From contig NZ_RWJX01000015.1 in the NCBI RefSeq assembly GCF_004123805.1, forward strand, positions 1 through 64,000: a DNA stretch of 64,000 nucleotides, in the 5' to 3' direction. The notes under the pieces are model-generated. The model made no database searches and had not been told where the DNA came from. It worked only from the letters and a program-made list of their open reading frames with translations. How positions within the stretch are numbered: the first letter of the stretch is position 1; the number at the start of each line of letters is the position of its first letter. Shown here in pieces: positions 1-64,000 of this stretch. The position numbers were made by a program, and so were the translations under genes. The DNA comes from Cellulomonas endophytica (GTDB taxonomy: Bacteria; Actinomycetota; Actinomycetes; Actinomycetales; Cellulomonadaceae).

Positions 1-327
<327 letters not shown>

Positions 328-2136
328 TCAGCCCAGCTCGAGGACCGGCCAGTCGGCCAGGTCCGCGCGCATCTGGCGGTCGTGCGTGGCCACCACGACG
401 GCCGCGGAGGTACTCCGCAGGGCGGCGGTGAGCTCGTCGACGAGGTGCACCGACAGGTGGTTGGTCGGCTCGTCGAGCACCAGCACGTGCGGGGCGGCGA
501 GCAGGGCGCACGCCAGGTCGAAGCGCCGCCGCTGGCCGATGGACAGCTCGCCCAGCGGCCGGTCGAGGTCCTCCTCGGTCAGCAGCCCCAGCGCCGCGAC
601 CGGCACGAGCTCGTCGGGGTCGAGCAGGCCGGCGCGCAGCAGGTCGAGGGCGTGCCGGCCGTAGGCGTCGAACCCCGAGACGGCGGCCTCGTCGGGTGCC
701 AGGGGTGCCACGCCCTCGACGACCGGGCCGGTGGGCACGTCGTCGTCGGGCACCGCCGCGAACGGCCGCCCGGCCGGACCGTCGCCGGCCCCGGCCCCCG
801 CGGCCTGCGCGCGCCGCGCCGCCGCCTCGCGCTCCTGGCCGAGGACGCCGAGCCGCACCCCCGGCGCCGCCGAGCGCACCCCGCGGTCGAGGGGCAGGGC
901 GCCCGTGAGCGCCGCCAGCAGGGTCGACTTGCCGGAGCCGTTCGGCCCGACCACGAGCAGGCGCCCGCACGGCGGCACCGCGACGCGGTGACCCGGCAGG
1001 TCGAGTCGCACGTGCCCGCCGGGCGCGACGACGCGCGGCGCACGCAGCTCGAGCAGGGTGGAGGGCTCCGGCACCCCGTCGACCGCTCTCGGCAGCGCCG
1101 GCAGGTCCGGGAACGCGAGCGTCAGCGGCGGCACCGGAACCTCGACGGCCTCCGCCTCCAGCCGCTGCACGAGCCGGTCGGCCGCCTTCACGTGGATCCG
1201 CGCGCGGGTCCCCCGGCGGTGCTTGTCCGACCCCTTCGGCGGACGCCACTCGTCGGACAGCCCCTCGTAGGACCGGTCGAGCCGCTCCGCGAGCGCCGCC
1301 GCGCGCTTCCTCTCGGCCCGGTACCGGGCGGACCAGCGCCGCAGCATGGCGTCCCGCGCGAACCGGTAGTCCACGTAGCGCGTCGCCCCGTAGAGCGCGG
1401 GCCGCCCGTCCATCGAGGGGTCGAGGTCGAGGATCGCCGTCATGACGTCGTCGAGGAGCCGGCGGTCGTGCGTGACGATGACGAGCCCGCCGGGCCACGC
1501 GCGCAGCCGGTCGGTGAGGTACCCGATGCCGGCCGCGTCGAGGTGGTTCGTCGGCTCGTCGAGCAGGAGCAGGTCGGCACGCTCGGCGATGCGGCACGCC
1601 AGCCGCACGCGGTAGCGCTCGCCGACCGACAGCTCGTCCAGACGCCGCGCGGTGTCCCGCGGGGCGCCGAAGCGGGTGAGCGCCTCGTCGACGCGCCGGT
1701 CGACGTCCCACGCCTCCAGCCGCTCGACGGCCGCCAGCGCCGCGCCGAGGGCGGCCAGGTCCCCTGTCTCGTGGTCGAACCCCTGCACCGCGGCGTCGAG
1801 CGCGGCCTGCGCCTCCCGGACGCGCGCATGGGTCGCCGCGACGAGGGAGCCCACCGTGTCCCCCGGCACCACGTCGAGGGCCTGCTCGACGACGGCGAGG
1901 CTGCCCGTCCGCCGCACCGCCCCGGCCTGGGGCACGAGGTCCCCCGCCAGCACCCGGAGCAGCGTCGTCTTGCCGGCCCCGTTCTCCCCGACGAGGCCCA
2001 CCCGGTCGCCCGCGGACACCACGAGGTCCAGCCCCGTCACCACGGGCCGCCCCGGCCAGGCCCAGCTGACGCCGTCCGCGACGAGCTGCACCGTGCCGGC
2101 GGGCGCCCGCGTCCCGGTGACGGCGGGCCCGGTCAT
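328..2136 (-). CDS. ABC-F family ATPase (duplicated ATP-binding domains)
   Basis: Soluble 602-residue protein with two ABC ATPase domains and no membrane segments, the architecture of ABC-F proteins, which act on ribosomes as translation factors or antibiotic-protection proteins. Domain 1 shows Walker A GENGAGKTTLL near residues 50-60, signature LSVGE and Walker B LLLLDEPTNHLD. Domain 2 shows GPNGSGKSTLL, signature LSIGQ and LVLDEPTNHLS. ATG at 2136 is chosen because it lies 17 nt after the rdgB stop; extending further would run into rdgB. It is the last gene of the leftward clpS-to-rdgB group. Whether it protects against an antibiotic, and which one, cannot be told from sequence. Confidence 0.9.
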   Translation of the reverse strand: MTGPAVTGTRAPAGTVQLVADGVSWAWPGRPVVTGLDLVVSAGDRVGLVGENGAGKTTLLRVLAGDLVPQAGAVRRTGSLAVVEQALDVVPGDTVGSLVAATHARVREAQAALDAAVQGFDHETGDLAALGAALAAVERLEAWDVDRRVDEALTRFGAPRDTARRLDELSVGERYRVRLACRIAERADLLLLDEPTNHLDAAGIGYLTDRLRAWPGGLVIVTHDRRLLDDVMTAILDLDPSMDGRPALYGATRYVDYRFARDAMLRRWSARYRAERKRAAALAERLDRSYEGLSDEWRPPKGSDKHRRGTRARIHVKAADRLVQRLEAEAVEVPVPPLTLAFPDLPALPRAVDGVPEPSTLLELRAPRVVAPGGHVRLDLPGHRVAVPPCGRLLVVGPNGSGKSTLLAALTGALPLDRGVRSAAPGVRLGVLGQEREAAARRAQAAGAGAGDGPAGRPFAAVPDDDVPTGPVVEGVAPLAPDEAAVSGFDAYGRHALDLLRAGLLDPDELVPVAALGLLTEEDLDRPLGELSIGQRRRFDLACALLAAPHVLVLDEPTNHLSVHLVDELTAALRSTSAAVVVATHDRQMRADLADWPVLELG

Positions 2137-2153
2137 CGCGGCCCCCGCACGGC

Positions 2154-2831
2154 TCAGGCCCCCTCCGCCGCCGGGCCGGCCAGCACCCGGGCGACGACGG
2201 GCGCCAGCGCGCGGAACGCCGCGCCCCGGTGGCTGATCGCGTTCTTCTCGTCGGGCGTCAGCTCCGCGCAGGTCCTGGACCCGCCGAGGGGCACGAGGAG
2301 CGGGTCGTAGCCGAAGCCGTAGGACCCGCGCGGCACCTCGGCGAGCGTCCCCTCGAGGGCGCCCGTCGCGACGTGCTCGAGCCCCGCCGCCGCCTCCGCC
2401 GCGACCCCGGGGGCACCGGGCGGGACGACGAGCGCCGCCGCGCACACGAAGCGCGCCGCGCGGTGCTCGGGCCGCACGTCGGCGAGCTGTGCGAGGAGCA
2501 GGGCGAGGTTGGCGGCGTCGTCGCCGTGCCGTCCGGCCCAGCGCGCCGAGAAGATGCCCGGCGACCCGCCGAGCACGTCCACGGCGAGGCCGGAGTCGTC
2601 GGCGACGGCCGGCAGGCCCGTGGCGGCCGCGAGCGCGCGCGCCTTGATGAGCGCGTTCTGCTCGAAGGTCACCCCGTCCTCGACGGGCTCGGGCGCCCCG
2701 ACGTCCGCCGCGCCGACGACGGCCCCGTCGGGGAGGTCGGGCAGCGCGGCGCCGAGGATCGCCCGCAGCTCGGCGACCTTGTGCGCGTTGTGCGTGGCGA
2801 GCACCAGGCGCGCGCCGGCGGGGACGGTCAC
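2154..2831 (-). CDS. rdgB: RdgB/HAM1 non-canonical purine NTP pyrophosphatase
   Basis: Cytosolic house-cleaning enzyme that hydrolyses dITP, XTP and ITP to monophosphates, keeping deaminated purines out of DNA and RNA. The 225-residue protein starts with the family motif [18 protein letters not shown], and contains [22 protein letters not shown] and the C-terminal [10 protein letters not shown]. The GTG start at 2831 overlaps the rph stop as GTGA, so the two genes are probably translationally coupled, a common arrangement. Length is normal for the family; the C-terminus is slightly extended. Confidence 0.95.
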
Positions 2832-3688
2832 CGGTCCCCCGGGGCGGGCGCGGCGGCGGAGGCGCCCCCAGCCGGCGCCCCGGGACCCGTCGGCACCGTC
2901 GGCACGGCGGCCTTCGTCGCCGTCCCCGGCCCGGCCTCGCCGGCCAGCGCGGCCGTCTGCAGCCGGGTGAGCTCCGCGGTCCCGACGAGCGCCAGGTCGA
3001 GCAGGGCGTCGAGCTCGGCGCGGTCGAACGGCGCGTGCTCGGCCGTGCCCTGCACCTCGACGAACGTCCCCGACCCGGTCACGACGACGTTCATGTCCGT
3101 CTCGGCCCGCACGTCCTCGACGTAGGGCAGGTCGAGCACCGGGACGCCGTCGACGATCCCGACGCTCACGGCCGCCACGCTGTCGCGCAGCACCGCGCGG
3201 CCCGGCTTGATGAGCCGCTTCTGCGTCGCCCACGCCACCGCGTCGGCCAGCGCCACGTAGGCGCCCGTGATGGCCGCGGTGCGGGTGCCGCCGTCGGCCT
3301 GCAGCACGTCGCAGTCGAGCACGAGCGTGTTCTCCCCGAGCGCGGCCACGTCGACGACCGCCCGCAGCGACCGGCCGACGAGGCGCGAGATCTCGTGCGT
3401 GCGGCCCCCGACCTTGCCCCGCACGGACTCGCGGTCGGAGCGGCTGCTCGTCGCCCGCGGGAGCATCGCGTACTCGGCCGTGACCCAGCCCTCGCCCGAG
3501 CCCTTGCGCCAGCGCGGCACGCCCTCCGTGAACGAGGCCACGCACAGGACCCGGGTGTCGCCGAACTCGACGAGCACGTTGCCCTCGCCGGCGGACAGGA
3601 AGCGGCGGGTGATCGTCACGGGGCGCAGCTCGTCGGCCCGGCGGCCGTCGGCGCGCGCGACCGTCGTCGCGGAGGGGGGGAGGGTCAT
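2828..3688 (-). CDS. rph: Ribonuclease PH
   Basis: Phosphorolytic 3'-5' exoribonuclease that trims tRNA 3' ends. The 286-residue protein has the core motifs [30 protein letters not shown] (phosphate-binding arginine region) and [20 protein letters not shown]. It is about 40 residues longer than the usual 240-250 because of an Ala/Pro/Gly-rich C-terminal tail after the RNase PH fold, probably disordered. ATG at 3688 has no Shine-Dalgarno but a TAGGCT hexamer 6 nt upstream, so the message may be leaderless. It overlaps rdgB by four bases. Confidence 0.95.
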
Positions 3689-3694
3689 GCGTCG

Positions 3695-3700
3695 AGCCTA
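3695..3700 (-). promoter_or_regulatory. Putative -10 element (TAGGCT) of rph, leaderless
   Basis: On the minus strand TAGGCT lies 6 nt before the rph ATG, with no ribosome-binding site between. The position would put transcription start at or next to the start codon. No clear -35 is visible. Confidence 0.4.
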
Positions 3701-3760
3701 ACGGCGAGCGCGCGGCCGCCCTCCCGGCGACGACGCCGCCCGGCCCCGGGACCCGTCCGC

Positions 3761-4549
3761 TCAGAGGACGTGCAGCGCCCCCGGCTCGGCCAGCACGACG
3801 TCCCCGTCGTACACCTCGCGCGCCTCACGGACGGCGACCCCGGGGTCGTTCCAGGCCGGCACGTGGGTGAGCACGAGCCGGGGCACCCCGCCCCGCGCCG
3901 CCGCCGCGCCCGCCCGCCGGCCCGTGAGGTGGACGCCGCGCACCGCGTCGTCGCGCCCCTCCACGTAGGCGGCCTCCGCGAGCAGCAGGTCCGCGCCGAG
4001 CGCGAGCGTGTCGAGGCCCTCGCACTCGTCGGTGTCGCCCGTGTAGGAGAGCGTGACCGGGCGGGCCGGGTCGCCCTCGGCCGGCCCCGTGACGCGCAGG
4101 CCGAACGCCGGCACCGGGTGGAGCACGGGCACCGCGACGACCGTGAACGGCCCGATCGTCACCGGCACCCCCGCCTCCCACGGCTGGAGGACGAGCTGGC
4201 CGGTCGCGTCGACGCCCGGGTCCTTGTCGGCGAGCAGCGCGAGCCACTCCCCCGCGTCGGCCGGCGCGTGCAGCGGCAGGGGCGGCAGGGGGCCGTCGGG
4301 CCGGTAGCGGCGCAGCACGTTGAGCACGAGCAGGTCCGCCGCGTGGTCCGCGTGCAGGTGGCTGATGGCGACCGCGTCGAGGGTCGTCGGGTCCCCCCAC
4401 CGCTGGAGGGGACCGAGCGCCCCGTTGCCGAGGTCGAGCACCACGGACCACGTCCGCCCGTCGGCGTCCTCCGCCTGGACGAGGTAGCTCGACGCGGCGG
4501 ACTCCGCGCTCGGGTAGGACCCGGCGCAGCCGAGCACGCGCAGCCTCAT
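3761..4549 (-). CDS. MBL-fold metallo-hydrolase (RNase Z/phosphodiesterase-like)
   Basis: The 262-residue protein has the metallo-beta-lactamase metal motif [10 protein letters not shown] near residue 75, a later GDTDECEGL segment and a C-terminal LVLTHVPAW, matching the RNase Z-like branch of MBL hydrolases. The substrate is unknown; in actinobacteria this gene regularly lies between murI and rph, a context that does not reveal its function. ATG at 4549 overlaps the murI stop as ATGA, indicating translational coupling. The 72-bp gap to rph and the separate rph -10 element suggest rph can also be transcribed independently. Confidence 0.85.
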
Positions 4550-5361
4550 CGCAGCGCCTCCTTCGGCTCGACGAGCTCCACCTCGGGGCCGAGGAACCGG
4601 CGCGCGAGCACCTGGAAGGACAGGGGGTCGCCCGTGGCGAGGAAGCGGTGGCGCGGCGGGCCGGCCATCGGGTCGCGCTCGAGGTCGTGGGCGACGAGCT
4701 GCCGGTACACGTCCTTGGCCGTCTCCTCCGCGCTGGACACGAGCGTGACGCCCTCGCCCATGACGTAGGAGATCGCGCCCGTGAGCAGCGGGTAGTGCGT
4801 GCAGCCGAGGACGAGGGTGTCGACGCCCGCGTCGCGGACCGGGTCGAGGTACTCGTGCGCCACGGACAGCACCTGGGGCCCCGAGGTCACCCCGGCCTCG
4901 ACGAGGTCGACGAACTGCGGGCACGCCTGCGTCGTGAGGGTGACGCCCGGGGCGGCCGCCAGGGCGTCGTCGTAGGCGCGCGAGTCGACGGTGGACCGCG
5001 TGGCGATGACGCCCACGCGACCCGAGCGGGTGGCGGACGCCGCCCGCCGCGCCGCCGGCAGGATGACCTCGACGACGGGGATGCCGCGGCGCAGCGTGTA
5101 GCGCTCCCGGGCGTCCCGCAGCATCGCGGCCGAGGCGGTGTTGCAGGCGATGACCAGCATCTTCACGCCGGCGTCGACGAGGTCGTCGAGCGCCTCGAGG
5201 GCGAACGCCCGCACCGCCGCCAGCGGCTTCGTGCCGTAGGGGGTGTTGCGGGTGTCCCCGAGGTACAGGGTGGACTCGTGGGGCAGCTGGTCGAGGATCG
5301 CCCGCGCGACGGTGAGCCCCCCGACGCCGGAGTCGAAGATCCCGATCGGGGCGTCGTTCAC
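4546..5361 (-). CDS. murI: Glutamate racemase
   Basis: Cytosolic enzyme converting L- to D-glutamate for peptidoglycan. The 271-residue protein has [13 protein letters not shown] at the N-terminus, the two catalytic-cysteine motifs VIACNTASA and [11 protein letters not shown], and the YGTKP loop. The GTG start at 5361 gives the usual family N-terminus. It sits 7 nt after a TAGGGT hexamer, so it may have its own leaderless promoter although it lies in a leftward gene group. The stop overlaps the start of the MBL hydrolase. Confidence 0.95.
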
Positions 5362-5368
5362 GGCGCCG

Positions 5369-5374
5369 ACCCTA
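5369..5374 (-). promoter_or_regulatory. Putative -10 element (TAGGGT) of murI
   Basis: Minus-strand TAGGGT is followed by 7 nt and then the GTG of murI, without a Shine-Dalgarno. It lies in the short gap after the DUF2017 stop, so murI could be initiated internally as a leaderless message. Confidence 0.4.
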
Positions 5375-5381
5375 ACCAGGG

Positions 5382-6092
5382 CTAGCGACGCCGCTCGCGC
5401 GCCAGGAGCGTGACGAGCGTCTCCTGGAGGTAGGTCAGCGCGCCGTACACCGCGGCGAGGGAGCGGCGCGCCTCGGCCGCCGCGTCGCCGCCCGTGCCCG
5501 CGGTCCCCGCCCGCCGGCGCCGCGGCCGCGCGGCCGCCTCCGCGTCGAGGTCGGCGTAGAGCGCGTCGACCTGCGCGTCCGTCGTCAGGCCGAGCCGGTC
5601 GGCGAGCACGAGCCGCACGTCCGTCAGCGTCGCGGCCACCGCGGGCGCCTCGTCGGGAGTCACGACGAGGGCCTCCGCGGGCCACCCGGGACGTCCGCCG
5701 AGCAGCGCCCGGCGCAGCGCGAGCAGGCGCGTGATCTTCGTCGCACGCAGGTCCGCCTCCGTCAGGCGACGGAACTCCGCGGCCACCTCCGGGTCCTCCC
5801 GAGAGGCGTCGGGCAGCAGGCGGCGCACCGCGGGGTCCTCCGGGACGGGCAGGGCCTCCACGCTCCAGCCGAGCGGCCCCGCGGCGCTCGAGGCCAGCCC
5901 CGCCGGACCCGCGCCGTCCCCCGCCGCGCCCCCGGCCCCGGGCTCCCCCGCCGGGTCGAGCGGGTCCCCGTCGGGGCCCGCGGGCGCGCCGAGGAGCAGC
6001 GCCACGTCGGCCAGCACCCCCGCGACGACCTGCCGCTCGACGGGCTCGAGCTCCGCGACGAACGCGCCGCGCACCTTCCGGAAGTCGCGCAC
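5382..6092 (-). CDS. DUF2017 protein
   Basis: The 236-residue soluble protein belongs to DUF2017, a family of unknown function that in actinobacteria almost always follows clpS. The N-terminus [20 protein letters not shown] and the C-terminal [15 protein letters not shown] are the conserved parts. The middle (about residues 40-70) is a Gly/Ala/Pro-rich insertion, probably a flexible loop. The GTG start is 3 nt after the clpS stop, so co-translation is likely. The context suggests a link with ClpS/Clp proteolysis, but nothing in the sequence shows a mechanism. Confidence 0.85.
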
Positions 6093-6095
6093 GCC

Positions 6096-6389
6096 CTACT
6101 CGCCGCCGCGCTGCATCGTCGCCCAGAGCCCGAACCCGTGCATCGCCTGCACGTCGACCTCCATCGCCTCGCGGGTGCCGGTGGACACGGCCGCCCGGCC
6201 CTCCTCGTGCACCTGCCGCATGAGGCGCTCGGCCTTCCCGCGCGGGTAGCCGAAGTAGCTCTCGAAGACGTAGGTCACGTAGCTCATGAGGTTCACCGGG
6301 TCGTTCCACACGAGGGTCACCCAGGCGTCGGCGGTGCCGAGGCCGCTCTCGGGGGCGACGACCTCGGCGGGCGCGGTCGCGGCGGGCAC
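6096..6389 (-). CDS. clpS: ClpS adaptor of the Clp protease
   Basis: ClpS binds the N-domain of a Clp ATPase (ClpC/ClpA) and delivers N-degron substrates. The 97-residue protein shows the family core [19 protein letters not shown], the [19 protein letters not shown] helix and the C-terminal GLWATMQR. The Asn-Asp pair of the N-degron pocket is present in VWNDPVN. It is the first gene of the leftward group; the GTG start at 6389 has a TAGAGT hexamer 6 nt upstream and no Shine-Dalgarno. Confidence 0.95.
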
Positions 6390-6395
6390 GGGGCC

Positions 6396-6401
6396 ACTCT
6401 A
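6396..6401 (-). promoter_or_regulatory. Putative -10 element (TAGAGT) of clpS
   Basis: Minus-strand TAGAGT lies 6 nt upstream of the clpS GTG in the 62-bp gap shared with divergent pncB. Position and absence of a ribosome-binding site suggest a leaderless transcript. Confidence 0.4.
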
Positions 6402-6437
6402 GGCGGGCCGCCGAGGGCGGCGCGGCGCGGGTGTGGG

Positions 6438-6443
6438 TAGGTT
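6438..6443 (+). promoter_or_regulatory. Putative -10 element (TAGGTT) of pncB
   Basis: TAGGTT lies 8 nt upstream of the pncB ATG and no Shine-Dalgarno is present, so the start codon is at or near the predicted transcription start. It is back-to-back with the clpS element. Confidence 0.45.
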
Positions 6444-6451
6444 CACGGGCC

Positions 6452-7777
6452 ATGACGGGGTCGACCGCGCTGCTCACGGACCGCTACGAGCTGACGATGC
6501 TCCAGGCCGCCCTGGCCGACGGCACCGCCGACCGGCGCTGCGTCTTCGAGGTGTTCAGCCGCCGCCTCCCCGCCGGGCGGCGGTACGGCGTCGTCGCCGG
6601 GACGGGCCGCGTGCTCGATGGGCTGGCCGACTTCCGGTTCGGCCCCGGGGAGCTCGCCTGGCTCGACGAGCAGCACGTCGTCGACGACCGCACCCTCGCC
6701 TGGCTCGAGTCCTACCGCTTCACGGGCCAGGTGCACGGCTACGCCGAGGGCGAGGTGTTCCTGCCGGCCTCCCCCGTGCTCGTCGTCGAGGGCACCTTCG
6801 CCGAGGCCGTCGTCCTCGAGACGTTCGTGCTCTCCGTCCTCAACTACGACTCCGCGGTGGCGAGCGCCGCCTCCCGCATGACGACCGCCGCCGGGGACCG
6901 CCCCTGCCTGGAGATGGGCGCCCGCCGCGCGAACGAGGACGCCGCGGTCGCCGCGTCGCGGGCCGCCGTCGTCGGCGGGTTCGCCGCGACCTCCCTGCTC
7001 GAGGCCGGCCGGCGGTACGGGCTGCCCACGATCGGCACCGCGGCGCACGCCTTCACGCTCCTGCACGACGACGAGCCCACCGCCTTCGCCTCCCAGGTCG
7101 CCTCCCAGGGGCCGGGCACGACGCTGCTCGTCGACACCTACGACGTGCACCGCGGCGTCGAGCGCGCCCTCGCGGCCGCCGGCACCGGGCTCGGCGCCGT
7201 CCGGCTCGACTCCGGCGACCTCGGGGTCCTCGCGCACGAGGTGCGCGCGCAGCTCGACGCCGCCGGCGCGACGGGCACGAGGATCGTCGTGACGTCCGAC
7301 CTCGACGAGTTCGCCATCGCCGCCCTCGCCTCGGCCCCCGTGGACACCTACGGCGTCGGCACGTCGCTCGTCACCGGGTCCGGGCACCCCACCTGCGGCA
7401 TGGTCTACAAGCTCGTCGCCCGCGAGGACGCGTCCGGGGCGCTGCGCCCGGTCGCGAAGGCGTCGACGTCGAAGACGAGCCAGGGCGGGCGCAAGACCGC
7501 CGCCCGCCGCCTCGGGCCGGACGGGTGCGCCGTCGAGGAGGTCGTCGTCACCGGTCCCGACGAGGCCGTCCGCTCCTGGCGGCCCGCCGACGACAGCCTC
7601 CGTCCCCTGCTCGTCCCGCTCGTCGAGGACGGCACCGTGCTGCCGGGCCTCACCGGGGCCGAGGGCGTGCGGCGCGCGGCCGACCGCCACACCCGCTCGC
7701 GCGCGGAGCTGCCACGCTCGTCGCGCCGCCTGTCCGCCGACGAGCCCGGCGTGCCCACGGTGCTGCTCGAGCTCTAG
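6452..7777 (+). CDS. pncB: Nicotinate phosphoribosyltransferase
   Basis: NAD salvage enzyme making nicotinate mononucleotide from nicotinate and PRPP, with ATP hydrolysis. The 441-residue protein starts [15 protein letters not shown], the family signature, and contains the catalytic-histidine segment IGTAAHAF, the PRPP-contacting [12 protein letters not shown] and [12 protein letters not shown] at 6452 is the first in-frame start beyond the putative -10. It is divergent from clpS, a common actinobacterial arrangement, and ends 9 bp before the convergent serine hydrolase gene. Confidence 0.95.
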
Positions 7778-7786
7778 GCTCGTCCG

Positions 7787-9313
7787 TCAGCCCGCCGTGA
7801 GCGGGCGCTGGTAGGACACGAGCGAGGGCTGCCCGCCCAGCGGACGCGTGCGCCAGGTGCTCGTCAGCTCGCCCGTCGAGCGCCGGCCGCGCACCGTCAG
7901 CCGGTGCGGCGTCTCGACGAGCGCCACCTCCACCTCGACGGTGTCGGCGTCGGGTGCCCCGACGGCGGCGGCGATCGCGGCGCGGCCGCCGACGGGCTCC
8001 GTCACCGCCCACCGGCCGACGCCGGCCTCCACGACGAGGGCCTCGCCGCCGAGGCTCACCTCGACCACCCACCGGTCGCCGGCACGACGCAGCTCCAGCC
8101 GCCCCAGCCCGACGGCGTCCGCCGCGCCGCCGACCCACGTCCCCTCCTGCAGCTCCGCGGCCGTGGCCGCGACCGGGAGGGCGAGGCCCCGCAGGCGCTC
8201 CGCGAGCGCCGCCGCGGCCGGAGTCGGACCGGCGGGGTCCTCGCTCCCGGCGTCGCCGTCGCCGAGCGCGGGCAGCAGGTGCGTCCACACCGCCTCGAGG
8301 ATCCCCTGCAGGTCCTCCGTGGCGGCGTTCGTGGCGACCACCGCGTCGAGCTCGGGCAGGACGAGGCAGAACTGGCCGAACGCGCCGTCGCCGCGGAAGC
8401 CGTGCCGCGAGCGCCAGACCTGGAAGCCGTACCCCTGCGCCCAGTCCCCCCGCCAGCCCTCCCCGGCACCCGCCACCTCGCCGGCGCCCTCCGGGTCCGG
8501 CACCGGCGCCGTCGCGACGTGCACCCGCGACATCTCCGCGACCCAGCCCTCGGGCAGCACCCGGCGGCCCTGCACCACGCCGTCCCCCAGCAGCGCCAGC
8601 CCCAGCCGCGCCGCCGACTCCGTCGTCAGGTGCAGCCCCGAGTAGCCCAGGTCCTGACCCTCCGGCCGCTGCTGCCACCCGCCGACCGTGATGCCCAGCG
8701 GCTCGAGGACCCGCGGCCGCAGGTACTCCGTGAGGGTGGTGCCGGAGGCCCGCTGGAGGATCGCCGCGAGAGCGTACGTGCACGGCTGGTTGTAGGCGAA
8801 GTGCGACCCGGGGTCGTGCTCGGGCGGCAGCAGCAGGAAGCCCCGCACGAGGTCCTCGGGCGAGAGCGCCCACGCCCGGTCGACGGTCTCCGTCTCGTGC
8901 CCGCTCGCCATCGCGGCGACGTCCCGCACCCGGATCGCCCGGCTGCGCGGGTCCGTGACCTCGTCGTCGAGCTCGGGGAAGCAGGAGAGCACGGTGGCGT
9001 CGAGGTCGACGAGGCCCTCCGCGACCGCGTGACCGAGCGCCGCGGACGTGAACGTCTTGCTGAGCGAGTAGAGCAGGTGGACGCGGTCCGGGCCGTAGGG
9101 CTCCCACCACCCCTCCGCCGCCACGGCACCGCGCCGGAGCACCATGAGCCCGTGCAGCTCGAGGCCGCGCGCGGCGACGTCGTCGAGGAAGGCGGACACC
9201 CCCGCCGGGTCCACCCCGACGGACTCCGGTGCCGCACGCGGCAGGGTCAGGGGCCCGGTCGCCGGACCGGTCGCAGGGCTCGTCCTCGAGGCGGCTGTCG
9301 TCACGGGCGCCAT
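7787..9313 (-). CDS. Serine hydrolase, class C beta-lactamase-like
   Basis: The 508-residue protein has a beta-lactamase/DD-peptidase-type domain in the first 350 residues with the nucleophile motif SLSK (Ser83, Lys86), a second motif near AYNQP, and RSRHGFRGDGAFGQ, followed by a beta-rich C-terminal part of about 130 residues. No signal peptide is evident, which argues for a cytosolic esterase or peptidase rather than a secreted beta-lactamase. ATG at 9313 follows a purine-poor leader. It stands alone, convergent with pncB. Resistance function is not supported by sequence alone. Confidence 0.8.
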   Translation of the reverse strand: MAPVTTAASRTSPATGPATGPLTLPRAAPESVGVDPAGVSAFLDDVAARGLELHGLMVLRRGAVAAEGWWEPYGPDRVHLLYSLSKTFTSAALGHAVAEGLVDLDATVLSCFPELDDEVTDPRSRAIRVRDVAAMASGHETETVDRAWALSPEDLVRGFLLLPPEHDPGSHFAYNQPCTYALAAILQRASGTTLTEYLRPRVLEPLGITVGGWQQRPEGQDLGYSGLHLTTESAARLGLALLGDGVVQGRRVLPEGWVAEMSRVHVATAPVPDPEGAGEVAGAGEGWRGDWAQGYGFQVWRSRHGFRGDGAFGQFCLVLPELDAVVATNAATEDLQGILEAVWTHLLPALGDGDAGSEDPAGPTPAAAALAERLRGLALPVAATAAELQEGTWVGGAADAVGLGRLELRRAGDRWVVEVSLGGEALVVEAGVGRWAVTEPVGGRAAIAAAVGAPDADTVEVEVALVETPHRLTVRGRRSTGELTSTWRTRPLGGQPSLVSYQRPLTAG

Positions 9314-9387
9314 CCGACCAGAGGGCACCGACACGGACAACCGGCCGGGACGGGCGCCTCCCCGACCGGGCGGTCGGGCCGGTGGGG

Positions 9388-11214
9388 TCAGCGCCGCCCG
9401 ACGAACCAGTCGCGCAGCATGGCGACCCGCTTCGTCAGCTGGTCGGGGTCGGCGAGCGCGACCTCCGGGCCGCCGCAGCGCCGCCGCAGCTCGGCGTGGA
9501 CCGACCCGTGCGGCTGGCCGCTCTTGCGCGCCCACGCCCCGACGAGCTGCGCCAGCTCCTTGCGCAGCTCCGCCTGGCGCCGGTGGTCCATCTCCTCGGG
9601 CGTCGGGCCGGCCGGCGCGGACCCCCGCCCCGAGCGCCGCCCGGCGACCTGGTCCGCCTGGCGCTGGCGCAGCAGGGTCGTCACCTGGTCGGCGTCCAGC
9701 AGACCGGGCAGCCCCAGGAAGTCCTGCTCCTCCTCGGAGCCGACCTCCGCGCCCGTGCCGAACTCGCCGCCGTCGAAGAGCACGCGGTCGAAGGACGCCT
9801 GCGCCTCCAGCGCCTGGAACGCCGCGGGCTTGCCGTCCGGCCCGAGGGCGTCGGAGCCCTTGCGGTCCTGGTTCGCGGCGGCCAGGAGCCCGTCCTCCGG
9901 GCTCCAGCCCTCGCCCTGCTCCTCGGGCTTCGGGTCCCGGTCGAGCGCGTGGTCGCGCTCGAGCTCCAGCCCGTGCGCCAGCGCGAGCAGCGGCGCGACG
10001 CTCGGGAGGAACACGGAGGCCGTCTCCCCGCGCTTGCGGGCACGCACGAAGCGCCCCACGGCCTGCGCGAAGAACAGCGGCGTCGAGGCGCTCGTCGCGT
10101 ACACCCCGACCGCCAGGCGCGGCACGTCGACGCCCTCGGAGACCATGCGCACGGCCACGAGCCAGCGGCCGGTCCCGCGCGAGAACTCGTCGATGCGCGC
10201 GCTGGCGCCCTCGTCGTCGGAGAGCACGACGGTGGGCGAGGAGCCGGTGAGGCGCGCGAGGTGGCCGGCGTAGGCGCGGGCGTCCGTCTGGTCCGTGGCG
10301 ATGACCATGGCGCCGGCGTCGGGGACCGTGCGCCGGACCTCCGTCAGGCGCCGGTCGGCGGCGCGCAGCACGCTCGGCACCCACTCGCCCTCCGGGTCGA
10401 GCGCCGTGCGCCACGCCTGCGCCGTCATGTCCTTGGTCAGGGGCTCGCCCAGGCGCGCCGCGACCTCGTCGCCGGCCTTCGTCCGCCAGCGCATGGAGCC
10501 GCCGTAGGACAGGAAGATGACGGGCCGGACGACGTGGTCGCGCAGCGCGTCGCCGTACCCGTAGGAGTAGTCGGCGACGCTGCGGCGGATGCCGTGCTGG
10601 TCCGGCGCGTAGGTGACGAACGGGATGGCGGCGGTGTCGGAGCGGAAGGGCGTGCCCGTCAGCGCCAGCCGCCGTTCGGCGCCCTCGAACGCCTCGCGCA
10701 CCGCGTCGCCCCAGGACAGCGCGTCGCCGCCGTGGTGCACCTCGTCGAGCACGACGAGGGTGCGCTCGGCCTCCGTGCGCGCCGCGTGCAGCGCCGGCTT
10801 GGTCGCCACCTGCGCGTACGTCACCGCGACGCCGTCGAAGCCGTGCCCGTGCCGGCCCTGGCTGTTGCGGAAGTTGGGGTCGAGCTTGATGCCCACGCGC
10901 GCGGCCGCGTCGGCCCACTGGTGCTTGAGGTGCTCCGTCGGGGCGACGACGGTCAGGCGCCGCACCGTGCCGGCCGCCAGCAGCTCCGTGGCCAGGCGCA
11001 GGGCGAAGGTCGTCTTGCCGGCGCCGGGGGTGGCGACGGCGAGGAAGTCCCGCGGCTGGCGCGCGCGGTACTGCTCCAGCGCCTCCGCCTGCCAGGCGCG
11101 CAGCTTTCCCGCCGTCCCCCAGGGAGCGCGGCCGGGGAAGGCCGGCGGCAGCTGGGTGGCGGCGGCGGGAGAGGCGTGCCCCGCGGCGGGCGACGTGTGG
11201 GGTGCCGGGCTCAC
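9388..11214 (-). CDS. DEAD/DEAH-type superfamily 2 helicase
   Basis: The 608-residue protein has helicase motifs in order: Q-like LRAWQAEALE, Walker A ATPGAGKTTFALRLA near residue 60, Walker B VVLDEVHHGGD, motif III ALTGTPFRSD, and in the second RecA-like domain VSEGVDVPRL and QAVGRFVRARK. This matches the stand-alone actinobacterial SF2 helicases related to the restriction-enzyme ResIII domain. No nuclease or methylase is nearby, so a restriction role is unsupported. The GTG start overlaps the DUF3039 stop as GTGA; the two genes probably form one unit. Confidence 0.85.
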   Translation of the reverse strand: MSPAPHTSPAAGHASPAAATQLPPAFPGRAPWGTAGKLRAWQAEALEQYRARQPRDFLAVATPGAGKTTFALRLATELLAAGTVRRLTVVAPTEHLKHQWADAAARVGIKLDPNFRNSQGRHGHGFDGVAVTYAQVATKPALHAARTEAERTLVVLDEVHHGGDALSWGDAVREAFEGAERRLALTGTPFRSDTAAIPFVTYAPDQHGIRRSVADYSYGYGDALRDHVVRPVIFLSYGGSMRWRTKAGDEVAARLGEPLTKDMTAQAWRTALDPEGEWVPSVLRAADRRLTEVRRTVPDAGAMVIATDQTDARAYAGHLARLTGSSPTVVLSDDEGASARIDEFSRGTGRWLVAVRMVSEGVDVPRLAVGVYATSASTPLFFAQAVGRFVRARKRGETASVFLPSVAPLLALAHGLELERDHALDRDPKPEEQGEGWSPEDGLLAAANQDRKGSDALGPDGKPAAFQALEAQASFDRVLFDGGEFGTGAEVGSEEEQDFLGLPGLLDADQVTTLLRQRQADQVAGRRSGRGSAPAGPTPEEMDHRRQAELRKELAQLVGAWARKSGQPHGSVHAELRRRCGGPEVALADPDQLTKRVAMLRDWFVGRR

Positions 11215-11591
11215 GCGCCGTCGGAGCCCGAGCCGCGGTTGCGGCCGAAGCCGAAGCGGCGTCCGCCGCCCCCGGAGCCCTCGCCGGACTCGCCGCCCTC
11301 GTCGCCGGGCGGGCGCAGGCCCTCGTAGATCTCCTTGCACACGGGGCACACGGGGAACTTCTCGGGGTCGCGGCCGGGCACCCAGACCTTGCCGCAGAGC
11401 GCGATGACGGGCTTGCCGGTCATCGCGGACTGCATGACCTTCTCCTTGCGCACGTAGTGCGCGAAGCGCTCGTGGTCCCCGGGCTCGGCCTCCTGGGACT
11501 GCGGCCGCTCGAGGAGCCCCGTGGAGGCGCCCGACGAGGGGTCGGAGAGCCGGTCGGGCTCGGGCGTGCTCGGGGGGAACGGCTCGCTCAT
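11211..11591 (-). CDS. DUF3039 protein
   Basis: The 126-residue soluble protein of unknown function has two Cys-containing parts, VIALCGKVWVPGRDP and the CPVCKEIYEGL knuckle, that could bind one zinc ion, plus a Gly-rich, positively charged tail. The DUF3039 core is HYVRKEKVMQSAMTGKPVIA. In actinobacteria it commonly precedes the helicase that overlaps it here, suggesting a shared nucleic-acid role, but this is context only. ATG at 11591 lies 7 nt after a TAGACT hexamer. Confidence 0.85.
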   Translation of the reverse strand: MSEPFPPSTPEPDRLSDPSSGASTGLLERPQSQEAEPGDHERFAHYVRKEKVMQSAMTGKPVIALCGKVWVPGRDPEKFPVCPVCKEIYEGLRPPGDEGGESGEGSGGGGRRFGFGRNRGSGSDGA

Positions 11592-11598
11592 GGGGCCG

Positions 11599-11604
11599 AG
11601 TCTA
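11599..11604 (-). promoter_or_regulatory. Putative -10 element (TAGACT) of the DUF3039-helicase operon
   Basis: Minus-strand TAGACT is 7 nt before the DUF3039 ATG with no Shine-Dalgarno between, the same arrangement seen at rph, murI, clpS and pncB. Confidence 0.4.
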
Positions 11605-11664
11605 CGACGGGCCCCCGACGAAAAGCCGTGGCGCCGGTGAGGCCCGGGCCACCACGCTGCGGGC

Positions 11665-12840
11665 GTGCCCGCCACCGACGCGCCCGACCTGCACGTGACC
11701 GACCTGCCGCCCCTCGTCGTGCCCCGGCCCGGGGACGACGCGCCCGTCGAGGTCCGGCTGGAGACCGTGCCGGCCGCGGACCCCGACGACCCGGCGGCGT
11801 CCTGGGCGCTGCACGGCACCGCGCGCGTGTCGCGGGAGGTGGACCTCGCGATCCACGGGCACGACGACGTCGCGCTCGACGCCGCCGCGGCGCGCAGCGG
11901 GCTCGACGACACGGTCTACCGGCGGCTCGTCCGGCTCGTCGCGGTGCGCGGGGACCGGACCGGGGCGGAGGCCGTCGTCGGCCGCGCGATGGTCCGGATG
12001 CCGCTGCTCGCGGACACGCACGTGGCCGTCGTGCACGTGGCCGTCCTGCCCGGCTGGCGCCGGCGCGGCATCGGCGGGCGCCTGCACGACGCCTGCCTGG
12101 CCCTCGCCGCCGCGCACGGCCGCACGGTGCTCCAGTCCGACGCGTCCTACGCCCTGGAGCCCCCGCCGGGCCCGGGCGCGCTGGAGTCGCCCACCGGGAG
12201 CGGCCGCATCCCGGCCGACGACGACGCCACCCGGTTCGCCCTCGCCCACGAGTGGGCGCTCGAGCAGGTCGTGCGGGGGTCGACGCTCACGCTGCCGGTC
12301 CCGCCCGCGACGCTCGCCGAGCTGCACGACGAGGCGCGGAGGGCCGCCGGGGAGGACTACCGCGTCCACGTCTGGGAGGACGCCGTCCCGGAGCGGTGGC
12401 TCGACGACGTCGCGCTCCTGGAGACGCGCATGTCCACCGACGCCCCGGCGGGCGGGCTCGACGTCGGCGAGGACCCGTGGGACGCGGAGCGGGTGCGGGT
12501 CTGGTTCCGGGAGATCCACGGCCGGGGGAACGGGTTCCTCCTGGCGGCGGCCGAGCACCGGCCGGGCGGACGCCTCGTCGCGTTCACGCTCGTCGGGCTG
12601 CCCCGGGGGCGGCCCGCCGTGGTGCTGCAGGACGACACCCTCGTGCTGCGCGAGCACCGCGGGGACCGGCTGGGGATGCTGCTCAAGGCCCGCGTGCTCA
12701 CCGAGCTCGCCACCCGTCGGCCGTCCGCCCGGCGGGTGCACACCTGGAACGCGCAGGAGAACGGGCCGATGCTCGCCATCAACGTCGCGCTCGGCTTCGC
12801 GCCCTCGGCCGTCGACGCGGAGTGGCAGCGGACCCTTTGA
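11665..12840 (+). CDS. GNAT-family acetyltransferase, two GNAT domains
   Basis: The 391-residue protein has an acetyl-CoA-binding motif [20 protein letters not shown] in the first half and a second GNAT-like fold at the C-terminus with [20 protein letters not shown] and [20 protein letters not shown] tandem GNAT layout is shared with mycothiol synthase and several uncharacterised actinobacterial enzymes, but no substrate can be assigned. The GTG start at 11665 has no clear ribosome-binding site. It is transcribed alone, convergent with a small membrane-protein gene. Confidence 0.8.
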
Positions 12841-12862
12841 GCGGCCCGCCGCCCCGACGCGT

Positions 12863-13252
12863 TCAACCGCGGGGTCCGGCGCCCCGGGCGCGCGCGGGGA
12901 GGTCGACGAGGAGCGCGGTGCCCGCCGCCAGCACCGCGGCCGCGACGAGCACCGCCGGCCAGGCCCCCAGCGGGTCCGCGAGCACGTGTGCGGCGACGAA
13001 GCACAGCGCGCCGAGGAGCACCACGAGCGCCACCCGCACCGCGCCCGCGGGCGGCAGGGACCGCCACGCGCACCAGGCGACCCCCACGACGAGCACCGCC
13101 CCGCCGAGCGCGCGCACGCCGGTGCCCTGCGCCACCGCGAAGCCGAGGACGAGCGTGACGGCGGCGGGGACGGCGGTCGGGAGCGCCGGCCAGGGGCCGC
13201 GGACGGGACGGCGCGCGGCGACGGCCGAGGGGGCGGGACGGGGCGTGCTCAC
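12863..13252 (-). CDS. Small membrane protein, four predicted helices
   Basis: The 129-residue protein is mostly hydrophobic, with about four membrane segments (near 27-45, 48-64, 70-90 and 97-117) after a Pro/Arg-rich cytosolic N-terminus. I do not recognise a family. It lies between a convergent GNAT gene and divergent pgi. The regular GC-rich third codon positions and well-formed helices argue for a real gene. Confidence 0.6.
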
Positions 13253-13369
13253 GGGGACGATCCTGCCCGCCCGGCCGCCGCGCCACCGCCCGGGTCACTA
13301 CGGTGGGGGCGTCCCGCAGCCACCACCGCCGCCACCACCGCCGTCCCCGGCGGACCCCCGAGGAGCACC

Positions 13370-15064
13370 GTGACCAGCGAGCCCACCGCCGCCCCCGTCG
13401 ACGCGACGACCACCTCGGCCTGGGCGGACCTCACCGCCCACCGCGACGCGACCCGCCCGGACCTGCGCGGCCTCTTCGCCGCCGACCCCGCGCGTGCCGA
13501 GCGCCTCAGCCTGCCGCTGGCCGACCTGCACGTGGACCTGTCGAAGAACCTCGTCACGGACGAGACGCTCGCGCTGCTCGTGCGCCTCGCCCAGGAGGTG
13601 GGCGTCACCGACCGGCTCGAGGCGATGCTGCGGGGCGAGCACATCAACGTCACCGAGGACCGCGCGGTGCTGCACGCGGCGCTGCGGCGGCCGGCGGGCA
13701 CGCAGCCGCCCCTCGTCGTCGACGGGCAGGACGTGGACGCCGACGTGCAGGCCGAGCTGCAGAAGGTCTACGCCTTCGCGGAGAAGGTCCGCTCGGGCAC
13801 CTGGACCGGCGTGACCGGCCAGCGCGTCCGGACCGTGGTCAACATCGGCATCGGCGGCTCCGACCTCGGCCCGGTCATGGCCTACGAGGCGCTGCAGCCC
13901 TACGTGCAGAACGGGCTCGAGGTCCGGTTCGTCTCGAACATCGACCCGACCGACCTCGCCGAGACGGTCGGCGACCTCGACCCCGCGACGACCCTGTTCA
14001 TCGTCGCGAGCAAGACCTTCGGCACGCTCGAGACGCTGACGAACGCGCGCCTGGCCCGCGCCTGGCTGTGGGACGGGCTCGTCGAGGCCGGCGCGATCTC
14101 CAACGACGAGGACGCGCGCTCGGCCGCGGTGGCGAAGCACTTCGTCGCCGTGTCGACCGCCCTGGACAAGGTCGCCGCGTTCGGCATCGACCCGGCCAAC
14201 GCCTTCGGCTTCTGGGACTGGGTCGGCGGCCGCTACTCCCTGGACTCGGCGATCGGCACGTCGCTGGCCGTCGCGATCGGCCCCGAGGCGTTCGAGCAGC
14301 TCCTCGCCGGCTTCCGCGCGGTCGACGAGCACGTGGCCACGACCCCGCTCGAGCGCAACGTGCCCGTCCTCATGGGCCTGCTCAACGTCTGGTACGTGAA
14401 CTTCCTCGACGCGCACACGCACGCCGTCCTGCCCTACGACCAGCACCTGCACCGGTTCCCGGCCTACCTGCAGCAGCTGACGATGGAGTCCAACGGCAAG
14501 TCCGTGCGCTGGGACGGCTCCCCCGTCACGACGCAGACGGGCGAGGTGTTCTGGGGCGAGCCCGGCACGAACGGGCAGCACGCGTTCTACCAGCTCATCC
14601 ACCAGGGCACGCGGCTCATCCCGGCGGACTTCATCGCCATGGCGAACCCGTCGCACCCCCTCAAGGACGGCGACACCGACGTCCACGGGCTCTTCCTGGC
14701 GAACTTCTTCGCGCAGACGAAGGCGCTGGCCTTCGGCAAGACCGCCGACGAGGTGCGCGCCGAGGGCACCGCCGAGGCCGTCGTCCCGGCGCGGGTCTTC
14801 GGCGGCAACCGGCCGACGACGTCGATCCTCGCCCCGTCCCTCACGCCGTCGGTGCTGGGGCAGCTCGTCGCGCTGTACGAGCACATCACCTTCGTCCAGG
14901 GCGTCGTGTGGGGCATCGACTCCTTCGACCAGTGGGGCGTGGAGCTCGGCAAGGTGCTCGCGCAGCAGATCACGCCGGCCGTCGAGGGGGACGCCGACGC
15001 CCTCGAGGCGCAGGACCCGTCGACGAAGGCCCTCATCGCGAAGTACCTGGAGCTGCGCGGCTGA
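13370..15064 (+). CDS. pgi: Glucose-6-phosphate isomerase
   Basis: Cytosolic enzyme interconverting glucose-6-phosphate and fructose-6-phosphate. The 564-residue protein contains [18 protein letters not shown], the phosphate-binding [31 protein letters not shown] and the C-terminal GVELGKVLA, all conserved in the family. The GTG start at 13370 follows GAGGAGC at good spacing. A hairpin between pgi and the convergent amidohydrolase gene probably ends both transcripts. Confidence 0.97.
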
Positions 15065-15077
15065 GCGGTCCCGACGC

Positions 15078-15126
15078 ACGACGAGGGCCCGCCACCCCCC
15101 ACCCGGGGGCGACGGGCCCGCGTCGT
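15078..15126. terminator. Bidirectional intrinsic terminator between pgi and amidohydrolase
   Basis: Arms at 15078-15083 and 15121-15126 (6 bp) and at 15085-15091 and 15113-15119 (7 bp) pair with one mismatch between them; a smaller C-run/G-run hairpin fills the loop. There is no U tract, which is usual in actinobacteria. The 5' arm carries the GCACGACGAGGG motif seen at two other terminators. Confidence 0.6.
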
Positions 15127-15135
15127 CGCCGGCGG

Positions 15136-16416
15136 TCAGCGGGCGAAGCGCTCCGCGCGCTCGACGACCCGGCCCCGGCCGGCGGCCGCGTCCCAGGTGT
15201 AGACCGTGCGGCCCTCGATGACGACGTGCTCCGCGCGGGAGGTGACGTCGAGCGGGTCTCCCGACCAGATGACGAGGTCGCCGTCGCGGCCGGGCTCGAG
15301 GGCGCCGATGCGACCCTCGAGGCCGAAGAAGGCGGCGGGGTTGACCGTGAGCGCCTCGATCGCTGTGCGGGCGGGCAGCCCCTCCTTCACGGCGAGCGTG
15401 GCCTGGTGCACGAGGAAGTTGATGGGCACCACGGGGTGGTCGGTGGTGATGGCGACCCGGACACCCGCCGCGGCGAGGGTGGCCAGGTGCTCGATGCCCC
15501 GGTCGCGCAGCTCCACCTTGGACCGGCTGGTGAACATGGGGCCGAAGACGACCGGCACGTCGCGCTCGGCGAGCACGTCCGCGAGCTTGTGGCCCTCCGT
15601 GCCGTGGTTGACGACGAGGCGGTAGCCGAACTCGTCGGCCAGGCGCAGGGCGGTGGCGATGTCGTCGTGCCGGTGCGTGTGCTGGTCCCAGACGAGCTCG
15701 CCCTCGAGCACACGCACGAGGGTCTCGTGGGTGAGGTCGCGGGCGAAGGGCTCGTCCTTCGCGGCGGCGGCGTCGCGCCTGGCCCGGTAGTGCTCGGCGG
15801 CGAGGAAGGCCTCGCGGATGACGGCGGCCGTGCCGAGCCGGGTCTGCGGCGTCTGCTTGCGCTCCCCCCACACGCGCTTGGGGTTCTCCCCGAGCGCCGA
15901 CTTCACCGACACGGAGGCCCGGATGACCTGCTCGTCGACCGTGCGGCCGCCCCAGGTCTTCATCGCCACGGACTGGCCCCCGATCGGGTTGCCCGAGCCG
16001 GGCTTCACGACGACGGAGGTGATGCCGCCGGCGAGGGCGTCCCGGAAGCCCTCGTCGTCGACGTTCACCGCGTCGATCGCGCGCACGGCGGCCGCGTTGG
16101 TCCGGGTCATCTCGTTCGTGTCGTTGCCGGCGACGCCCTCGCCCTCCTCGTGGAGGCCGACGTGCCCGTGCGCCTCGACGAACCCCGGCAGCACCCAGCG
16201 GCCGGTCGCGTCGACGACCTCGGCGCCCTCGGGGACGGCCACGTCCGCGCCGACGGCGGTGATCCGGCCGTCGACCACGAGGACGGTGCCGCCGGGGACC
16301 GGCTCCCCGACGACGGGGACGACGTGCCCGCCGACCACGGCGAGGGTGCCGCGGTGGCGCAGGGCGCCGGGGTCGCGGGTGGGGAGCGTGCGGGGTCCGG
16401 CGTCAGGGGTCGTCAT
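15136..16416 (-). CDS. Amidohydrolase, imidazolonepropionase-like
   Basis: The 426-residue metal-dependent hydrolase has the HxH metal motif in GFVEAHGHVG, conserved AGGITSVVVKPGSGNPIGGQ, a later metal histidine in VVNHGTEGHKLADVL and the metal aspartate in VAITTDHPVVP. The C-terminus GRIGALEPGRDGDLVIWSGDP closes the composite beta-sandwich typical of the superfamily. Substrate unknown; relatives cleave cyclic amides or dipeptides. ATG at 16416 is chosen by alignment with the usual N-terminal beta strands. Monocistronic and convergent with pgi. Confidence 0.85.
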   Translation of the reverse strand: MTTPDAGPRTLPTRDPGALRHRGTLAVVGGHVVPVVGEPVPGGTVLVVDGRITAVGADVAVPEGAEVVDATGRWVLPGFVEAHGHVGLHEEGEGVAGNDTNEMTRTNAAAVRAIDAVNVDDEGFRDALAGGITSVVVKPGSGNPIGGQSVAMKTWGGRTVDEQVIRASVSVKSALGENPKRVWGERKQTPQTRLGTAAVIREAFLAAEHYRARRDAAAAKDEPFARDLTHETLVRVLEGELVWDQHTHRHDDIATALRLADEFGYRLVVNHGTEGHKLADVLAERDVPVVFGPMFTSRSKVELRDRGIEHLATLAAAGVRVAITTDHPVVPINFLVHQATLAVKEGLPARTAIEALTVNPAAFFGLEGRIGALEPGRDGDLVIWSGDPLDVTSRAEHVVIEGRTVYTWDAAAGRGRVVERAERFAR

Positions 16417-16504
16417 GGCGCCACGGTATGCAGGGTCGGCGGCCGTGCGCCCGGGCGGGCGGCGCCCGGAGGGCGTGTCGGCGGCGCGTGAGAGGCTGCG
16501 GGGC

Positions 16505-16876
16505 GTGGTCGAGGTGACGCGGGCGCGGGTGGACGCGTGGACGTGGGCGGTCCGCCTCTTCGCCACGCGCTCGGCCGCAGGCGCCGCCTGCCGCGGGGGG
16601 CACGTCCGGATCAACGGCGAGCGCGCCAAGCCCGCGACGATGGTCGTCCCCGGTGACGAGGTGCGGGCGCGCGTGGGCGACCGCGAGCGCGTCCTCGTCG
16701 TCCAGCGCCTCGTGGTCAAGCGGGTCGGCGCCGCCGTCGCGGTGGGCTGCTACCTCGACCGCTCCCCCGCCCCGCCGCCGAAGGAGCACACGGCCGTGGC
16801 GGCGCAGCGGGACCGGGGTGCGGGGCGCCCGACGAAGCGCGAGCGGCGCGAGATCGATCGGCTGCGCGGCCGGTGA
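16505..16876 (+). CDS. S4-domain RNA-binding protein (Hsp15/HslR-like)
   Basis: The 123-residue basic protein carries an N-terminal S4 RNA-binding domain (VDAWTWAVRLFATRSAAGAA, GGHVRINGERAKPATMV) and a charged C-terminal tail ending TKRERREIDRLRGR, the layout of Hsp15, which binds stalled 50S subunits carrying peptidyl-tRNA. The GTG start is preceded by GAGGCT with 7 nt spacing, which could be a -10-like element or a weak ribosome-binding site. It overlaps the downstream glycosylase gene by GTGA. Confidence 0.85.
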   Translation: MVEVTRARVDAWTWAVRLFATRSAAGAACRGGHVRINGERAKPATMVVPGDEVRARVGDRERVLVVQRLVVKRVGAAVAVGCYLDRSPAPPPKEHTAVAAQRDRGAGRPTKRERREIDRLRGR

Positions 16877-17862
16877 CCGCCGAGCCCCTGCCCCTCGCCC
16901 GCCCGGCCGGACCCGCCGCCGACCGGGCCGACGCCGATCGGCCGGACGACGCCGCGCCCCGGGAGGCGCTCTACGCGCCGGACCACCCGCTCGACGTGCG
17001 CCGGACGACCGCGCTCCTGCGCCGCGGCGCCGCGGACCCGGCCTGGCGTGTGGCACCCGACGGCGCCCTCTGGCAGGCCACGCTCACCCCGGCCGGCCCG
17101 GCGACGAGGCGGCTGGAGACCACCCGGCACGGCGTCCGGGTCCACGCGTGGGGACCCGGGGCGGAGCATGCGGTCGCCGGCGTGCCGGACCTCCTCGGCG
17201 CCCGGGACGCCTCGCACGGCCTGCCCGCCCACCTGCACCCGCTCGTGCACGCGGCGCACCGTCGCCTGCCCGGGCTGCGCGTGCCCCGCAGCGCGAACCT
17301 CGTCGAGTCCCTCGTGCCCGCGATCCTCGAGCAGCGCGTCGTCGGCCTCGACGCGAAGGCGTCGTGGTGCCGGCTGGTGCGGCGGCACGGCCTGCCCGCC
17401 CCGGGCCCGGCCCCCGAGGGGATGCGCGTGCCCCCGCCCGCGGCGACCTGGCGCGACCTGCCCGTGTGGGAGTGGCGCGCGGCCGGCGTGGAGGAGGCGC
17501 GGGCGGGCACCGTGCGCCGGGCGATGGCCGTGGCCGACCGGCTCCAGGAGGCCGTCGACCTCCCCGTCGCGGAAGCGCGGAGGCGGCTGCTCACCGTGCG
17601 CGGGATCGGCGAGTGGACGGTCGCCGAGACGGCCTGCCGGGTGCTGGGCGACACGGACGCCGTGTCCGTGGGCGACTACCACCTGGCGCACCTCGTCGGG
17701 TGGGCGCTCACCGGCGAGCGCACCGACGACCCCGGGATGGTGCGCCTGCTCGAGCCGTGGCGCCCGCACCGCCACCGCGTGGTGCGGCTGCTCGAGATCA
17801 CGGCGGCGGCCCGCGCCCCGCGGTTCGGGCCCCGGTCGCCGCGGGCGAGGCCCCTGCGCTGA
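16873..17862 (+). CDS. AlkA-like DNA-3-methyladenine glycosylase II
   Basis: The 329-residue HhH-GPD superfamily protein has the helix-hairpin-helix LLTVRGIGEWTVAETA followed by DAVSVGDYHLAHLV, where the Asp of VGDYH occupies the catalytic position of AlkA. The N-terminal 110 residues correspond to the AlkA N-domain. No 4Fe-4S cysteine loop is present, consistent with an alkyladenine glycosylase rather than a Nth/MutY-type enzyme. The GTG start overlaps the S4 gene stop. Likely role: base-excision repair of alkylated bases. Confidence 0.85.
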   Translation: MTAEPLPLARPAGPAADRADADRPDDAAPREALYAPDHPLDVRRTTALLRRGAADPAWRVAPDGALWQATLTPAGPATRRLETTRHGVRVHAWGPGAEHAVAGVPDLLGARDASHGLPAHLHPLVHAAHRRLPGLRVPRSANLVESLVPAILEQRVVGLDAKASWCRLVRRHGLPAPGPAPEGMRVPPPAATWRDLPVWEWRAAGVEEARAGTVRRAMAVADRLQEAVDLPVAEARRRLLTVRGIGEWTVAETACRVLGDTDAVSVGDYHLAHLVGWALTGERTDDPGMVRLLEPWRPHRHRVVRLLEITAAARAPRFGPRSPRARPLR

Positions 17863-17874
17863 GGGGGCCCGGCG

Positions 17875-18507
17875 TCACCGCCGCGCGCGACGCTCGCGCC
17901 AGGCGGCGACCTCGGCCTCCACGTCCCGCAGCGGGGTGACGACCGGGGGCCCGCCCAGGAGCTGGCGCCGTGCCTCGACCACGCGCGCGTTGAACTCCTC
18001 GAGGATCTCCCGCACCCGCGGCTCGTAGGGCTCGGCGTCCAGGCGCTCGTGCAGGCGCCCGCTGTCCGTCCGCAGCTGCAGGGCCTCGGGCAGCACGCCC
18101 GTCAGCCCCTCCCGCTCGACGAGGCCCTTGAGCCACCAGTCGGGGTCGTGCGTGCCCGTCAGGCCGGGGATGGGACGGCCCGTCAGCGGCAGGCCGTCGA
18201 ACTCGCCGCGCGCGATGGCGTCGTCGACCACCCGGTCGACCCACTGCGCCCGGTCGGCCATCCGCCCCCGGGCCGGCAGGGGACCCTGCCCGGACAGGCC
18301 GGGCCGGTCACGGCCGTCGTCGGGGATCCCGTCACCCGTGCCGCCGTCCTCCGTGGCACGCCGACCCTCGTCGGCCGCCTCCCGGCGGTCGCGCTCGACC
18401 TCCAGGTCGACGAGGTACTGCGCCACCGACCTCCTGGGGTCCCGCAGCGCCCCCGTCGCGTCGCGCGCCTCGTCGTCCCGCCGGGCCCGGCCCCGCCACC
18501 ACGCCAC
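17875..18507 (-). CDS. DUF1992 (DnaJ-homologue subfamily C 28-like) protein
   Basis: The 210-residue soluble protein contains the DUF1992 core WVDRVVDDAIARGEFDGLPL, TGRPIPGL and DPDWWLKGLVEREGL, and a C-terminal helix EFNARVVEARRQLL. There is no J domain despite the family name. The first 80 residues are charged and low-complexity. Function unknown. The ATG at 18507 has a weak upstream site. Convergent with the AlkA-like gene and 30 bp downstream of chaB. Confidence 0.8.
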   Translation of the reverse strand: MAWWRGRARRDDEARDATGALRDPRRSVAQYLVDLEVERDRREAADEGRRATEDGGTGDGIPDDGRDRPGLSGQGPLPARGRMADRAQWVDRVVDDAIARGEFDGLPLTGRPIPGLTGTHDPDWWLKGLVEREGLTGVLPEALQLRTDSGRLHERLDAEPYEPRVREILEEFNARVVEARRQLLGGPPVVTPLRDVEAEVAAWRERRARR

Positions 18508-18537
18508 GCCCTGCTCGCCCCTCCCCCTGCCGTCGCG

Positions 18538-18960
18538 TCAGCCGCGCGCGCGGCGGGTCTCGCGGTCGTTGGCCCTGCGGATGCCCTCCACGAGCTCGTC
18601 CTTCGTCATCCGCGAGCGTCCGGGCACGGCGAGGCGCTTCGCCAGCTCCTGGAGGTGCGCCTTCGAGGCGTTCGCGTCCACGCCGCCGTGGGTCTGGCGG
18701 TCCGTGCCCGCACCGCCCTCCGCCTGCGGGTCCGACGGGCCCTTCTCCTCCTTCGGCTCCCAGTGGTCGCCCACCTTCTCGTAGGAGTGCTTCACCGCAG
18801 CGAAGGCGACCTGGTTGGCCCGCCGCTCGTCGCCGTCGTAGCTCTCGAGCGCGGAGTCGTGGGTCTTCGCGAACGTGGCCTGGGCGTGGGCGTCCGAGCG
18901 CTGGAGGGTGCTCGGCAGCTCGTCGGGGATCGGCCGCCCGCTCTTCGTCGTCTTCGGCAC
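18538..18960 (-). CDS. ChaB-family protein fused to a Rho_N/SAP-like segment
   Basis: The 140-residue protein has a ChaB domain (PDELPSTLQRSDAHAQATFA, ANQVAFAAVKHSYEKVGDHW) in the first 75 residues and a C-terminal helical segment SKAHLQELAKRLAVPGRSRM plus TKDELVEGIRRAN that looks like a Rho N-terminal or SAP-like nucleic-acid-binding motif. ChaB was named for cation transport regulation, but its biochemical role is unsettled. The two-domain fusion recurs in actinobacteria. The GTG start at 18960 gives the usual PKTTKSGRPIPDELP N-terminus. Confidence 0.8.
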   Translation of the reverse strand: MPKTTKSGRPIPDELPSTLQRSDAHAQATFAKTHDSALESYDGDERRANQVAFAAVKHSYEKVGDHWEPKEEKGPSDPQAEGGAGTDRQTHGGVDANASKAHLQELAKRLAVPGRSRMTKDELVEGIRRANDRETRRARG

Positions 18961-19082
18961 TGCCGCCCCCTCCGCCGACCCCGGGCCACGAGGCCCCCGG
19001 CCGCTGCGGCCGGTGCCACCATCCTGCGCCGCCGCACCGCCCCCCGCACGGCACCAGCGCCCGCGGCGCCGGCACCGGTGTG

Positions 19083-19964
19083 TCAGCGGACCTCGGGAGC
19101 GGGCGAGCCGAGGAAGAAGACCCAGTGGAGGTGCTCCAGCGGCACGGTCCGCGCGGCGTTCGAGTAGTAGATCACCGGCAGCCCGGCGTGCCGCCACACG
19201 GAGTCGCCCGGCACGCGCCCCTCGCGGGTCGGGCGCGGGAAGTCCTCCGCCGCCCAGTCCGTCCAGGTCATCACGCGGTGCCCGGCCCCGTCCACGAGCA
19301 GCAGCTCGGGGAGGGCGACACCGCCCCACCCGACCTGCACCACGCGGTCGTGACGCAGGCGGAGGTCGGGCTCGCCGGCGTCCCGCCACTGGGCGAGCGT
19401 GAGCTTGTGGCGGACCCCCGACGGGTCCTGCACGAATCCCTCCGCCGGCGCCCACCCGTGGATCGTCCAGACCTGCCCGAACGTGTAGAAGTCCGAGCCC
19501 TCCACCCATCCGGCGCTGCGGGGCGCCGGGGCGCCGGCCCGCAACCACTGCCCGAGGTCCAGGTGGTCCCACGCCCACTGGTCGCGCTCGGGGCCGAAGA
19601 AGGTCACGGCGCTGATGCCTGGGGACCAGGGGTAGCGGACGTAGTCCGTCGGCGCCGGCTGCGGTGCGGGGAACCCGTCCTCGGCCCACTCCTGGAACGT
19701 CAGCGTGTAGGCCGCGTCCGCGGCCGGGTCGACGTACCAGACCGAGCCCGTCGCGCGGACGAGGTAGTAGCCCTCGGCGACCCAGCCGGCCGCCCCGTCG
19801 GCCGCGACCCGGGGACCGTCCTCCTCGGCGTCCGCGACGGCGGGGTGGACGACGGCGGACGGGGCGCCGGCGGCGCCCGCGGGGGCCGCGAGCGCGGGCG
19901 CGGCGAGCGCGACGAGCGCGGGCGCGACCGCCAGCAGCAGGGCGGCGAGGCGACGGACGGTCAT
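19083..19964 (-). CDS. Exported protein of unknown function
   Basis: The 293-residue protein has a signal peptide (Arg-containing start, hydrophobic core [19 protein letters not shown], cleavage after an Ala-x-Ala) and a mature part with repeated Trp/Tyr-rich segments such as [34 protein letters not shown] and [16 protein letters not shown]. The repeated segments (a residue before VWY/TIHGW/YY, then a short variable stretch ending [27 protein letters not shown]) look like at least three copies of a motif of 50-60 residues. No family recognised. Strong Shine-Dalgarno (AGGAGG) 7 nt before ATG 19964. Confidence 0.75.
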
Positions 19965-20161
19965 GCGGGTCCTCCTGGTCTCCGGCGCGCGGGGCACGCG
20001 CTCGACGGCACCATCGGCAACCCGGGGCCGTGTCTGCGCGGAACGCCACGGCCGGGGGCGGCACGAGGGGCGGGTGCCGGGGACCAGCCGCCCGGGTGTC
20101 GGAGCCCGGGGCGTCGACCGTCCGACGTGCCGCGCGGGCCGCGCGCCGCGCGCCGGGCACG

Positions 20162-21427
20162 TCAGGCCGGGCGGCCGTCCGGGGCGAGGCCGGCCGCCAC
20201 CCGGGTGCCGCGCGACGCGTGGACGGACCAGCGCGGCACCGTGAGGACGAGGGCCGCCGTGGCGAGCAGCCCGACGACGCCCATGCTCAGCGCCCCGGCC
20301 GCGAGGCTGCCGAGCGCGGCGCCGGCACTGACGAGGAGCGGCCCGCCACCCGTGCCCGCGTCCTGGAAGAGGCGCCAGACGCCGAGGAACTGCGAGCGCA
20401 CCGCCGCCGGCGCGACGTCCGCGCCGAGCGTCATGAGGATGCCCGAGCTCAGCCCGTTGCCCAGCCCCAGCAGCGCTGCGAGGACCGCGAACGTCGGCAG
20501 GCTCGTCGCCACCGGCAGGGCGAGCATCGCGGCGGCCATCGCGAGCATGGACGGCACGCCGACCGCCAGCCGGCCCCGCCGGTCCATGACGATGCCGGCG
20601 GGGTAGAACACCGCGGCGTCGAGCGCACCCGACAGCCCGTAGACGACCGCGATGGTCGAGGCCTCCAGGCCCAGGTGCTCGCCCCACAGGGGCAGCAGCA
20701 CCTGCCGGGAGCCGCGCACCGCCCCGACGAGCAGCACGGCGATCCCCAGCGACGCGAACAGGCGCGCGTGCTCGCGCACCACGACGCGGAGCCGCACCTG
20801 CGCCCCCCGCCCGCGGCCCGGGCGCGGGCCCGCGTCCCCCGCCGGCGCCACGTCGGGCACGAGGGCGACGAGCACGGCGGTGAGCAGCGTGATGGCGACG
20901 GCGAGCCAGAAGGCGCCGACCGTCGAGGACAGGTGCACGACACCCGCGCCGAGGAACGGCCCGACGAAGACGCCGATGCGCCCGACGCCGCCGAGCGTCG
21001 AGAGCGCCCGTGCGCGGTACTCCACGGGCGTCACCTCCGTGAGGTGGCTGTGCCGCGCGAGGAGGAAGACGGCGTTGGCCATGCCGGTCGCCAGCACGCA
21101 CGCGCCGAGGACGACGAGGTCCGTGGCCAGCGCGCACCCGGCGAGGGACACCGCCGACCACGCGGCGGCCAGCAGCATCGCGCGGCGGTCGCCGACCCGG
21201 GCGGCGAGCGCCCCGGCGGGCAGGTCGCCGGCGAGCTGGCCGAGGCCGAGCAGCGCGGCGAGGACGCCGGCCGTCGCGAGGTCGGCGCCCAGGTCCCCGG
21301 CCCGGACCGCAACCATGGGCGTGACCGCGCCGATGCCGGTCTCGAACGCCAGGGCGGGGACGAGCACGGCGAGCAGCGCGCGCGAGGACAGGAACGGCGG
21401 GCGCCGGCGGGCGGGTGCGGGGGGCAT
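20162..21427 (-). CDS. Major facilitator superfamily transporter
   Basis: The 421-residue integral membrane protein has about 12 predicted helices, an N-terminal loop 2-3 motif [19 protein letters not shown] that fits MFS motif A, a central cytosolic loop rich in Pro/Arg around residue 200, and a second motif-A-like [16 protein letters not shown]. The drug-efflux-like layout does not identify the substrate. It is divergent from luxS across a 54-bp gap, so the two could share control; a role in moving an AI-2-like signal is only conjecture. Confidence 0.85.
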
Positions 21428-21481
21428 CGCCGCCCATCGTCCCACCGGCGGCGCCGTCCCGGCCGGTGCGAGGATGGCGCC

Positions 21482-21982
21482 ATGACCGAGACCCGTCCCG
21501 GCACCGCCGAGGCCCCCCGCCGCAACGTCGAGTCCTTCAACCTCGACCACCGCACGGTGCAGGCGCCCTACGTGCGGCTCGCCGACCGGAAGACCCTCCC
21601 CCACGGCGACGTGCTCGTGAAGTACGACCTGCGCTTCACGCAGCCGAACCGGGCGCACCTGGAGATGGACGCCGTCCACTCCCTCGAGCACCTGTTCGCG
21701 GAGCACGTGCGCGACCACTCCGACGCCGTCGTCGACTTCTCCCCCATGGGCTGCCAGACGGGCTTCTACCTCATCCTCTCCGGCGAGCCGGCGTACGACG
21801 AGGTCCTGGGCCTCGTCGAGACGACGCTCCGGGACGTCCTCGGGGCGTCGGAGGTGCCGGCCGCGAACGAGGTCCAGTGCGGCTGGGGCGCGCACCACAC
21901 CCTGGACGGCGCCCAGGAGGCGGCGCGCACGTTCCTCGCGGGCCGGGACGGCTGGGCGACGGTGACGGCGGAGGGCGCGTGA
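21482..21982 (+). CDS. luxS: S-ribosylhomocysteine lyase LuxS
   Basis: Cleaves S-ribosylhomocysteine to homocysteine and DPD, the precursor of autoinducer-2. The 166-residue protein has the metal motif HSLEH (His66, His70), the third metal ligand Cys133 in VQCGWGAHH, and catalytic Cys91 in PMGCQTGFY. All active-site residues are present. ATG at 21482 is 54 bp from the divergent MFS start; a GAGGAT hexamer 6 nt upstream could be either a -10-like element or a poor Shine-Dalgarno. It overlaps the nucleosidase gene, which makes its substrate. Confidence 0.97.
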
Positions 21983-22743
21983 GCGTCGCGTCCCCGCTGG
22001 GCGCGGTGGCGGCGGTCGTCGTCGTCGCCATGCCCGACGAGGCCGCGCCCTTCCTCGCGCGCGCCGACGACGTGGTGGACACCGGCACGGTGCTGCACGC
22101 ACCGACGCACCTGGTCCGGGTGCGCGGGGTGCCGGTGCTGCTCGTGCGCTCGGGCATCGGCCTCGTCGCCGCCGCCTCGGCCGCCGCGGTGGCCCTGGAG
22201 CGGACCGGCGCCCCCGTGCTCGTGAGCGCGGGCAGCGCCGGCGGCCTCGGCGCCGACGTCCGGGTGGGCGACGTCGTCGTGGCCCACGAGACCGCGCTGG
22301 CGCAGGCGGACGTGCGCGCCTTCGGCTACGCGCTCGGGCAGGTGCCCGGGATGCCGGAGCGCTTCGTCGCCGACCCGTCCCTCGCGGCGGCCGCGCTGGC
22401 CGCCCCCGTGCCCGACCTCCGTGTCCGGACCGGTCTCATGGTCTCCGGCGACGCGTTCGTCGACGCCGAGCGGGTCGGGGCCGTGCGGGCCGCCTTCCCC
22501 GGCGCCCTCACCACCGACATGGAGACCGCCGCCCTGGCGCAGGTGGCGCACCTGGCCGGCGCCCGGTTCCTCGGGGTGCGGGGCGTGTCCGACCTGTGCG
22601 GGCCGGCGGCGGACGACGACTTCCTCACGCACGTCGACGACGCCGCCGAGCGCTCGGCGCGCGTCGTCGTGGAGGCGCTCGCCCACGTGCTCCTGGCCGG
22701 GGCCGGCCTCCACGACGATCCCGCGGCGGTGCCGGCCGGCTGA
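21979..22743 (+). CDS. mtnN: 5'-methylthioadenosine/S-adenosylhomocysteine nucleosidase
   Basis: Hydrolyses S-adenosylhomocysteine to adenine and S-ribosylhomocysteine, and methylthioadenosine likewise; the product feeds LuxS. The 254-residue protein contains [30 protein letters not shown], the substrate-binding [12 protein letters not shown] and the catalytic aspartate in VRGVSDL. The GTG start overlaps the luxS stop as GTGA, so the two enzymes of the detoxification and AI-2 route are probably made together. The C-terminus is 15-20 residues longer than usual. Confidence 0.93.
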
Positions 22744-22805
22744 CCGGCGGCCCGCCCCGCCGGGGTGCCACCTGCCGGCGGGCGCCCTCAGGCCGCCGTG
22801 CTCCC

Positions 22806-23642
22806 TCAGGCCGCCGGGCTCCCCACGCCCGCGGTCCCCCGCACGTGCTCGCGGACGAGCTCGGCCAGCCGCTCCGCGTGGTCGAGGACCACGGCGTGCG
22901 AGGCGCCCTCCACGACCTCGACCCGGGCGTCGGGCGCGGCCGCCGCGAGCCGCTCGACCCAGTGCTCGGGGACGACGTGGTCGTGCGTCCCGCGCACGAG
23001 CAGCAGCGGCACGGGGACCTGCGCGATCCGCTCCTCCACGGGGTGCTCCACCATGGCGGGCAGCACCACCCGCGCCCAGCCGAGCCGGCACTGCCGGTAG
23101 GCGTGCAGCACGACCGCCCGGGTGGAGTGCGACTCGAACACCGACGACTGCAGGAGCCGCGCCACCTGGGCCCGGGAGGAGCGCTCCTCGTCGTTCACCG
23201 TCGGCCCCACCAGCACGGCGTGCGTCGCCGCCCCGGGCCTGCGCGCCAGCGCCTCGACGAGCACCTGCGCGCCGAAGGAGTGGCCCACGAGCACGGGTCG
23301 CTCGACCTCGGCCCGCCGCAGCCAGGCCAGCACGACGTCGGCGAAGTCGCCCATGCCGAAGGTGGCCCGGCCCGACGGGCGGGGCACGTAGGCGAAGCCG
23401 GGGAGGTCGAGCAGGTGGACCGTCCCGAGCGTGACGAGCCGCAGCGCCAGGGGCTGGAGGTACTCCGAGCTCACCCCGAGCCCGTGGACGAGCACCGTGT
23501 CGTGCCGGCGGCCGGGCTCCGTCCCCCGCAGGGCCGGCACGTCCATCGTCCACACGCGCATCGAGACGCCGCGGTGCCGGAACCGGTCGACGCGGATCGT
23601 CAGGCCGGACGGCAGGTCGGTGACCTTGAGGGCGCGGGGCAT
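22806..23642 (-). CDS. Alpha/beta-hydrolase fold enzyme
   Basis: The 278-residue protein has the oxyanion strand LVHGLGVSSEYLQPLALRL, nucleophile elbow GHSFGAQ, the acid region LLVRGTHDHVVP and the catalytic histidine in GASHAVVLDH. These mark an active serine hydrolase; the substrate cannot be assigned. ATG at 23642 is preferred over an upstream start because GTGGAGG lies 8 nt before it. Monocistronic or loosely linked with the lipase-like gene upstream on the same strand. Confidence 0.85.
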   Translation of the reverse strand: MPRALKVTDLPSGLTIRVDRFRHRGVSMRVWTMDVPALRGTEPGRRHDTVLVHGLGVSSEYLQPLALRLVTLGTVHLLDLPGFAYVPRPSGRATFGMGDFADVVLAWLRRAEVERPVLVGHSFGAQVLVEALARRPGAATHAVLVGPTVNDEERSSRAQVARLLQSSVFESHSTRAVVLHAYRQCRLGWARVVLPAMVEHPVEERIAQVPVPLLLVRGTHDHVVPEHWVERLAAAAPDARVEVVEGASHAVVLDHAERLAELVREHVRGTAGVGSPAA

Positions 23643-23759
23643 CGGCTGGTCCTCCACGGGGCTCGGGCGGACGGCCCACCCTGCCGTGCGACCCGGGCCC
23701 GCGCACCGCGGCGGGCGCAGATCACACGGACGGCGGACGGGGGCCACGCCGTCGACGCG

Positions 23760-24572
23760 TCAGTGCCCTGCCGTCCCCTCCGCGAGCCGCGGGCCGCCCG
23801 GCGAGACCCGCGCCGCCTCCGCCAGCGTGCCCACGGCGTGCGCGACCTCCCGGTGCACCAGCGGCGAGGACAGCACCCGGAAGTGCCCGTCGACGGGCAG
23901 GGGCACGTCCACCGCCCCCTCGAGCCGCTGGTCCCCCGGCACGTGCGGGTCGAACCGGGAGTGGACGGTGACCACGCGGGCGTTCACCGGCAGCTGCGCG
24001 GCGAGCGCGAGCAGGTGCGGGTCCCGCGGGGACAGCGCCCGCACGGCCCGCAGGGGGAACCACCGCGCGTACGACGAGCCGGCGAACGGCGTGTTCACGG
24101 CGACGAGCCCCACCGCCCGCCCCCCCGTCCGGGGCAGGGTGAGGGCCAGCTTGCCGATGAGGCCGCCCTTCGAGTGCGCCACCAGCACGGCGCCGCGCAG
24201 GTCGAGCTCCGCGAGCCGGTCCGCGACCTGCCCGGCCGACCACGCCAGGTCGCCCTCGTTGAAGCCGAGCGACGGGACGGCGTGCACGGGGTGGCCGGCG
24301 GAGTGCAGGGCCTGCGCCAGGGGGGCCATGACGCCCCAGGTCTCGTAGATGCCCGGGACGAGGAGCACGGGGGCGCCGGGCCCGTCGGACCACCGGTCCG
24401 CCGCCGGCGGCCGCAGGAGCGCGCGGGCCTGCCGGTCGACGATCCAGGCGTAGTCCGCGGCCCACGCGGCCCCCCGGCGCAGGACCTCGCGCAGCGGGAG
24501 GCGCCGGCCGGGCGCCGCGCCGGCGGACCCGGTGCCGCCGGCGGCGCGGGTGGACGGCAGGTGCGTGCCCAC
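23760..24572 (-). CDS. Lipase/esterase-like alpha/beta hydrolase
   Basis: The 270-residue protein has VLLVPGIYETWGVMAPLAQAL as the oxyanion strand and loop, the nucleophile motif AHSKGG, the catalytic Asp likely in HSRFDPHVP and a His in VDGHFRVLSSPLVH. The AHSKGG elbow and following LVAVNTPFAGS resemble PGAP1/triacylglycerol-lipase-like hydrolases. No signal peptide. It follows the two-component operon with only 10 bp between it and the DUF2945 gene, so read-through from that operon is possible. Confidence 0.8.
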   Translation of the reverse strand: MGTHLPSTRAAGGTGSAGAAPGRRLPLREVLRRGAAWAADYAWIVDRQARALLRPPAADRWSDGPGAPVLLVPGIYETWGVMAPLAQALHSAGHPVHAVPSLGFNEGDLAWSAGQVADRLAELDLRGAVLVAHSKGGLIGKLALTLPRTGGRAVGLVAVNTPFAGSSYARWFPLRAVRALSPRDPHLLALAAQLPVNARVVTVHSRFDPHVPGDQRLEGAVDVPLPVDGHFRVLSSPLVHREVAHAVGTLAEAARVSPGGPRLAEGTAGH

Positions 24573-24582
24573 GCGGCTCCGG

Positions 24583-24795
24583 TCAGCCCTTCTCGTGCAG
24601 GGCCGACGGCTTGTGCACCGCCTCCTTGCCGGACTTCTCGCTCTTGACCAGGTACTGGGGGTCGTCCCCCGACGCGCGCACCGTGCGGCCCGCCGCCTCC
24701 GTGTCGGAGGTGATCTTCTTCTCCACCGTCCCCGGCACGGTCTGGCCGTGGCTCTTCCAGGTGACCTCGTCGCCCTTGTGCAGCTCGTCGCTCAT
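24583..24795 (-). CDS. DUF2945 (hypervirulence-associated Tudor-like) small protein
   Basis: The 70-residue basic protein with the DUF2945 pattern: GDEVTWKSHGQTVPGTVEKK then TVRASGDDPQYLVKSEKSGKEA and HKPSAL. Members are small SH3/Tudor-like beta barrels of unknown function, often next to DNA- or stress-related genes. ATG at 24795 overlaps the histidine-kinase stop as ATGA, so it is co-translated with the sensor kinase. A co-encoded small barrel at the end of a two-component operon is unusual. Confidence 0.8.
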   Translation of the reverse strand: MSDELHKGDEVTWKSHGQTVPGTVEKKITSDTEAAGRTVRASGDDPQYLVKSEKSGKEAVHKPSALHEKG

Positions 24796-26237
24796 GCGTC
24801 CTCCCGGGCCGTCCGGCGGGGCCCCGTGGCCTCCGCGTCCTCCCCAGGCTCGCCCGGGACCTCGGCGTCCGCGACCGGGAGCACGAGGGAGGCCCTCAGG
24901 CCGCCGAGCCCCGAGCTGCCCAGCACCACGTCGCCGCCGTGCTCGCGGGCGACCTCCCGGGCGATCGCGAGCCCCAGCCCGGAGCCGCCGGCGCCGCGCT
25001 CGCGCGCCTCGTCGAGCCGCACGAACCGCTCGAAGACGCGGTCGCGGTCCTCGGGGGCGATGCCGTGCCCGTCGTCCTCCACGTCCACCCGGCCCGGGGC
25101 GACGGTGACCTGCACGGTGGTGGTGGCGTGCCGGCGCGCGTTCTCGACGAGGTTGCGCACCACGCGGGCGAGGGACGGGGCGTCGCCCTGCGCCCTCCCG
25201 GCCCCCCGGACGGGGGCCACGGGCACGAGACCGTCCCGCGCGGGCTGCCCCGCCGCCGAGACGCCGTCGCGCGCCACGGCCGCCAGGTCGACCCCCGCAC
25301 GGGCACGCGGGGCGGAGCCGAGGCGGGCGAGCAGGAGCAGGTCGTCGACGAGGGTCTGCATCCGCAGGACCTCGCCGTGCAGGTCCTGCGCGAGCTCCGG
25401 GCCCGTGTAGCCGCTGCGTTCGTCGGAGGCGACCTCGACCGTCGCGCGCAGCGACGACAGCGGGGAGCGCAGCTCGTGGGCGGCGTCGGCGACGAAGGCC
25501 CGCTGCCGCACGGCCGCCGCGTCGAGGCGGTCGAGCATGTCGTTGAGGGTGCGCGCCAGCGCCGCGATCTCGTCGTCGACGGGCGGCACGGGCAGCGAGC
25601 CCGGCCCGCCCGTCGCGGCGACCTGGGCGGCGGCGCGACGCAGCCCGTCGACGGGGCCCAGGGCCCGTCCGAGCACGAGCCACACCCCGACCGCCACCAT
25701 CGTGGTGAGCACCGGGACGATCCCGAGCAGGGAGAACTGCAGCGCCCGCAGCAGGCCGCGCACCTCCGTGAGCGGCATCGTCGCCACCACGGTCCGGGGG
25801 CCGTCCGGGGCGCCGGGCACGTCGAGCACCCCGACGCGCGCCTCGGGGTCGTAGGCCGAGACGGTGCTCGTCGCCAGCGCCACCGACCCCGCCGGCCCGC
25901 CGGACCCCTCCCGCACGCCCGCGACCTCCTCGGCGGGCAGCACGGGCAGCGTCCGGGAGGCGTTGGAGGACGTCGCCACGACACGGCCGGCGGCGTCGAG
26001 CACCTGGACGACCTCGCCGGGCTCGTCGACGGGCAGGGTCGCGGGCAGCCGGTCCTCCGCGACGAGCGCCCCGACGCCGGCCACCCGGTCGCGGACGATC
26101 TCGTCGAGGGCACCGACGCGCCCACGGGTGAGCACCTGCCCCAGGGCGATGGCGCCGCCGACGAGCGCCAGGCACAGCAGCGCGGCGGTGACGATCGTGA
26201 GCCGGACCCGCAGCGACGAGGGGCGGGTCATCCTCAC
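24792..26237 (-). CDS. Sensor histidine kinase of a two-component system
   Basis: The 481-residue inner-membrane kinase has a first helix at about residues 12-35, an extracytoplasmic sensor of about 130 residues with no family match, a second helix at about 168-190, a HAMP-like linker, the H-box AFVADAAHELRSPLSSLRAT with phospho-acceptor His254, N-box LARVVRNLVENARRHA, and GSGLGLAIAREVAREHGG. The GTG start at 26237 may be replaced by ATG 26231 six bases later. It follows the response regulator by 7 nt and overlaps the DUF2945 gene. Confidence 0.92.
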   Translation of the reverse strand: MRMTRPSSLRVRLTIVTAALLCLALVGGAIALGQVLTRGRVGALDEIVRDRVAGVGALVAEDRLPATLPVDEPGEVVQVLDAAGRVVATSSNASRTLPVLPAEEVAGVREGSGGPAGSVALATSTVSAYDPEARVGVLDVPGAPDGPRTVVATMPLTEVRGLLRALQFSLLGIVPVLTTMVAVGVWLVLGRALGPVDGLRRAAAQVAATGGPGSLPVPPVDDEIAALARTLNDMLDRLDAAAVRQRAFVADAAHELRSPLSSLRATVEVASDERSGYTGPELAQDLHGEVLRMQTLVDDLLLLARLGSAPRARAGVDLAAVARDGVSAAGQPARDGLVPVAPVRGAGRAQGDAPSLARVVRNLVENARRHATTTVQVTVAPGRVDVEDDGHGIAPEDRDRVFERFVRLDEARERGAGGSGLGLAIAREVAREHGGDVVLGSSGLGGLRASLVLPVADAEVPGEPGEDAEATGPRRTAREDA

Positions 26238-26244
26238 GGGGCGG

Positions 26245-26898
26245 TCACCCCGCCACCCGGTACCCGGCCCCCCGGATGGTCGTGACGGCCTCGCGGCCGA
26301 GCTTGCGGCGCAGGTAGCCCACGTAGACCTCGACGACGTTGACGTCCTCGCCCTGCCCGTCCCAGACGTGGTCGCGCAGCTCGAGCTTGCCCACGACCCG
26401 GTCCGCGTTCCGCATGAGGTACTCGAGCAGCGCGAGCTCGCGCGCCGTGAGCTCGACCTCCGTGCCGCCCTTCGTCACGGTCCGGGCGCTCGGGTCGAGC
26501 ACGAGCTCGCCGACCCGCAGCACGGCGGGCCGCGGCGCGACGGGCCGGCGCACGAGGGCGCGCAGCCGGGCCACGAGGACGACGAAGGAGAACGGCTTCG
26601 TGAGGTAGTCGTCGGCCCCGACGTCGAGCCCGTCGGCCACGTCGTAGTCGCCGTCCTTCGCGCTGAGCAGCAGGACGGGCGTCCACACCTCGCGCTCGCG
26701 CAGCCTCGTCACCACGTCGTAGCCGTTGAGGCGCGGCAGCATGATGTCGACGACGACGACGTCGTAGTCCCGGTCCGTGGCCATCTGCAGGCCCGTGAGC
26801 CCGTCCATCGCGACGTCCACCGCGAAGCCCTCCGCCGTCAGCCCGCGCTGGAGGGCACGGAGCAGCCCGCGTTCGTCGTCGACCACCAGGACCCGCAC
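26245..26898 (-). CDS. OmpR/PhoB-family response regulator
   Basis: The 217-residue two-domain regulator: receiver with acidic pair DD at residues 7-8, phospho-acceptor Asp51 in VVVVDIMLPRLNGYDV, and Lys101 in LTKPFSF; then a winged-helix DNA-binding domain with VELTARELALLEYLMRNADR and the C-terminal hairpin TIRGAGYRVAG. It is the first gene of the kinase operon and is divergent from the LolA-like/ABC operon, which is the likely regulated target. Confidence 0.95.
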   Translation of the reverse strand: MRVLVVDDERGLLRALQRGLTAEGFAVDVAMDGLTGLQMATDRDYDVVVVDIMLPRLNGYDVVTRLREREVWTPVLLLSAKDGDYDVADGLDVGADDYLTKPFSFVVLVARLRALVRRPVAPRPAVLRVGELVLDPSARTVTKGGTEVELTARELALLEYLMRNADRVVGKLELRDHVWDGQGEDVNVVEVYVGYLRRKLGREAVTTIRGAGYRVAG

Positions 26899-27002
26899 CC
26901 GCGCAGCATGGCACCCGTCCCGGGGGTCCGCCCGTCGCCGTGCCGTCCGCCGGGTGCGCCGGGGGTGTGCGCGAGGGGTCGGGGAGGGCCAGGATGGGGG
27001 GT

Positions 27003-27024
27003 GACGCCGCAGGTCTCAGGCGTC
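27003..27024. promoter_or_regulatory. Inverted repeat in the divergent promoter region of the regulator/LolA-like operons
   Basis: GACGCC at 27003-27008 and GGCGTC at 27019-27024 are 10 bp apart, 30 bp before the LolA-like gene start, within the 155-bp region shared with the response-regulator gene. It could be an operator for the regulator. In such GC-rich DNA a 6-bp inverted repeat has a fair chance of being random. Confidence 0.25.
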
Positions 27025-27053
27025 GCACAGTGCCAGGAGGGGAGGCTGGGCGC

Positions 27054-28361
27054 ATGCCGTCGACCGTCCTGCCGCCCCTCTCCCCCCGCGCCCGCTGGGC
27101 CGTCCCGGTGGTCGCCGCCGTGGTGGTCGCCGGGGCCGTCGCCGCCCCCCGCCTGGCCGCCGCCGACTCCTCGGAGCTGCCCGGCCTGACGGCGCAGGAG
27201 CTCGTGGCGGCGGTGGCCGAGGCCGAGCGCACGCCCGTCTCCGGCACGGTCGTCTACACCGCCCGTCTGGGGCTGCCGTCCCTGCCGATCGCCGAGGTCT
27301 CGGGCGCCGACCCGACGGCCCTGCTCGGCGGCAGCTCGACGATGCGCGTGTGGAGCGACGGCGCGGAGCGCTCCCGGGTGGCCCTCCTCGGCACGGTGTC
27401 GGAGTACTCCGTGGTCCACGACGGGCCCGAGGCGTGGACCTTCTCCAGCACGAGCGGCACCGCGACGCACTACGTCCTCGACGCCGAGGGCCAGGCGCGC
27501 TACGAGGCGATGGCCGCCGACCTCGCCGACGGCACCCTCGACGCCCCGCTGCCGGCCGGCGCCCCCACGGCCCTGCCCGAGGACCTCGCCGCGCAGCTGC
27601 CCGACGAGGTGCTGGCCGAGCTGGCCCCCTCCGTCGACGGCTCGCTGCCCACGCCGGCGGCCGCCGCCCGCGCGGCGCTCGCCGCCGCCGAGCTCTCGGC
27701 CACCGTCGAGGTGACGGGGCAGAGCACGGTGGCCGACCGCGCCGCGTACGAGGTCGTCGTCACACCGACCTCCGACGGCACCCTCGTCGACCGGGTCGTG
27801 CTCGACGTCGACGGCTCCACCTTCGTGCCGCTGCGCGTCCAGGTCTGGAGCACGCAGGACGAGGCGGCGCCGGCGCTCGAGCTCACCTTCACCGACGTCA
27901 GCTTCGCCGCCCCGTCCGACGCGGTCCTCGGCTTCACGCCGCCCGCCGACACGCAGGTGGAGGAGGTCGTCGTCCCCTCGAGCATGGACCGGCCGGCGAC
28001 CGCCGGGGCCCCGACGCCCGGCGTCGACGTCTCCGGCACCGGGTGGGACGCGGTCGCCACGATCAGCGGTGTCGACGTCCCCGGGCTGCTCGCCGCGGAC
28101 CCGGCCGCCCTCGTCGAGCAGGTCTCGCCGCTGACGATCGGCAGCGAGCGCGCTCAGGACCTCGTCGAGCAGTTCCGTCCCACGGACGAGCAGGGCCGCA
28201 CCGCCGTCGACCTCGACGCCGCCACCCTGTACGAGACGCTGACGACCGAGGTCGAGGGCGGCCGCCTGCTCACCTCGACGCTGCTGAGCGTCCTGGTCAC
28301 CGACGACGGGCGGGTGCTCGTCGGCGCCGTGCCGCCGCAGACGCTGCTCGACCTCGCGTGA
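27054..28361 (+). CDS. Exported LolA/RseB-like lipocarrier or sensor protein
   Basis: The 435-residue protein has an N-terminal hydrophobic signal or anchor segment AVPVVAAVVVAGAVAA ending near Ala-x-Ala, and a soluble part with LolA/RseB-like features: PVSGTVVYTARLGLPSLP, RVWSDGAERSRVALLG, VHDGPEAWTFSS and a second domain with TFVPLRVQVWS. There is no lipobox cysteine. In this family the half-barrel binds hydrophobic ligands. A good Shine-Dalgarno (GGAGG) precedes ATG 27054. It is first in a three-gene operon with an ABC ATPase and permease. Confidence 0.8.
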   Translation: MPSTVLPPLSPRARWAVPVVAAVVVAGAVAAPRLAAADSSELPGLTAQELVAAVAEAERTPVSGTVVYTARLGLPSLPIAEVSGADPTALLGGSSTMRVWSDGAERSRVALLGTVSEYSVVHDGPEAWTFSSTSGTATHYVLDAEGQARYEAMAADLADGTLDAPLPAGAPTALPEDLAAQLPDEVLAELAPSVDGSLPTPAAAARAALAAAELSATVEVTGQSTVADRAAYEVVVTPTSDGTLVDRVVLDVDGSTFVPLRVQVWSTQDEAAPALELTFTDVSFAAPSDAVLGFTPPADTQVEEVVVPSSMDRPATAGAPTPGVDVSGTGWDAVATISGVDVPGLLAADPAALVEQVSPLTIGSERAQDLVEQFRPTDEQGRTAVDLDAATLYETLTTEVEGGRLLTSTLLSVLVTDDGRVLVGAVPPQTLLDLA

Positions 28362-29395
28362 CGGACCTGCGCACGGCGGCACGCGACGACCCGCGCGAGC
28401 GGGTCGCCGGGTCGTCGCCGGCGGCGCGGTCGGCGACGACGACGGAGGCCCCCCCGGGGGCCTTCGCGGTCGCCACGGACGGGCTGACGAAGCGGTTCCG
28501 GTCCGGCCAGGTGGCGGTCGACCACGTCGACCTCGCCGTGCCCCGGGGCGCTGTCTACGGGTTCCTCGGCCCCAACGGGTCCGGCAAGACCACGACGATC
28601 CGCATGCTCCTCGGCCTCGTGCGCCCCACGAGCGGCCAGGCGTGGGTGCTCGGGCACCCCGTGCCGCAGGCCGCCGGCCGGGTGCTCCCGCACGTCGGTG
28701 CCCTCGTCGAGGGGCCGGGCTTCCAGCCCTACCTGTCGGGCCGGGCGAACCTGGCACGCGTCGACGCCGCCGACGCCACCACGGACCCGCGCACGCTCGC
28801 GCGCCGCACGGACGAGGCGCTCGAGCGCGTCGGGCTCGCGGCCGCCGCCGACAAGCGCTTCCGGCAGTACTCGCTCGGCATGAAGCAGCGCCTCGGGCTC
28901 GCGGCGGCGCTCCTGCGCCCGCGCGCCCTGCTCGTGCTCGACGAGCCGACGAACGGCCTGGACCCGCAGGGCACCCGCGAGGTCCGCCACCTCGTGCGCG
29001 AGCTCGCCGCGGACGGGACGACCGTGCTCGTCTCCTCGCACCTGCTCACGGAGATCGAGCAGGTGTGCAGCCACATCGGGATCATGAGCGGCGGCCGGCT
29101 CGTGCGGCAGGGCCGGCGGACCGACATCGCCGACCCGGCGCAGGCGCGGGTGGAGGTCGACACCGTCCCGGCGCACGTCGTGCGGGCCGCGGAGGTGCTC
29201 GCCGCCCTCGGCCTGCCCGAGGTCCGCGTCGCGGGGGACCGCGTGGGCGCCGCCCTGGGCGCCACGGACCCGGCCCGCGTGACCGCCGCCCTCGTCGGGG
29301 CCGGGGTCGACGTCGCTGCGCTCGCCGTGCGGCGGCCGACCCTCGAGCAGGTCTTCGTCGAGCTCACCGGGGAGGGCTTCGATGTCGCGCGCTGA
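28358..29395 (+). CDS. ABC transporter ATP-binding protein
   Basis: The 345-residue ATPase has Walker A FLGPNGSGKTTTIRM, signature YSLGMKQRLGLAAALL, Walker B LLVLDEPTNGLDP and H-loop VLVSSHLL; the C-terminal part (about 230-345) resembles the extra domain of DrrA/CcmA-type exporters. The first 38 residues are a low-complexity extension. The GTG start overlaps the LolA-like stop as GTGA and its end overlaps the permease by 14 bp. Confidence 0.92.
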   Translation: MTDLRTAARDDPRERVAGSSPAARSATTTEAPPGAFAVATDGLTKRFRSGQVAVDHVDLAVPRGAVYGFLGPNGSGKTTTIRMLLGLVRPTSGQAWVLGHPVPQAAGRVLPHVGALVEGPGFQPYLSGRANLARVDAADATTDPRTLARRTDEALERVGLAAAADKRFRQYSLGMKQRLGLAAALLRPRALLVLDEPTNGLDPQGTREVRHLVRELAADGTTVLVSSHLLTEIEQVCSHIGIMSGGRLVRQGRRTDIADPAQARVEVDTVPAHVVRAAEVLAALGLPEVRVAGDRVGAALGATDPARVTAALVGAGVDVAALAVRRPTLEQVFVELTGEGFDVAR

Positions 29396-30281
29396 CGCAC
29401 CGGGCGCCCTGCTCGAGCCGGGCACGGGCTACGGCGACCTCCCGCCGGCCCCGGCGCTGCGCGGGTCGCTGGCCCGCCTCCTGGTCGCCGAGCTGCGGCT
29501 CGTGCTGGGGCGGCGGCGCAACCAGGCGCTGCTGGGCGGGCTCGCGCTCGTGCCGCTGGTGCTGGGGCTCGTCGTCCGGCTCACGCAGGACAGCGCGCTG
29601 CGCGACCAGGGGCCGGGGTTCATCGGCGAGGTCACCGGCAACGGGCTCTTCCTCGTCGTGGCCTCGGTCTTCGTGTGCCTGCCCTTCCTGCTGCCCCTGT
29701 GCATCGGCATCGCCTCGGGGGACGCCATCGCCGGCGAGGCCGCCACCGGCACCCTGCGCTACCTGCTCGTCGTGCCCGTGGGCCGGTCGCGGCTGCTGCT
29801 CGTCAAGGCGGTCGGCGCGCTCGTGTTCGCGGCGACGGCCGTCGCCGGCATCGCGGCGGTCGCGCTCGTCACCGGGGCCGCGTTCTTCGGCGTGGCGCCG
29901 CTGACGCTCCTGTCCGGCGACGTCGTGCCCGTGGGCGACGGCCTGCTGCGGGTCCTCGGCGTCGTCCTCTACGTGGGCCTGTCGTTCATCGGGCTCGTGG
30001 CCGTGGGGCTGTTCTTCTCCACCCTGACGGAGGTGCCCGTCGGCGCCATGGCGGCGACCGTCGTCGTGCCCGTGGTGTCCACGGTGCTCGACAGCCTCCC
30101 GCAGCTGTCCGCCATCCACCCCGTGCTGCTCACCCACCACTGGTTCGACTTCGCCGAGTTCCTCCGGATCGAGATCGGCTGGGACGTGCTCGCCTCGGGC
30201 CTCGGCCTCCAGGCGGCCTGGGCGCTCGTCTTCGGCGCGCTGGCGTGGAGCCGCTTCACCACCGCCGACGTCACGTCCTGA
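29382..30281 (+). CDS. ABC-2 type transporter permease
   Basis: The 299-residue integral membrane protein has about six helices (around 48-67, 88-112, 135-160, 180-205, 215-240, 270-290), an Arg-rich cytosolic N-terminus, and the ABC-2 feature SGDAIAGEAATGTLRYLLVVPVGR between helices 2 and 3. It forms the exporter with the preceding ATPase; no substrate-specific feature is seen. ATG at 29382 lies inside the ATPase gene end. Confidence 0.88.
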   Translation: MSRADAPGALLEPGTGYGDLPPAPALRGSLARLLVAELRLVLGRRRNQALLGGLALVPLVLGLVVRLTQDSALRDQGPGFIGEVTGNGLFLVVASVFVCLPFLLPLCIGIASGDAIAGEAATGTLRYLLVVPVGRSRLLLVKAVGALVFAATAVAGIAAVALVTGAAFFGVAPLTLLSGDVVPVGDGLLRVLGVVLYVGLSFIGLVAVGLFFSTLTEVPVGAMAATVVVPVVSTVLDSLPQLSAIHPVLLTHHWFDFAEFLRIEIGWDVLASGLGLQAAWALVFGALAWSRFTTADVTS

Positions 30282-30309
30282 CGCGTCCTGGCCGGTCCCG
30301 CGCGGGCGG

Positions 30310-30336
30310 CCGGCGCGGAGGTGACCCCCGCGCCGG
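30310..30336. terminator. Hairpin terminator between convergent permease and inositol-phosphatase genes
   Basis: CCGGCGCGG at 30310-30318 pairs with CCGCGCCGG at 30328-30336 around a 9-nt loop. The ends of both genes also form an outer 8-bp inverted repeat (30274-30281 with 30346-30353). It likely serves both convergent transcripts. Confidence 0.5.
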
Positions 30337-30345
30337 TGCGCAGGA

Positions 30346-31215
30346 TCAGGACGTCGGTGCGCCCGCCGCCCGCCGGCCCGAGCGGACGGCGTCGAGCAGG
30401 GTCGCCGCGACGTCCTCGTCGGCGGCGGCGAGGAGGGAGTCGCTCGCCAGCGACCACTCCGCCCCGTGGGCGTCGAGCACCACACCGCCGGCCTCGCGCA
30501 CCTGCGCCACCCCGGCGGCGACGTCCCACGCCTTGTTGCCGAACAGCACGGCGCCGGCGGTCCGTCCCGCCGCGACCCAGGCGAGCTCCAGCGCGGAGGA
30601 CCCGACGACGCGGATGCGGCCCGCCACCTGGCCGACGGCGCCGATGACCGCCGCGCGGAGCGGCGGCGTCCACGGCCCGCGCGGCACCCAGCCCACGTCG
30701 CCGACCGTGACGGCGGCGCCCTCGAGCCCGCCCCGCACCCCCAGCCGCTCCTCGCCGCGCCACACCCCGCGCCCGCGGGCGGCGGCGACCTCGTCCTCGC
30801 CGGGTGAGCCGTCGGCGGCGGGCGCCAGCGCGGCCGTCACCCCGAGCGCGGGGACGCCGTCGACGAGCAGCGCGACGTTCACGGCCGAGAGGGGCAGGCC
30901 GACGACGTAGTTCGACGTGCCGTCGATCGGGTCGACCACCCAGCGCGTCGGGGAGGTCTCGTCGGGCGTGTGCTCCTCGCCCTGCACGGGCAGCGGCAGC
31001 CCGGCGACGAGCAGGTCGCGCACCGCGAGCTCCACGGCCCGGTCGACCTCGGTGGCGACGTCGTTGACGGCCTTCTGCACGACGACCTCCCGGGAGGACG
31101 CCGTCCGCGCCATCCCCAGGCCGTGGCGGACGGCGTCCCGGGCGACGCGCAGCGCGAGGTCGAGGTCCAGGTCGGTGGCGGTCGGGGCGGACGCGGGCGG
31201 CAGGGCGGAGGTCAC
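30346..31215 (-). CDS. Inositol-monophosphatase-family phosphatase
   Basis: The 289-residue Mg-dependent phosphatase has QGEEHTP (metal-binding Glu), WVVDPIDGTSNYVVGLP (the DPIDGT motif), and the C-terminal metal motif KAWDVAAGVAQVREAGG. The family includes inositol monophosphatase, histidinol-phosphatase HisN and FBPase-like enzymes; the exact substrate is not fixed by these motifs. The GTG start overlaps the DinB-family gene stop as GTGA, so it should share the upstream LexA-type promoter. Confidence 0.88.
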   Translation of the reverse strand: MTSALPPASAPTATDLDLDLALRVARDAVRHGLGMARTASSREVVVQKAVNDVATEVDRAVELAVRDLLVAGLPLPVQGEEHTPDETSPTRWVVDPIDGTSNYVVGLPLSAVNVALLVDGVPALGVTAALAPAADGSPGEDEVAAARGRGVWRGEERLGVRGGLEGAAVTVGDVGWVPRGPWTPPLRAAVIGAVGQVAGRIRVVGSSALELAWVAAGRTAGAVLFGNKAWDVAAGVAQVREAGGVVLDAHGAEWSLASDSLLAAADEDVAATLLDAVRSGRRAAGAPTS

Positions 31216-31814
31216 GCCCCCAGCATGCCGTCTGCGGGCCGCGGGGCCGCCCGGTACAGGTCCGTGAGCACGCAGATCTCCGACCCGTGGTGGATGAGCT
31301 CCCGGTTGAGGTGCAGCACGAGGTGGCCGAAGGGCGCCTGCGCGTCGATCGGCGTCGCGGTGCTGCGGCCGACGGTGAACACGTCCTCGTCGCCCAGCGC
31401 GCGCACCCCCGCCCGCCACGCGTCGACCTCGTGCGTCAGCCCGGCCACCGCGGCCCGCACCTCCCCGTGCAGGACGAACTCCTCGCGGCGGCGTCGGTGC
31501 TCCCCGAACGTCCACTCCCGGCGCTCGCCGAACACCTCGGTGAGGTGGGCGACGAGCCAGCCGATCGTCCGCGGCAGCGGCTCGTCGTACCCCTGCGGCC
31601 ACTCCGCGACCCAGTCCCCCGCCCCGACCGTGCGCGGCTGCCGCTCCTGGCCGCGCCGCACGACGCGCAGCGCGCCGGGGGCCGGCTCCCGGTCGAGCTC
31701 CTCCTGCGAGAGGGTGGCCAGCCGTGCGGACACCTCCGCCCACGCGTACTCCAGCTGCGCGATGACCATGGCCCGGGCGGTCGGCAGGAACGTCTCCGGC
31801 GGGATCTCGCTCAT
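31212..31814 (-). CDS. DinB-superfamily protein (DUF664/mycothiol-transferase-like)
   Basis: The 200-residue helical-bundle protein has the DinB-type features TARAMVIAQLEYAWAEVSAR, RTIGWLVAHLTEVFGERREW and the metal-ligand-type FGHLVLHLNRELIHHGSE with spaced His residues. In mycothiol-producing actinobacteria the superfamily contains mycothiol-dependent enzymes. GGGAGG lies 12 nt before ATG 31814, and a perfect 14-bp LexA-type palindrome is 20 nt upstream, so SOS control is probable. It is the first gene of a two-gene operon with the phosphatase. Confidence 0.85.
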   Translation of the reverse strand: MSEIPPETFLPTARAMVIAQLEYAWAEVSARLATLSQEELDREPAPGALRVVRRGQERQPRTVGAGDWVAEWPQGYDEPLPRTIGWLVAHLTEVFGERREWTFGEHRRRREEFVLHGEVRAAVAGLTHEVDAWRAGVRALGDEDVFTVGRSTATPIDAQAPFGHLVLHLNRELIHHGSEICVLTDLYRAAPRPADGMLGA

Positions 31815-31833
31815 CGTGGACGGACCTCCCTCT

Positions 31834-31847
31834 CGAACACGTGTTCG
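31834..31847 (-). promoter_or_regulatory. LexA/SOS box
   Basis: CGAACACGTGTTCG is a perfect 14-bp palindrome, matching the Gram-positive/actinobacterial LexA pattern CGAAC-N4-GTTCG, including the purine-N-purine-pyrimidine centre. It lies 20 bp upstream of the DinB-family start with the Shine-Dalgarno in between, a normal position for a repressor overlapping a promoter. Confidence 0.75.
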
Positions 31848-32004
31848 GCCAGCCAACCGCCCGGCGTGCGCCGGCGTCAAGCCCCGTCCGCCGACGGGCG
31901 CCGGGCCGCCGGGCGGTGTCTGATGGACGGGCGCGCCGCGCCGGGCAGGACCCGTCCCCCGGCCGCGCACCCCCGCACCACCACCACCGCAGGAGGACGC
32001 CCGC

Positions 32005-32838
32005 ATGGCCGCCGTACCGACGATCACCCTCAACAACGGCGTCAGGATCCCGCAGCTCGGGTTCGGCGTGTTCCAGGTCCCGCCGGAGGAGACGGCCGCC
32101 GCGACGGCGACCGCCCTCGAGGTCGGCTACCGCCACATCGACACCGCGCAGATGTACGGCAACGAGGCGGGCGTCGGCGAGGCGGTCCGGGCCTCGGGCC
32201 TGGCGCGCGACGAGGTCTTCGTCACGAGCAAGCTCAACAACGACAGCCACGACCCCGAGGCTGCGCTCGCCGCCTTCGAGCGCACGACGGCCGCGCTCGA
32301 CCTCGGCCACGTCGACCTGTTCCTCGTCCACTGGCCGCTGCCCGGCGTCGGCGACTTCGTCGAGACCTGGCGCGCGATGGAGGAGATCTACCGCAGCGGC
32401 CGGGCCCGCGCGATCGGCGTCTCGAACTTCCAGGTCCACCACCTCAACCGGCTCATGGCGGAGACCACGATCACGCCGGCGGTCAACCAGATCGAGGTCC
32501 ACCCCTACCTCGGCAACGAGGAGGTCCGGGCCTTCGGCCGCGAGCACGGCATCGCCACGGAGGCGTGGTCCCCGATCGCGCAGGGCCTCGTGCTCGACGA
32601 CCCGGCGGTCGTGCGCGTCGCGGAGGGCGTCGGCCGCACGCCGGCGCAGGTCGTGCTGCGCTGGCACCTCCAGCGCGGCGACATCGTCTTCCCCAAGTCC
32701 GTCACCCGTGCCCGGGTGGAGGAGAACTTCGCCCTGTTCGACTTCGAGCTCGACGAGGTCGCCATGGCCTCGCTCACCGCGCTCGACCGCGGGCAGCGCA
32801 CCGGTCCCGACCCGGACACGTTCAACTACGTGCCCTGA
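32005..32838 (+). CDS. Aldo/keto reductase
   Basis: The 277-residue NADPH-dependent oxidoreductase has GYRHIDTAQMYGNEAGVGEA (catalytic Asp and Tyr), FVTSKLNN (catalytic Lys), LFLVHWPLP (His), IGVSNF and the cofactor-binding VFPKSVTRARVEENF. The complete tetrad argues for an active enzyme of the 2,5-diketo-gluconate-reductase-like branch. A strong GGAGG precedes ATG 32005. Transcribed alone, with a long terminator hairpin downstream. Confidence 0.93.
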   Translation: MAAVPTITLNNGVRIPQLGFGVFQVPPEETAAATATALEVGYRHIDTAQMYGNEAGVGEAVRASGLARDEVFVTSKLNNDSHDPEAALAAFERTTAALDLGHVDLFLVHWPLPGVGDFVETWRAMEEIYRSGRARAIGVSNFQVHHLNRLMAETTITPAVNQIEVHPYLGNEEVRAFGREHGIATEAWSPIAQGLVLDDPAVVRVAEGVGRTPAQVVLRWHLQRGDIVFPKSVTRARVEENFALFDFELDEVAMASLTALDRGQRTGPDPDTFNYVP

Positions 32839-32844
32839 GGCGCC

Positions 32845-32898
32845 GCACGACGAGGGGGGACGCCGCCGGACGCCGGTGGCCGTCCCCCCTCGTCGTGC
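32845..32898 (+). terminator. Intrinsic terminator of the aldo/keto reductase gene
   Basis: Perfect 18-bp arms at 32845-32862 and 32881-32898 enclose an 18-nt loop that can continue the stem. No U tract. The 5' arm begins GCACGACGAGGG, shared with the pgi and gnd terminators. Confidence 0.85.
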
Positions 32899-33023
32899 CG
32901 CCTGGCGGACGGCGACCGACGCCGGGGCCGTCGTGCGACAGACTGGCGACGCTCGGGGGCGTCCGGCGTCCCCGGCCACCGGACGCGCCCGCGTCCGGCC
33001 CCGACCGGAGGAGACGCACGAGG

Positions 33024-34475
33024 ATGAGCACCGAGCCGCAGGTCGGCGAGGCGGAGATCGGCGTGACCGGGCTGGCCGTGATGGGCCGCAACCTGGCACG
33101 CAACTTCGCCCGTCACGGCTTCGTCACGGCGGTCCACAACCGCTCGAACGCCCGCACCCGGTCGCTCGTCGCGGACCACGGGGACGAGGGGACGTTCGTC
33201 GCCTCGGAGTCGTTGGAGGGCTTCGTCGCCTCGCTGGCGAAGCCGCGCAAGGTCGTCGTCATGGTGAAGGCCGGCGGCCCGACGGACGCCGTCATCGACG
33301 AGCTCGTGCCGCTGCTGGAGCCGGGCGACATCGTCGTCGACGCCGGCAACGCGCACTTCCCGGACACGATCCGCCGCGAGCGGGCGCTGTCGGAGAAGGG
33401 CCTGCACTTCGTCGGGTCCGGCGTCTCGGGCGGCGAGGAGGGCGCGCTCCTCGGCCCGTCGATCATGCCCGGCGGCACCCCCGAGTCCTACGCGTCCCTC
33501 GGCCCGATCCTCGAGGCGATCTCGGCGAAGGTCGACGGCGTCCCCTGCTGCACGCACGTCGGTCCCGGCGGCGCCGGCCACTTCGTCAAGATGGTGCACA
33601 ACGGCATCGAGTACGCCGACATGCAGCTCATCGCGGAGGCCTACGACCTGCTCCGCCAGGGCCTGGGCGCCTCGGCGCAGGAGATCGGCGACGTGTTCGC
33701 CGAGTGGAACACCGGCGACCTCGAGTCCTTCCTCATCGAGATCACCGCCGACGTGCTCCACCACACCGACGCCCGCACCGGCGGCGCGTTCGTGGACGTC
33801 GTGGCCGACGCGGCCGAGCAGAAGGGCACCGGCCGCTGGACGGTGCAGAACGCCCTGGACCTCGGCGTGCCGATCACGGGCATCGCGGAGGCCACCTTCG
33901 CGCGCGCCCTGTCCGGGTCCGCCCCGCAGCGCGCCGCCGCCGTCGGCACGCTGCCCGCGGACACGCAGCCCTGGAGCGTCCCGGACCGCGACGCGTTCGT
34001 CGAGGACGTCCGCAAGGCGCTCTACGCGTCCAAGGTCGTGGCCTACTCGCAGGGCTTCGACCAGATCGCCGCGGCGTCGGCCGAGTTCGGGTGGGACATC
34101 GACCGCGGGGCCATGGCGCGCATCTGGCGCGGCGGCTGCATCATCCGCGCCCGCTTCCTCAACCGGATCACCGAGGCCTACGAGCGCGACCGCGAGCTGC
34201 CCCTGCTCCTGGCCGACCCGTACTTCACCGCGGCCGTGTCCGACGGCGTGGCGGCCTGGCGGCGCATCGTCGCGGCGGCCGCCACGCACGGCGTGCCGAC
34301 CCCCGCGTTCTCGTCCTCGCTCGCGTACTACGACGGCGTGCGCGCCGAGCGGCTGCCCGCCGCGCTCATCCAGGCGCAGCGCGACTTCTTCGGCGCGCAC
34401 ACCTACCGGCGCACGGACGTCGAGGGCACCTTCCACACGGACTGGTCCGGCGACCGCACGGAGCAGGACGCCTGA
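33024..34475 (+). CDS. gnd: 6-phosphogluconate dehydrogenase, decarboxylating
   Basis: Pentose-phosphate enzyme giving ribulose-5-phosphate, CO2 and NADPH. The 483-residue protein is the long form: NAD(P)-binding GVTGLAVMGRNLARNFA, substrate motif GSGVSGGEEGALLGPSIMPG, the catalytic lysine and asparagine in GAGHFVKMVHNGIEY, and the C-terminal FFGAHTYRRTDVEGTFHTDW. ATG at 33024 follows AGGAGAC at 9 nt. A bidirectional hairpin follows. Confidence 0.97.
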   Translation: MSTEPQVGEAEIGVTGLAVMGRNLARNFARHGFVTAVHNRSNARTRSLVADHGDEGTFVASESLEGFVASLAKPRKVVVMVKAGGPTDAVIDELVPLLEPGDIVVDAGNAHFPDTIRRERALSEKGLHFVGSGVSGGEEGALLGPSIMPGGTPESYASLGPILEAISAKVDGVPCCTHVGPGGAGHFVKMVHNGIEYADMQLIAEAYDLLRQGLGASAQEIGDVFAEWNTGDLESFLIEITADVLHHTDARTGGAFVDVVADAAEQKGTGRWTVQNALDLGVPITGIAEATFARALSGSAPQRAAAVGTLPADTQPWSVPDRDAFVEDVRKALYASKVVAYSQGFDQIAAASAEFGWDIDRGAMARIWRGGCIIRARFLNRITEAYERDRELPLLLADPYFTAAVSDGVAAWRRIVAAAATHGVPTPAFSSSLAYYDGVRAERLPAALIQAQRDFFGAHTYRRTDVEGTFHTDWSGDRTEQDA

Positions 34476-34508
34476 GTCGGGACGCCCGACGCAGCGCAGG
34501 ACGCACGA

Positions 34509-34543
34509 CGAGGGGCCCGGCGGCACGTCCGCCGGGCCCCTCG
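34509..34543. terminator. Bidirectional intrinsic terminator between gnd and the DinB-like gene
   Basis: A 15-bp perfect GC stem at 34509-34523 and 34529-34543 has a 5-nt loop. The left arm is preceded by GACGCACGACG, the same motif as in the pgi and aldo/keto reductase terminators. Confidence 0.85.
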
Positions 34544-34562
34544 CCCGTCCCGCCGCCCGTCC

Positions 34563-35081
34563 TCAGCGCCCCGCGCGGGCCCGGTCGAGGAGGCCGCGCA
34601 CGTAGGCGGCCTGGCCGGCGTGCTGGACGTCGTCGTCGAGGATGCTCACGAGCCGGACGCCCAGGGTGACCGGCGGGTCCCAGGCCTCGTCGACGACGAC
34701 GTCGAGGTCGTCGTCCTCCAGCCGCACGAGGTAGGCGGCCGTGGCGGCGCCGACCGCGTCGACGTAGCCGAGCAGCACGTCGGGGTCGACGCGGACCCGC
34801 GCGACCTCGTCGGCGGACTGGCCGTACCCCGTCTCGGCGTCGTCGAAGGGCAGGCCCGCCCGGGCGGCCCAGCCCTGGGACGTCCACAGCTCCTCCGTGC
34901 CGGCCAGCGGCGCCACCTGCGCGTCCTGCCCCCGGGCGGCGTGCCACACGAGCCACGCCACCGTGTTCGCCGACGGGTCGGGCCGCCAGGCGAGGCCCTC
35001 CTCGTCGAGACCCTCGACCGCCGCCCGCAGCAGCGGCCCCACCCGGCCGAACCCCTCCACCAGCACGTCCGACGCCCGCAT
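34563..35081 (-). CDS. DinB-superfamily protein (mycothiol-transferase-like)
   Basis: The 172-residue protein with N-terminal LVEGFGRVGPLLRAAVEGL, the ligand-histidine segment TVAWLVWHAARGQDAQ and the C-terminal DDVQHAGQAAYVRGLL, the pattern of the DUF664/mycothiol-dependent branch. A second member of the superfamily in this window but divergent in sequence from the one at 31212. ATG at 35081 rather than the upstream GTG, because GGAGG is 7 nt before it. Substrate unknown. Confidence 0.85.
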   Translation of the reverse strand: MRASDVLVEGFGRVGPLLRAAVEGLDEEGLAWRPDPSANTVAWLVWHAARGQDAQVAPLAGTEELWTSQGWAARAGLPFDDAETGYGQSADEVARVRVDPDVLLGYVDAVGAATAAYLVRLEDDDLDVVVDEAWDPPVTLGVRLVSILDDDVQHAGQAAYVRGLLDRARAGR

Positions 35082-35181
35082 GCGCACCCCTCCGGTCCGG
35101 TCGGCGCGGCCCGGTGCCCCGCCGTCGGCCCACCGTCACACGTCCCGGCGGCGGCCGCAGGACCGGCGCCGGCGGCAGCGG

Positions 35182-35451
35182 TCAGTCCTGGACGACGAAG
35201 CCCGAGATGCCCTGGGGCTCGTCCTCCCGGACGTCGAGGTCGTCCACGCGCGCCCCCGGCGGGCCCTCGCGGAACCAGGCGAGCACCGCGCACACGGCGT
35301 GCTCCTCGCCCTCGAGGGAGGCCTCCACCGTGCCGTCGCTGCGGTTGCGCACCCACCCGCTCACGGAGTGCTGCTCGGCCTCGCGCGCCGCCGACCAGCG
35401 GAAGCCGACGCCCTGCACGGCCCCCGTGGCGACGACCCGGCGCCGGATCAC
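35182..35451 (-). CDS. Acylphosphatase
   Basis: The 89-residue enzyme hydrolyses acyl phosphates. The active-site loop GAVQGVGFRWSAAREA carries the catalytic arginine, and the asparagine is in VRNRSDGTVEA. Length and both catalytic residues are normal. The GTG start at 35451 was chosen by the RRRVVATGAVQGVGF N-terminus; a longer upstream frame is Arg/Gly low complexity. Upstream lies the repeat-rich gene-free region. Confidence 0.93.
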   Translation of the reverse strand: MIRRRVVATGAVQGVGFRWSAAREAEQHSVSGWVRNRSDGTVEASLEGEEHAVCAVLAWFREGPPGARVDDLDVREDEPQGISGFVVQD

Positions 35452-35699
35452 GGTGCGACCGCCGCGGCACCCGTCGCGCGCCCCTCGTCCCCTGCCCGGC
35501 TCCGCCCCTCGTCCACGGGTGCCCACCCCTCCCCTGCCGGCCGCCGCGCGGCGCCGTCGCCGCGGACGGCACGGACGCCGCCCGACCCCGCCATCGTGGC
35601 AGCCCGCGCCCGGGGTGCACACCCCCGCCGCCGCCCGGCCGCCGCCCCGCCGCCGCCCCGCCGCCGCCCCTCCGCCGCCCCTCCGCCGCCCCTCCGCAC

Positions 35700-35769
35700 G
35701 TCGGCGTCGCACTCTCCCGTCGCCGTCGCACCTCCAGGTGCGTCACCGACGGCGGAGTGCGACGCCGAC
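35700..35769. repeat. 70-bp hairpin repeat, copy 1
   Basis: Two 34-nt arms are near-perfect inverted repeats around a 2-nt centre; the first 14 bases at each end and the central GCACCT/AGGTGC are exact. A 24-bp sequence at 35785-35808 follows and recurs after copy 2. The element resembles a REP-like or terminator-like palindrome. Confidence 0.85.
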
Positions 35770-35929
35770 CCCCGGTCCGACGGTGCGGACGCGACGAGGC
35801 GGGACGGGGCGGCGGGGCGGGCCCGAGGGGCGGGGGCGACGCGCACGATCCGGCGCGCCGTGGGGGCGCGGTGCGTCGCGGAGCACGCGGGGGGTCGGGG
35901 AGGGCTCGGTGCCCCACCGGCAGGACGGC

Positions 35930-35999
35930 GTCGGCGTCGCACTTCTCCGTCGCCGTCGCACCTCCAGGTGCGTCACCGACGGCGGAGTGCGACGCCGAG
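35930..35999. repeat. 70-bp hairpin repeat, copy 2
   Basis: Nearly identical to the sequence at 35700-35769, differing at a few positions in the left arm and at the last base. The same 24-bp flank occurs at 36013-36036. Spacing between copies is 230 bp. Confidence 0.85.
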
Positions 36000-36033
36000 C
36001 GGATCCGGCGGAGCGGACGCGACGAGGCGGGAC

Positions 36034-36186
36034 GGGAGGGCCGGGCGGGAGGGCCGGGAGGGCCGGGAGGGCCGGGCGGGAGGGCGGGGCGGGAGGGCCG
36101 GGCGGGACGGCGGGGCGGGAGGGCCGGGCGGGACGGCGGGGCGGGAGGGCCGGGCGGGACGGCGGGGTGGATCGGGAGGGTGGGGC
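36034..36186. repeat. G-rich minisatellite with 26-bp unit
   Basis: Repeated blocks of GGGCGGGAGGGCC type. An exact 26-bp period is seen at start positions 36104, 36130 and 36156. The many G runs on the plus strand could form quadruplex structures. Confidence 0.8.
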
Positions 36187-36187
36187 G

Positions 36188-37240
36188 TCAGACCGCGAGG
36201 CGCTCGACGCCGGCGGCGAACAGCCACGGCGCCCGCACCGCCGCCGGGACGAGCGCGCCCCGCAGCGGCGAGGTGGCCACGGCGACCAGCGTCGTCGTCA
36301 GCGCCCGGTAGTCGCGGGTCGCGGCGGACCACGCCCGCTCGTAGGCGTGCGGGTCCTCCAGGTGCGCGACGGCGGCGTGCGCCTGCGCCAGCCCGAGGCG
36401 CAGCCCCTCGCCCGTGAGCGCGTCGACGTACCCCGAGGCGTCGCCGACGAGCCGCACCCGTCCCGCCGTCCGGGCCCGGGTGCGCTGCCGCAGCGGCCCG
36501 GCGCCGCGCACCGGGCCGTCGTGCTCGGCACCGGCGAGCCGGCCCGCCAGCTCCGGCAGGCCCTGCAGCGCCCGGTCGAGGTCCAGGGGCGCGGGCCCGA
36601 GCACCGCGACCCCGACGAGGTCCGGCGCCACGGGCGTCACGTAGGCCTCGACGTCCCGGCCCCAGTGCACCTCGACGAGGTCCGTCCACGGCGCGAGGCG
36701 GTAGTGGCGGCGGAGGCCGTAGCGCCGGCGACCGACGGCTCGGGGCCGCTCCGGCACCTCCAGGCCCGCCAGCCGGCGCACGGTCGAGTGCAGCCCGTCG
36801 CACGCGAGCACCCAGCCTGCGGTGAGACCGTCGACCCCCGGCCCGGCCAGGCGCACGCCGTCGGGACCCTGCTCGATCCCGGTCACGCGCCCGGCCCGCC
36901 GCTCGATCCCCCGCTCCGCGACACGGTCGCCCAGGGCGGCGGCCAGGACGGTGCGGCGCACGCCCCGTCCGCCCGGCCCGGCGAAGCGGTGCTCCGCGCG
37001 CCGGGTGCCGCCGACGTAGGCGATGCCCGCCAGCCGGCGGCCGGGCGGGTCGACCCCCAGGCGCGCCAGACCCGCGACGGCCCCGGGCATGAGTCCCTCG
37101 CCGCACGCCTTGTCGACGGGGCCTTGGCGGGGCTCCACGACGAGCACGGACCGGCCCGCCGCGTGCGCCTCCAGCGCCGCTGCCAGCCCGACGGGGCCGC
37201 CGCCGACGACGAGCACGTCGACGTCGGGACGCGGGGTCAC
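36188..37240 (-). CDS. FAD-dependent oxidoreductase, geranylgeranyl-reductase-like
   Basis: The 350-residue flavoprotein has the Rossmann motif DVLVVGGGPVGLAAALEA, the family-defining DKACGEGLMPGAV, and the FAD-binding VRLVGDASGYVDALTGEGLR. This combination is typical of geranylgeranyl-reductase-related flavoproteins, some of which reduce prenyl chains and others hydroxylate aromatic rings. It is the last gene of the UbiA/type III PKS/methyltransferase operon, overlapping the methyltransferase stop by GTGA. Likely role: oxidation or reduction of the phenolic-lipid product. Confidence 0.85.
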   Translation of the reverse strand: MTPRPDVDVLVVGGGPVGLAAALEAHAAGRSVLVVEPRQGPVDKACGEGLMPGAVAGLARLGVDPPGRRLAGIAYVGGTRRAEHRFAGPGGRGVRRTVLAAALGDRVAERGIERRAGRVTGIEQGPDGVRLAGPGVDGLTAGWVLACDGLHSTVRRLAGLEVPERPRAVGRRRYGLRRHYRLAPWTDLVEVHWGRDVEAYVTPVAPDLVGVAVLGPAPLDLDRALQGLPELAGRLAGAEHDGPVRGAGPLRQRTRARTAGRVRLVGDASGYVDALTGEGLRLGLAQAHAAVAHLEDPHAYERAWSAATRDYRALTTTLVAVATSPLRGALVPAAVRAPWLFAAGVERLAV

Positions 37241-37857
37241 GGCCGTGCCGTCGAGGACGGCGGCCCGACCGGGCCGACCGGGCCGACCGGGCCGACCGGT
37301 GCGGCGGGTGCGGCGGGTGCGGCGGGTGCCGCCACCGCCTCGCGCAGCGCGCGCTCCTCCGCCGGGATGCGGAACCCGAGCAGCAGCACCGCGTTGAGCA
37401 CGGACGCCACGAGGGCCGTCACCCACGCGCCGTGCACCAGGGGCAGCGCCGCGAGCTCGAGGACGACCACGAGGTAGTTCGGGTGCGGCAGCCACCGGAA
37501 CCGGTAGGGCCCGCGCGTCACGAGCGGCAGGCCGGGCACCACGACGATGCGGGTGTTCCAGCGCTCGCCGAGCGAGGCGATGCACCACCACCGGACGGCG
37601 TTGGCGAGCAGGACCCCGGCGAGCGCCACCCAGCCCACGGCGGGCACGAACGGCCGGTCGGCCGCGTGCACCTCGACGACGCACCCGATCAGCCACGCGG
37701 TGTGCAGCGCGACCATGGCGGGGAAGTGGCCCCGGCCGTGCTCGGTGCCGCCGTGCGCGAAGGCCCAGGCGGCGTGCCGCCGGGAGACCACCATCTCGAC
37801 GAGCCGCTCCGCGGCCGCCGCGGCGACGAGCAGGTCGAACAGCAGGACGGACGACAT
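37237..37857 (-). CDS. Isoprenylcysteine carboxylmethyltransferase-family protein
   Basis: The 206-residue membrane methyltransferase has about four to five helices and the ICMT-type SAM-binding signature RGPYRFRWLPHPNYLVVVLE. Relatives encoded next to type III PKS genes (YpbQ/BpsB type) O-methylate alkylpyrones or alkylresorcinols. The C-terminus contains short tandem repeats of AAP and VGP. ATG at 37857 is 1 nt after the PKS stop, so the two are probably translated together. Confidence 0.85.
   Translation of the reverse strand: MSSVLLFDLLVAAAAAERLVEMVVSRRHAAWAFAHGGTEHGRGHFPAMVALHTAWLIGCVVEVHAADRPFVPAVGWVALAGVLLANAVRWWCIASLGERWNTRIVVVPGLPLVTRGPYRFRWLPHPNYLVVVLELAALPLVHGAWVTALVASVLNAVLLLGFRIPAEERALREAVAAPAAPAAPAAPVGPVGPVGPVGPPSSTARP
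37255..37335. repeat. 9-bp tandem repeats in the methyltransferase 3' end
   Basis: Four copies each of a CGACCGGGC-type and a GTGCGGCGG-type 9-bp unit encode the VGP and AAP repeats at the C-terminus of the methyltransferase. Being multiples of three they keep the frame, so length variation is possible without disruption. Confidence 0.7.
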
Positions 37858-37858
37858 C

Positions 37859-38908
37859 TCAGGACCCCCAGCGCAGCGCGACGAGCTCGGCGGTGACCCC
37901 GGGCCCGAACGCCAGGAGGACGCCGAGGTCGCCCGGGGCCGCGTCCGTCGCCGCGAGCACGTGGAGCACCGCGGCCGAGGACAGGTTCCCGGCGGCGGCG
38001 AGGGAGGCACGGCTCGTCGCGAGCGCGTGGTCGGGCAGGCCCAGCGCGTCCCCCACGGCGTCGAGGATCCGGGGGCCGCCGGGGTGGGCCACCCAGGCGT
38101 CGACGTCGGGGACCGTCGCGCCCAGGGGGGCCAGCAGCGCCGCCACGTCGTCGCCCACGTGCTGCGCGACGACGTCGGCCATGCCCCCCGACAGCACGAT
38201 CCGCAGGCCCGAGGAGCCGACGGACCAGCCGAGCGCGTCGGCCGTCCCCGGGTAGAGGGCCCGGTGCGTCCCGACCAGGTCCGGCCCGGGGCCCGCGCCG
38301 TGCCCGTCGCCGACCACCACGGCCGCCGCGACCCCGTCGCCGAACAGCCCGCTCGCGACGAGGTTCGCCGTCGAGTCGTCACCGTGCTGGAGCGTGAGGG
38401 AGCAGAGCTCGACGCACAGCAGCACGGCGACGTGGTCCGGGTGCCCCGCGAGCAGGTCGTCGACGCGGGCGAGCCCGGCGGCCCCGCCGACGCAGCCCAG
38501 GCCGAACCCCGGCCAGCGGCGCAGGTCCGGCCGCATCCCGAGCCGCTGCGCGACGAGCGCGTCGAGGGACGGGGCGTGCACGCCGGTGACGGTGGTGAAG
38601 ACGAGGTGGTCGACGTCGGCGGGGCGCAGGCCGGCGGCGTCGAGGGCGTCCCGCACCGCGCGCTCGGCGAGCTCCAGCCCCTCGCGCAGGAACAGGTCGT
38701 TGGCCTCCGTGAAGGACTGCACGGCGGCGTACTTCTCCAGGGGCAGCGCGAGGTGGCGCGTCCGGACGCCGGCCGAGGCGTGCACGCGGCGCAGGAGGGC
38801 CAGCCGGCGGGGGTCCGACGTCAGCAGCCCCGCGATCTCCTCGGTGATCTCCGCCTGCGGGTGCACGTGCTCGGGCAGCGCCGTGGCCACCGCCGCGATC
38901 CGGGACAT
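37859..38908 (-). CDS. Type III polyketide synthase (chalcone/alkylresorcinol-synthase family)
   Basis: The 349-residue homodimeric condensing enzyme uses acyl-CoA starters and malonyl-CoA extenders. The catalytic triad is intact: Cys139 in GFGLGCVGGAAG, His275 in WVAHPGGPRI and Asn308 in AAGNLSSAAV. The C-terminal FGPGVTAELVALRW matches the family. Bacterial relatives make alkylresorcinols or alkylpyrones from fatty acyl starters. A GAGCAT hexamer 7 nt before ATG 38908 is the only upstream signal seen. The product is not predictable from sequence. Confidence 0.93.
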   Translation of the reverse strand: MSRIAAVATALPEHVHPQAEITEEIAGLLTSDPRRLALLRRVHASAGVRTRHLALPLEKYAAVQSFTEANDLFLREGLELAERAVRDALDAAGLRPADVDHLVFTTVTGVHAPSLDALVAQRLGMRPDLRRWPGFGLGCVGGAAGLARVDDLLAGHPDHVAVLLCVELCSLTLQHGDDSTANLVASGLFGDGVAAAVVVGDGHGAGPGPDLVGTHRALYPGTADALGWSVGSSGLRIVLSGGMADVVAQHVGDDVAALLAPLGATVPDVDAWVAHPGGPRILDAVGDALGLPDHALATSRASLAAAGNLSSAAVLHVLAATDAAPGDLGVLLAFGPGVTAELVALRWGS

Positions 38909-38973
38909 GCCCCGGATGCTCGCACGCGACACGCCGCACCGCCGCCGGGGCGCGCGCGGACGCGGGCCGCTCC

Positions 38974-39825
38974 TCAGCCGCCGGCGACGAGGAGCACGAC
39001 GGCGATCCCGGCCACCGCCATCGCCGCGGTGAAGGGGCGGCGTCCCCCGGGGCGACGCACGGCCTCGAGCACGCACCAGGCCGTGAGGGCCGCGGCGCCG
39101 ACGAGCCCGGCGAGGGCGAGCGGCCCCGGCGCCCCGGCGGGGGCCAGCGCGACGAGGAGCACGGCCGCCAGCAGCAGCGCGACGGTCGCGAGCAGCGCCC
39201 GCCGCCGGCCCAGCCGGTGCGGCAGCCCGCGGACGCCGGTGGCGGCGTCGTCGTCGAGGTCGGGGAGCACGTTGGCCAGGTGCGCGCCGACCCCGAGCAG
39301 CGCGGCGGCGGCGGTCGTGGCGGCCGGGGCCGGCGAGCCCCCGGGGAGCGCGACCGTGGCGACCGACGGCAGGGTGCCGAAGGCCACCGCGTAGGGCAGC
39401 CACGACCACACGGTCGCCTTGAGACCGGCGTTGTAGGCCCAGCCGCCCGCCACGACGACGAGGTGCGCCAGGCCCGCGCGCACCCCGAGCGCCAGGGACA
39501 GCGGCACCGCGACGACGAGGGCGGCGAGCGCCGCGGTGCGCAGGAGCGGCGCCGTCACCTCGCCGGCGACGACGGGCTTGTCGGCCCGCCCGACGGCGAC
39601 GTCGCGCCCCGCGTCGATCCAGTCGTTGGACCACCCGATGCTCAGCTGGCCGGCCAGCACGGCGACTCCCACCGCGAGAGCCCGTGCGCCCAGCCCGACG
39701 CCGAGCGCGTACGCCACCGCGAAGGCCGTGACGGCCGCGGCGGGCAGGGGGTGGGTCGCCGCGACGAGCCCGTGCAGCCTGCGCACCGCCACCCCCACCG
39801 GCACCGCCACCTGCCCTCCGGGCAC
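38974..39825 (-). CDS. UbiA-family prenyltransferase
   Basis: The 283-residue integral membrane protein has about eight to nine helices and the two metal-pyrophosphate motifs of the superfamily: NDWIDAGRD (Asn67-Asp75) and DLDDD at residues 189-193, with YNAGLKAT in between. It should attach an isoprenoid chain to an acceptor. The exact start is uncertain because the N-terminus is a run of GTG codons near a GGAGGG. It is first in the operon with the type III PKS, so the polyketide is the likely acceptor or a linked intermediate. Confidence 0.9.
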   Translation of the reverse strand: MPGGQVAVPVGVAVRRLHGLVAATHPLPAAAVTAFAVAYALGVGLGARALAVGVAVLAGQLSIGWSNDWIDAGRDVAVGRADKPVVAGEVTAPLLRTAALAALVVAVPLSLALGVRAGLAHLVVVAGGWAYNAGLKATVWSWLPYAVAFGTLPSVATVALPGGSPAPAATTAAAALLGVGAHLANVLPDLDDDAATGVRGLPHRLGRRRALLATVALLLAAVLLVALAPAGAPGPLALAGLVGAAALTAWCVLEAVRRPGGRRPFTAAMAVAGIAVVLLVAGG

Positions 39826-39932
39826 CTGCCCCTGCGGGCGCGGGCGCGCCGGCCGTCATCCTGCCAGGGTGGACCCGGAGCCGTCGCGCCGTCGCCGGCC
39901 CGTCACCACCACCCGTCGCCCCGGAGGTCCCC

Positions 39933-40430
39933 GTGCAGGTCCGGCTCCCCCTGACCGAGGCGCTCGACGCCGCCCGCTCCTCGGGGAGGCTCCCGTCCTT
40001 CGTCGTGGGCGCCGCCCCGACCGACGACGGGGTGGCGCTGCGCGTCGACCCGCAGGGCGTCCCCGGGCTGTCCGGCGCGGTGCGGTTCGCCGCGTCGCTG
40101 GCCGGTCCCGTCGAGGTCGTCGTGCGCTGGGTCGGGCTCGCCGACGGCGACGCGACCTTCGCCATCACCTCCCACGCCCGGGCCCTGCCGCTGCACACCC
40201 TGGCGAACATGCTCTCGACCACGCTCACGGGCATCCTGCGCCAGCGCGGGCTCGGGGACCTCGTCGAGGTGCGGCGCGGCACGGAGGAGCCGCTGCTCGT
40301 CGTGCACGTGCAGCGGGCCCTGGACCGCCAGGTGCCCGGCGCGCGGCTCGTCGACCTCGCGCTGGCCGGCGGTGCCGCGCACGTCGAGGTCGACCTCAGC
40401 GGCGCCCGCCCGGCCGGCCCGGCCGTCTGA
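39933..40430 (+). CDS. Conserved-looking hypothetical protein
   Basis: The 165-residue soluble protein has alternating beta-strand-like and helical segments (LPSFVVGAAPTDDGVALRVD, LHTLANMLSTTLTGILRQRG, EPLLVVHVQRALDRQVPG). No family recognised. The GTG start at 39933 has GGAGG 5 nt upstream. It is divergent from the UbiA gene across 107 bp. Codon use fits its neighbours. Confidence 0.65.
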   Translation: MQVRLPLTEALDAARSSGRLPSFVVGAAPTDDGVALRVDPQGVPGLSGAVRFAASLAGPVEVVVRWVGLADGDATFAITSHARALPLHTLANMLSTTLTGILRQRGLGDLVEVRRGTEEPLLVVHVQRALDRQVPGARLVDLALAGGAAHVEVDLSGARPAGPAV

Positions 40431-40489
40431 GACGCGCCCGGTCCTCGACCGCGGCCCGGCGGCACCGCCCGCGCCCCTAGGGTGCGGCC

Positions 40490-40876
40490 GTGCCCACCGT
40501 CGCCGCCGTCCTGGCCACCGTCGTCCTCGCCGCGCTCGCCGTCCTCCAGGCCGCGCTCGCCGGCGGTGCCCCGTGGGGGCGGCTCGTCTGGGGCGGCGGG
40601 CACGCGGGTCGGCTCCCGACGGGCCTGCGCGTGGGCAGCGCGGTGTCCGTCGTGGTCTACGCCCTGCTGGCCGCGGTGCTCCTGGACCGGGCCGGGGTCG
40701 TCGCCACGCCGCTGCCGGAGGGCGTCGTGCGCGTCGGCGCCTGGGTCCTCGTCGGGTACTTCACGCTCGGGGTGCTGCTCAACGCGATCTCGCGCAGCCC
40801 GGCCGAGCGCGCCGTCATGACGCCCGTCTCGCTCGTCCTGGCGGTGTGCGCGCTCCTCGTCGCCCTCGCTCCCTGA
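40490..40876 (+). CDS. Small integral membrane protein
   Basis: The 128-residue protein has four predicted helices (about 4-22, 45-63, 80-99, 110-126) and conserved-looking loops WGGGHAGRLP and ISRSPAERAVMTP. I do not know its function; proteins with this GHAGRLP/AERAVMTP pattern recur in actinobacteria. The GTG start at 40490. It lies 59 bp after the hypothetical gene on the same strand. Confidence 0.7.
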   Translation: MPTVAAVLATVVLAALAVLQAALAGGAPWGRLVWGGGHAGRLPTGLRVGSAVSVVVYALLAAVLLDRAGVVATPLPEGVVRVGAWVLVGYFTLGVLLNAISRSPAERAVMTPVSLVLAVCALLVALAP

Positions 40877-40963
40877 GGCCCTCCTCACCGGCCCGTGGAG
40901 GCTGCGCCCAGGGGACGCGCCGAAGCCGGGACGCCGGCACGGGCGCTCTGCCACGATCGGCCG

Positions 40964-41974
40964 GTGACCCTCGTCGGCCCCGCCCCGTCGGCGCCCGCAC
41001 GTGCCCGGCTCGCCGGCCTGGCCTCGCGCCGCCGGCGGCTGTGGGCCTGGGCGCTCGACGCGCTGCTCCTGGCCGGGGTCACCTGGTGGGTCGCCGGCGA
41101 CGGGGTGGAGGCGCCCCTGCCGACGTCCGTCGCGCTGCCCCCGTTCGTGCTCCCCGAGGGGCGGACCGCGCCCGGGCCCTGGGTGGCGCTCGGACTCCTC
41201 CTCGTCCTCCAGGGTCTGACGGGGCAGACGCCCGGCAAGCAGCTGCTCGACGTGGCGGTCGTCGACGCGACGACGCGACGTCCCGTCGGGGTCGTTCGCG
41301 TCCTGCTGCGCCAGCTCGCGCACCTCCTCGACGGGATCCTGCTGCTGGGGTACCTGCGGGCGGCCCTGCACCGCGAGCGCCGGACCTTCGCCGACAGCCT
41401 CGCCCGGACCCTCGTCGTGCGGGGAGGGGCCGTCGTCCGGCGGGACGGGTCGCCGCGCACCCCCGAGGACGAGCGCGTCACGGCGGCGGCCCTCGTCGTG
41501 GTCCTGCTGGGCATCGGGCTCGCCCTCCCGTGGGCGACGACGTCCCGCACGGCGGCCCCGACGCCCCTGGTCTGCCGCACCACCGACGCCGCCGCGGGGG
41601 TCGTCGCCACCGCCACAGCCGACGCCGCGACCACTACGTCCCAGTGGCGGCTGTGGGTCCGCCGGACGACCGCCTCGACACCGACCACGGTCCGGTGGTC
41701 GTGGCCCGAGGGCGCCCTCGACGGACGCGCCGTCGGCATCCACACGACCGTGCACGTCCCCAGCGACGGGCTCGTCGACGAGACCTCCGTGTCCGGGGGC
41801 CACGAGCCCCCCGCCTGGCCCGGGTCGCCGGTGCAGCGCGACGGTGCCGTCGTCGAGCTGCACGGCACCCGGCCGGTCGCGGACGGCTGGGTGCTCGCCA
41901 GCACGCTGAAGGTCGACGACCGCGTGGTGGCGGACTGCCGCCTCGACGCGCGCGCCGGCCGGCGCGGGGCCTAG
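40964..41974 (+). CDS. RDD-family membrane protein with extracytoplasmic tail
   Basis: The 336-residue protein has an RDD domain (RRRRLWAWALDALLLAG, LTGQTPGKQLLDVAVVD, HLLDGILLLGYLRAAL, ERRTFADSLARTLVV) in the first half with about three helices, then another helix near residues 175-195 and a soluble, probably extracytoplasmic, Thr-rich domain of about 130 residues. The GTG start at 40964 is preferred; a GTG at 40895 is possible. Function unknown. Its stop shares the CTAG palindrome with the convergent recQ stop. Confidence 0.75.
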   Translation: MTLVGPAPSAPARARLAGLASRRRRLWAWALDALLLAGVTWWVAGDGVEAPLPTSVALPPFVLPEGRTAPGPWVALGLLLVLQGLTGQTPGKQLLDVAVVDATTRRPVGVVRVLLRQLAHLLDGILLLGYLRAALHRERRTFADSLARTLVVRGGAVVRRDGSPRTPEDERVTAAALVVVLLGIGLALPWATTSRTAAPTPLVCRTTDAAAGVVATATADAATTTSQWRLWVRRTTASTPTTVRWSWPEGALDGRAVGIHTTVHVPSDGLVDETSVSGGHEPPAWPGSPVQRDGAVVELHGTRPVADGWVLASTLKVDDRVVADCRLDARAGRRGA

Positions 41975-43605
41975 ACGAGCTCGAGGACGCCCAGGTCCAG
42001 GGCCAGGCGGGTGTCCAGGGTGACGTAGCCCTTCTCGTCGAAGAGGACGGTGACCCGGTCCTGCTCGACGACGGTCACCGCGCCCTCGCCGAACTCCTCG
42101 TGGTGCACCCGCTGGCCGGGGCGCACCCGCGCGTCCTCCGTGACCTCCTGGCTCGTGCCGCGGTCGCACGAGTCGCAGCGGCCGCACGGGTCGCGACGCT
42201 CCTCCCCCAGCAGCTCCAGCAGCAGCCGGCGGCGGCAGTCGAGGGTGTCGGTGTAGGTGCGCACGAGCTCCACCCGCGACAGCTCGAGCTCGTGCTCGCG
42301 CTCGCGCTGCTCGCGCACGGCGCGCAGGACGGCGTCGGCGGAGCGGTCGTCGCCCCGCAGGTAGCCCTCGCCCTGCGCGACGGCGGCGCCCACGCCGAGC
42401 AGCGCCGTCAGCGCGCGGGCCGCGGTGCGCGCCGACATGCCGGCCCCGCGCCCGAGCGCCTCGCGGTCCACGGGCTCGCCGCCCACGGCGGGCAGCGCCG
42501 CGAGCACCGCACGCACCGTCGCCGGGCGCGAGCCCGTCCCGGAGCGCAGGTAGTGGTTGAGGCCGAAGTCGTCGGGGCGGTGCACCACGACGGCCCGCGC
42601 CGGGGCCTCGTCGCGGCCCGCGCGGCCGATCTCCTGGTAGTAGGCGTCCAGGGACGGCGGCGGTCCGGCGTGCACGACCCAGCGCACGTCCGGCCGGTCG
42701 ACGCCCATGCCGAACGCGCTCGTCGCGACGACGAGGTCGGCCTCGCCGCCGAGGAAGGCGTCCTGGACCTGCGAGCGCCGCCGGTCGGGCAGGCCCGCGT
42801 GGTAGACGAGCGCGTCCAGCCCCTCGCGCGCGAGCCGCTCGGCGAGCTCCTCGACGTGCCGGCGCGTGCGGGCGTAGACGATGCCGGCCCCCTCCGCGGC
42901 CAGCACCTCCTCCACGACGGCCTTGTCGCGCTCGTCGGCGCCGGACGCCGGGCGGCCGCCGAGCCAGATGTTGGGACGGTCGGCGTCGTGCACGAGCACG
43001 CGCGGGTCGACCATCCCGAGCCGCTCGGCGACCTCCTCGCGCACCCGGGGCGAGGCCGTCGCGGTCATCGCGAGCACCCGGGGACGCCCGAGGCGCTCGA
43101 GCGCGGGCCGCAGCAGCAGGTAGTCGGGGCGGAAGTCGTGCCCCCACTCGCTGACGCAGTGCGCCTCGTCGACGACGACGAGCCCGACGTCCGCGGCGGC
43201 GAGCGCCTCCACCACCACGTCGCGCTGCAGCTGCTCCGGAGCGAGCAGGAGCACGTCGAGGTCCCCCGTCCCGACGGCCTCGAGCGCCTCGCGCGACTGC
43301 TTCGGGGTCACGGACGAGCTCACGGACGCCGCGCGCACGCCGGCCTCCCCGAGCGCCCGGACCTGGTCGCGCTGGAGCGCCACGAGCGGGGAGACCACGA
43401 CCGTCGCCCGCCCCGAGACGAGGGTGCCGATCGCGTAGACCGCCGTCTTGCCGGCGCCCGACCGGGCGACGAGCACCGTGTCGCGGTCCACCAGCCCGCC
43501 GAGGGCGTCCCGCTGCGCGGGCCGCAGCTCCGCGCCCGGGCCCAGCACCCGCTCCACCGCCGCGTCCAGCCCGATCCCGCCCGACGCGTCCGTCCGCTGC
43601 TGCAT
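41971..43605 (-). CDS. recQ: RecQ-family ATP-dependent DNA helicase
   Basis: The 544-residue helicase unwinds DNA 3'-5' in repair and recombination. Motifs: AQRDALGGLVDRDTVLVARS, GAGKTAVYAI, VVDEAHCVSEWGHDFRPDY (DEAH box plus RecQ aromatic loop), AMTATASPRVREEV, FGMGVDRPDVRWVVH and QEIGRAGRDEAPARAV. The zinc site Cys cluster is in CRRRLLLELLGEERRDPCGR and CDSCD. A C-terminal segment RVHHEEFGEGAVTVVEQDRV resembles DUF3553. ATG at 43605 is preferred; a GTG at 43620 is possible. Confidence 0.93.
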   Translation of the reverse strand: MQQRTDASGGIGLDAAVERVLGPGAELRPAQRDALGGLVDRDTVLVARSGAGKTAVYAIGTLVSGRATVVVSPLVALQRDQVRALGEAGVRAASVSSSVTPKQSREALEAVGTGDLDVLLLAPEQLQRDVVVEALAAADVGLVVVDEAHCVSEWGHDFRPDYLLLRPALERLGRPRVLAMTATASPRVREEVAERLGMVDPRVLVHDADRPNIWLGGRPASGADERDKAVVEEVLAAEGAGIVYARTRRHVEELAERLAREGLDALVYHAGLPDRRRSQVQDAFLGGEADLVVATSAFGMGVDRPDVRWVVHAGPPPSLDAYYQEIGRAGRDEAPARAVVVHRPDDFGLNHYLRSGTGSRPATVRAVLAALPAVGGEPVDREALGRGAGMSARTAARALTALLGVGAAVAQGEGYLRGDDRSADAVLRAVREQREREHELELSRVELVRTYTDTLDCRRRLLLELLGEERRDPCGRCDSCDRGTSQEVTEDARVRPGQRVHHEEFGEGAVTVVEQDRVTVLFDEKGYVTLDTRLALDLGVLELV

Positions 43606-43723
43606 CTGCGCGTTCCTCACCGCTCGCCCCAGGCCCGCGTCCGCTGCTCGGCGGGGCCCGACGACGCTACGACCGGCCCCGTCGGCGCGCGCGGCGGCGG
43701 CCCGGTCCCGGCTGGGGCCGCTC

Positions 43724-45109
43724 TCAGCGGGGCCCGCGGGGGTCCCGGCCCGCCCGCGGCACGAACCCGCCGCGGCCGTCCGGCTCCCACCGGGCGCCCC
43801 GCTCCGGGGTCGTCAGGACCTCGCGCAGCGCCCCGGCCAGGGTCTCGACGTCCGCGAGCGAGGTGGCGGCGTGGGCGCTCACGCGGACCGCGCCCGGCAG
43901 CGCGTCCGCCCGGCCCGCGCGCGCGTCGTCCCGGACGCGGGCGACCTCCTCCGGCGTCAGCCGCAGCAGCCGCGCCATGAGGGGGTGCGCGCAGAAGCAG
44001 CCGCTGCGCACGGACACCGCGTGCTCGTCGGCCAGCCGCGCGGCGAGCAGGCCGTGCGGGACCCCGTCGACGGCGAGGGCCGCCACCGGGAGGCGGTCGG
44101 CGTCCGTCGGGCCCAGGCGCCGGACGCCGGGGACGACCGCGGCGACGGCGGCCACCGCCGCGTCGATCGCCGCCCGCAGGTCGGCCTCGTGCGCGAGCAC
44201 GGCGTCCCACCCGAGGGCGACCCGCTCCTCGACCGCGGCGGCGAGCGCCACGACCCCCAGGACGTTCGGGGTGCCGGCCTCGTCGCGGGCCGGCGCCTCG
44301 GCCCAGACCACGTCGTCGTCACCGACGGCGGCCACGGCCCCGCCGCCGACGAGGAACGGCTCGCCCTCGTCGAGCACGGCGCGCGGGACGACGAGGGCCC
44401 CGGCGCCGTAGGGCGCGAACATCTTGTGGCCGGAGAAGGCGAGGACGTCGATGCCGGTGGTGGCCATGTCGACGGGCCGGTGCGGGACGAGCTGCGCCCC
44501 GTCGACGACGACGAGCACCCCCCGCCGCCGCGCCTGCGCCGCGATCGCCGCCAGGGGCGGCACCCAGCCCGTGACGTTGGACGCGCCGGTGACGGCGAGC
44601 ACCCGTGGGCGCGGGGCCTCCTCGAGCGCGCGCACGACGTCCTCGACGCCGAAGGTCCCGTCCGGCGCCACGTCGACGAGCCGCACCCGCGCGTACCGTC
44701 GCCACGGCAGGAGGTTCGCGTGGTGCTCCGCGGCCGTGCTCACCACCACGTCGTCCGGGGCCAGGCGCAGCCGGTGCGCCAGCAGGTTGAGCGCCTCCGT
44801 GGTGCCGCGCGGGAAGACGACGTGGTGCGTCGCGGCGTCCGCGCCGACGAACGCCCGGACCGTCTCGCGCGCCGCGTCGTAGCGCTCGCTCGTCCACCGC
44901 GACTTGGCCCCCGCGCCCCGGTGCACGCTGGAGTACCACGGCAGGTGGTCCTCCACGGCGCGCTGCACGGCGCGCGAGACCGGCGTCGTGGCGGCGGCGT
45001 CGAGGTCCACGGACCGCCGGCTGCCGCCGCCGAGCACGGGGACGCGCACGTCGTCGCCGAGGAGGGCGAGCGCGGGGACGGCCGGCCGCGGCGGCGTGAG
45101 GAGGCTCAT
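43724..45109 (-). CDS. Cysteine-desulfurase-like class V aminotransferase
   Basis: The 461-residue PLP enzyme has LDAAATTPVSRAVQRAVEDH, the substrate-binding STAAEHHANLLPWR, FSGHKMFAPYGAGALV with the PLP lysine, and the nucleophilic-Cys region SVRSGCFCAHPLM. The pair of cysteines in the catalytic loop fits a cysteine desulfurase or selenocysteine-lyase-like (SufS/CsdA-like) enzyme. No isc or suf partner is nearby, so cluster assembly is not implied. ATG at 45109 is used because an upstream start adds only a low-complexity segment. Confidence 0.85.
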   Translation of the reverse strand: MSLLTPPRPAVPALALLGDDVRVPVLGGGSRRSVDLDAAATTPVSRAVQRAVEDHLPWYSSVHRGAGAKSRWTSERYDAARETVRAFVGADAATHHVVFPRGTTEALNLLAHRLRLAPDDVVVSTAAEHHANLLPWRRYARVRLVDVAPDGTFGVEDVVRALEEAPRPRVLAVTGASNVTGWVPPLAAIAAQARRRGVLVVVDGAQLVPHRPVDMATTGIDVLAFSGHKMFAPYGAGALVVPRAVLDEGEPFLVGGGAVAAVGDDDVVWAEAPARDEAGTPNVLGVVALAAAVEERVALGWDAVLAHEADLRAAIDAAVAAVAAVVPGVRRLGPTDADRLPVAALAVDGVPHGLLAARLADEHAVSVRSGCFCAHPLMARLLRLTPEEVARVRDDARAGRADALPGAVRVSAHAATSLADVETLAGALREVLTTPERGARWEPDGRGGFVPRAGRDPRGPR

Positions 45110-45180
45110 GCCCGAGGCATCGGCACGCGGGGCACCCGGGTGGAGCCCGGGGGGCACCGGGAGGAATCCTGCCCCGACCC

Positions 45181-45207
45181 CTCAAGGTCCCCGGGGGACC
45201 TGCCGAT
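45181..45207 (+). promoter_or_regulatory. Putative FliA/WhiG-type promoter of the GGDEF-EAL gene
   Basis: CTCAAG at 45181-45186, 15 nt, then GCCGAT at 45202-45207, matching the TCAAG...GCCGAT shape of actinobacterial flagellar-class sigma promoters. The gene start at 45217 is 9 nt later, so the message would be almost leaderless or the true start is downstream. Confidence 0.45.
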
Positions 45208-45216
45208 GCACCCGAG

Positions 45217-47343
45217 GTGCTCTCCCTCGCGCACCGCCGCCGCCCCGTCGCCCCCCGACGCCCCGGCGCCCGCCGCCCCCGGCTGACGGGCCGCGTCATC
45301 TGGGACCTGGCCGTGTGCATGGTCGGCCTCGGGCTCGTCGTCGGGGCCGTCTTCCCCCCGTTCGTCCAGGTCCTGGGGGTCGAGGTCGACCACGACGCGA
45401 TGCCGCACCTGCGGGCCGCGTGCCTGGCGGCCGGCGCCCTCCTCGGCGCCGCCAACTTCGCGCTGTGCCGGGTCGTCGTCGGTGGCCGGCTGCGGGACCT
45501 GGCCGAGCGCCTGCGCGCCGTGGCCGCCTCCGTCGGGCCCGGCGGGCACGGGGAACGGACGGCCTCGACGACGGACCGCATCCGGGTCGACTCCGACGAC
45601 GAGCTGGGCGACACGGCCCGGGCGTTCAACGACCTGCTCGACGCCCTCGAGCACGGCGAGCACTTCCGCTCCCTCGTGCGCAACGCCAGCGACGTCATCA
45701 CGGTCCTCGACGCGGAGGGCACCATCACCTACCAGACGCCGTCGGTGCAGGACGTCCTCGGGTACCGGCCGGACGCGCTCCTCGGCGCGCCGATGCGGGA
45801 CGTGCTGCACGCCGAGGACCTGCCGGCCTTCGCCGCCTTCCTCGCGGCCGTCACGGCCGGCGACCCGCTGGCGACCTCCGTGCGCAGCCGGATGCGGCAC
45901 CGCTCCGCCGGGTGGCGCTGGGTCGAGACGGTGGCCAACGACCTGCGCGACGACGCCGCCGTCGGCGGGCTGGTGCTCATGACGCGCGACGTCGAGGACC
46001 GCACGGAGCTCGAGGAGCGCCTGCGCGCGCAGGCCTTCCGCGACCCGCTGACGGCGCTGCCCAACCGCGCGCTGTTCATGGAGCGGCTGCACGCGGCGGA
46101 GGGCGCGCAGCGGGGGGCCGGGCGGCCGTTCGCGGTGCTCTTCGTCGACCTCGACGACCTCAAGACCGTCAACGACACGTTCGGCCACGGGCACGGCGAC
46201 ACCCTGCTGCGGGCGGTCGCGGAGCGGCTGGTCGAGGCGTCCGACCCGGGGGACGTCGTGGCCCGGCTCGCGGGCGACGAGTTCGCCGTCCTCCTCGAGG
46301 GCGACGACGCCGCGGAGCGCGCGGGCCGCGTCGCCGCGGACGTCCAGGCGGCCCTGCGCGCCCCCGTGGCCCTGGGCCGGGCCGTCGCACGCGCCGGGGC
46401 CAGCATCGGCGTGGCCACGTCGCAGACCTGCGGCGAGGGCGGCATCGGGGTGCTGCGCGCGGCGGACCTGGCGATGTACGCCGCGAAGACCGCCGGCAAG
46501 GGCCGCACCCAGACCTTCCTGCCGCAGCACCACCGCGAGCAGCTCGAGCGCGAGGGGCTGCGCGCCGACCTGCACCGGGCGCTCGACGACAGGGCGCTCC
46601 ACCTGCACTACCAGCCGATCGTCGAGCTGCCCACGGGCCGGATCACCGGCTACGAGGCCCTGGTGCGGTGGCAGCACCCCACGCTCGGCGCCGTGCCGCC
46701 GAGCCGCTTCGTGCCGCTCGCCGAGGACAGCGGGCTCGTCGTCCCGCTGGGCCGCTGGGTGCTGCGGGAGGCGCTCGCGCAGGCCCGGCGGTGGGCCGAC
46801 GCCGGCGCCGACCTCGGCATGAGCGTCAACGTCTCCGCCCGCCAGGTGACGCACCCGAGCCTCGTCGCCGACGTGGCCGACGCGCTCCGGGACGCCGGCA
46901 TCGCCCCCGGCAGGCTCACGCTGGAGATCACGGAGTCGCTCCTCGTGCAGGACACCCCGGAGATCGCCGACACGCTCGCGCGGCTCAAGGCGCTCGGCGT
47001 CCGGCTCGCGCTGGACGACTTCGGCACGGGCTACTCCTCGCTGTCCTACCTGCGCCGCTTCCCCATCGACGTGCTGAAGATGGACAAGTCCTTCGTCGAC
47101 GGCGTCGCCACGAGCGCCGAGGACCGCGCGCTGGCGCAGGCCATCATCCGCCTCGGCCGCACCCTGGGCCTGGAGGTCGTCGCCGAGGGCCTCGAGCACG
47201 CCGACCAGGTGGCCGTCGTCGAGGGTCTCGACTGCCCGCTGGGCCAGGGCTACCGGTTCGCCGAGCCCCTGCCGGCCGCGCTCGTGCCGCACCTGTCGGG
47301 GGCGGTGCTCGGGCGGGGCGCGGGCGTCGTCGCCGCCGCCTGA
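45217..47343 (+). CDS. PAS-GGDEF-EAL cyclic-di-GMP signalling protein
   Basis: The 708-residue membrane-anchored regulator has two helices (about 28-48, 66-84), a HAMP-like linker, a PAS domain (residues about 145-270: FRSLVRNASDVITVLDAEGT, VLGYRPDALLG), a GGDEF domain with [10 protein letters not shown] (first Gly is Ala) and no inhibitory RxxD site, and an EAL domain with YEALVRWQHP, LALDDFGTGYSSLSYL, KMDKSFVDG and VVAEGLE. EAL metal residues are all present, so phosphodiesterase activity is likely; cyclase activity is plausible too. Confidence 0.93.
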   Translation: MLSLAHRRRPVAPRRPGARRPRLTGRVIWDLAVCMVGLGLVVGAVFPPFVQVLGVEVDHDAMPHLRAACLAAGALLGAANFALCRVVVGGRLRDLAERLRAVAASVGPGGHGERTASTTDRIRVDSDDELGDTARAFNDLLDALEHGEHFRSLVRNASDVITVLDAEGTITYQTPSVQDVLGYRPDALLGAPMRDVLHAEDLPAFAAFLAAVTAGDPLATSVRSRMRHRSAGWRWVETVANDLRDDAAVGGLVLMTRDVEDRTELEERLRAQAFRDPLTALPNRALFMERLHAAEGAQRGAGRPFAVLFVDLDDLKTVNDTFGHGHGDTLLRAVAERLVEASDPGDVVARLAGDEFAVLLEGDDAAERAGRVAADVQAALRAPVALGRAVARAGASIGVATSQTCGEGGIGVLRAADLAMYAAKTAGKGRTQTFLPQHHREQLEREGLRADLHRALDDRALHLHYQPIVELPTGRITGYEALVRWQHPTLGAVPPSRFVPLAEDSGLVVPLGRWVLREALAQARRWADAGADLGMSVNVSARQVTHPSLVADVADALRDAGIAPGRLTLEITESLLVQDTPEIADTLARLKALGVRLALDDFGTGYSSLSYLRRFPIDVLKMDKSFVDGVATSAEDRALAQAIIRLGRTLGLEVVAEGLEHADQVAVVEGLDCPLGQGYRFAEPLPAALVPHLSGAVLGRGAGVVAAA

Positions 47344-47423
47344 GAGGACCCGCTGAGAGGACCCCGTGGGAGGGCCCCGGAGTGCGGGCGCGCGGAGCCG
47401 TCCCGGGCCGCCATGCTGGGCCC

Positions 47424-47924
47424 GTGCGCCCTCCTCCCACCCCCGTCCGTCCCGGCCCCGGCCAGGAGTCCGTGTGGGACTACCCCCGCCCGCCGCGGGT
47501 GGCGGCGGACGGCCGCCGCGTCGAGGTGTGGCTCGGCGGGCGACGGGTCGCGACGACGGACCGCGCCCTGCGCGTGCTCGAGACGAGCCACCCGCCGACC
47601 TGGTACCTGCCGCGCGACGCCTTCGCGCCCGGCGCGCTGCGCGACGCGGAGGGCTCCTCGTGGTGCGAGTGGAAGGGCCGGGCGGCCTACCACGACGTCG
47701 TCGCCGGGGACGTCGTCGTACCGCGCGCGGCGTGGTCCTACCCCGCGCCGAGCGCCGGCTTCGAGATCCTCGCCGGGTCCGTCGCCGTCATGGCCGCGCT
47801 CGTCGACCGGTGCACGGTGGACGGCGAGGTCGTCACCCCCCAGCCGGGCGGCTTCTACGGCGGCTGGGTCACGGCGGACGTCGTCGGGCCCTTCAAGGGC
47901 GGCCCCGGCACCCACGGCTGGTAG
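47424..47924 (+). CDS. DUF427 protein
   Basis: The 166-residue protein contains the DUF427 core VEVWLGGRRVATTDRALRVL, TWYLPRDAFAPGAL, CEWKGRAAYHDVVAGD and AWSYPAPSAGFEILAGSVAV. Structure and function are poorly known; the fold is a small beta barrel. The GTG start at 47424 gives the usual N-terminus plus a Pro-rich leader. It follows the GGDEF-EAL gene with 80 bp containing a short GAGAGGACCC direct repeat, and precedes the flavin monooxygenase by 10 bp. Confidence 0.85.
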   Translation: MRPPPTPVRPGPGQESVWDYPRPPRVAADGRRVEVWLGGRRVATTDRALRVLETSHPPTWYLPRDAFAPGALRDAEGSSWCEWKGRAAYHDVVAGDVVVPRAAWSYPAPSAGFEILAGSVAVMAALVDRCTVDGEVVTPQPGGFYGGWVTADVVGPFKGGPGTHGW

Positions 47925-47934
47925 GGCGACCACC

Positions 47935-49128
47935 GTGACGGGGACGGCTGCGGAGGCCGCCGGGCGGCACGCGGTGGTCGTGGGCGCCGGCATCGGCGGG
48001 CTGGCGGCCGCGGTCGGTCTCCACCGTGCGGGCTGGTCGGTGGGGGTGCTCGAGCGCGCGCCGGAGGTCCGGCCGGTGGGCGCGGGCATCGCGCTGGCGC
48101 CCAACGGGCTGCGCGCGCTCGACGTGCTCGGGCTCGGCGACGCCGTCCGCCGGCTCGCCTCGCCCCAGGGCGCCGGCGGGTTCCGCGAGCCCGGCGGGCG
48201 CTGGCTCCTGCGGCAGGACCTGGGCGCGGTGACGGCCGTGCTCGGGGACACCTTCGTCGTGCTCCGGCGGGCGGACCTCGTCGCCCTGCTGCTCGGCGCG
48301 CTGCCCGCCGGCACCGTGCGGACGGGGGTCGAGGTGCTCGCGGCCGACCCGGGGGACGCCCGCCGCCCGGCCACCGTGACGACGGCCGACGGCCGGGCGC
48401 AGGCCGACCTCGTCGTGGCGGCCGACGGGCTGCGCTCCCGGCTGCGGGGGGCGCTCTTCCCGGGCCACCCGGGCACCCGCCCCGCCGGCTACGTGGCGTG
48501 GCGGCTCCTGCCCCGGGTGGCCCCCGACGTCGCCCGGCTCGGGCAGTTCGAGACCTGGGGCCGCGGGCGGCGGTTCAGCGCGCTGGCCATGGCCGGCGGG
48601 GAGGTCTACTGCTGGGCCACGGTCTCGGCACCGCCCGGACGCCCGGTCGCCGACGACCGCGCCGAGCTGCTGCGGCTCTTCGGCGGCTGGCACGACCCCG
48701 TCGCGGCGCTCGTCCGGGCGACGCCGGCGGAGGCCGTGCTCCGGCACGACGTCCACGAGCTGGCGCGCCCCCTGCCCGCGCTGCGGGCCGGTCGCGTCGC
48801 GTTCGTCGGGGACGCCGGGCACGCGCTCACGCCGGACCTCGGGCAGGGCGGCGGCCTGGCCCTCGAGGACGCCGCGGTGCTCGCCCTGCGCGTGGGGGCG
48901 GCCGAGGACCTCGACGCGGCGCTCGCGACGTGGTCGGCGGAGCGGCTGCCGCGCGTGACGGCGATCGCGACCCGCTCGCGCCGCCTCGCACGCGTCGGCC
49001 AGCTGTCGGCGCCACCGCTCGTGGCGCTGCGGGCGCTCGGCCTGCGCACGGCCGGGCTCGTGCCCGCGGCCCTCACGGCGCGGGCGCTCACGCCCGTCGT
49101 CGGGTGGCGGCCGCCCGTGGTCGGCTGA
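47935..49128 (+). CDS. FAD-dependent monooxygenase (PHBH-like)
   Basis: The 397-residue flavoprotein has HAVVVGAGIGGLAAAVGLHR, the NAD(P)H-contacting DLVVAADGLRSRLR and the second FAD motif VAFVGDAGHALTPDLGQGG. It belongs to the class A aromatic hydroxylase/zeaxanthin-epoxidase-like group. The substrate is unknown. The GTG start is 10 nt after the DUF427 stop, so they form one transcriptional unit. Confidence 0.88.
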   Translation: MTGTAAEAAGRHAVVVGAGIGGLAAAVGLHRAGWSVGVLERAPEVRPVGAGIALAPNGLRALDVLGLGDAVRRLASPQGAGGFREPGGRWLLRQDLGAVTAVLGDTFVVLRRADLVALLLGALPAGTVRTGVEVLAADPGDARRPATVTTADGRAQADLVVAADGLRSRLRGALFPGHPGTRPAGYVAWRLLPRVAPDVARLGQFETWGRGRRFSALAMAGGEVYCWATVSAPPGRPVADDRAELLRLFGGWHDPVAALVRATPAEAVLRHDVHELARPLPALRAGRVAFVGDAGHALTPDLGQGGGLALEDAAVLALRVGAAEDLDAALATWSAERLPRVTAIATRSRRLARVGQLSAPPLVALRALGLRTAGLVPAALTARALTPVVGWRPPVVG

Positions 49129-49199
49129 CGGGCCGACGTGTCGACCGGCCGACGGGCCGGCGGGCTGCCCGACCGACGGGGCGCCGGGGGCGGGGCCGC

Positions 49200-51290
49200 T
49201 CAGGCGCGCAGGCGGGCCGCGAGGGCGTCGGGGTCGGTGACGGGCAGCTCGCAGACGAACCCGCGGCAGACGTAGGCGGTGGGCCGGCCGCCGACGAGGG
49301 GACGGTCGCGCAGGAGCGGCACCTCCGCGGCCTCCGCGCCGGGGCCCGCGCCGGGGCCCGCGCCGGGGCCCACGGCGAGGACCGCCCCGGGGGCGGGCGA
49401 GCGGCGGGCGGCCCGCAGCAGCGCCCGCGTCGCCGGGTCCTGCGCCGGCCCGACCACCGCGACCTCCCGGGGCCCGTCCAGGAGGGCCTCGGCGACCGCG
49501 AGCGCGTGCCCGGCGGCGCGGGGGTACCGCGGCGCGAGGGCGAGGGGCTCGGCCAGGGCCGCCTCCGCCGCGGCCCGGTACCGGTGCTCGCCCGTGAGGG
49601 CCGCGAGCTGCAGCAGGGCGCCCGCGGCCGCCGCCTGCCCCGACGGGGTGGGGCCGTCGCCGATCTCCCGGGGCCGGCGGATCGTCGCCAGGACGGCGTC
49701 CGTGGCGTCGTCCGCGGTGTCGAAGAAGCCGCCGCGGCCGTCGGCGAACCGCCCCAGCACCGTGTCGAGCAGCGCCCGCGCGGCCGTCACCCACGCGGCG
49801 TCGCCCGTGGCGGCGTGCAGGGCGAGGTAGCCCTCCGCGACGAGGGCGTGGTCCTCCAGGACGCCGGGCGCGTCACCGACGACGCCGTCCCGCGAGGTGC
49901 GCGCGAGCCGTACGCCGCCGTCCGGGCCCGTCGTGGTGTGCCGGTCGCGCAGGAGCCGGGCGGCCCCCTCGGCCGCCGCGACCCAGTCCGGGTGCTCGAG
50001 CAGGGCGCCGGCCTCGGCGAGCGCGGCCACCGCGAGCCCGTTCCAGCCGGCCACGACCTTGTCGTCGCGGCCCGGGCGCGGACGCCGCTCCCGGGCGGCG
50101 AGCAGCCGGGCACGCACGTCCTCCCAGCGGCTCCAGCCCGGCCCGTCGGGCCCGTCCGGGTCCCGCCGCAGGGTCAGCACGGAGGCACCGTGCTCGAAGG
50201 TCCCGGCCTCGGTCACGCCGAGCAGGTCCGCCGCCCAGCCGGCGTCGGCCTCACCCAGGGCGTCGCGCAGGTCCTGCGGCGTCCAGGCGTAGAAGGCGCC
50301 CTCGCGGCTCACCCCGTCGGGGCCCGCGCTGTCCGCGTCCAGGGAGGACGCGAACCCGCCCTCGGCCGTGGCGAGCTCCCGCAGGAGAGAGCCGGCCACC
50401 CCCTCCGCGACGCGCCGGTCCGCCGGGTCGCCCGTGCTCCGCCAGGCGTGGGCGTAGGCGCGCAGCAGCAGGGCGTTGTCGTAGAGCATCTTCTCGAAGT
50501 GCGGCACCACCCAGCCGGCGTCGACGGAGTACCGCGCGAACCCCCCGCCCACCTGGTCGTGCATCCCGCCGCGCGCCATCGCGTCGAGCGTGCCGGTCGC
50601 CATGGTGAGCGCCTCGCCGGAGCCCGTGCGGGCGTGGTGGCGCAGCAGCCACTCGAGGAGCATCGACGGCGGGAACTTCGGCGCGCCGCCGAAGCCGCCC
50701 CGCGCCGCGTCGTAGCTGCTCGCCGCCGCCCGCAGCACGTCCTCGAGGCGTGCCTCGTCGACGACGGCCCCGGGCGGTGCGACGAAGGCCGGCCGGTCCC
50801 CCAGGGCCGTGCGGACGTCGTGGGCGGTCGCGTCGACCTCCTCGCGGCGCGTCGTCCAGGCCGCCGCCAGCGCGGCGAGCACCTGGGGGAAGGACGCGAC
50901 GCCGTGGACCGGCACGGGCGGCAGGTAGGTCCCGCACCAGAAGGGGGCGCCGTCCGGCGTGGTGACCACCGTCATGGGCCAGCCGCCCTGGCCCGTCATC
51001 GCCTGCGTGGCCTCCATGTAGACGGCGTCGACGTCGGGGCGCTCCTCCCGGTCGACCTTGACGGCGACGAAGTGCGCGTTGAGGAACGCCGCCGTCCGCT
51101 CGTCCTCGAACGACTCGTGCGCCATGACGTGGCACCAGTGGCACGCGGCGTAGCCGACGGAGACGAGCACGGGCACGTCCCGCCGGCGCGCCTCCGCGAA
51201 CGCCTCGTCGCCCCAGGGGAACCAGTCCACCGGGTTGTCGGCGTGCTGCTGCAGGTAGGGGCTCGTGCTGGCGGCGAGGCGGTTCGGCAC
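49200..51290 (-). CDS. DUF255 thioredoxin-like protein (YyaL/SSP411 family)
   Basis: The 696-residue protein has an N-terminal thioredoxin-like domain (residues 1-150; [27 protein letters not shown] with Cxx[15 protein letters not shown]) and a long (alpha/alpha) toroid ([53 protein letters not shown]) similar to N-acyl-glucosamine epimerases. Function not established; family members bind sugars or act in redox. A GGAGG immediately adjoins GTG 51290. A 12-bp GPGA-coding repeat lies near 49345-49372. Confidence 0.9.
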
Positions 51291-51367
51291 CCCTCCACTG
51301 TCGCCGAGCCGCCGGGGCGGTGCGACCCGGGCACCCGGGCCGACCGGGCCGACCCGGGCGGCCCGCG

Positions 51368-52981
51368 TCAGCCGGCCCGGCGTCCCGCGAGCGCAGGCCC
51401 GGCGTCCCAGGCGGCCGTGCGGTTCTTGCCCGCCGCCTTCGCGGCGTACATGGCCAGGTCGGCGCGGTGCAGCGCCTCGCCGTCGGGCAGCCCGGGCGCG
51501 AGCGGCGCCGTCCCGATGCTCACGCCGACGCGCACGGCGCCGGTCGTCAGCGGCACGGGCGCCGCGACCAGCGCCACGAGCCGCTCGGCCAGGCGCGCGA
51601 CGAGGGCGTCGTCGACCGGGCGCCCGGGCGCCGGGCGCAGCAGCACCGCGAACTCGTCGCCGCCGAGGCGGGCGCACACGTCCCCGGGCGCGGTGGCGTG
51701 CCGGAGCCGGTGCGCGGTCGTGCGCAGCACCTCGTCGCCGGCGGCGTGCCCCCGCGTGTCGTTCACGCGCTTGAAGTCGTCGAGGTCGAGGAACAGCACC
51801 GCTCCCGCGGCGCCCGGGGCCGCGAGGTGCTCCGCGACGAGGCGGTGGAACTCCGCGCGGTCGGCCAGCCCCGTGAGGGTGTCGGTGGCGGCCTGCCGCG
51901 CGAGGGCCTCGTGGGCGGCGCTCGTCGCCAGGGCGAGGACGACGTGGCTCGACAGGGAGCGCACGGCCGTGAGGGCCTCCTCGCGCGAGGCGGCGGGCAC
52001 GCCGACGAGCTGCCAGAGGCCGGGGCCGTCGGGCAGGGGCAGGCAGGACCAGCGCACCGCCTCCCCCGCCGCGTCCGCGAGGGCGGCGTCGTCGGCGACG
52101 GCCAGGACCGTCACGGTCTCCGCGCCGTCGCCCGCCCCGCCCACGGCGCGCAGGGCGGCCCGCCCGCCGGCGGCGGCGGCCCCCGGGGGCAGCACGCCGA
52201 GCGGGAGCCGCTCCGGCACCGCGCGCCAGGGCCCGGCCGTCCGCGCCACGACGAGGCCGTCCGCCTCCGCCCGGGCGACGAGCAGGCGCAGGCCGGGGGT
52301 CGCGTCGCACAGCGCGTCGGCGGTCGCGCCCGTGAGCCGGAGGATCTCCTCCCGGTCGCGCTCGCCGATGAGGGCCGTCCCCAGCCGCGCGAGGGCGGCG
52401 TCGCGCCGCTTCGCCTGCTCGCGGGCGAAGAGCCCGAGGGCCAGGTGCCGGGCCACGAGGACCGTCATGAGCATGATCGGCAGGGTCGGCACGACCGCGT
52501 CGAAGGGGGCGCTGCCGCGGCCCGGCACGAGCCCCCACACCGGCGTCGCGGCGACGAGGGCCACGGACGCGCCGACGCCGTACGCGACCACGCCGCGGGT
52601 CGTGCCGAACACGGCGCGGTACCACAGGGCCGGGAAGACGACCGCGAAGACCATGGCCGGCTCGGGGCAGGCGACGAGGAAGACGCCCAGGGCGACGGCC
52701 TCGACCACGCCGAGCCAGGCGCCGGTGGCCGGGCGGGCGGAGCGCAGGACCCACGCGCCCGACAGGAGCACCGTGCCGGCGACGAGGGCCGCCAGCGTCA
52801 CGGGGGTCGCGCCGTGGACGAGCCCGGGCGCGACGAGCAGCAGCGAGGCCAGCCCGGCGAGCAGGTACAGCCAGCGCGTCCGGGCGACGAGCCCCGTCGG
52901 CGGCCGGAGCACGGCCGGCAGCGCCGGGGCCCACGCGGCCGCCCTGCGGGGGCGCGTCCCTGCGCCGGCCCCGTGCCCCAT
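51368..52981 (-). CDS. Membrane-bound GGDEF diguanylate cyclase
   Basis: The 537-residue protein has about six to seven hydrophobic helices in the first 190 residues, a GAF-like middle domain (about 195-365), and a C-terminal GGDEF domain with [36 protein letters not shown], and an intact [10 protein letters not shown]. No RxxD inhibitory site and no EAL domain. Predicted c-di-GMP synthesis. ATG at 52981 is 63 nt downstream of a GCCGAT element. Opposite in role to the EAL-containing gene 4 kb away. Confidence 0.92.
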
Positions 52982-53043
52982 GTCGTGCCCTGCCCCTCGT
53001 GCCCGCGTCCGACCCGTCCGGACGACGGGGCCGTACCGCTCCC

Positions 53044-53070
53044 ATCGGCACGGGGCGGCCCGGTCCCGAC
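53044..53070 (-). promoter_or_regulatory. Putative FliA-like promoter of the GGDEF gene
   Basis: On the minus strand, GTCGGG at 53070-53065, 15 nt, then GCCGAT at 53049-53044, 63 nt before the GGDEF ATG. The -10 and spacing match the one upstream of the GGDEF-EAL gene; the -35 match is weaker. Confidence 0.35.
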
Positions 53071-53109
53071 GCCCGCGGGCAGGCTCACCCGGACGGCCGA
53101 GCGACCCGC

Positions 53110-54330
53110 TCAGCCGGCGGCGAGCCGGTCGAGGGCGAGCCCGGCCAGCAGCGCGGCGGAGACCGGCAGGGCGCCGTCGTCGAAGCGCGCGGTCGGCGCG
53201 TGGTTGTAGGGCGCGGTCGCCGGGTCGGCACCGGGAGGGGTGGCGCCGACGAAGACGAAGGCACCCGGCACCTCCTCGAGCACGTAGGAGAAGTCCTCGG
53301 CGCCGGAGACGGGCCGCGACGCCGGGACGTAGGCGTCCGGGCCGAGCACCGTCGCCGCGACGCGCGCCACCCGGTCCACCTCGGCGGCGTCGTTGACCGT
53401 GACCGGGTAGCCGCGGACGTAGGACACCTCGGCGACGAGCCCGTGCGCGGCCGCGATGTGCTCGGCCGCGCGGGCGAGCCGGTCGGGCACCACGGCGTGC
53501 TGCTCGGGCGAGAAGGTGCGGACCGTCGCCGCGAGCACGGCCTCCGCCGGGATGACGTTCTCGGCCTCGCCGGCGCGGATGTGGCCGACGCTCACCACCA
53601 CGGGGTCGTGGGCGTCGAACTGCCGCGTCACGACGGACTGGAACGCCAGCACGATCTCGGCGGCGACGTTGACCGGGTCGGCCGCCAGGTGCGGCATGGA
53701 CCCGTGCCCGCCGCGGCCGCGGACGGTGACGGTCATGCGGTCCGAGGCCGCCATCGCGGTGCCCGCCCGGGCCGTGACCACCCGCAGCGGGACGAGCGAG
53801 GAGACGACGTGCACCGCGTAGGCGGCGACGACCCGCTCCCCGGCGGCGTCGAGCACCCCCTCGCCGAGCATGGCCCGGGCCCCGTGCTGCCCCTCCTCGC
53901 CGGGCTGGAGCATGAGCACGACGGACCCCGCCAGCCCCGCGCGGCGGGCGGCGAGCAGCCGCGCGGCCCCGACGAGCCCCGCGACGTGCAGGTCGTGCCC
54001 GCAGGCGTGCATCCGCCCGGGGTGCTCGCTGGTGAACGGCTCCCCCGACTCCTCCGTGACCGGCAGGGCGTCCATGTCGGCGCGCAGGAGCACGGCCGGC
54101 CCGGGCCGGCCGCCGCGCAGCACGGCGACGACGGAGGAGACCGTCCGGCCCGTGGTGACCTCCACGTCCAGGCCCTCGAGCGCGGCGAGCACCCGGGCCT
54201 GGGTGAGCGGCAGGTCCAGCCCGACCTCCGGGACCCGGTGCAGGTCGTGGCGCAGGTCGGCGAGGTCGGCGGCCATCGCCTCGGCCTCGGCCAGCAGCGC
54301 CGGGTCGGGCACGGGTCCGGTCGTCGTCAC
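53110..54330 (-). CDS. M20-family metallopeptidase/amidohydrolase
   Basis: The 406-residue cytosolic enzyme of the IAA-amino-acid-hydrolase/hippurate-hydrolase branch: RADMDALPVTE, MHACGHDLHVAGL (metal His/Cys), LMLQPGEEGQHGARAML and GAEDFSYVLEEVPGAFVFVG. All metal ligands are present. GAGAGGAGC precedes GTG 54330. It likely deacylates N-acyl amino acids; the precise substrate is not shown. It is divergent from the antiporter gene across 146 bp. Confidence 0.9.
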   Translation of the reverse strand: MTTTGPVPDPALLAEAEAMAADLADLRHDLHRVPEVGLDLPLTQARVLAALEGLDVEVTTGRTVSSVVAVLRGGRPGPAVLLRADMDALPVTEESGEPFTSEHPGRMHACGHDLHVAGLVGAARLLAARRAGLAGSVVLMLQPGEEGQHGARAMLGEGVLDAAGERVVAAYAVHVVSSLVPLRVVTARAGTAMAASDRMTVTVRGRGGHGSMPHLAADPVNVAAEIVLAFQSVVTRQFDAHDPVVVSVGHIRAGEAENVIPAEAVLAATVRTFSPEQHAVVPDRLARAAEHIAAAHGLVAEVSYVRGYPVTVNDAAEVDRVARVAATVLGPDAYVPASRPVSGAEDFSYVLEEVPGAFVFVGATPPGADPATAPYNHAPTARFDDGALPVSAALLAGLALDRLAAG

Positions 54331-54476
54331 GGGTGCTCCTCTCGCGGCGGGCGCCCGGGCGGCGTCGCCGGGGCCACCGTAGCCGCGGCCGCGACGCCGG
54401 TCCGGCTGAGGAGGGTCCGGGCGCGGGGCGGCGGTGGCCCCGCGCCGCGGGCCGCCCCCGGGGCTACCGTCACCGG

Positions 54477-55778
54477 GTGCCCCCACTCGACGGGGCGGCG
54501 ATGGTCTTCGCCGCCCTCGGACTCGCCACGCTCGCGGCCGCCGTGCTGCCCCGTGCGCTGCGCCGCCTGCCGCTGTCCATGCCCACGGTCGTGCTCGGCG
54601 CCGGGGTGCTCGCCTTCTCCCTGCTCCCGCACCTGCCCGACCCCGACCCGCGGGTCCACGGGGAGGTGGCGCTCCACCTCACGGAGATCTGCGTCATCGT
54701 CTCGCTCATGGGCGCCGGGCTGGCGATCAACCGGCCCTTCTCGTGGCGCGGCTGGGGCAGCACCTGGCGCCTGCTCGGCATCACGATGCCGTTGTCCATG
54801 CTCGCGGTCGGCGCCCTCGGCGTGGCCGCGCTCGGGCTGGGGGCCGCCGCCGCGCTGCTGCTGGCGGCCGTGCTCGCACCGACGGACCCCGTGCTCGCCA
54901 CGGAGGTGCAGGTGAGCGAGCCCGTCGACGAGCCGGGGGCCGTCGACGACGAGGCCCGGTTCGCGCTCACCTCCGAGGCCGGCCTCAACGACGGCCTCGC
55001 CTTCCCCTTCGTGCACGCGGCGGTCGCCATCAGCCTCGGCGGGCTGGCGCCGGCCGCGTGGCTGGGCGACTGGCTGCTGCTCGACCTGCTCTGGCGGCTC
55101 GTCGCGGGTGTCGGCGGCGGGATGGGCGTCGGCTGGCTGCTCGGCCGTGTGTTCTTCTCCGCCTTCGCGGACCGGGTGCGCCTGACGGAGCACGCCCAGG
55201 GCTTCGTCGCCCTCGCGGCGACGTTCCTCACGTACGGCCTCGTCGAGCTCGTCGAGGGCTACGGCTTCGTCGCGGTCTTCGTCTGCGCCGTGACGCTGCG
55301 CCACGCGGAGCGCACCCACAGCTACCACCAGGTGCTGCACACCTTCGTCGAGCAGGTCGAGCGGCTGCTCACCGTCGCGGTGCTCGTGCTGCTCGGCGGC
55401 GCCGTGGCGCGCGGCCTGCTCGACGGCGTCGGCTGGGACGGGGTCCTCGTCGCCGCGGCCGTGCTCCTCGTCGTGCGGCCCGTGGCGGGGCTCGTCGGGC
55501 TGGCCCGCGGGCGCACGGGGCCGCAGGAGCGCCGCGTGACGGCCTTCTTCGGCGTCCGCGGCGTCGGCTCGCTGTACTACCTCGCCTACGCGCTGCAGGA
55601 GGGCGAGTTCGCCGAGGCGGACACGCTCTGGGCGGTCGGTGCGCTCGTCGTCGTCGGGTCCGTGCTCGTCCACGGCGTGGCCAGCACCCCGGCCATGCGC
55701 GTGCTCGACGAGGCGCGCGAGCGGGCGGCGCGGCGCCGCGGCCGCGGGCCGGAGGAGGCCGCCGTCACGCCGGTGTGA
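54477..55778 (+). CDS. CPA1-family cation/proton antiporter
   Basis: The 433-residue integral membrane protein has about 11-13 helices. The core motifs are LAPTDPVLATEVQVSEPVD and LTSEAGLNDGLAFPFVHAAV, containing the ND pair that binds the ion in Na+/H+ exchangers, and RRVTAFFGVRGVGSLYYLAYAL. No long cytosolic regulatory tail. The GTG start at 54477. The 3' end overlaps the convergent rlmC gene by 14 bp. Confidence 0.9.
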   Translation: MPPLDGAAMVFAALGLATLAAAVLPRALRRLPLSMPTVVLGAGVLAFSLLPHLPDPDPRVHGEVALHLTEICVIVSLMGAGLAINRPFSWRGWGSTWRLLGITMPLSMLAVGALGVAALGLGAAAALLLAAVLAPTDPVLATEVQVSEPVDEPGAVDDEARFALTSEAGLNDGLAFPFVHAAVAISLGGLAPAAWLGDWLLLDLLWRLVAGVGGGMGVGWLLGRVFFSAFADRVRLTEHAQGFVALAATFLTYGLVELVEGYGFVAVFVCAVTLRHAERTHSYHQVLHTFVEQVERLLTVAVLVLLGGAVARGLLDGVGWDGVLVAAAVLLVVRPVAGLVGLARGRTGPQERRVTAFFGVRGVGSLYYLAYALQEGEFAEADTLWAVGALVVVGSVLVHGVASTPAMRVLDEARERAARRRGRGPEEAAVTPV

Positions 55779-56898
55779 CGCGCTCCAGCAGCACGAGCAG
55801 CTCGCCGTGCGCGGTCTGCGGGAACATGTCGAGCAGCCGGGCCCGCGTCGGGCGCAGCGACGGCATCGCCTCCAGGTCCCGCGCGAGCGAGACGACGTTG
55901 CAGCTGGAGTACACGACGTGGCGCACGTCCGAGCGCTCGAGGACGCCGGCGAGCTCCGCGCCGATGCCGCGCCGCGGCGGGTTCACGACGACGAGGTCCG
56001 GCACCCGGTCGGCGGCGGCGGCGAAGGCCGTGGCGTCCCCCGCGGCGAACGTCACGCCCGTGAGCCCGGCCTCCGCCGCGCTCGTGCGGGCGCTCTCGAC
56101 CGCCTCCGCGCTGATCTCGATGCCGGTGACCGTGCGACCCGGCGCCGCGACGTGGAGCGCGAACCCGCCGACGCCGCAGTAGAGGTCCCAGACGGAGGCG
56201 GGGGCGGCCTCGTCGACCCATGCCCGCGCCTGCCGGTACAGCTCCGTGGCCACCGCGGTGTTCGTCTGGAAGAAGCTCTGGGGCCGCAGGTGCAGGTCGA
56301 CCCCGTCCAGGTGCATCCGCAGCGTCCGCTGCTCCGTGAGGGAGATCTCCTGCTCCCCCTCCAGCACGGCGCGGTGCTCGGGGAGCAGGTTCACGGACGC
56401 CACCTCGAGCCCGGGCAGCTCCGCGCGCAGCGCCGGCAGGTGCTTGCGCAGCCGCGGGACGGCCTCCGTGGAGCGCAGCACGAACCGGACCATGAGGCGC
56501 CCGTCGGGGCTCAGGGTGACGAGGAGGTTCTTGAGCTCGCCCGTGCGGGCCGCCACGTCGTACGGCGTCAGGCCCGCGCGGGTGACGAACGCGGCGAGCA
56601 CGGGCAGGGCGGCGCGCAGGGCGTCGGGGTACAGGGGGCACTCGCGCAGGTCCACGCCGGCGTAGGCCGCGTCGAGGATGCCGAGGGTCGGGTCCTCGAC
56701 CGTGCCGCCGACCGCCATCTTCGCCTTGTTCCGGAAGCCCTCCTCCGCGCTGGCGACCGGCGGCAGCCACACGGGGTCGCCGTGACCGGCCAGCAGCAGC
56801 CGGGCGTGCTCCTCCTTCGCGCGCAGCTGCTCCGCGTAGGGACGCCCGAGCCAGGTGCACGACCGGCACCGCCCCGCGTCCCACAGCTCGCACCGCAC
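55765..56898 (-). CDS. rlmC: 23S rRNA (uracil-5-)-methyltransferase RlmC
   Basis: The 377-residue SAM-dependent enzyme methylates U747-type positions in 23S rRNA. The N-terminus VRCELWDAGRCRSCTWLGRP holds the cysteines (Cys3, Cys11, Cys14, with a fourth in RECPLYP) of the 4Fe-4S cluster; later motifs are QSFFQTNTAVATELYRQA, SVWDLYCGVGGFALHVA, DLVVVNPPRRGIG and the catalytic VVYSSCNVVSLARDL. The lack of a TRAM domain separates it from RlmD. GTG at 56898 is chosen from the cysteine-rich N-terminus. Confidence 0.92.
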   Translation of the reverse strand: MRCELWDAGRCRSCTWLGRPYAEQLRAKEEHARLLLAGHGDPVWLPPVASAEEGFRNKAKMAVGGTVEDPTLGILDAAYAGVDLRECPLYPDALRAALPVLAAFVTRAGLTPYDVAARTGELKNLLVTLSPDGRLMVRFVLRSTEAVPRLRKHLPALRAELPGLEVASVNLLPEHRAVLEGEQEISLTEQRTLRMHLDGVDLHLRPQSFFQTNTAVATELYRQARAWVDEAAPASVWDLYCGVGGFALHVAAPGRTVTGIEISAEAVESARTSAAEAGLTGVTFAAGDATAFAAAADRVPDLVVVNPPRRGIGAELAGVLERSDVRHVVYSSCNVVSLARDLEAMPSLRPTRARLLDMFPQTAHGELLVLLERVTPA

Positions 56899-57022
56899 GA
56901 CCGTCCACGATACGGCCGCCCCGTCCCACCGCGGCACCGCGGGCCCTCCCGGCCGTCGGTGGGCCGGTCTACGGTGACGCGCAGCGGCGGCGCCGAGGCC
57001 GCCCTGTCGCCTGGGAGGTCCT

Positions 57023-57541
57023 GTGAGCACGGCACCCGAGAGCACCTCGTCCGAGACCACGTCGTCCGGGAGCACGGCACCCGGGAGCACGGCACCCGGG
57101 AGCACGGCACCCGAGAGCACGGCACCCGAGAGCGCCCCGCCCGCCGAGCCGCCCGTCGGGACGGTCACGTGGTGGGAGCTCCCCGCCGACGACCTCGCGG
57201 TCGCCTCCGCGTTCTACGGCGCGCTCTTCGGGTGGACCTTCGCGCCCTTCGGCGACGACGCCGACGCCTACCTCGGGATCTGGTCGGACGGCACCCTCGT
57301 CGGCGGTCTGTACCGCGCCGAGCCGAGCACGCCGAAGGAGCCGGCCGCCCGCGTCTACGTCAACGTGGCCGACCTCGAGGCGGTGCTGGCCGCGGCCGGG
57401 GCCGGCGGCGGCCGGGTGCGCACGCCGCGCGCGGAGGTCGGTGGCGACATGGGCTGGTGGGCGGAGCTCGAGGCGCCCGACGGCCGGTGGCTCGGCGTCT
57501 GCACGTCCGTCCCGGCCCGCGACCCGTCGGTGAGCGCGTGA
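57023..57541 (+). CDS. VOC-family protein with repetitive N-terminus
   Basis: The 172-residue protein with one vicinal-oxygen-chelate (glyoxalase/bleomycin-resistance-like) domain: TVTWWELPADDLAVASAFYG, ALFGWTF and the C-terminal GDMGWWAELEAPDGRWLGV. The first 40 residues are a Ser/Thr/Ala/Pro/Glu repeat from a 15-bp tandem repeat. GGAGG is 5 nt before GTG 57023. It overlaps the next VOC gene by GTGA. Single-domain VOCs usually dimerise to form a metal site; the function is not known. Confidence 0.85.
   Translation: MSTAPESTSSETTSSGSTAPGSTAPGSTAPESTAPESAPPAEPPVGTVTWWELPADDLAVASAFYGALFGWTFAPFGDDADAYLGIWSDGTLVGGLYRAEPSTPKEPAARVYVNVADLEAVLAAAGAGGGRVRTPRAEVGGDMGWWAELEAPDGRWLGVCTSVPARDPSVSA
57026..57139. 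repeat. 15-bp tandem repeat inside the VOC gene
   Basis: Repeats of the unit GAGCACGGCACCCGG encode STAPG/STAPE. At least four exact or one-base-different copies are contiguous from about 57067 to 57130, with degenerate copies before. Three-base multiples preserve the frame. Confidence 0.8.
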
Positions 57542-57921
57542 GGCCCTGGCCGGGCCCGGTGACGGCGGTGACGCTCCTCGTCGAGGACCTCGCCGCCGCC
57601 CGGCGGTTCTACTCGGAGGTGTTCGGCCTGCCCGTCGCCTTCGAGGACGACGTGTCGGCGGTGTTCCGCTTCGGCGACCTCATGGTCAACCTCCTGCAGA
57701 CCGGCGAGGCGTTCGAGCTGTTCGCCCCCGCCCTCCCCGGCGCGGCCGGCAGCGCCCCGCGGGTGCAGCTGACGCTCACCGTCGACGACGTCGACGAGGT
57801 GTGCGCCCGGCTGCGCGAGCGCGGCGTCGAGCTCCTCAACGGACCCGTCGACCGTCCCTGGGGCATCCGCACCGCGGCCTTCCGCGACCCTGCGGGCCAC
57901 GTGTGGGAGGTGGCGGGCTGA
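57538..57921 (+). CDS. Second VOC-family protein
   Basis: The 127-residue glyoxalase/bleomycin-resistance-like protein: VTAVTLLVEDLAAARRFYSE, VFGLPVAFEDD, LTLTVDDVDEVCARLRERGV and RTAAFRDPAGHVWEVAG. It contains its own metal-type residues and is not similar to the preceding VOC beyond the fold. The GTG start at 57538 overlaps the stop of the upstream gene. The methyltransferase gene begins within its 3' end. Confidence 0.85.
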   Translation: MRPWPGPVTAVTLLVEDLAAARRFYSEVFGLPVAFEDDVSAVFRFGDLMVNLLQTGEAFELFAPALPGAAGSAPRVQLTLTVDDVDEVCARLRERGVELLNGPVDRPWGIRTAAFRDPAGHVWEVAG

Positions 57922-58433
57922 GCGACCGCCCCCCGCCCCGGGTCGTCACCGCCGTGGCCCTCCTCGACCCCGCGCCCGACGCACGGGTGCTCGAGGTGGG
58001 CTGCGGCGTCGGGCACGCCCTCGCGCTGCTGGCGCCCCGCCTCCCCGAGGGCCACGTCACCGGCCTGGACCGGTCGGCGAGCGCCCTCGGGCACGCGGAG
58101 GGCCGGCTGCGCCGCTGGCTCGAGGAGGGGCGCGTGGACCTGCAGCACCGGGAGCTGTCCGCGTTCCACGGCGACGGGCGGGGCTACGACGCCGTGCTCG
58201 CCGTCAACGTCAACGCCTTCTGGACCGACCCGACGGGCCCCGAGGCGTCGCGGGTCGTCGACCTCCTGCTCCCCGGCGGCGACGTCGTGCTCGCCTGGGA
58301 GCCGCCGCCCGGCCACGACGAGGACCCGCGGGTCCGGCAGGGCGCCTCCGCCGCGCTCGCGCGCACCGGCGTCCGCGCCGAGCACGGCACGACGGACGGC
58401 GTCCTCTGGGTCCGCGCCCGCGTCCCCGGCTGA
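57903..58433 (+). CDS. SAM-dependent class I methyltransferase
   Basis: The 176-residue protein with the Rossmann SAM-binding motif VLEVGCGVGHALALLAPRLP, the acidic strand-2 end GLDRSASALG, and the AVNVNAFWTDPTG region. A small methyltransferase with no clear substrate. The GTG at 57903 overlaps the VOC gene by 19 nt; a GTG at 57951 is another possible start. It is the third gene of a compact VOC-VOC-methyltransferase operon. Confidence 0.75.
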   Translation: MGGGGLSDRPPPRVVTAVALLDPAPDARVLEVGCGVGHALALLAPRLPEGHVTGLDRSASALGHAEGRLRRWLEEGRVDLQHRELSAFHGDGRGYDAVLAVNVNAFWTDPTGPEASRVVDLLLPGGDVVLAWEPPPGHDEDPRVRQGASAALARTGVRAEHGTTDGVLWVRARVPG

Positions 58434-58475
58434 CGCCAACCCGCTCCCGGCGGGCGCCCTCAGCGGTCGACGAGC

Positions 58476-58778
58476 TCAGAGGTCGACGAGGCGCAGGGTG
58501 ACGGCGACCCGGTCGCCCGCCTCCACGCCCTCCGCCCGGCGCACCGCGCGCTTCACCGGCAGCACGAAGGTCGCGGCGCCCTTGTCGGGGAAGATCGACG
58601 TGCGCCACACCGTCCGGCCCACCGTGACCTCGACGCGCAGCGAGCCGAAGCCCCCGGACCGGCCGGCCGCGACCTCGTCGATCTCGTCGGCCACCTCCGG
58701 CGGCAGCGCGACGAACGTCCACGTGTCCGCCTTGCGGGCGTCCCACACGTACAGCTCCGCCTCGAAGTCGACCTCCAC
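58476..58778 (-). CDS. DUF1905 protein
   Basis: The 100-residue protein with the DUF1905 pattern: DFEAELYVWDARKADTWTFV, LPPEVADEIDEVA, GFGSLRVEVTVGRTVWRTS, FPDKGAATFVLPVKRAVR. A predicted beta-barrel of unknown function. The GTG at 58778 with GGAGG 5 nt upstream is preferred over an ATG at 58847 that adds only low-complexity residues. Confidence 0.85.
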   Translation of the reverse strand: MEVDFEAELYVWDARKADTWTFVALPPEVADEIDEVAAGRSGGFGSLRVEVTVGRTVWRTSIFPDKGAATFVLPVKRAVRRAEGVEAGDRVAVTLRLVDL

Positions 58779-58834
58779 GCGCGCATCCTCCCGCACCCCA
58801 CCGACACCGCGGCGCCCGGGCCGTCCCAGCCGGG

Positions 58835-58914
58835 AGGGACGCTGCACCGGCCGCCCGCCCCGCCGCGGGCGGCGGGGCGGGAGCGGCGTGCCGGACCGCC
58901 GGTGCAGCGTCCCT
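58835..58914 (-). terminator. Compound hairpin terminator downstream of the SPL-like gene
   Basis: Outer arms of 16 bp (58835-58850 with 58899-58914) enclose a second perfect 13-bp hairpin (58854-58866 with 58869-58881, 2-nt loop). It lies between the SPL-like gene end at 58950 and the DUF1905 start, a good position for termination of the SPL transcript. Confidence 0.75.
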
Positions 58915-58949
58915 TCACGGGTGGGCGGACCGACAGCGGTGCCAGGGCG

Positions 58950-60140
58950 TCAGAAGGCGTAGCGGACGCGGCAGGACGGCAGGCGCTCGGCGATGAGGTC
59001 GGTCAGCGCCGCGACGTACCGCCCCTTGTCCCCCGTGCGGTAGCGGACGTTCCAGCCGCCGGTCTGCGAGCGCTTGGGCTCCTGGAGGTCAGGGCGCCAG
59101 AGGACCTCCTCGGCCTTGGGGTGCCAGCCGAGGTTCACCTCGTGGAGCCGCTCGTTGTGCGTGAGCATGATGACCTCGCAGGCCAGCTGCGCCTTCGCCG
59201 CCGCGCCGGTGCCGGCCTCGACCCTGTCGAGCAGCTCCGCCCACTGCTCGAGCCACCCGTCCTCGACGACGACCGGGCTGAAGTTGAGGTGGACCTCGTA
59301 GCCGGCCTCGACGAAGTCGTCGATCGCCGCGATGCGGTCGGCGATCGACGAGGTGCGCACGTCGACGAGCTTCGCCATCCGCTCGGGCATGAGGGAGAAC
59401 CGCACCCGGGTGCGGCCCTGCGGGTCCCAGTCGAGCAGGTCGCGGTTGACGTGCTTCGTCGCGAAGGACGCCTTCGCGGTGGGCAGGCCGCGGAAGAGGT
59501 CGACGAGGTCGCGCACGTTGTCCGAGACCCGCGCGTCGACGGAGCAGTCGCTGTTCTCGCCGATGTCGTAGACCCACGCGTGCGGGTCGCACTGGTTGGG
59601 CTCGGCCTTCACGCCCTGCCGGCCGACGTGGCGCGCGAGGTAGCCCGTGATGCGGTCGATGTTCGCGAACACGGTGATGGGGTTGGAGTAGCCCTTGCGC
59701 CGCGGCACGTAGCAGTACGCGCACGCCATGGCGCAGCCGTTGGCGGTGGAGGGCGCGATGAAGTCCGACGAGCGCCCGTTGGGCCGGGCGGCGAGCGACT
59801 TCTTGACGCCGAGCACGAGCGCCTCGGTCTTGATGCGCACCCAGCGGTCGACGTTGGCCTCGTCGCCGTGGAGCTCGGGGATGTTCCAGTGCGAGGCGAC
59901 CTCGACGCGCTCGGCGTCGGGCCAGCGGGCGAGGATCTCCTGGCCGCGCGGGAGGGCGGCCGCCTCGGGCTCGACGTAGATGCGACGGACGTCGAGCAGC
60001 GGCCGGGCGGGGCGCGGCGCGCGGGCGGCAGGAGGGGTGCGCGAGGGGTCGGACGAGGTCCCCTCGGGGCCGACCGCGGGGTCGGCGGGGAGGTGCGGGG
60101 TGGGCGCGACGGACGGCAGGGCGGGGGGCGTGGCGGGCAC
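58950..60140 (-). CDS. Spore-photoproduct-lyase-family radical SAM enzyme
   Basis: The 396-residue radical-SAM protein. The cluster motif CAMACAYC (Cys136, Cys140, Cys143) is flanked by tyrosines in AYCYVPRR, as in Bacillus SplB, and a candidate hydrogen-donor cysteine, Cys199, lies in GENSDCSVD. Other SPL-like parts: FATKHVNRDLLDWDPQGRTR, NFSPVVVEDGWLEQW. The first 45 residues are a Pro/Ala-rich tail. Members are common in non-sporulating actinobacteria, where the substrate is unproven. It may repair a thymine photoproduct or a different lesion. Confidence 0.88.
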   Translation of the reverse strand: MPATPPALPSVAPTPHLPADPAVGPEGTSSDPSRTPPAARAPRPARPLLDVRRIYVEPEAAALPRGQEILARWPDAERVEVASHWNIPELHGDEANVDRWVRIKTEALVLGVKKSLAARPNGRSSDFIAPSTANGCAMACAYCYVPRRKGYSNPITVFANIDRITGYLARHVGRQGVKAEPNQCDPHAWVYDIGENSDCSVDARVSDNVRDLVDLFRGLPTAKASFATKHVNRDLLDWDPQGRTRVRFSLMPERMAKLVDVRTSSIADRIAAIDDFVEAGYEVHLNFSPVVVEDGWLEQWAELLDRVEAGTGAAAKAQLACEVIMLTHNERLHEVNLGWHPKAEEVLWRPDLQEPKRSQTGGWNVRYRTGDKGRYVAALTDLIAERLPSCRVRYAF

Positions 60141-60251
60141 CCCCTCTCAACACCGCGACTCCCCGAGGCCGTCCGCAGGAGACCTCGCGGCGAGCGTGAC
60201 CGTCGTCACACCGGGACGGCGTCGTCGCAGGTCAGGGCGGCCCTGCTCGCC

Positions 60252-61046
60252 TCACGGCAGGATCGCGTCCACGTACCCGCCGTCCACCCGCAGCGCCCCG
60301 CCGGTCGTCGCCGAGGACGCGTCGGAGGCCAGGTAGACGACGAGGTGGGCGATCTCCTCGGGGCGGATCAGCCGGTGCAGGAGGGACGCCGGCCGGTGCT
60401 CCGCCATGAACCGGGCCTCGACCTCCTCCCAGGGCAGGTCCTCCCCCACCAGGCCCCGCGCGAACGTCTCGACGCCGCCGGTCAGCGTCGGCCCGGCCAG
60501 CACCGTGTTGACGGTGACGCCCGTGCCGGCGACGGCCTTGGCGAAGCCGCGCGAGACGCCGAGCAGCGCCGTCTTCGTGACGCCGTAGTGGACCATCTCG
60601 GCCGGGATGGCCACGGCGGAGTCGCTGGCGACGAACTGCACCCGTCCCCAGCCCCGCTCGACCATGCGGGGCAGGTAGGCGCGGGCCAGCCGCACCCCGG
60701 ACAGGACGTTGACCTCGAAGTAGCGCCGCCACTCGTCGTCGTCGACCTCGAGGACGGGCCGGGCCTCGAAGATGCCGAGGTTGTTGACGAGGACGTCGAC
60801 GCCGGGGAAGGCCGCCACCACCTCCGCCGCGCCCTCCGCGGTCGCCACGTCCGCCGCGGCCCCGTGCACGTCGGCACCCGGGACCCGGGCGCGCAGCCCC
60901 TCGACCGCCTCGGCGACCCGGTCCGCGGTGCGGCCGTTCACGACGGTCCGGGCACCGGAGGCGGCCAGCCCCTCGGCGATCGCGAGGCCGATCCCCTGGG
61001 TCGATCCGGTGACGAGCGCGGTGCGTCCGGTGAGGTCGAGGTCCAT
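60252..61046 (-). CDS. Short-chain dehydrogenase/reductase
   Basis: The 264-residue classical SDR: NAD(P)-binding TALVTGSTQGIGLAIAEGL (TGxxxGIG), NNLG motif VLVNNLGIFEARPV, catalytic Ser in FVASDSAVAIPAEM and YxxxK in VHYGVTKTALLGV, and the C-terminal VYLASDASSATTGGALRVDGG. Substrate unknown. ATG at 61046 has GAGGAT 6 nt before it. It is divergent from the Gfo/Idh/MocA gene across 58 bp. Confidence 0.92.
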   Translation of the reverse strand: MDLDLTGRTALVTGSTQGIGLAIAEGLAASGARTVVNGRTADRVAEAVEGLRARVPGADVHGAAADVATAEGAAEVVAAFPGVDVLVNNLGIFEARPVLEVDDDEWRRYFEVNVLSGVRLARAYLPRMVERGWGRVQFVASDSAVAIPAEMVHYGVTKTALLGVSRGFAKAVAGTGVTVNTVLAGPTLTGGVETFARGLVGEDLPWEEVEARFMAEHRPASLLHRLIRPEEIAHLVVYLASDASSATTGGALRVDGGYVDAILP

Positions 61047-61104
61047 GCGGCGATCCTCGCGCGACGCCGCGCGGGCGCCACCGGGGCGGGCGAGACTGCC
61101 GCGC

Positions 61105-62163
61105 ATGAGGCAGCCCCGCATCGCCGTCGTCGGCACCGGGTGGTGGTCGGCGAACCACCACGTCCCCTCCCTGGCGTCCGCCGACGGCGCCGAGCTGCTG
61201 GCCCTGTGCGACCCGGACCTGGACCGCGCCCGGGAGGTGGCCGCGCGCCACGGCGACGTGCCCGTGGTCGCCGACCTCGACGCGCTGCTGGCGCTGCGGC
61301 CCGACGGCGTCGTCGTCGCGACCCCGCACACCACCCACCACGGGCTCGCGGCCCGGGCCCTCGACGCCGGCGTGGCCGCCCTCGTGGAGAAGCCGCTGGC
61401 CACGACCGCGGAGGACGCCTTCGACCTCGTCGCGCGCGCGGAGCGGTCGGGGGCGCACCTGAGCGTCGGGTACACCGACCAGTACGTGCCCGTCGCCGCG
61501 CTCGTCCGGCGGGCGGTGCGGGAGGACATCGGCGAGCTCGTCCAGGTCATGGGCGAGTTCACCTCCGCCACGGAGTCCCTCTTCGCCCGGGCCGAGGCCG
61601 CCGACGCCCGCGGCGGCGCCCCCGAGGACACGCACCCGGGCACCTACGGCGCCGACGCCGGCGGTGGGCAGGCGCACACCCAGCTCACGCACCTGCTGGG
61701 GATGGTCTGCTGGGTGACCGGCCGCGAGGTGGCCGAGGTCGCCGCGGTGGTCGACCGGCGGGGGTACGACGTGGACGTCGACGACGCGGCCGTGCTGCGG
61801 CTGCGCGGCGGCGGCACGGGCGTCGTCACGTCGTCGGGGATGGCGGGCGGGCAGAGCCGCGAGCGCCGGTCCGTCCGCTACCTCGGCACGCGCGGGGTCG
61901 TCGACCAGGACCTGACGGCCGGCCGCGCCACGGTCCGGCGCGCGGACGGGGCCCTCGTCGAGCTGCGCACGCACGAGGACGAGGACCCGCCGCGCCCCTG
62001 GCTGCCGGCCCGGCGCTTCGCCGACGTGCTCGCCGGCCGCGCGACGAGCCCCGCGCCCGGGCGTGACGGCGCCGCGGCGGAGGCCGCCGTCGAGGCGGTG
62101 CTGCGCTCGGCGGCCGAGCGCCGCTTCGTGGAGGTGCCGGCCCTGCCCCCGGCCGTACGCTGA
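61105..62163 (+). CDS. Gfo/Idh/MocA-family oxidoreductase
   Basis: The 352-residue NAD(P)-dependent sugar oxidoreductase: N-terminal Rossmann fold with RIAVVGTGWWSANHHVPSL, the family motif AALVEKPLATTAEDAF, and a C-terminal dimerising beta sheet with TQLTHLLGMVCWVTG containing a His of the HxxxD-type region. Substrate not defined; relatives act on inositol, glucose or glucosides. Next to the amylosucrase-like gene with 5 bp between, so they form an operon and may share a sugar pathway. Confidence 0.85.
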   Translation: MRQPRIAVVGTGWWSANHHVPSLASADGAELLALCDPDLDRAREVAARHGDVPVVADLDALLALRPDGVVVATPHTTHHGLAARALDAGVAALVEKPLATTAEDAFDLVARAERSGAHLSVGYTDQYVPVAALVRRAVREDIGELVQVMGEFTSATESLFARAEAADARGGAPEDTHPGTYGADAGGGQAHTQLTHLLGMVCWVTGREVAEVAAVVDRRGYDVDVDDAAVLRLRGGGTGVVTSSGMAGGQSRERRSVRYLGTRGVVDQDLTAGRATVRRADGALVELRTHEDEDPPRPWLPARRFADVLAGRATSPAPGRDGAAAEAAVEAVLRSAAERRFVEVPALPPAVR

Positions 62164-62168
62164 CGCCC

Positions 62169-64000
62169 GTGGCTGCGACGACGGACGTCACCGGGGACCT
62201 GCACGACGCGATCGAGGCCGCGCGCCGCCCCGGCACGGCCGACGCGGACTGGGCCACGTTCCGCAGGCGTGCCGCCCGGGAGCTGCCACGCCTCGAGCGC
62301 CTGCTGCGGCAGGTCTACGGCGACGACCCGCGCACGGGCGAGCAGCTCGCGCTCCTCGTCGCCCAGCTCGCGGCGAGCTGGCAGGACCGCCCCGCCGACC
62401 TGCGGGCGCTCGACGCGGCGCGCGAGGCGGACCCGACGTGGTTCACCTCCCACCGGATGCTCGGCGGGGTGCTCTACGTCGACCGCTACGCCGGGACGCT
62501 CGCCGGCCTGCGCGAGCACCTGCCCTACCTGCGCGAGCTCGGGCTGACGTACCTGCACCTCATGCCGCTGTTCCGGGCGCCGGAGGGCAACTCCGACGGC
62601 GGCTACGCCGTGTCGAGCTACCGCGAGGTCGACCCGGCCCTGGGGACGATGGCGGAGCTGGCGGAGCTCGCGGCGGAGCTGCGCGCGGCCGGGATCGCGC
62701 TCGTCGTCGACTTCATCTTCAACCACACCTCCGACGAGCACGTCTGGGCGCAGCGGGCGAAGGCGGGCGACCCCGAGCACCTGGGCTACTACCACGTCTT
62801 CCCCGACCGGACGATGCCCGACGCCTACGAGCGCACGGTGCGCGAGATCTTCCCCGACGACCACCCCGGCGCCTTCGTGCCCTTCCCCGACGGGCCGGAC
62901 GGCCGGGGCGGCACCGCGACGGGCCGGTGGGTGTGGGCCACGTTCCACCGGTTCCAGTGGGACCTCGACTACGCCAACCCGGCCGTCTTCCGCGCGATGG
63001 CCGGGGAGATGCTGTTCCTGGCCAACCAGGGCGTGGACCTGCTGCGCATGGACGCCGTGGCCTTCATCTGGAAGCGGCTGGGCACCGCGTGCGAGTCGCT
63101 GCCCGAGGCGCACCTGCTGCTCCAGGCGTTCAACGCGGTGTGCCGGATCGCCGCGCCGGCGGTGCTCTTCAAGTCCGAGGCGATCGTCCACCCCGACGAG
63201 GTGGTGCAGTACGTCTCGCCGGAGGAGTGCCAGGTCTCCTACAACCCGCTGCAGATGGCGCTCGTCTGGAGCTCCCTGGCCTCCCGCGACGGCCGGCTCC
63301 TCCAGCAGGCGCTCGCCCGGCGGCACGCGCTGCCGACGGGCACGTCCTGGGTGGACTACGTGCGCAGCCACGACGACATCGGCTGGACGTTCTCCGACGA
63401 GGACGCGGCCGAGCTCGGCATCGACGCCTCCGCCCACCGGCAGTTCCTCAACCGCTTCTACGTCGACCGCTTCCCCGGCTCCTTCGCCCGGGGCGTCCCG
63501 TTCCAGGACAACCCGCGCACCGGCGACTGCCGCATCGCGGGCACGACCGCCTCCCTCGCCGGGATCGAGGCCGGGGACGCCGGCGGCGTGGACCGGGTGC
63601 TGCTCGCGCACGCGGTCACGCTCTCCACCGGCGGCATCCCGCTGCTCTACCTCGGCGACGAGGTGGCCCAGCTCAACGACCACGCCGCCCTCGCCGAGCC
63701 CGGGCACGCCGAGGACACCCGGTGGGTGAACCGCCCCCGCTACCCCGCGGCCGCCTACGCGCGGCGCGAGGACCTCACGACGCCGTCGGGCCAGGTGTTC
63801 GCCGGCCTGCGCCACCTGCTCGCCGTGCGCCGGGCCACGCCCGAGCTCGGCGGGAACGCGCTCGTGCCGTTCGACGCGCACGACCCCGCGCTCGTCGCCT
63901 ACCAACGCCCCGGGCGCGCGCCCGACGGGACGGCGACGACCGTCCTCGTCGTGGTGAACGTCGCCGACGAGCCGCGGACCGTGGACGCGCTCACGCTGTC
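62169..64000 (+). CDS. Amylosucrase-type glycoside hydrolase family 13 enzyme (partial)
   Basis: 610 residues are visible and the C-terminus lies beyond the window. The N-terminal helical domain (1-90) precedes the GH13 barrel: YLHLMPLFRAPEGNSDGGYA, VVDFIFNHTSDEH, QWDLDYANPAVF, LLRMDAVAFIWKRLGT with nucleophile Asp295, FKSEAIVHPDEVVQY with acid/base Glu337, and VRSHDDIGWTFSDEDA. These match amylosucrase, which makes alpha-1,4-glucan or sucrose isomers from sucrose. The GTG start at 62169, 5 nt after the preceding stop. Confidence 0.9.
   Translation, partial: MAATTDVTGDLHDAIEAARRPGTADADWATFRRRAARELPRLERLLRQVYGDDPRTGEQLALLVAQLAASWQDRPADLRALDAAREADPTWFTSHRMLGGVLYVDRYAGTLAGLREHLPYLRELGLTYLHLMPLFRAPEGNSDGGYAVSSYREVDPALGTMAELAELAAELRAAGIALVVDFIFNHTSDEHVWAQRAKAGDPEHLGYYHVFPDRTMPDAYERTVREIFPDDHPGAFVPFPDGPDGRGGTATGRWVWATFHRFQWDLDYANPAVFRAMAGEMLFLANQGVDLLRMDAVAFIWKRLGTACESLPEAHLLLQAFNAVCRIAAPAVLFKSEAIVHPDEVVQYVSPEECQVSYNPLQMALVWSSLASRDGRLLQQALARRHALPTGTSWVDYVRSHDDIGWTFSDEDAAELGIDASAHRQFLNRFYVDRFPGSFARGVPFQDNPRTGDCRIAGTTASLAGIEAGDAGGVDRVLLAHAVTLSTGGIPLLYLGDEVAQLNDHAALAEPGHAEDTRWVNRPRYPAAAYARREDLTTPSGQVFAGLRHLLAVRRATPELGGNALVPFDAHDPALVAYQRPGRAPDGTATTVLVVVNVADEPRTVDALTL

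Follow-up and report, generated by a model that had tools for sequence, protein, structure and literature searches.

What do four adjoining genes, encoding a UbiA-type prenyltransferase, a type III polyketide synthase (PKS), an ICMT-family methyltransferase and an FAD-dependent protein, make together in the window (the whole stretch of DNA analysed, 64,000 nucleotides), and is the prenyltransferase part of the PKS pathway? By analogy with described clusters, the four genes very probably build a methylated phenolic lipid with an isoprenoid chain, and their pathway probably leads to an O-prenylated alkyl-methoxyhydroquinone lipid. The initial annotation's view of the locus as a phenolic-lipid cluster akin to srs/pkq, in which prenylation is a likely step, is supported.

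Organization of the locus

All four genes are intact and lie on the minus strand (Table 1), and the leftward run with gaps of 65, 1 and -4 bp read initially was borne out by the coordinates and Pfam matches. The start of the UbiA gene is uncertain, between about 39783 and 39825, with 39825 giving the longest ORF and homologues favouring 39783-39810. A scan of the locus for promoters and terminators found none, and a prenyl diphosphate synthase gene is absent from the cluster.

Table 1. Genes of the locus, with predicted functions.
Feature	Position	Strand	Basis
UbiA-superfamily membrane prenyltransferase (AgqD-like in context)	38974..39810	-	Pfam UbiA; metal-site residues; model; PKS co-occurrence
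Type III polyketide synthase, alkylresorcinol/alkylpyrone group	37859..38908	-	Pfam; PKS11 nearest solved structure; Cys-His-Asn triad
ICMT-family membrane methyltransferase, predicted phenol methylation	37237..37857	-	Pfam ICMT; core conserved in 13 relatives
FAD-dependent protein, predicted alkylresorcinol hydroxylase (srsC/pkqC-like), not geranylgeranyl reductase	36188..37240	-	GGR cut-off missed; PDB neighbours; motif; UbiA-less loci

The polyketide synthase and the methyltransferase

The PKS matched Pfam Chal_sti_synt_N/C at 81.4/69.0 bits (cut-off 27), and PKS11 was the nearest solved structure. Its Cys-His-Asn triad, described earlier as intact, corresponds to Cys139, His275 and Asn308 and was conserved in all 80 aligned PKS proteins. 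Trp228 occupies the site of ArsB Trp281, at which 38 of the 39 PKSs from four-gene loci also have a tryptophan. This residue is a weak sign of resorcinol formation, because PKS11, named as an alpha-pyrone enzyme, likewise carries it; a product call from Trp228 alone was rejected, as resorcinol and pyrone synthases cannot be told apart at this site. The methyltransferase scored 94.9 bits with Pfam ICMT (cut-off 24). Its core was conserved in 13 relatives; its C-terminal tail is a repeat expansion, and the tails of these 13 relatives differ.

The UbiA prenyltransferase

The prenyltransferase matched Pfam UbiA at 82.4 bits (cut-off 34.2). Both metal motifs claimed initially were recovered, with N62, D63, D66, D70, D184 and D188 (numbered from the start at 39810) conserved in 64/64 sequences and D187 in 41/64. 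The predicted model had a pLDDT of 92.4, and its best PDB folds were archaeal UbiA enzymes. None of the NCBIfam models, those for MenA and haem O synthase included, scored above its curated cut-off for this protein. The window's genome has its own genes for MenA and haem O synthase elsewhere (376 and 411 bits, respectively), so the protein is neither enzyme, and the cut-offs and separate genes together rule out the menaquinone- or haem-type identity that the initial annotation had named as potentially fatal to its proposal. In the UbiA tree, the backbone of which was weakly supported, the protein grouped in one family with the UbiA proteins from Micromonosporaceae-like PKS loci. Neither the sequence nor the fold of UbiA distinguishes C- from O-prenylation.

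If UbiA instead prenylated a ring carbon, the product would be an electron-carrying prenylated alkyl-benzoquinone, resembling a two-tailed polyketide quinone. In lipoquinone pathways, aromatic prenyltransferases of the UbiA type are described as making C-C bonds (PMC3227686), the three-gene core is that of polyketide quinone operons, and the UbiA model has the general UbiA fold. We nevertheless consider C-prenylation unlikely, as O-prenylation is what has been reported for the sole UbiA-like enzyme characterised from such a cluster (PMC3227686).

Conservation of the gene set

Among 200 Cellulomonadaceae genomes, the PKS was found in 144, this UbiA in 143 and both in 142 (one best PKS piece per genome; E<1e-30 for PKS, E<1e-50 or 1e-40 for UbiA; raw counts, uncorrected for shared ancestry). 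The remainder comprised one UbiA-only genome and two PKS-only genomes, one with its PKS at a contig end (G109) and the other with a PKS fragment (G133). The two genes were no more than 600 bp apart in 124 of the 142 pairs, on opposite strands in 107 and on the same strand in 17; in three genomes (G057, G164 and G182), they were far apart or on different contigs and both had been retained.

In 394 genomes of the class, UbiA (E<1e-40) accompanied a close PKS in 82 of 120 genomes and a distant PKS in 36 of 92, and was present in 10 of the 182 in which no PKS was found, although this limit loses weaker matches in families f34 (e.g. L076, with UbiA beside the cluster) and f28, and one of the last 10 genomes (G226, L136) has a PKS beside UbiA on inspection. 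Family f12, probably the mycobacteria, contributed 22 genomes with a close PKS, none of them with UbiA; among the 98 genomes sampled from other families that have a close PKS, 82 had UbiA. The PKS, an ICMT-type methyltransferase and a flavoprotein occurred together in 44 of 50 class-wide PKS loci (G262 and G300 each counted twice), 25 of which also contained UbiA; the core lacked UbiA within reach in 18 of the 50, and 10 of those 18 genomes have UbiA elsewhere. The trio was present in 45 of the 46 loci nearest the window's, some of these being MAGs and some records being counted twice. Protein clusters around the PKS had 81, 64, 60 and 50 members for the four genes, the next largest having eight, and the PKS-methyltransferase-flavoprotein order was the same in 54 loci, the median gaps being 1 and -4 bp.

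Members of this UbiA family additionally adjoin a methyltransferase, an acyl-CoA-dehydrogenase-like protein and a PKS in 7 of 37 loci of two further locus groups, and a PKS, a methyltransferase and another FAD protein in four loci (L105, L106, L149 and L150). A plasmid search with the PKS returned two records: that of Streptomyces sp. NBC_01237 has all four genes, with UbiA divergent, and that of Nonomuraea gerenzanensis shows only the PKS and ICMT. With UbiA as the query, no plasmid record was returned, a negative that carries no weight because low-complexity filtering masks this alanine-rich protein.

The four-gene arrangement, conserved as a unit, is far beyond chance: the co-occurrence of PKS and UbiA, and their retention after separation, rule out chance neighbours. 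Conservation across actinobacteria had been set as the test of the initial proposal, and it was found in both the family (PKS and UbiA together in 142/200 genomes) and the class (25/50 loci with four genes). The three-gene polyketide-quinone core is thereby tied to a prenyltransferase in much of Actinomycetes.

UbiA might nonetheless be a co-regulated neighbour with another acceptor, the PKS, ICMT and FAD proteins making an alkylquinone that lacks a prenyl group, as the srs/pkq enzymes do. In family f12, the core persists with UbiA in 0/22 genomes, UbiA is often divergent (107/142 within 600 bp), and 13 of 20 UbiA loci, chosen for lying away from a close PKS, had zero partner genes, so the UbiA family may have other uses. 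Set against these points are the co-occurrence in 142 of the 200 genomes, the keeping of both genes when separated and the sharing of one UbiA family by three different PKS tailoring sets, and we regard a mere neighbour as distinctly unlikely. A prenylating role in the PKS pathway is the reading followed below.

The FAD-dependent protein

The initial annotation had considered reduction of the prenyl group by a geranylgeranyl reductase (GGR)-like flavoprotein in the operon. The FAD protein matched Pfam FAD_binding_3 at 53.1 bits (cut-off 22); its best NCBIfam model was that of the GG-reductase superfamily (TIGR02032), at 85.3 bits, below the cut-off of 158.8. The GGR-like alignment rows display YxWxFP...GxG, which we take to be the geranylgeranyl-reductase substrate motif; the FAD protein reads EAYVTP....(V/I)G(V/I)A in this region, versus YAW.F..GDG...(V/I)G(Y/F)G in those rows. 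The CGEGLMP flavoprotein motif pointed out initially is present, but its CGEG is no mark of a GGR, because the GGR-like rows read CGDG there.

The nearest PDB sequences to the FAD protein were those of the flavoprotein hydroxylase group, and the protein is retained in relatives' loci without UbiA. Of the 25 four-gene loci, seven have a second, reductase-like (GGR-like) flavoprotein gene beside that of the FAD protein; in single-sequence searches, the archaeal reductase 3oz2 ranked first for this second flavoprotein and 16th for the FAD protein. A 16-sequence profile of the FAD protein matched 3oz2 at 2e-13 (rank 7), and its predicted fold did so at rank 20 (TM 0.65), but the fold is uninformative, hydroxylases, halogenases and archaeal GGR all giving TM values of 0.53-0.68 by query length among the best 50 matches listed. 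From its sequence relationships, the FAD protein is most likely a ring hydroxylase. That it is instead the prenyl reductase, as the best NCBIfam model and the fold and profile matches to 3oz2 might suggest, is very improbable given the sub-threshold score, the PDB neighbours, the differing motif region, the lower rank of 3oz2, the retention without UbiA and the GGR-like gene adjoining in seven loci. This assignment separates the probable ring hydroxylase from the prenyl reductase, two enzymes that best-hit annotation mixes up.

Contig C35 of the window's genome carries a GGR-like homologue that scored 172.9 bits (cut-off 158.8). It was matched in 13 of the 200 family genomes (E<=1e-30), in four of which, its own included, identity was at least 63%. 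As it had no shared neighbours across the three genomes compared and is rare in Cellulomonadaceae, its participation in the pathway is no more than a possibility. The second gene above the GGR cut-off, on contig C86, is MenJ-like.

Proposed pathway and product

In the proposed pathway, the type III PKS would extend a fatty acyl-CoA with malonyl-CoA and close an alkylresorcinol, the FAD protein would hydroxylate the ring, and the ICMT-family enzyme would methylate an oxygen; UbiA would then transfer, in the membrane, a prenyl chain from its diphosphate to a phenol oxygen. A separate reductase, the C35 homologue, may later saturate one prenyl double bond. We infer each reaction, the order of hydroxylation and methylation, attachment to oxygen rather than carbon, and the length of the prenyl chain donated, by analogy with described clusters.

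More speculatively, and with little confidence, the polyketide-quinone operon could be a four- or five-gene pathway in many actinobacterial families, its end product being a prenyl ether (sometimes dihydro-prenyl) rather than a free quinone. Such an ether could serve to store the respiratory polyketide quinone in a capped, redox-silent form, with f12 dispensing with capping and at least three methylating and hydroxylating sets serving a constant prenyltransferase family. A concrete product class is now available to look for in Cellulomonas-like bacteria, in which published accounts label the T3PKS locus simply "alkylresorcinol" (PMC8194134, PMC11261710, PMC11204466). With an anteiso-C15 starter, the calculated species would be an alkylresorcinol of C20H34O2, a methoxyhydroquinone of C21H36O3 (336.266) with its quinone C21H34O3 (334.251), and the O-geranyl and O-dihydrogeranyl ethers C31H52O3 (472.392) and C31H54O3 (474.407).

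Comparison with known systems

The initial remark that no assigned product was known for this gene order was too strong: the agq product is published (PMC7692728, PMC3227686, PMC3569393), and the four annotations occur in Gephyromycinifex (PMC8779670). The agq cluster of Actinoplanes missouriensis, as described, contains a type III PKS and agqB-agqD and yields alkyl-O-dihydrogeranyl-methoxyhydroquinones (PMC7692728, PMC3227686, PMC3569393), its UbiA-like enzyme reportedly O-prenylating alkyl-methoxyhydroquinone (PMC3227686). It resembles the present locus, by published description rather than sequence, in combining a type III PKS with a UbiA-like prenyltransferase. An alkylresorcinol-type type III PKS is likewise present here, beside a methyltransferase and a hydroxylase assigned their functions by homology; for the dihydro-prenyl chain, the cluster has no prenyl reductase gene and the GGR-like homologue is on C35. 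The agq pathway may use tailoring enzymes other than ICMT/FAD, because adjacent UbiA and PKS genes in Micromonosporaceae-like genomes are accompanied by those of a class I methyltransferase and an acyl-CoA-dehydrogenase-like protein.

The srs operon of Streptomyces griseus and pkqABC of Mycobacterium smegmatis are described as using a PKS, a methyltransferase and a hydroxylase/oxidoreductase to make alkyl benzoquinones (PMC9927152). Compared by description rather than by named sequences, they share with the present locus contiguous PKS, methyltransferase and flavoprotein genes in the same order, but are presented as three genes, the adjacent UbiA of the window being additional. In the T3PKS locus of Gephyromycinifex aptenodytis, genes annotated as UbiA, PKS, ICMT and FAD oxygenase adjoin one another (PMC8779670), the same four annotations as here. 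That paper assigns the locus to angucycline formation; the wide conservation of the gene set in the present analysis would fit a phenolic lipid better. From the loseolamycin locus (losA) of Micromonospora endolithica, the published account describes only alkylresorcinols as isolated, once losA had been activated in a heterologous host (PMC7587189); UbiA and methyltransferase genes adjoin its alkylresorcinol-making PKS, as here, but an acyl-CoA dehydrogenase gene takes the place of ICMT/FAD (PMC7587189). The locus probably belongs to a known kind of pathway, close versions of which are known in other actinobacteria.

Architecture of the operon

The genes encoding the UbiA prenyltransferase, the type III PKS, the ICMT-family methyltransferase and the FAD protein are separated by intergenic distances of 65, 1 and -4 bp, and their products score above the curated Pfam cut-offs for UbiA, chalcone/stilbene synthase, ICMT and FAD_binding_3, respectively. 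Alignments show both the catalytic triad of the PKS and the metal-site residues of UbiA to be undamaged and conserved. Coordinates, Pfam matches and catalytic residues all agree with the four-gene arrangement proposed in the initial annotation. The repeat tail of the methyltransferase was without counterpart in the 13 relatives compared.

Features of the four-gene operon, its surroundings and a related flavoprotein gene
Feature	Location	Strand	Remarks
UbiA prenyltransferase	window 38974-39810 (start uncertain, about 39783-39825)	minus	
Type III PKS	window 37859-38908	minus	
ICMT-family methyltransferase	window 37237-37857	minus	
FAD protein	window 36188-37240	minus	
9-bp tandem repeats	window 37261-37329		lengthen the methyltransferase C-terminus (APA/GPV repeat tail)
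GC-rich 26-bp array	window 36026-36167		downstream of the operon
Other FAD_binding_3 protein	window 47935-49128		8 kb away from the cluster
tRNA-Arg call	window 4394-4484		contained in a protein-coding call (3761-4549) on the same strand; possibly spurious
GGR-like flavoprotein	contig C35, 260-1507 (L133)		full reductase motif; homologue of the additional (second) flavoprotein in five-gene loci

Conservation in the family and the class

The window is contig C57 of a 4.2-Mb actinobacterial genome. Among 18 named relatives of its PKS locus, the ones that carry a genus name belong, one weak match apart, to Cellulomonas, Cellulosimicrobium, Promicromonospora and their kin; the window is presumably Cellulomonas too. 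Among 200 Cellulomonadaceae genomes, PKS (E<1e-30) was found in 144 and UbiA (E<1e-50) in 143, with both present in 142, counts that ignore shared ancestry. UbiA was found without PKS in one genome and PKS without UbiA in two, one of these PKS genes lying at a contig end and the other being a fragment. In 107 of the 142 genomes with both, UbiA lies directly upstream of PKS on the opposite strand; the layout of the window, with UbiA likewise directly upstream but on the same strand, occurs in 17, 16 of them from its own genus, and is an inversion that left the pair together. The remaining pairs lie within 5 kb (11), far apart (1) or on different contigs (6, some of which are assembly breaks). 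In three genomes (G057, G164 and G182), the two genes are separated, with neither near a contig end, yet both are retained. PKS, ICMT and FAD genes are codirectional in 45 of the 46 retrieved loci closest to the window, the exception (L052) being interrupted by a contig end, and UbiA is additionally present in 40 of these 45.

In a sample of 394 Actinomycetes genomes, UbiA (E<1e-40) was detected in 82 of the 120 genomes with a close PKS (E<1e-60), 36 of the 92 with a distant PKS and 10 of the 182 in which no PKS was found. At the same threshold it was found in none of the 22 genomes with a close PKS from family f12, which PKS copy number and genome size mark as probably the mycobacteria. Fifty class PKS loci were retrieved, taken from the highest-ranking matches in different families. 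PKS, ICMT and FAD genes were present in 44, 25 of these also having UbiA, and seven of the 25 also a second, GGR-like flavoprotein. All-against-all clustering of the genes around the loci collected up to that stage gave 81, 64, 60 and 50 members for the families of the four operon genes, the next largest family having eight.

Function of the flavoprotein

The initial annotation considered the FAD protein a possible prenyl reductase, which is most likely wrong. It scored 85.3 bits against the geranylgeranyl reductase model (cut-off 158.8); the second flavoproteins of loci L083 and L078 scored 166.3 and 173.2 bits, and that of L107, the gene call of which has a shortened start, 107.8 bits. Eight second flavoproteins share a YAW.F..GDG...(V/I)G(Y/F)G stretch, where 11 aligned members of the window's FAD family have EAYVTP....(V/I)G(V/I)A. 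In single-sequence PDB searches, the top matches of the FAD protein were PyrE3 (a Diels-Alderase of hydroxylase fold), an angucycline-type oxygenase and rifampicin monooxygenase; the archaeal reductase 3oz2 ranked 16th, and first for the L083 second flavoprotein. The profile of the FAD family matched 3oz2 at 2e-13, in seventh place. Hydroxylase and reductase cannot be told apart by the predicted fold. Because the protein is retained in loci without any UbiA, ring hydroxylation is the better reading.

On contig C35, the window's genome encodes a single homologue of the second flavoprotein (49-60% identity); contig C86 carries the gene for a MenJ-like protein. The C35 protein is rare, matching 13 of the 200 family genomes at E<=1e-30 (the source genome, three others with identities of 63-65% and a further nine with 40-48%), and no conserved neighbours were found in the three genomes compared.

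UbiA and its partners

No NCBIfam model reached its cut-off for the UbiA protein, and its predicted structure (pLDDT 92.4) has the standard UbiA fold, with archaeal enzymes nearest. The genome has separate genes for haem O synthase, for MenA and for two more UbiA-type prenyltransferases, PRK13105 (C98, L003; a polyprenyl synthase gene lies some 3 kb away) and PRK13595 (C131, L005), which are perhaps carotenoid genes. It also encodes three polyprenyl diphosphate synthases, all of them outside the window's contig.

UbiA also occurs with other partners. Its neighbours in Micromonosporaceae-like genomes, and in certain other families, are a PKS (37-40% identity) together with a class I methyltransferase and an acyl-CoA-dehydrogenase-like protein, the arrangement described around losA (PMC7587189); loci L115, L117 and L121 have this arrangement without UbiA. 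In four loci from Cellulomonadaceae and family f5 (L105, L106, L149 and L150), UbiA adjoins a PKS that is more distant, along with a different methyltransferase and a different FAD protein. In a UbiA tree of 68 rows, with weakly supported deep branches and a MenA outgroup row misplaced by its long branch, this third set was monophyletic (support 100), and the PKS-ICMT-FAD and losA-like sets were each non-monophyletic. The UbiA family is constant while the methylating and hydroxylating partners vary, which argues that UbiA acts on a phenolic product common to the differing sets. Counting against this, 13 of 20 UbiA loci selected for lying away from a close PKS lacked any partner gene. Several Micromonosporaceae-like genomes share a distinct type III PKS locus (34-36% identity) in which the PKS is paired with a P450 (L114, L116, L118, L120, L125, L128 and L130).

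Product type and comparison with published systems

The closest solved structure to the PKS is PKS11. With the site placed by chalcone-synthase numbering, the window's PKS has Trp at a position at which ArsB and ArsC differ. The resorcinol enzyme ArsB carries Trp there, and the pyrone enzyme ArsC carries Gly (PMC9927152); PKS11 likewise has Trp, so the residue is no basis for calling a resorcinol. Operon context makes a resorcinol the likely PKS product.

In print, a T3PKS locus of Cellulomonas and relatives is labelled alkylresorcinol (PMC8194134, PMC11261710, PMC11204466), and Gephyromycinifex has the same four annotations adjacent (PMC8779670). The angucycline link published for the latter locus looks doubtful, because bacteria throughout the class commonly have these four genes. 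Within the literature searched, which left out most subscription papers, no product was found that is assigned to the PKS-ICMT-FAD-UbiA combination itself. The pathway type suggested in the initial annotation was right, but its statement that no product is known was too strong, as that of agq is in print.

The cluster most likely makes an O-prenylated alkyl-methoxyhydroquinone. A broader reading, of low probability, is that in many actinobacteria the polyketide-quinone pathway actually ends in a prenyl ether. The srs and pkq operons, with PKS, methyltransferase and hydroxylase/oxidoreductase, yield alkyl benzoquinones (PMC9927152, PMC8730385). In agq of Actinoplanes missouriensis, the type III PKS gene agqA is accompanied by agqB-agqD, the product is an alkyl-O-dihydrogeranyl-methoxyhydroquinone (PMC7692728, PMC3569393, PMC10896814) and the UbiA-like enzyme, 'AqgD', O-prenylates (PMC3227686); an agq-type cluster is also listed for two Streptomyces strains (PMC7093587).
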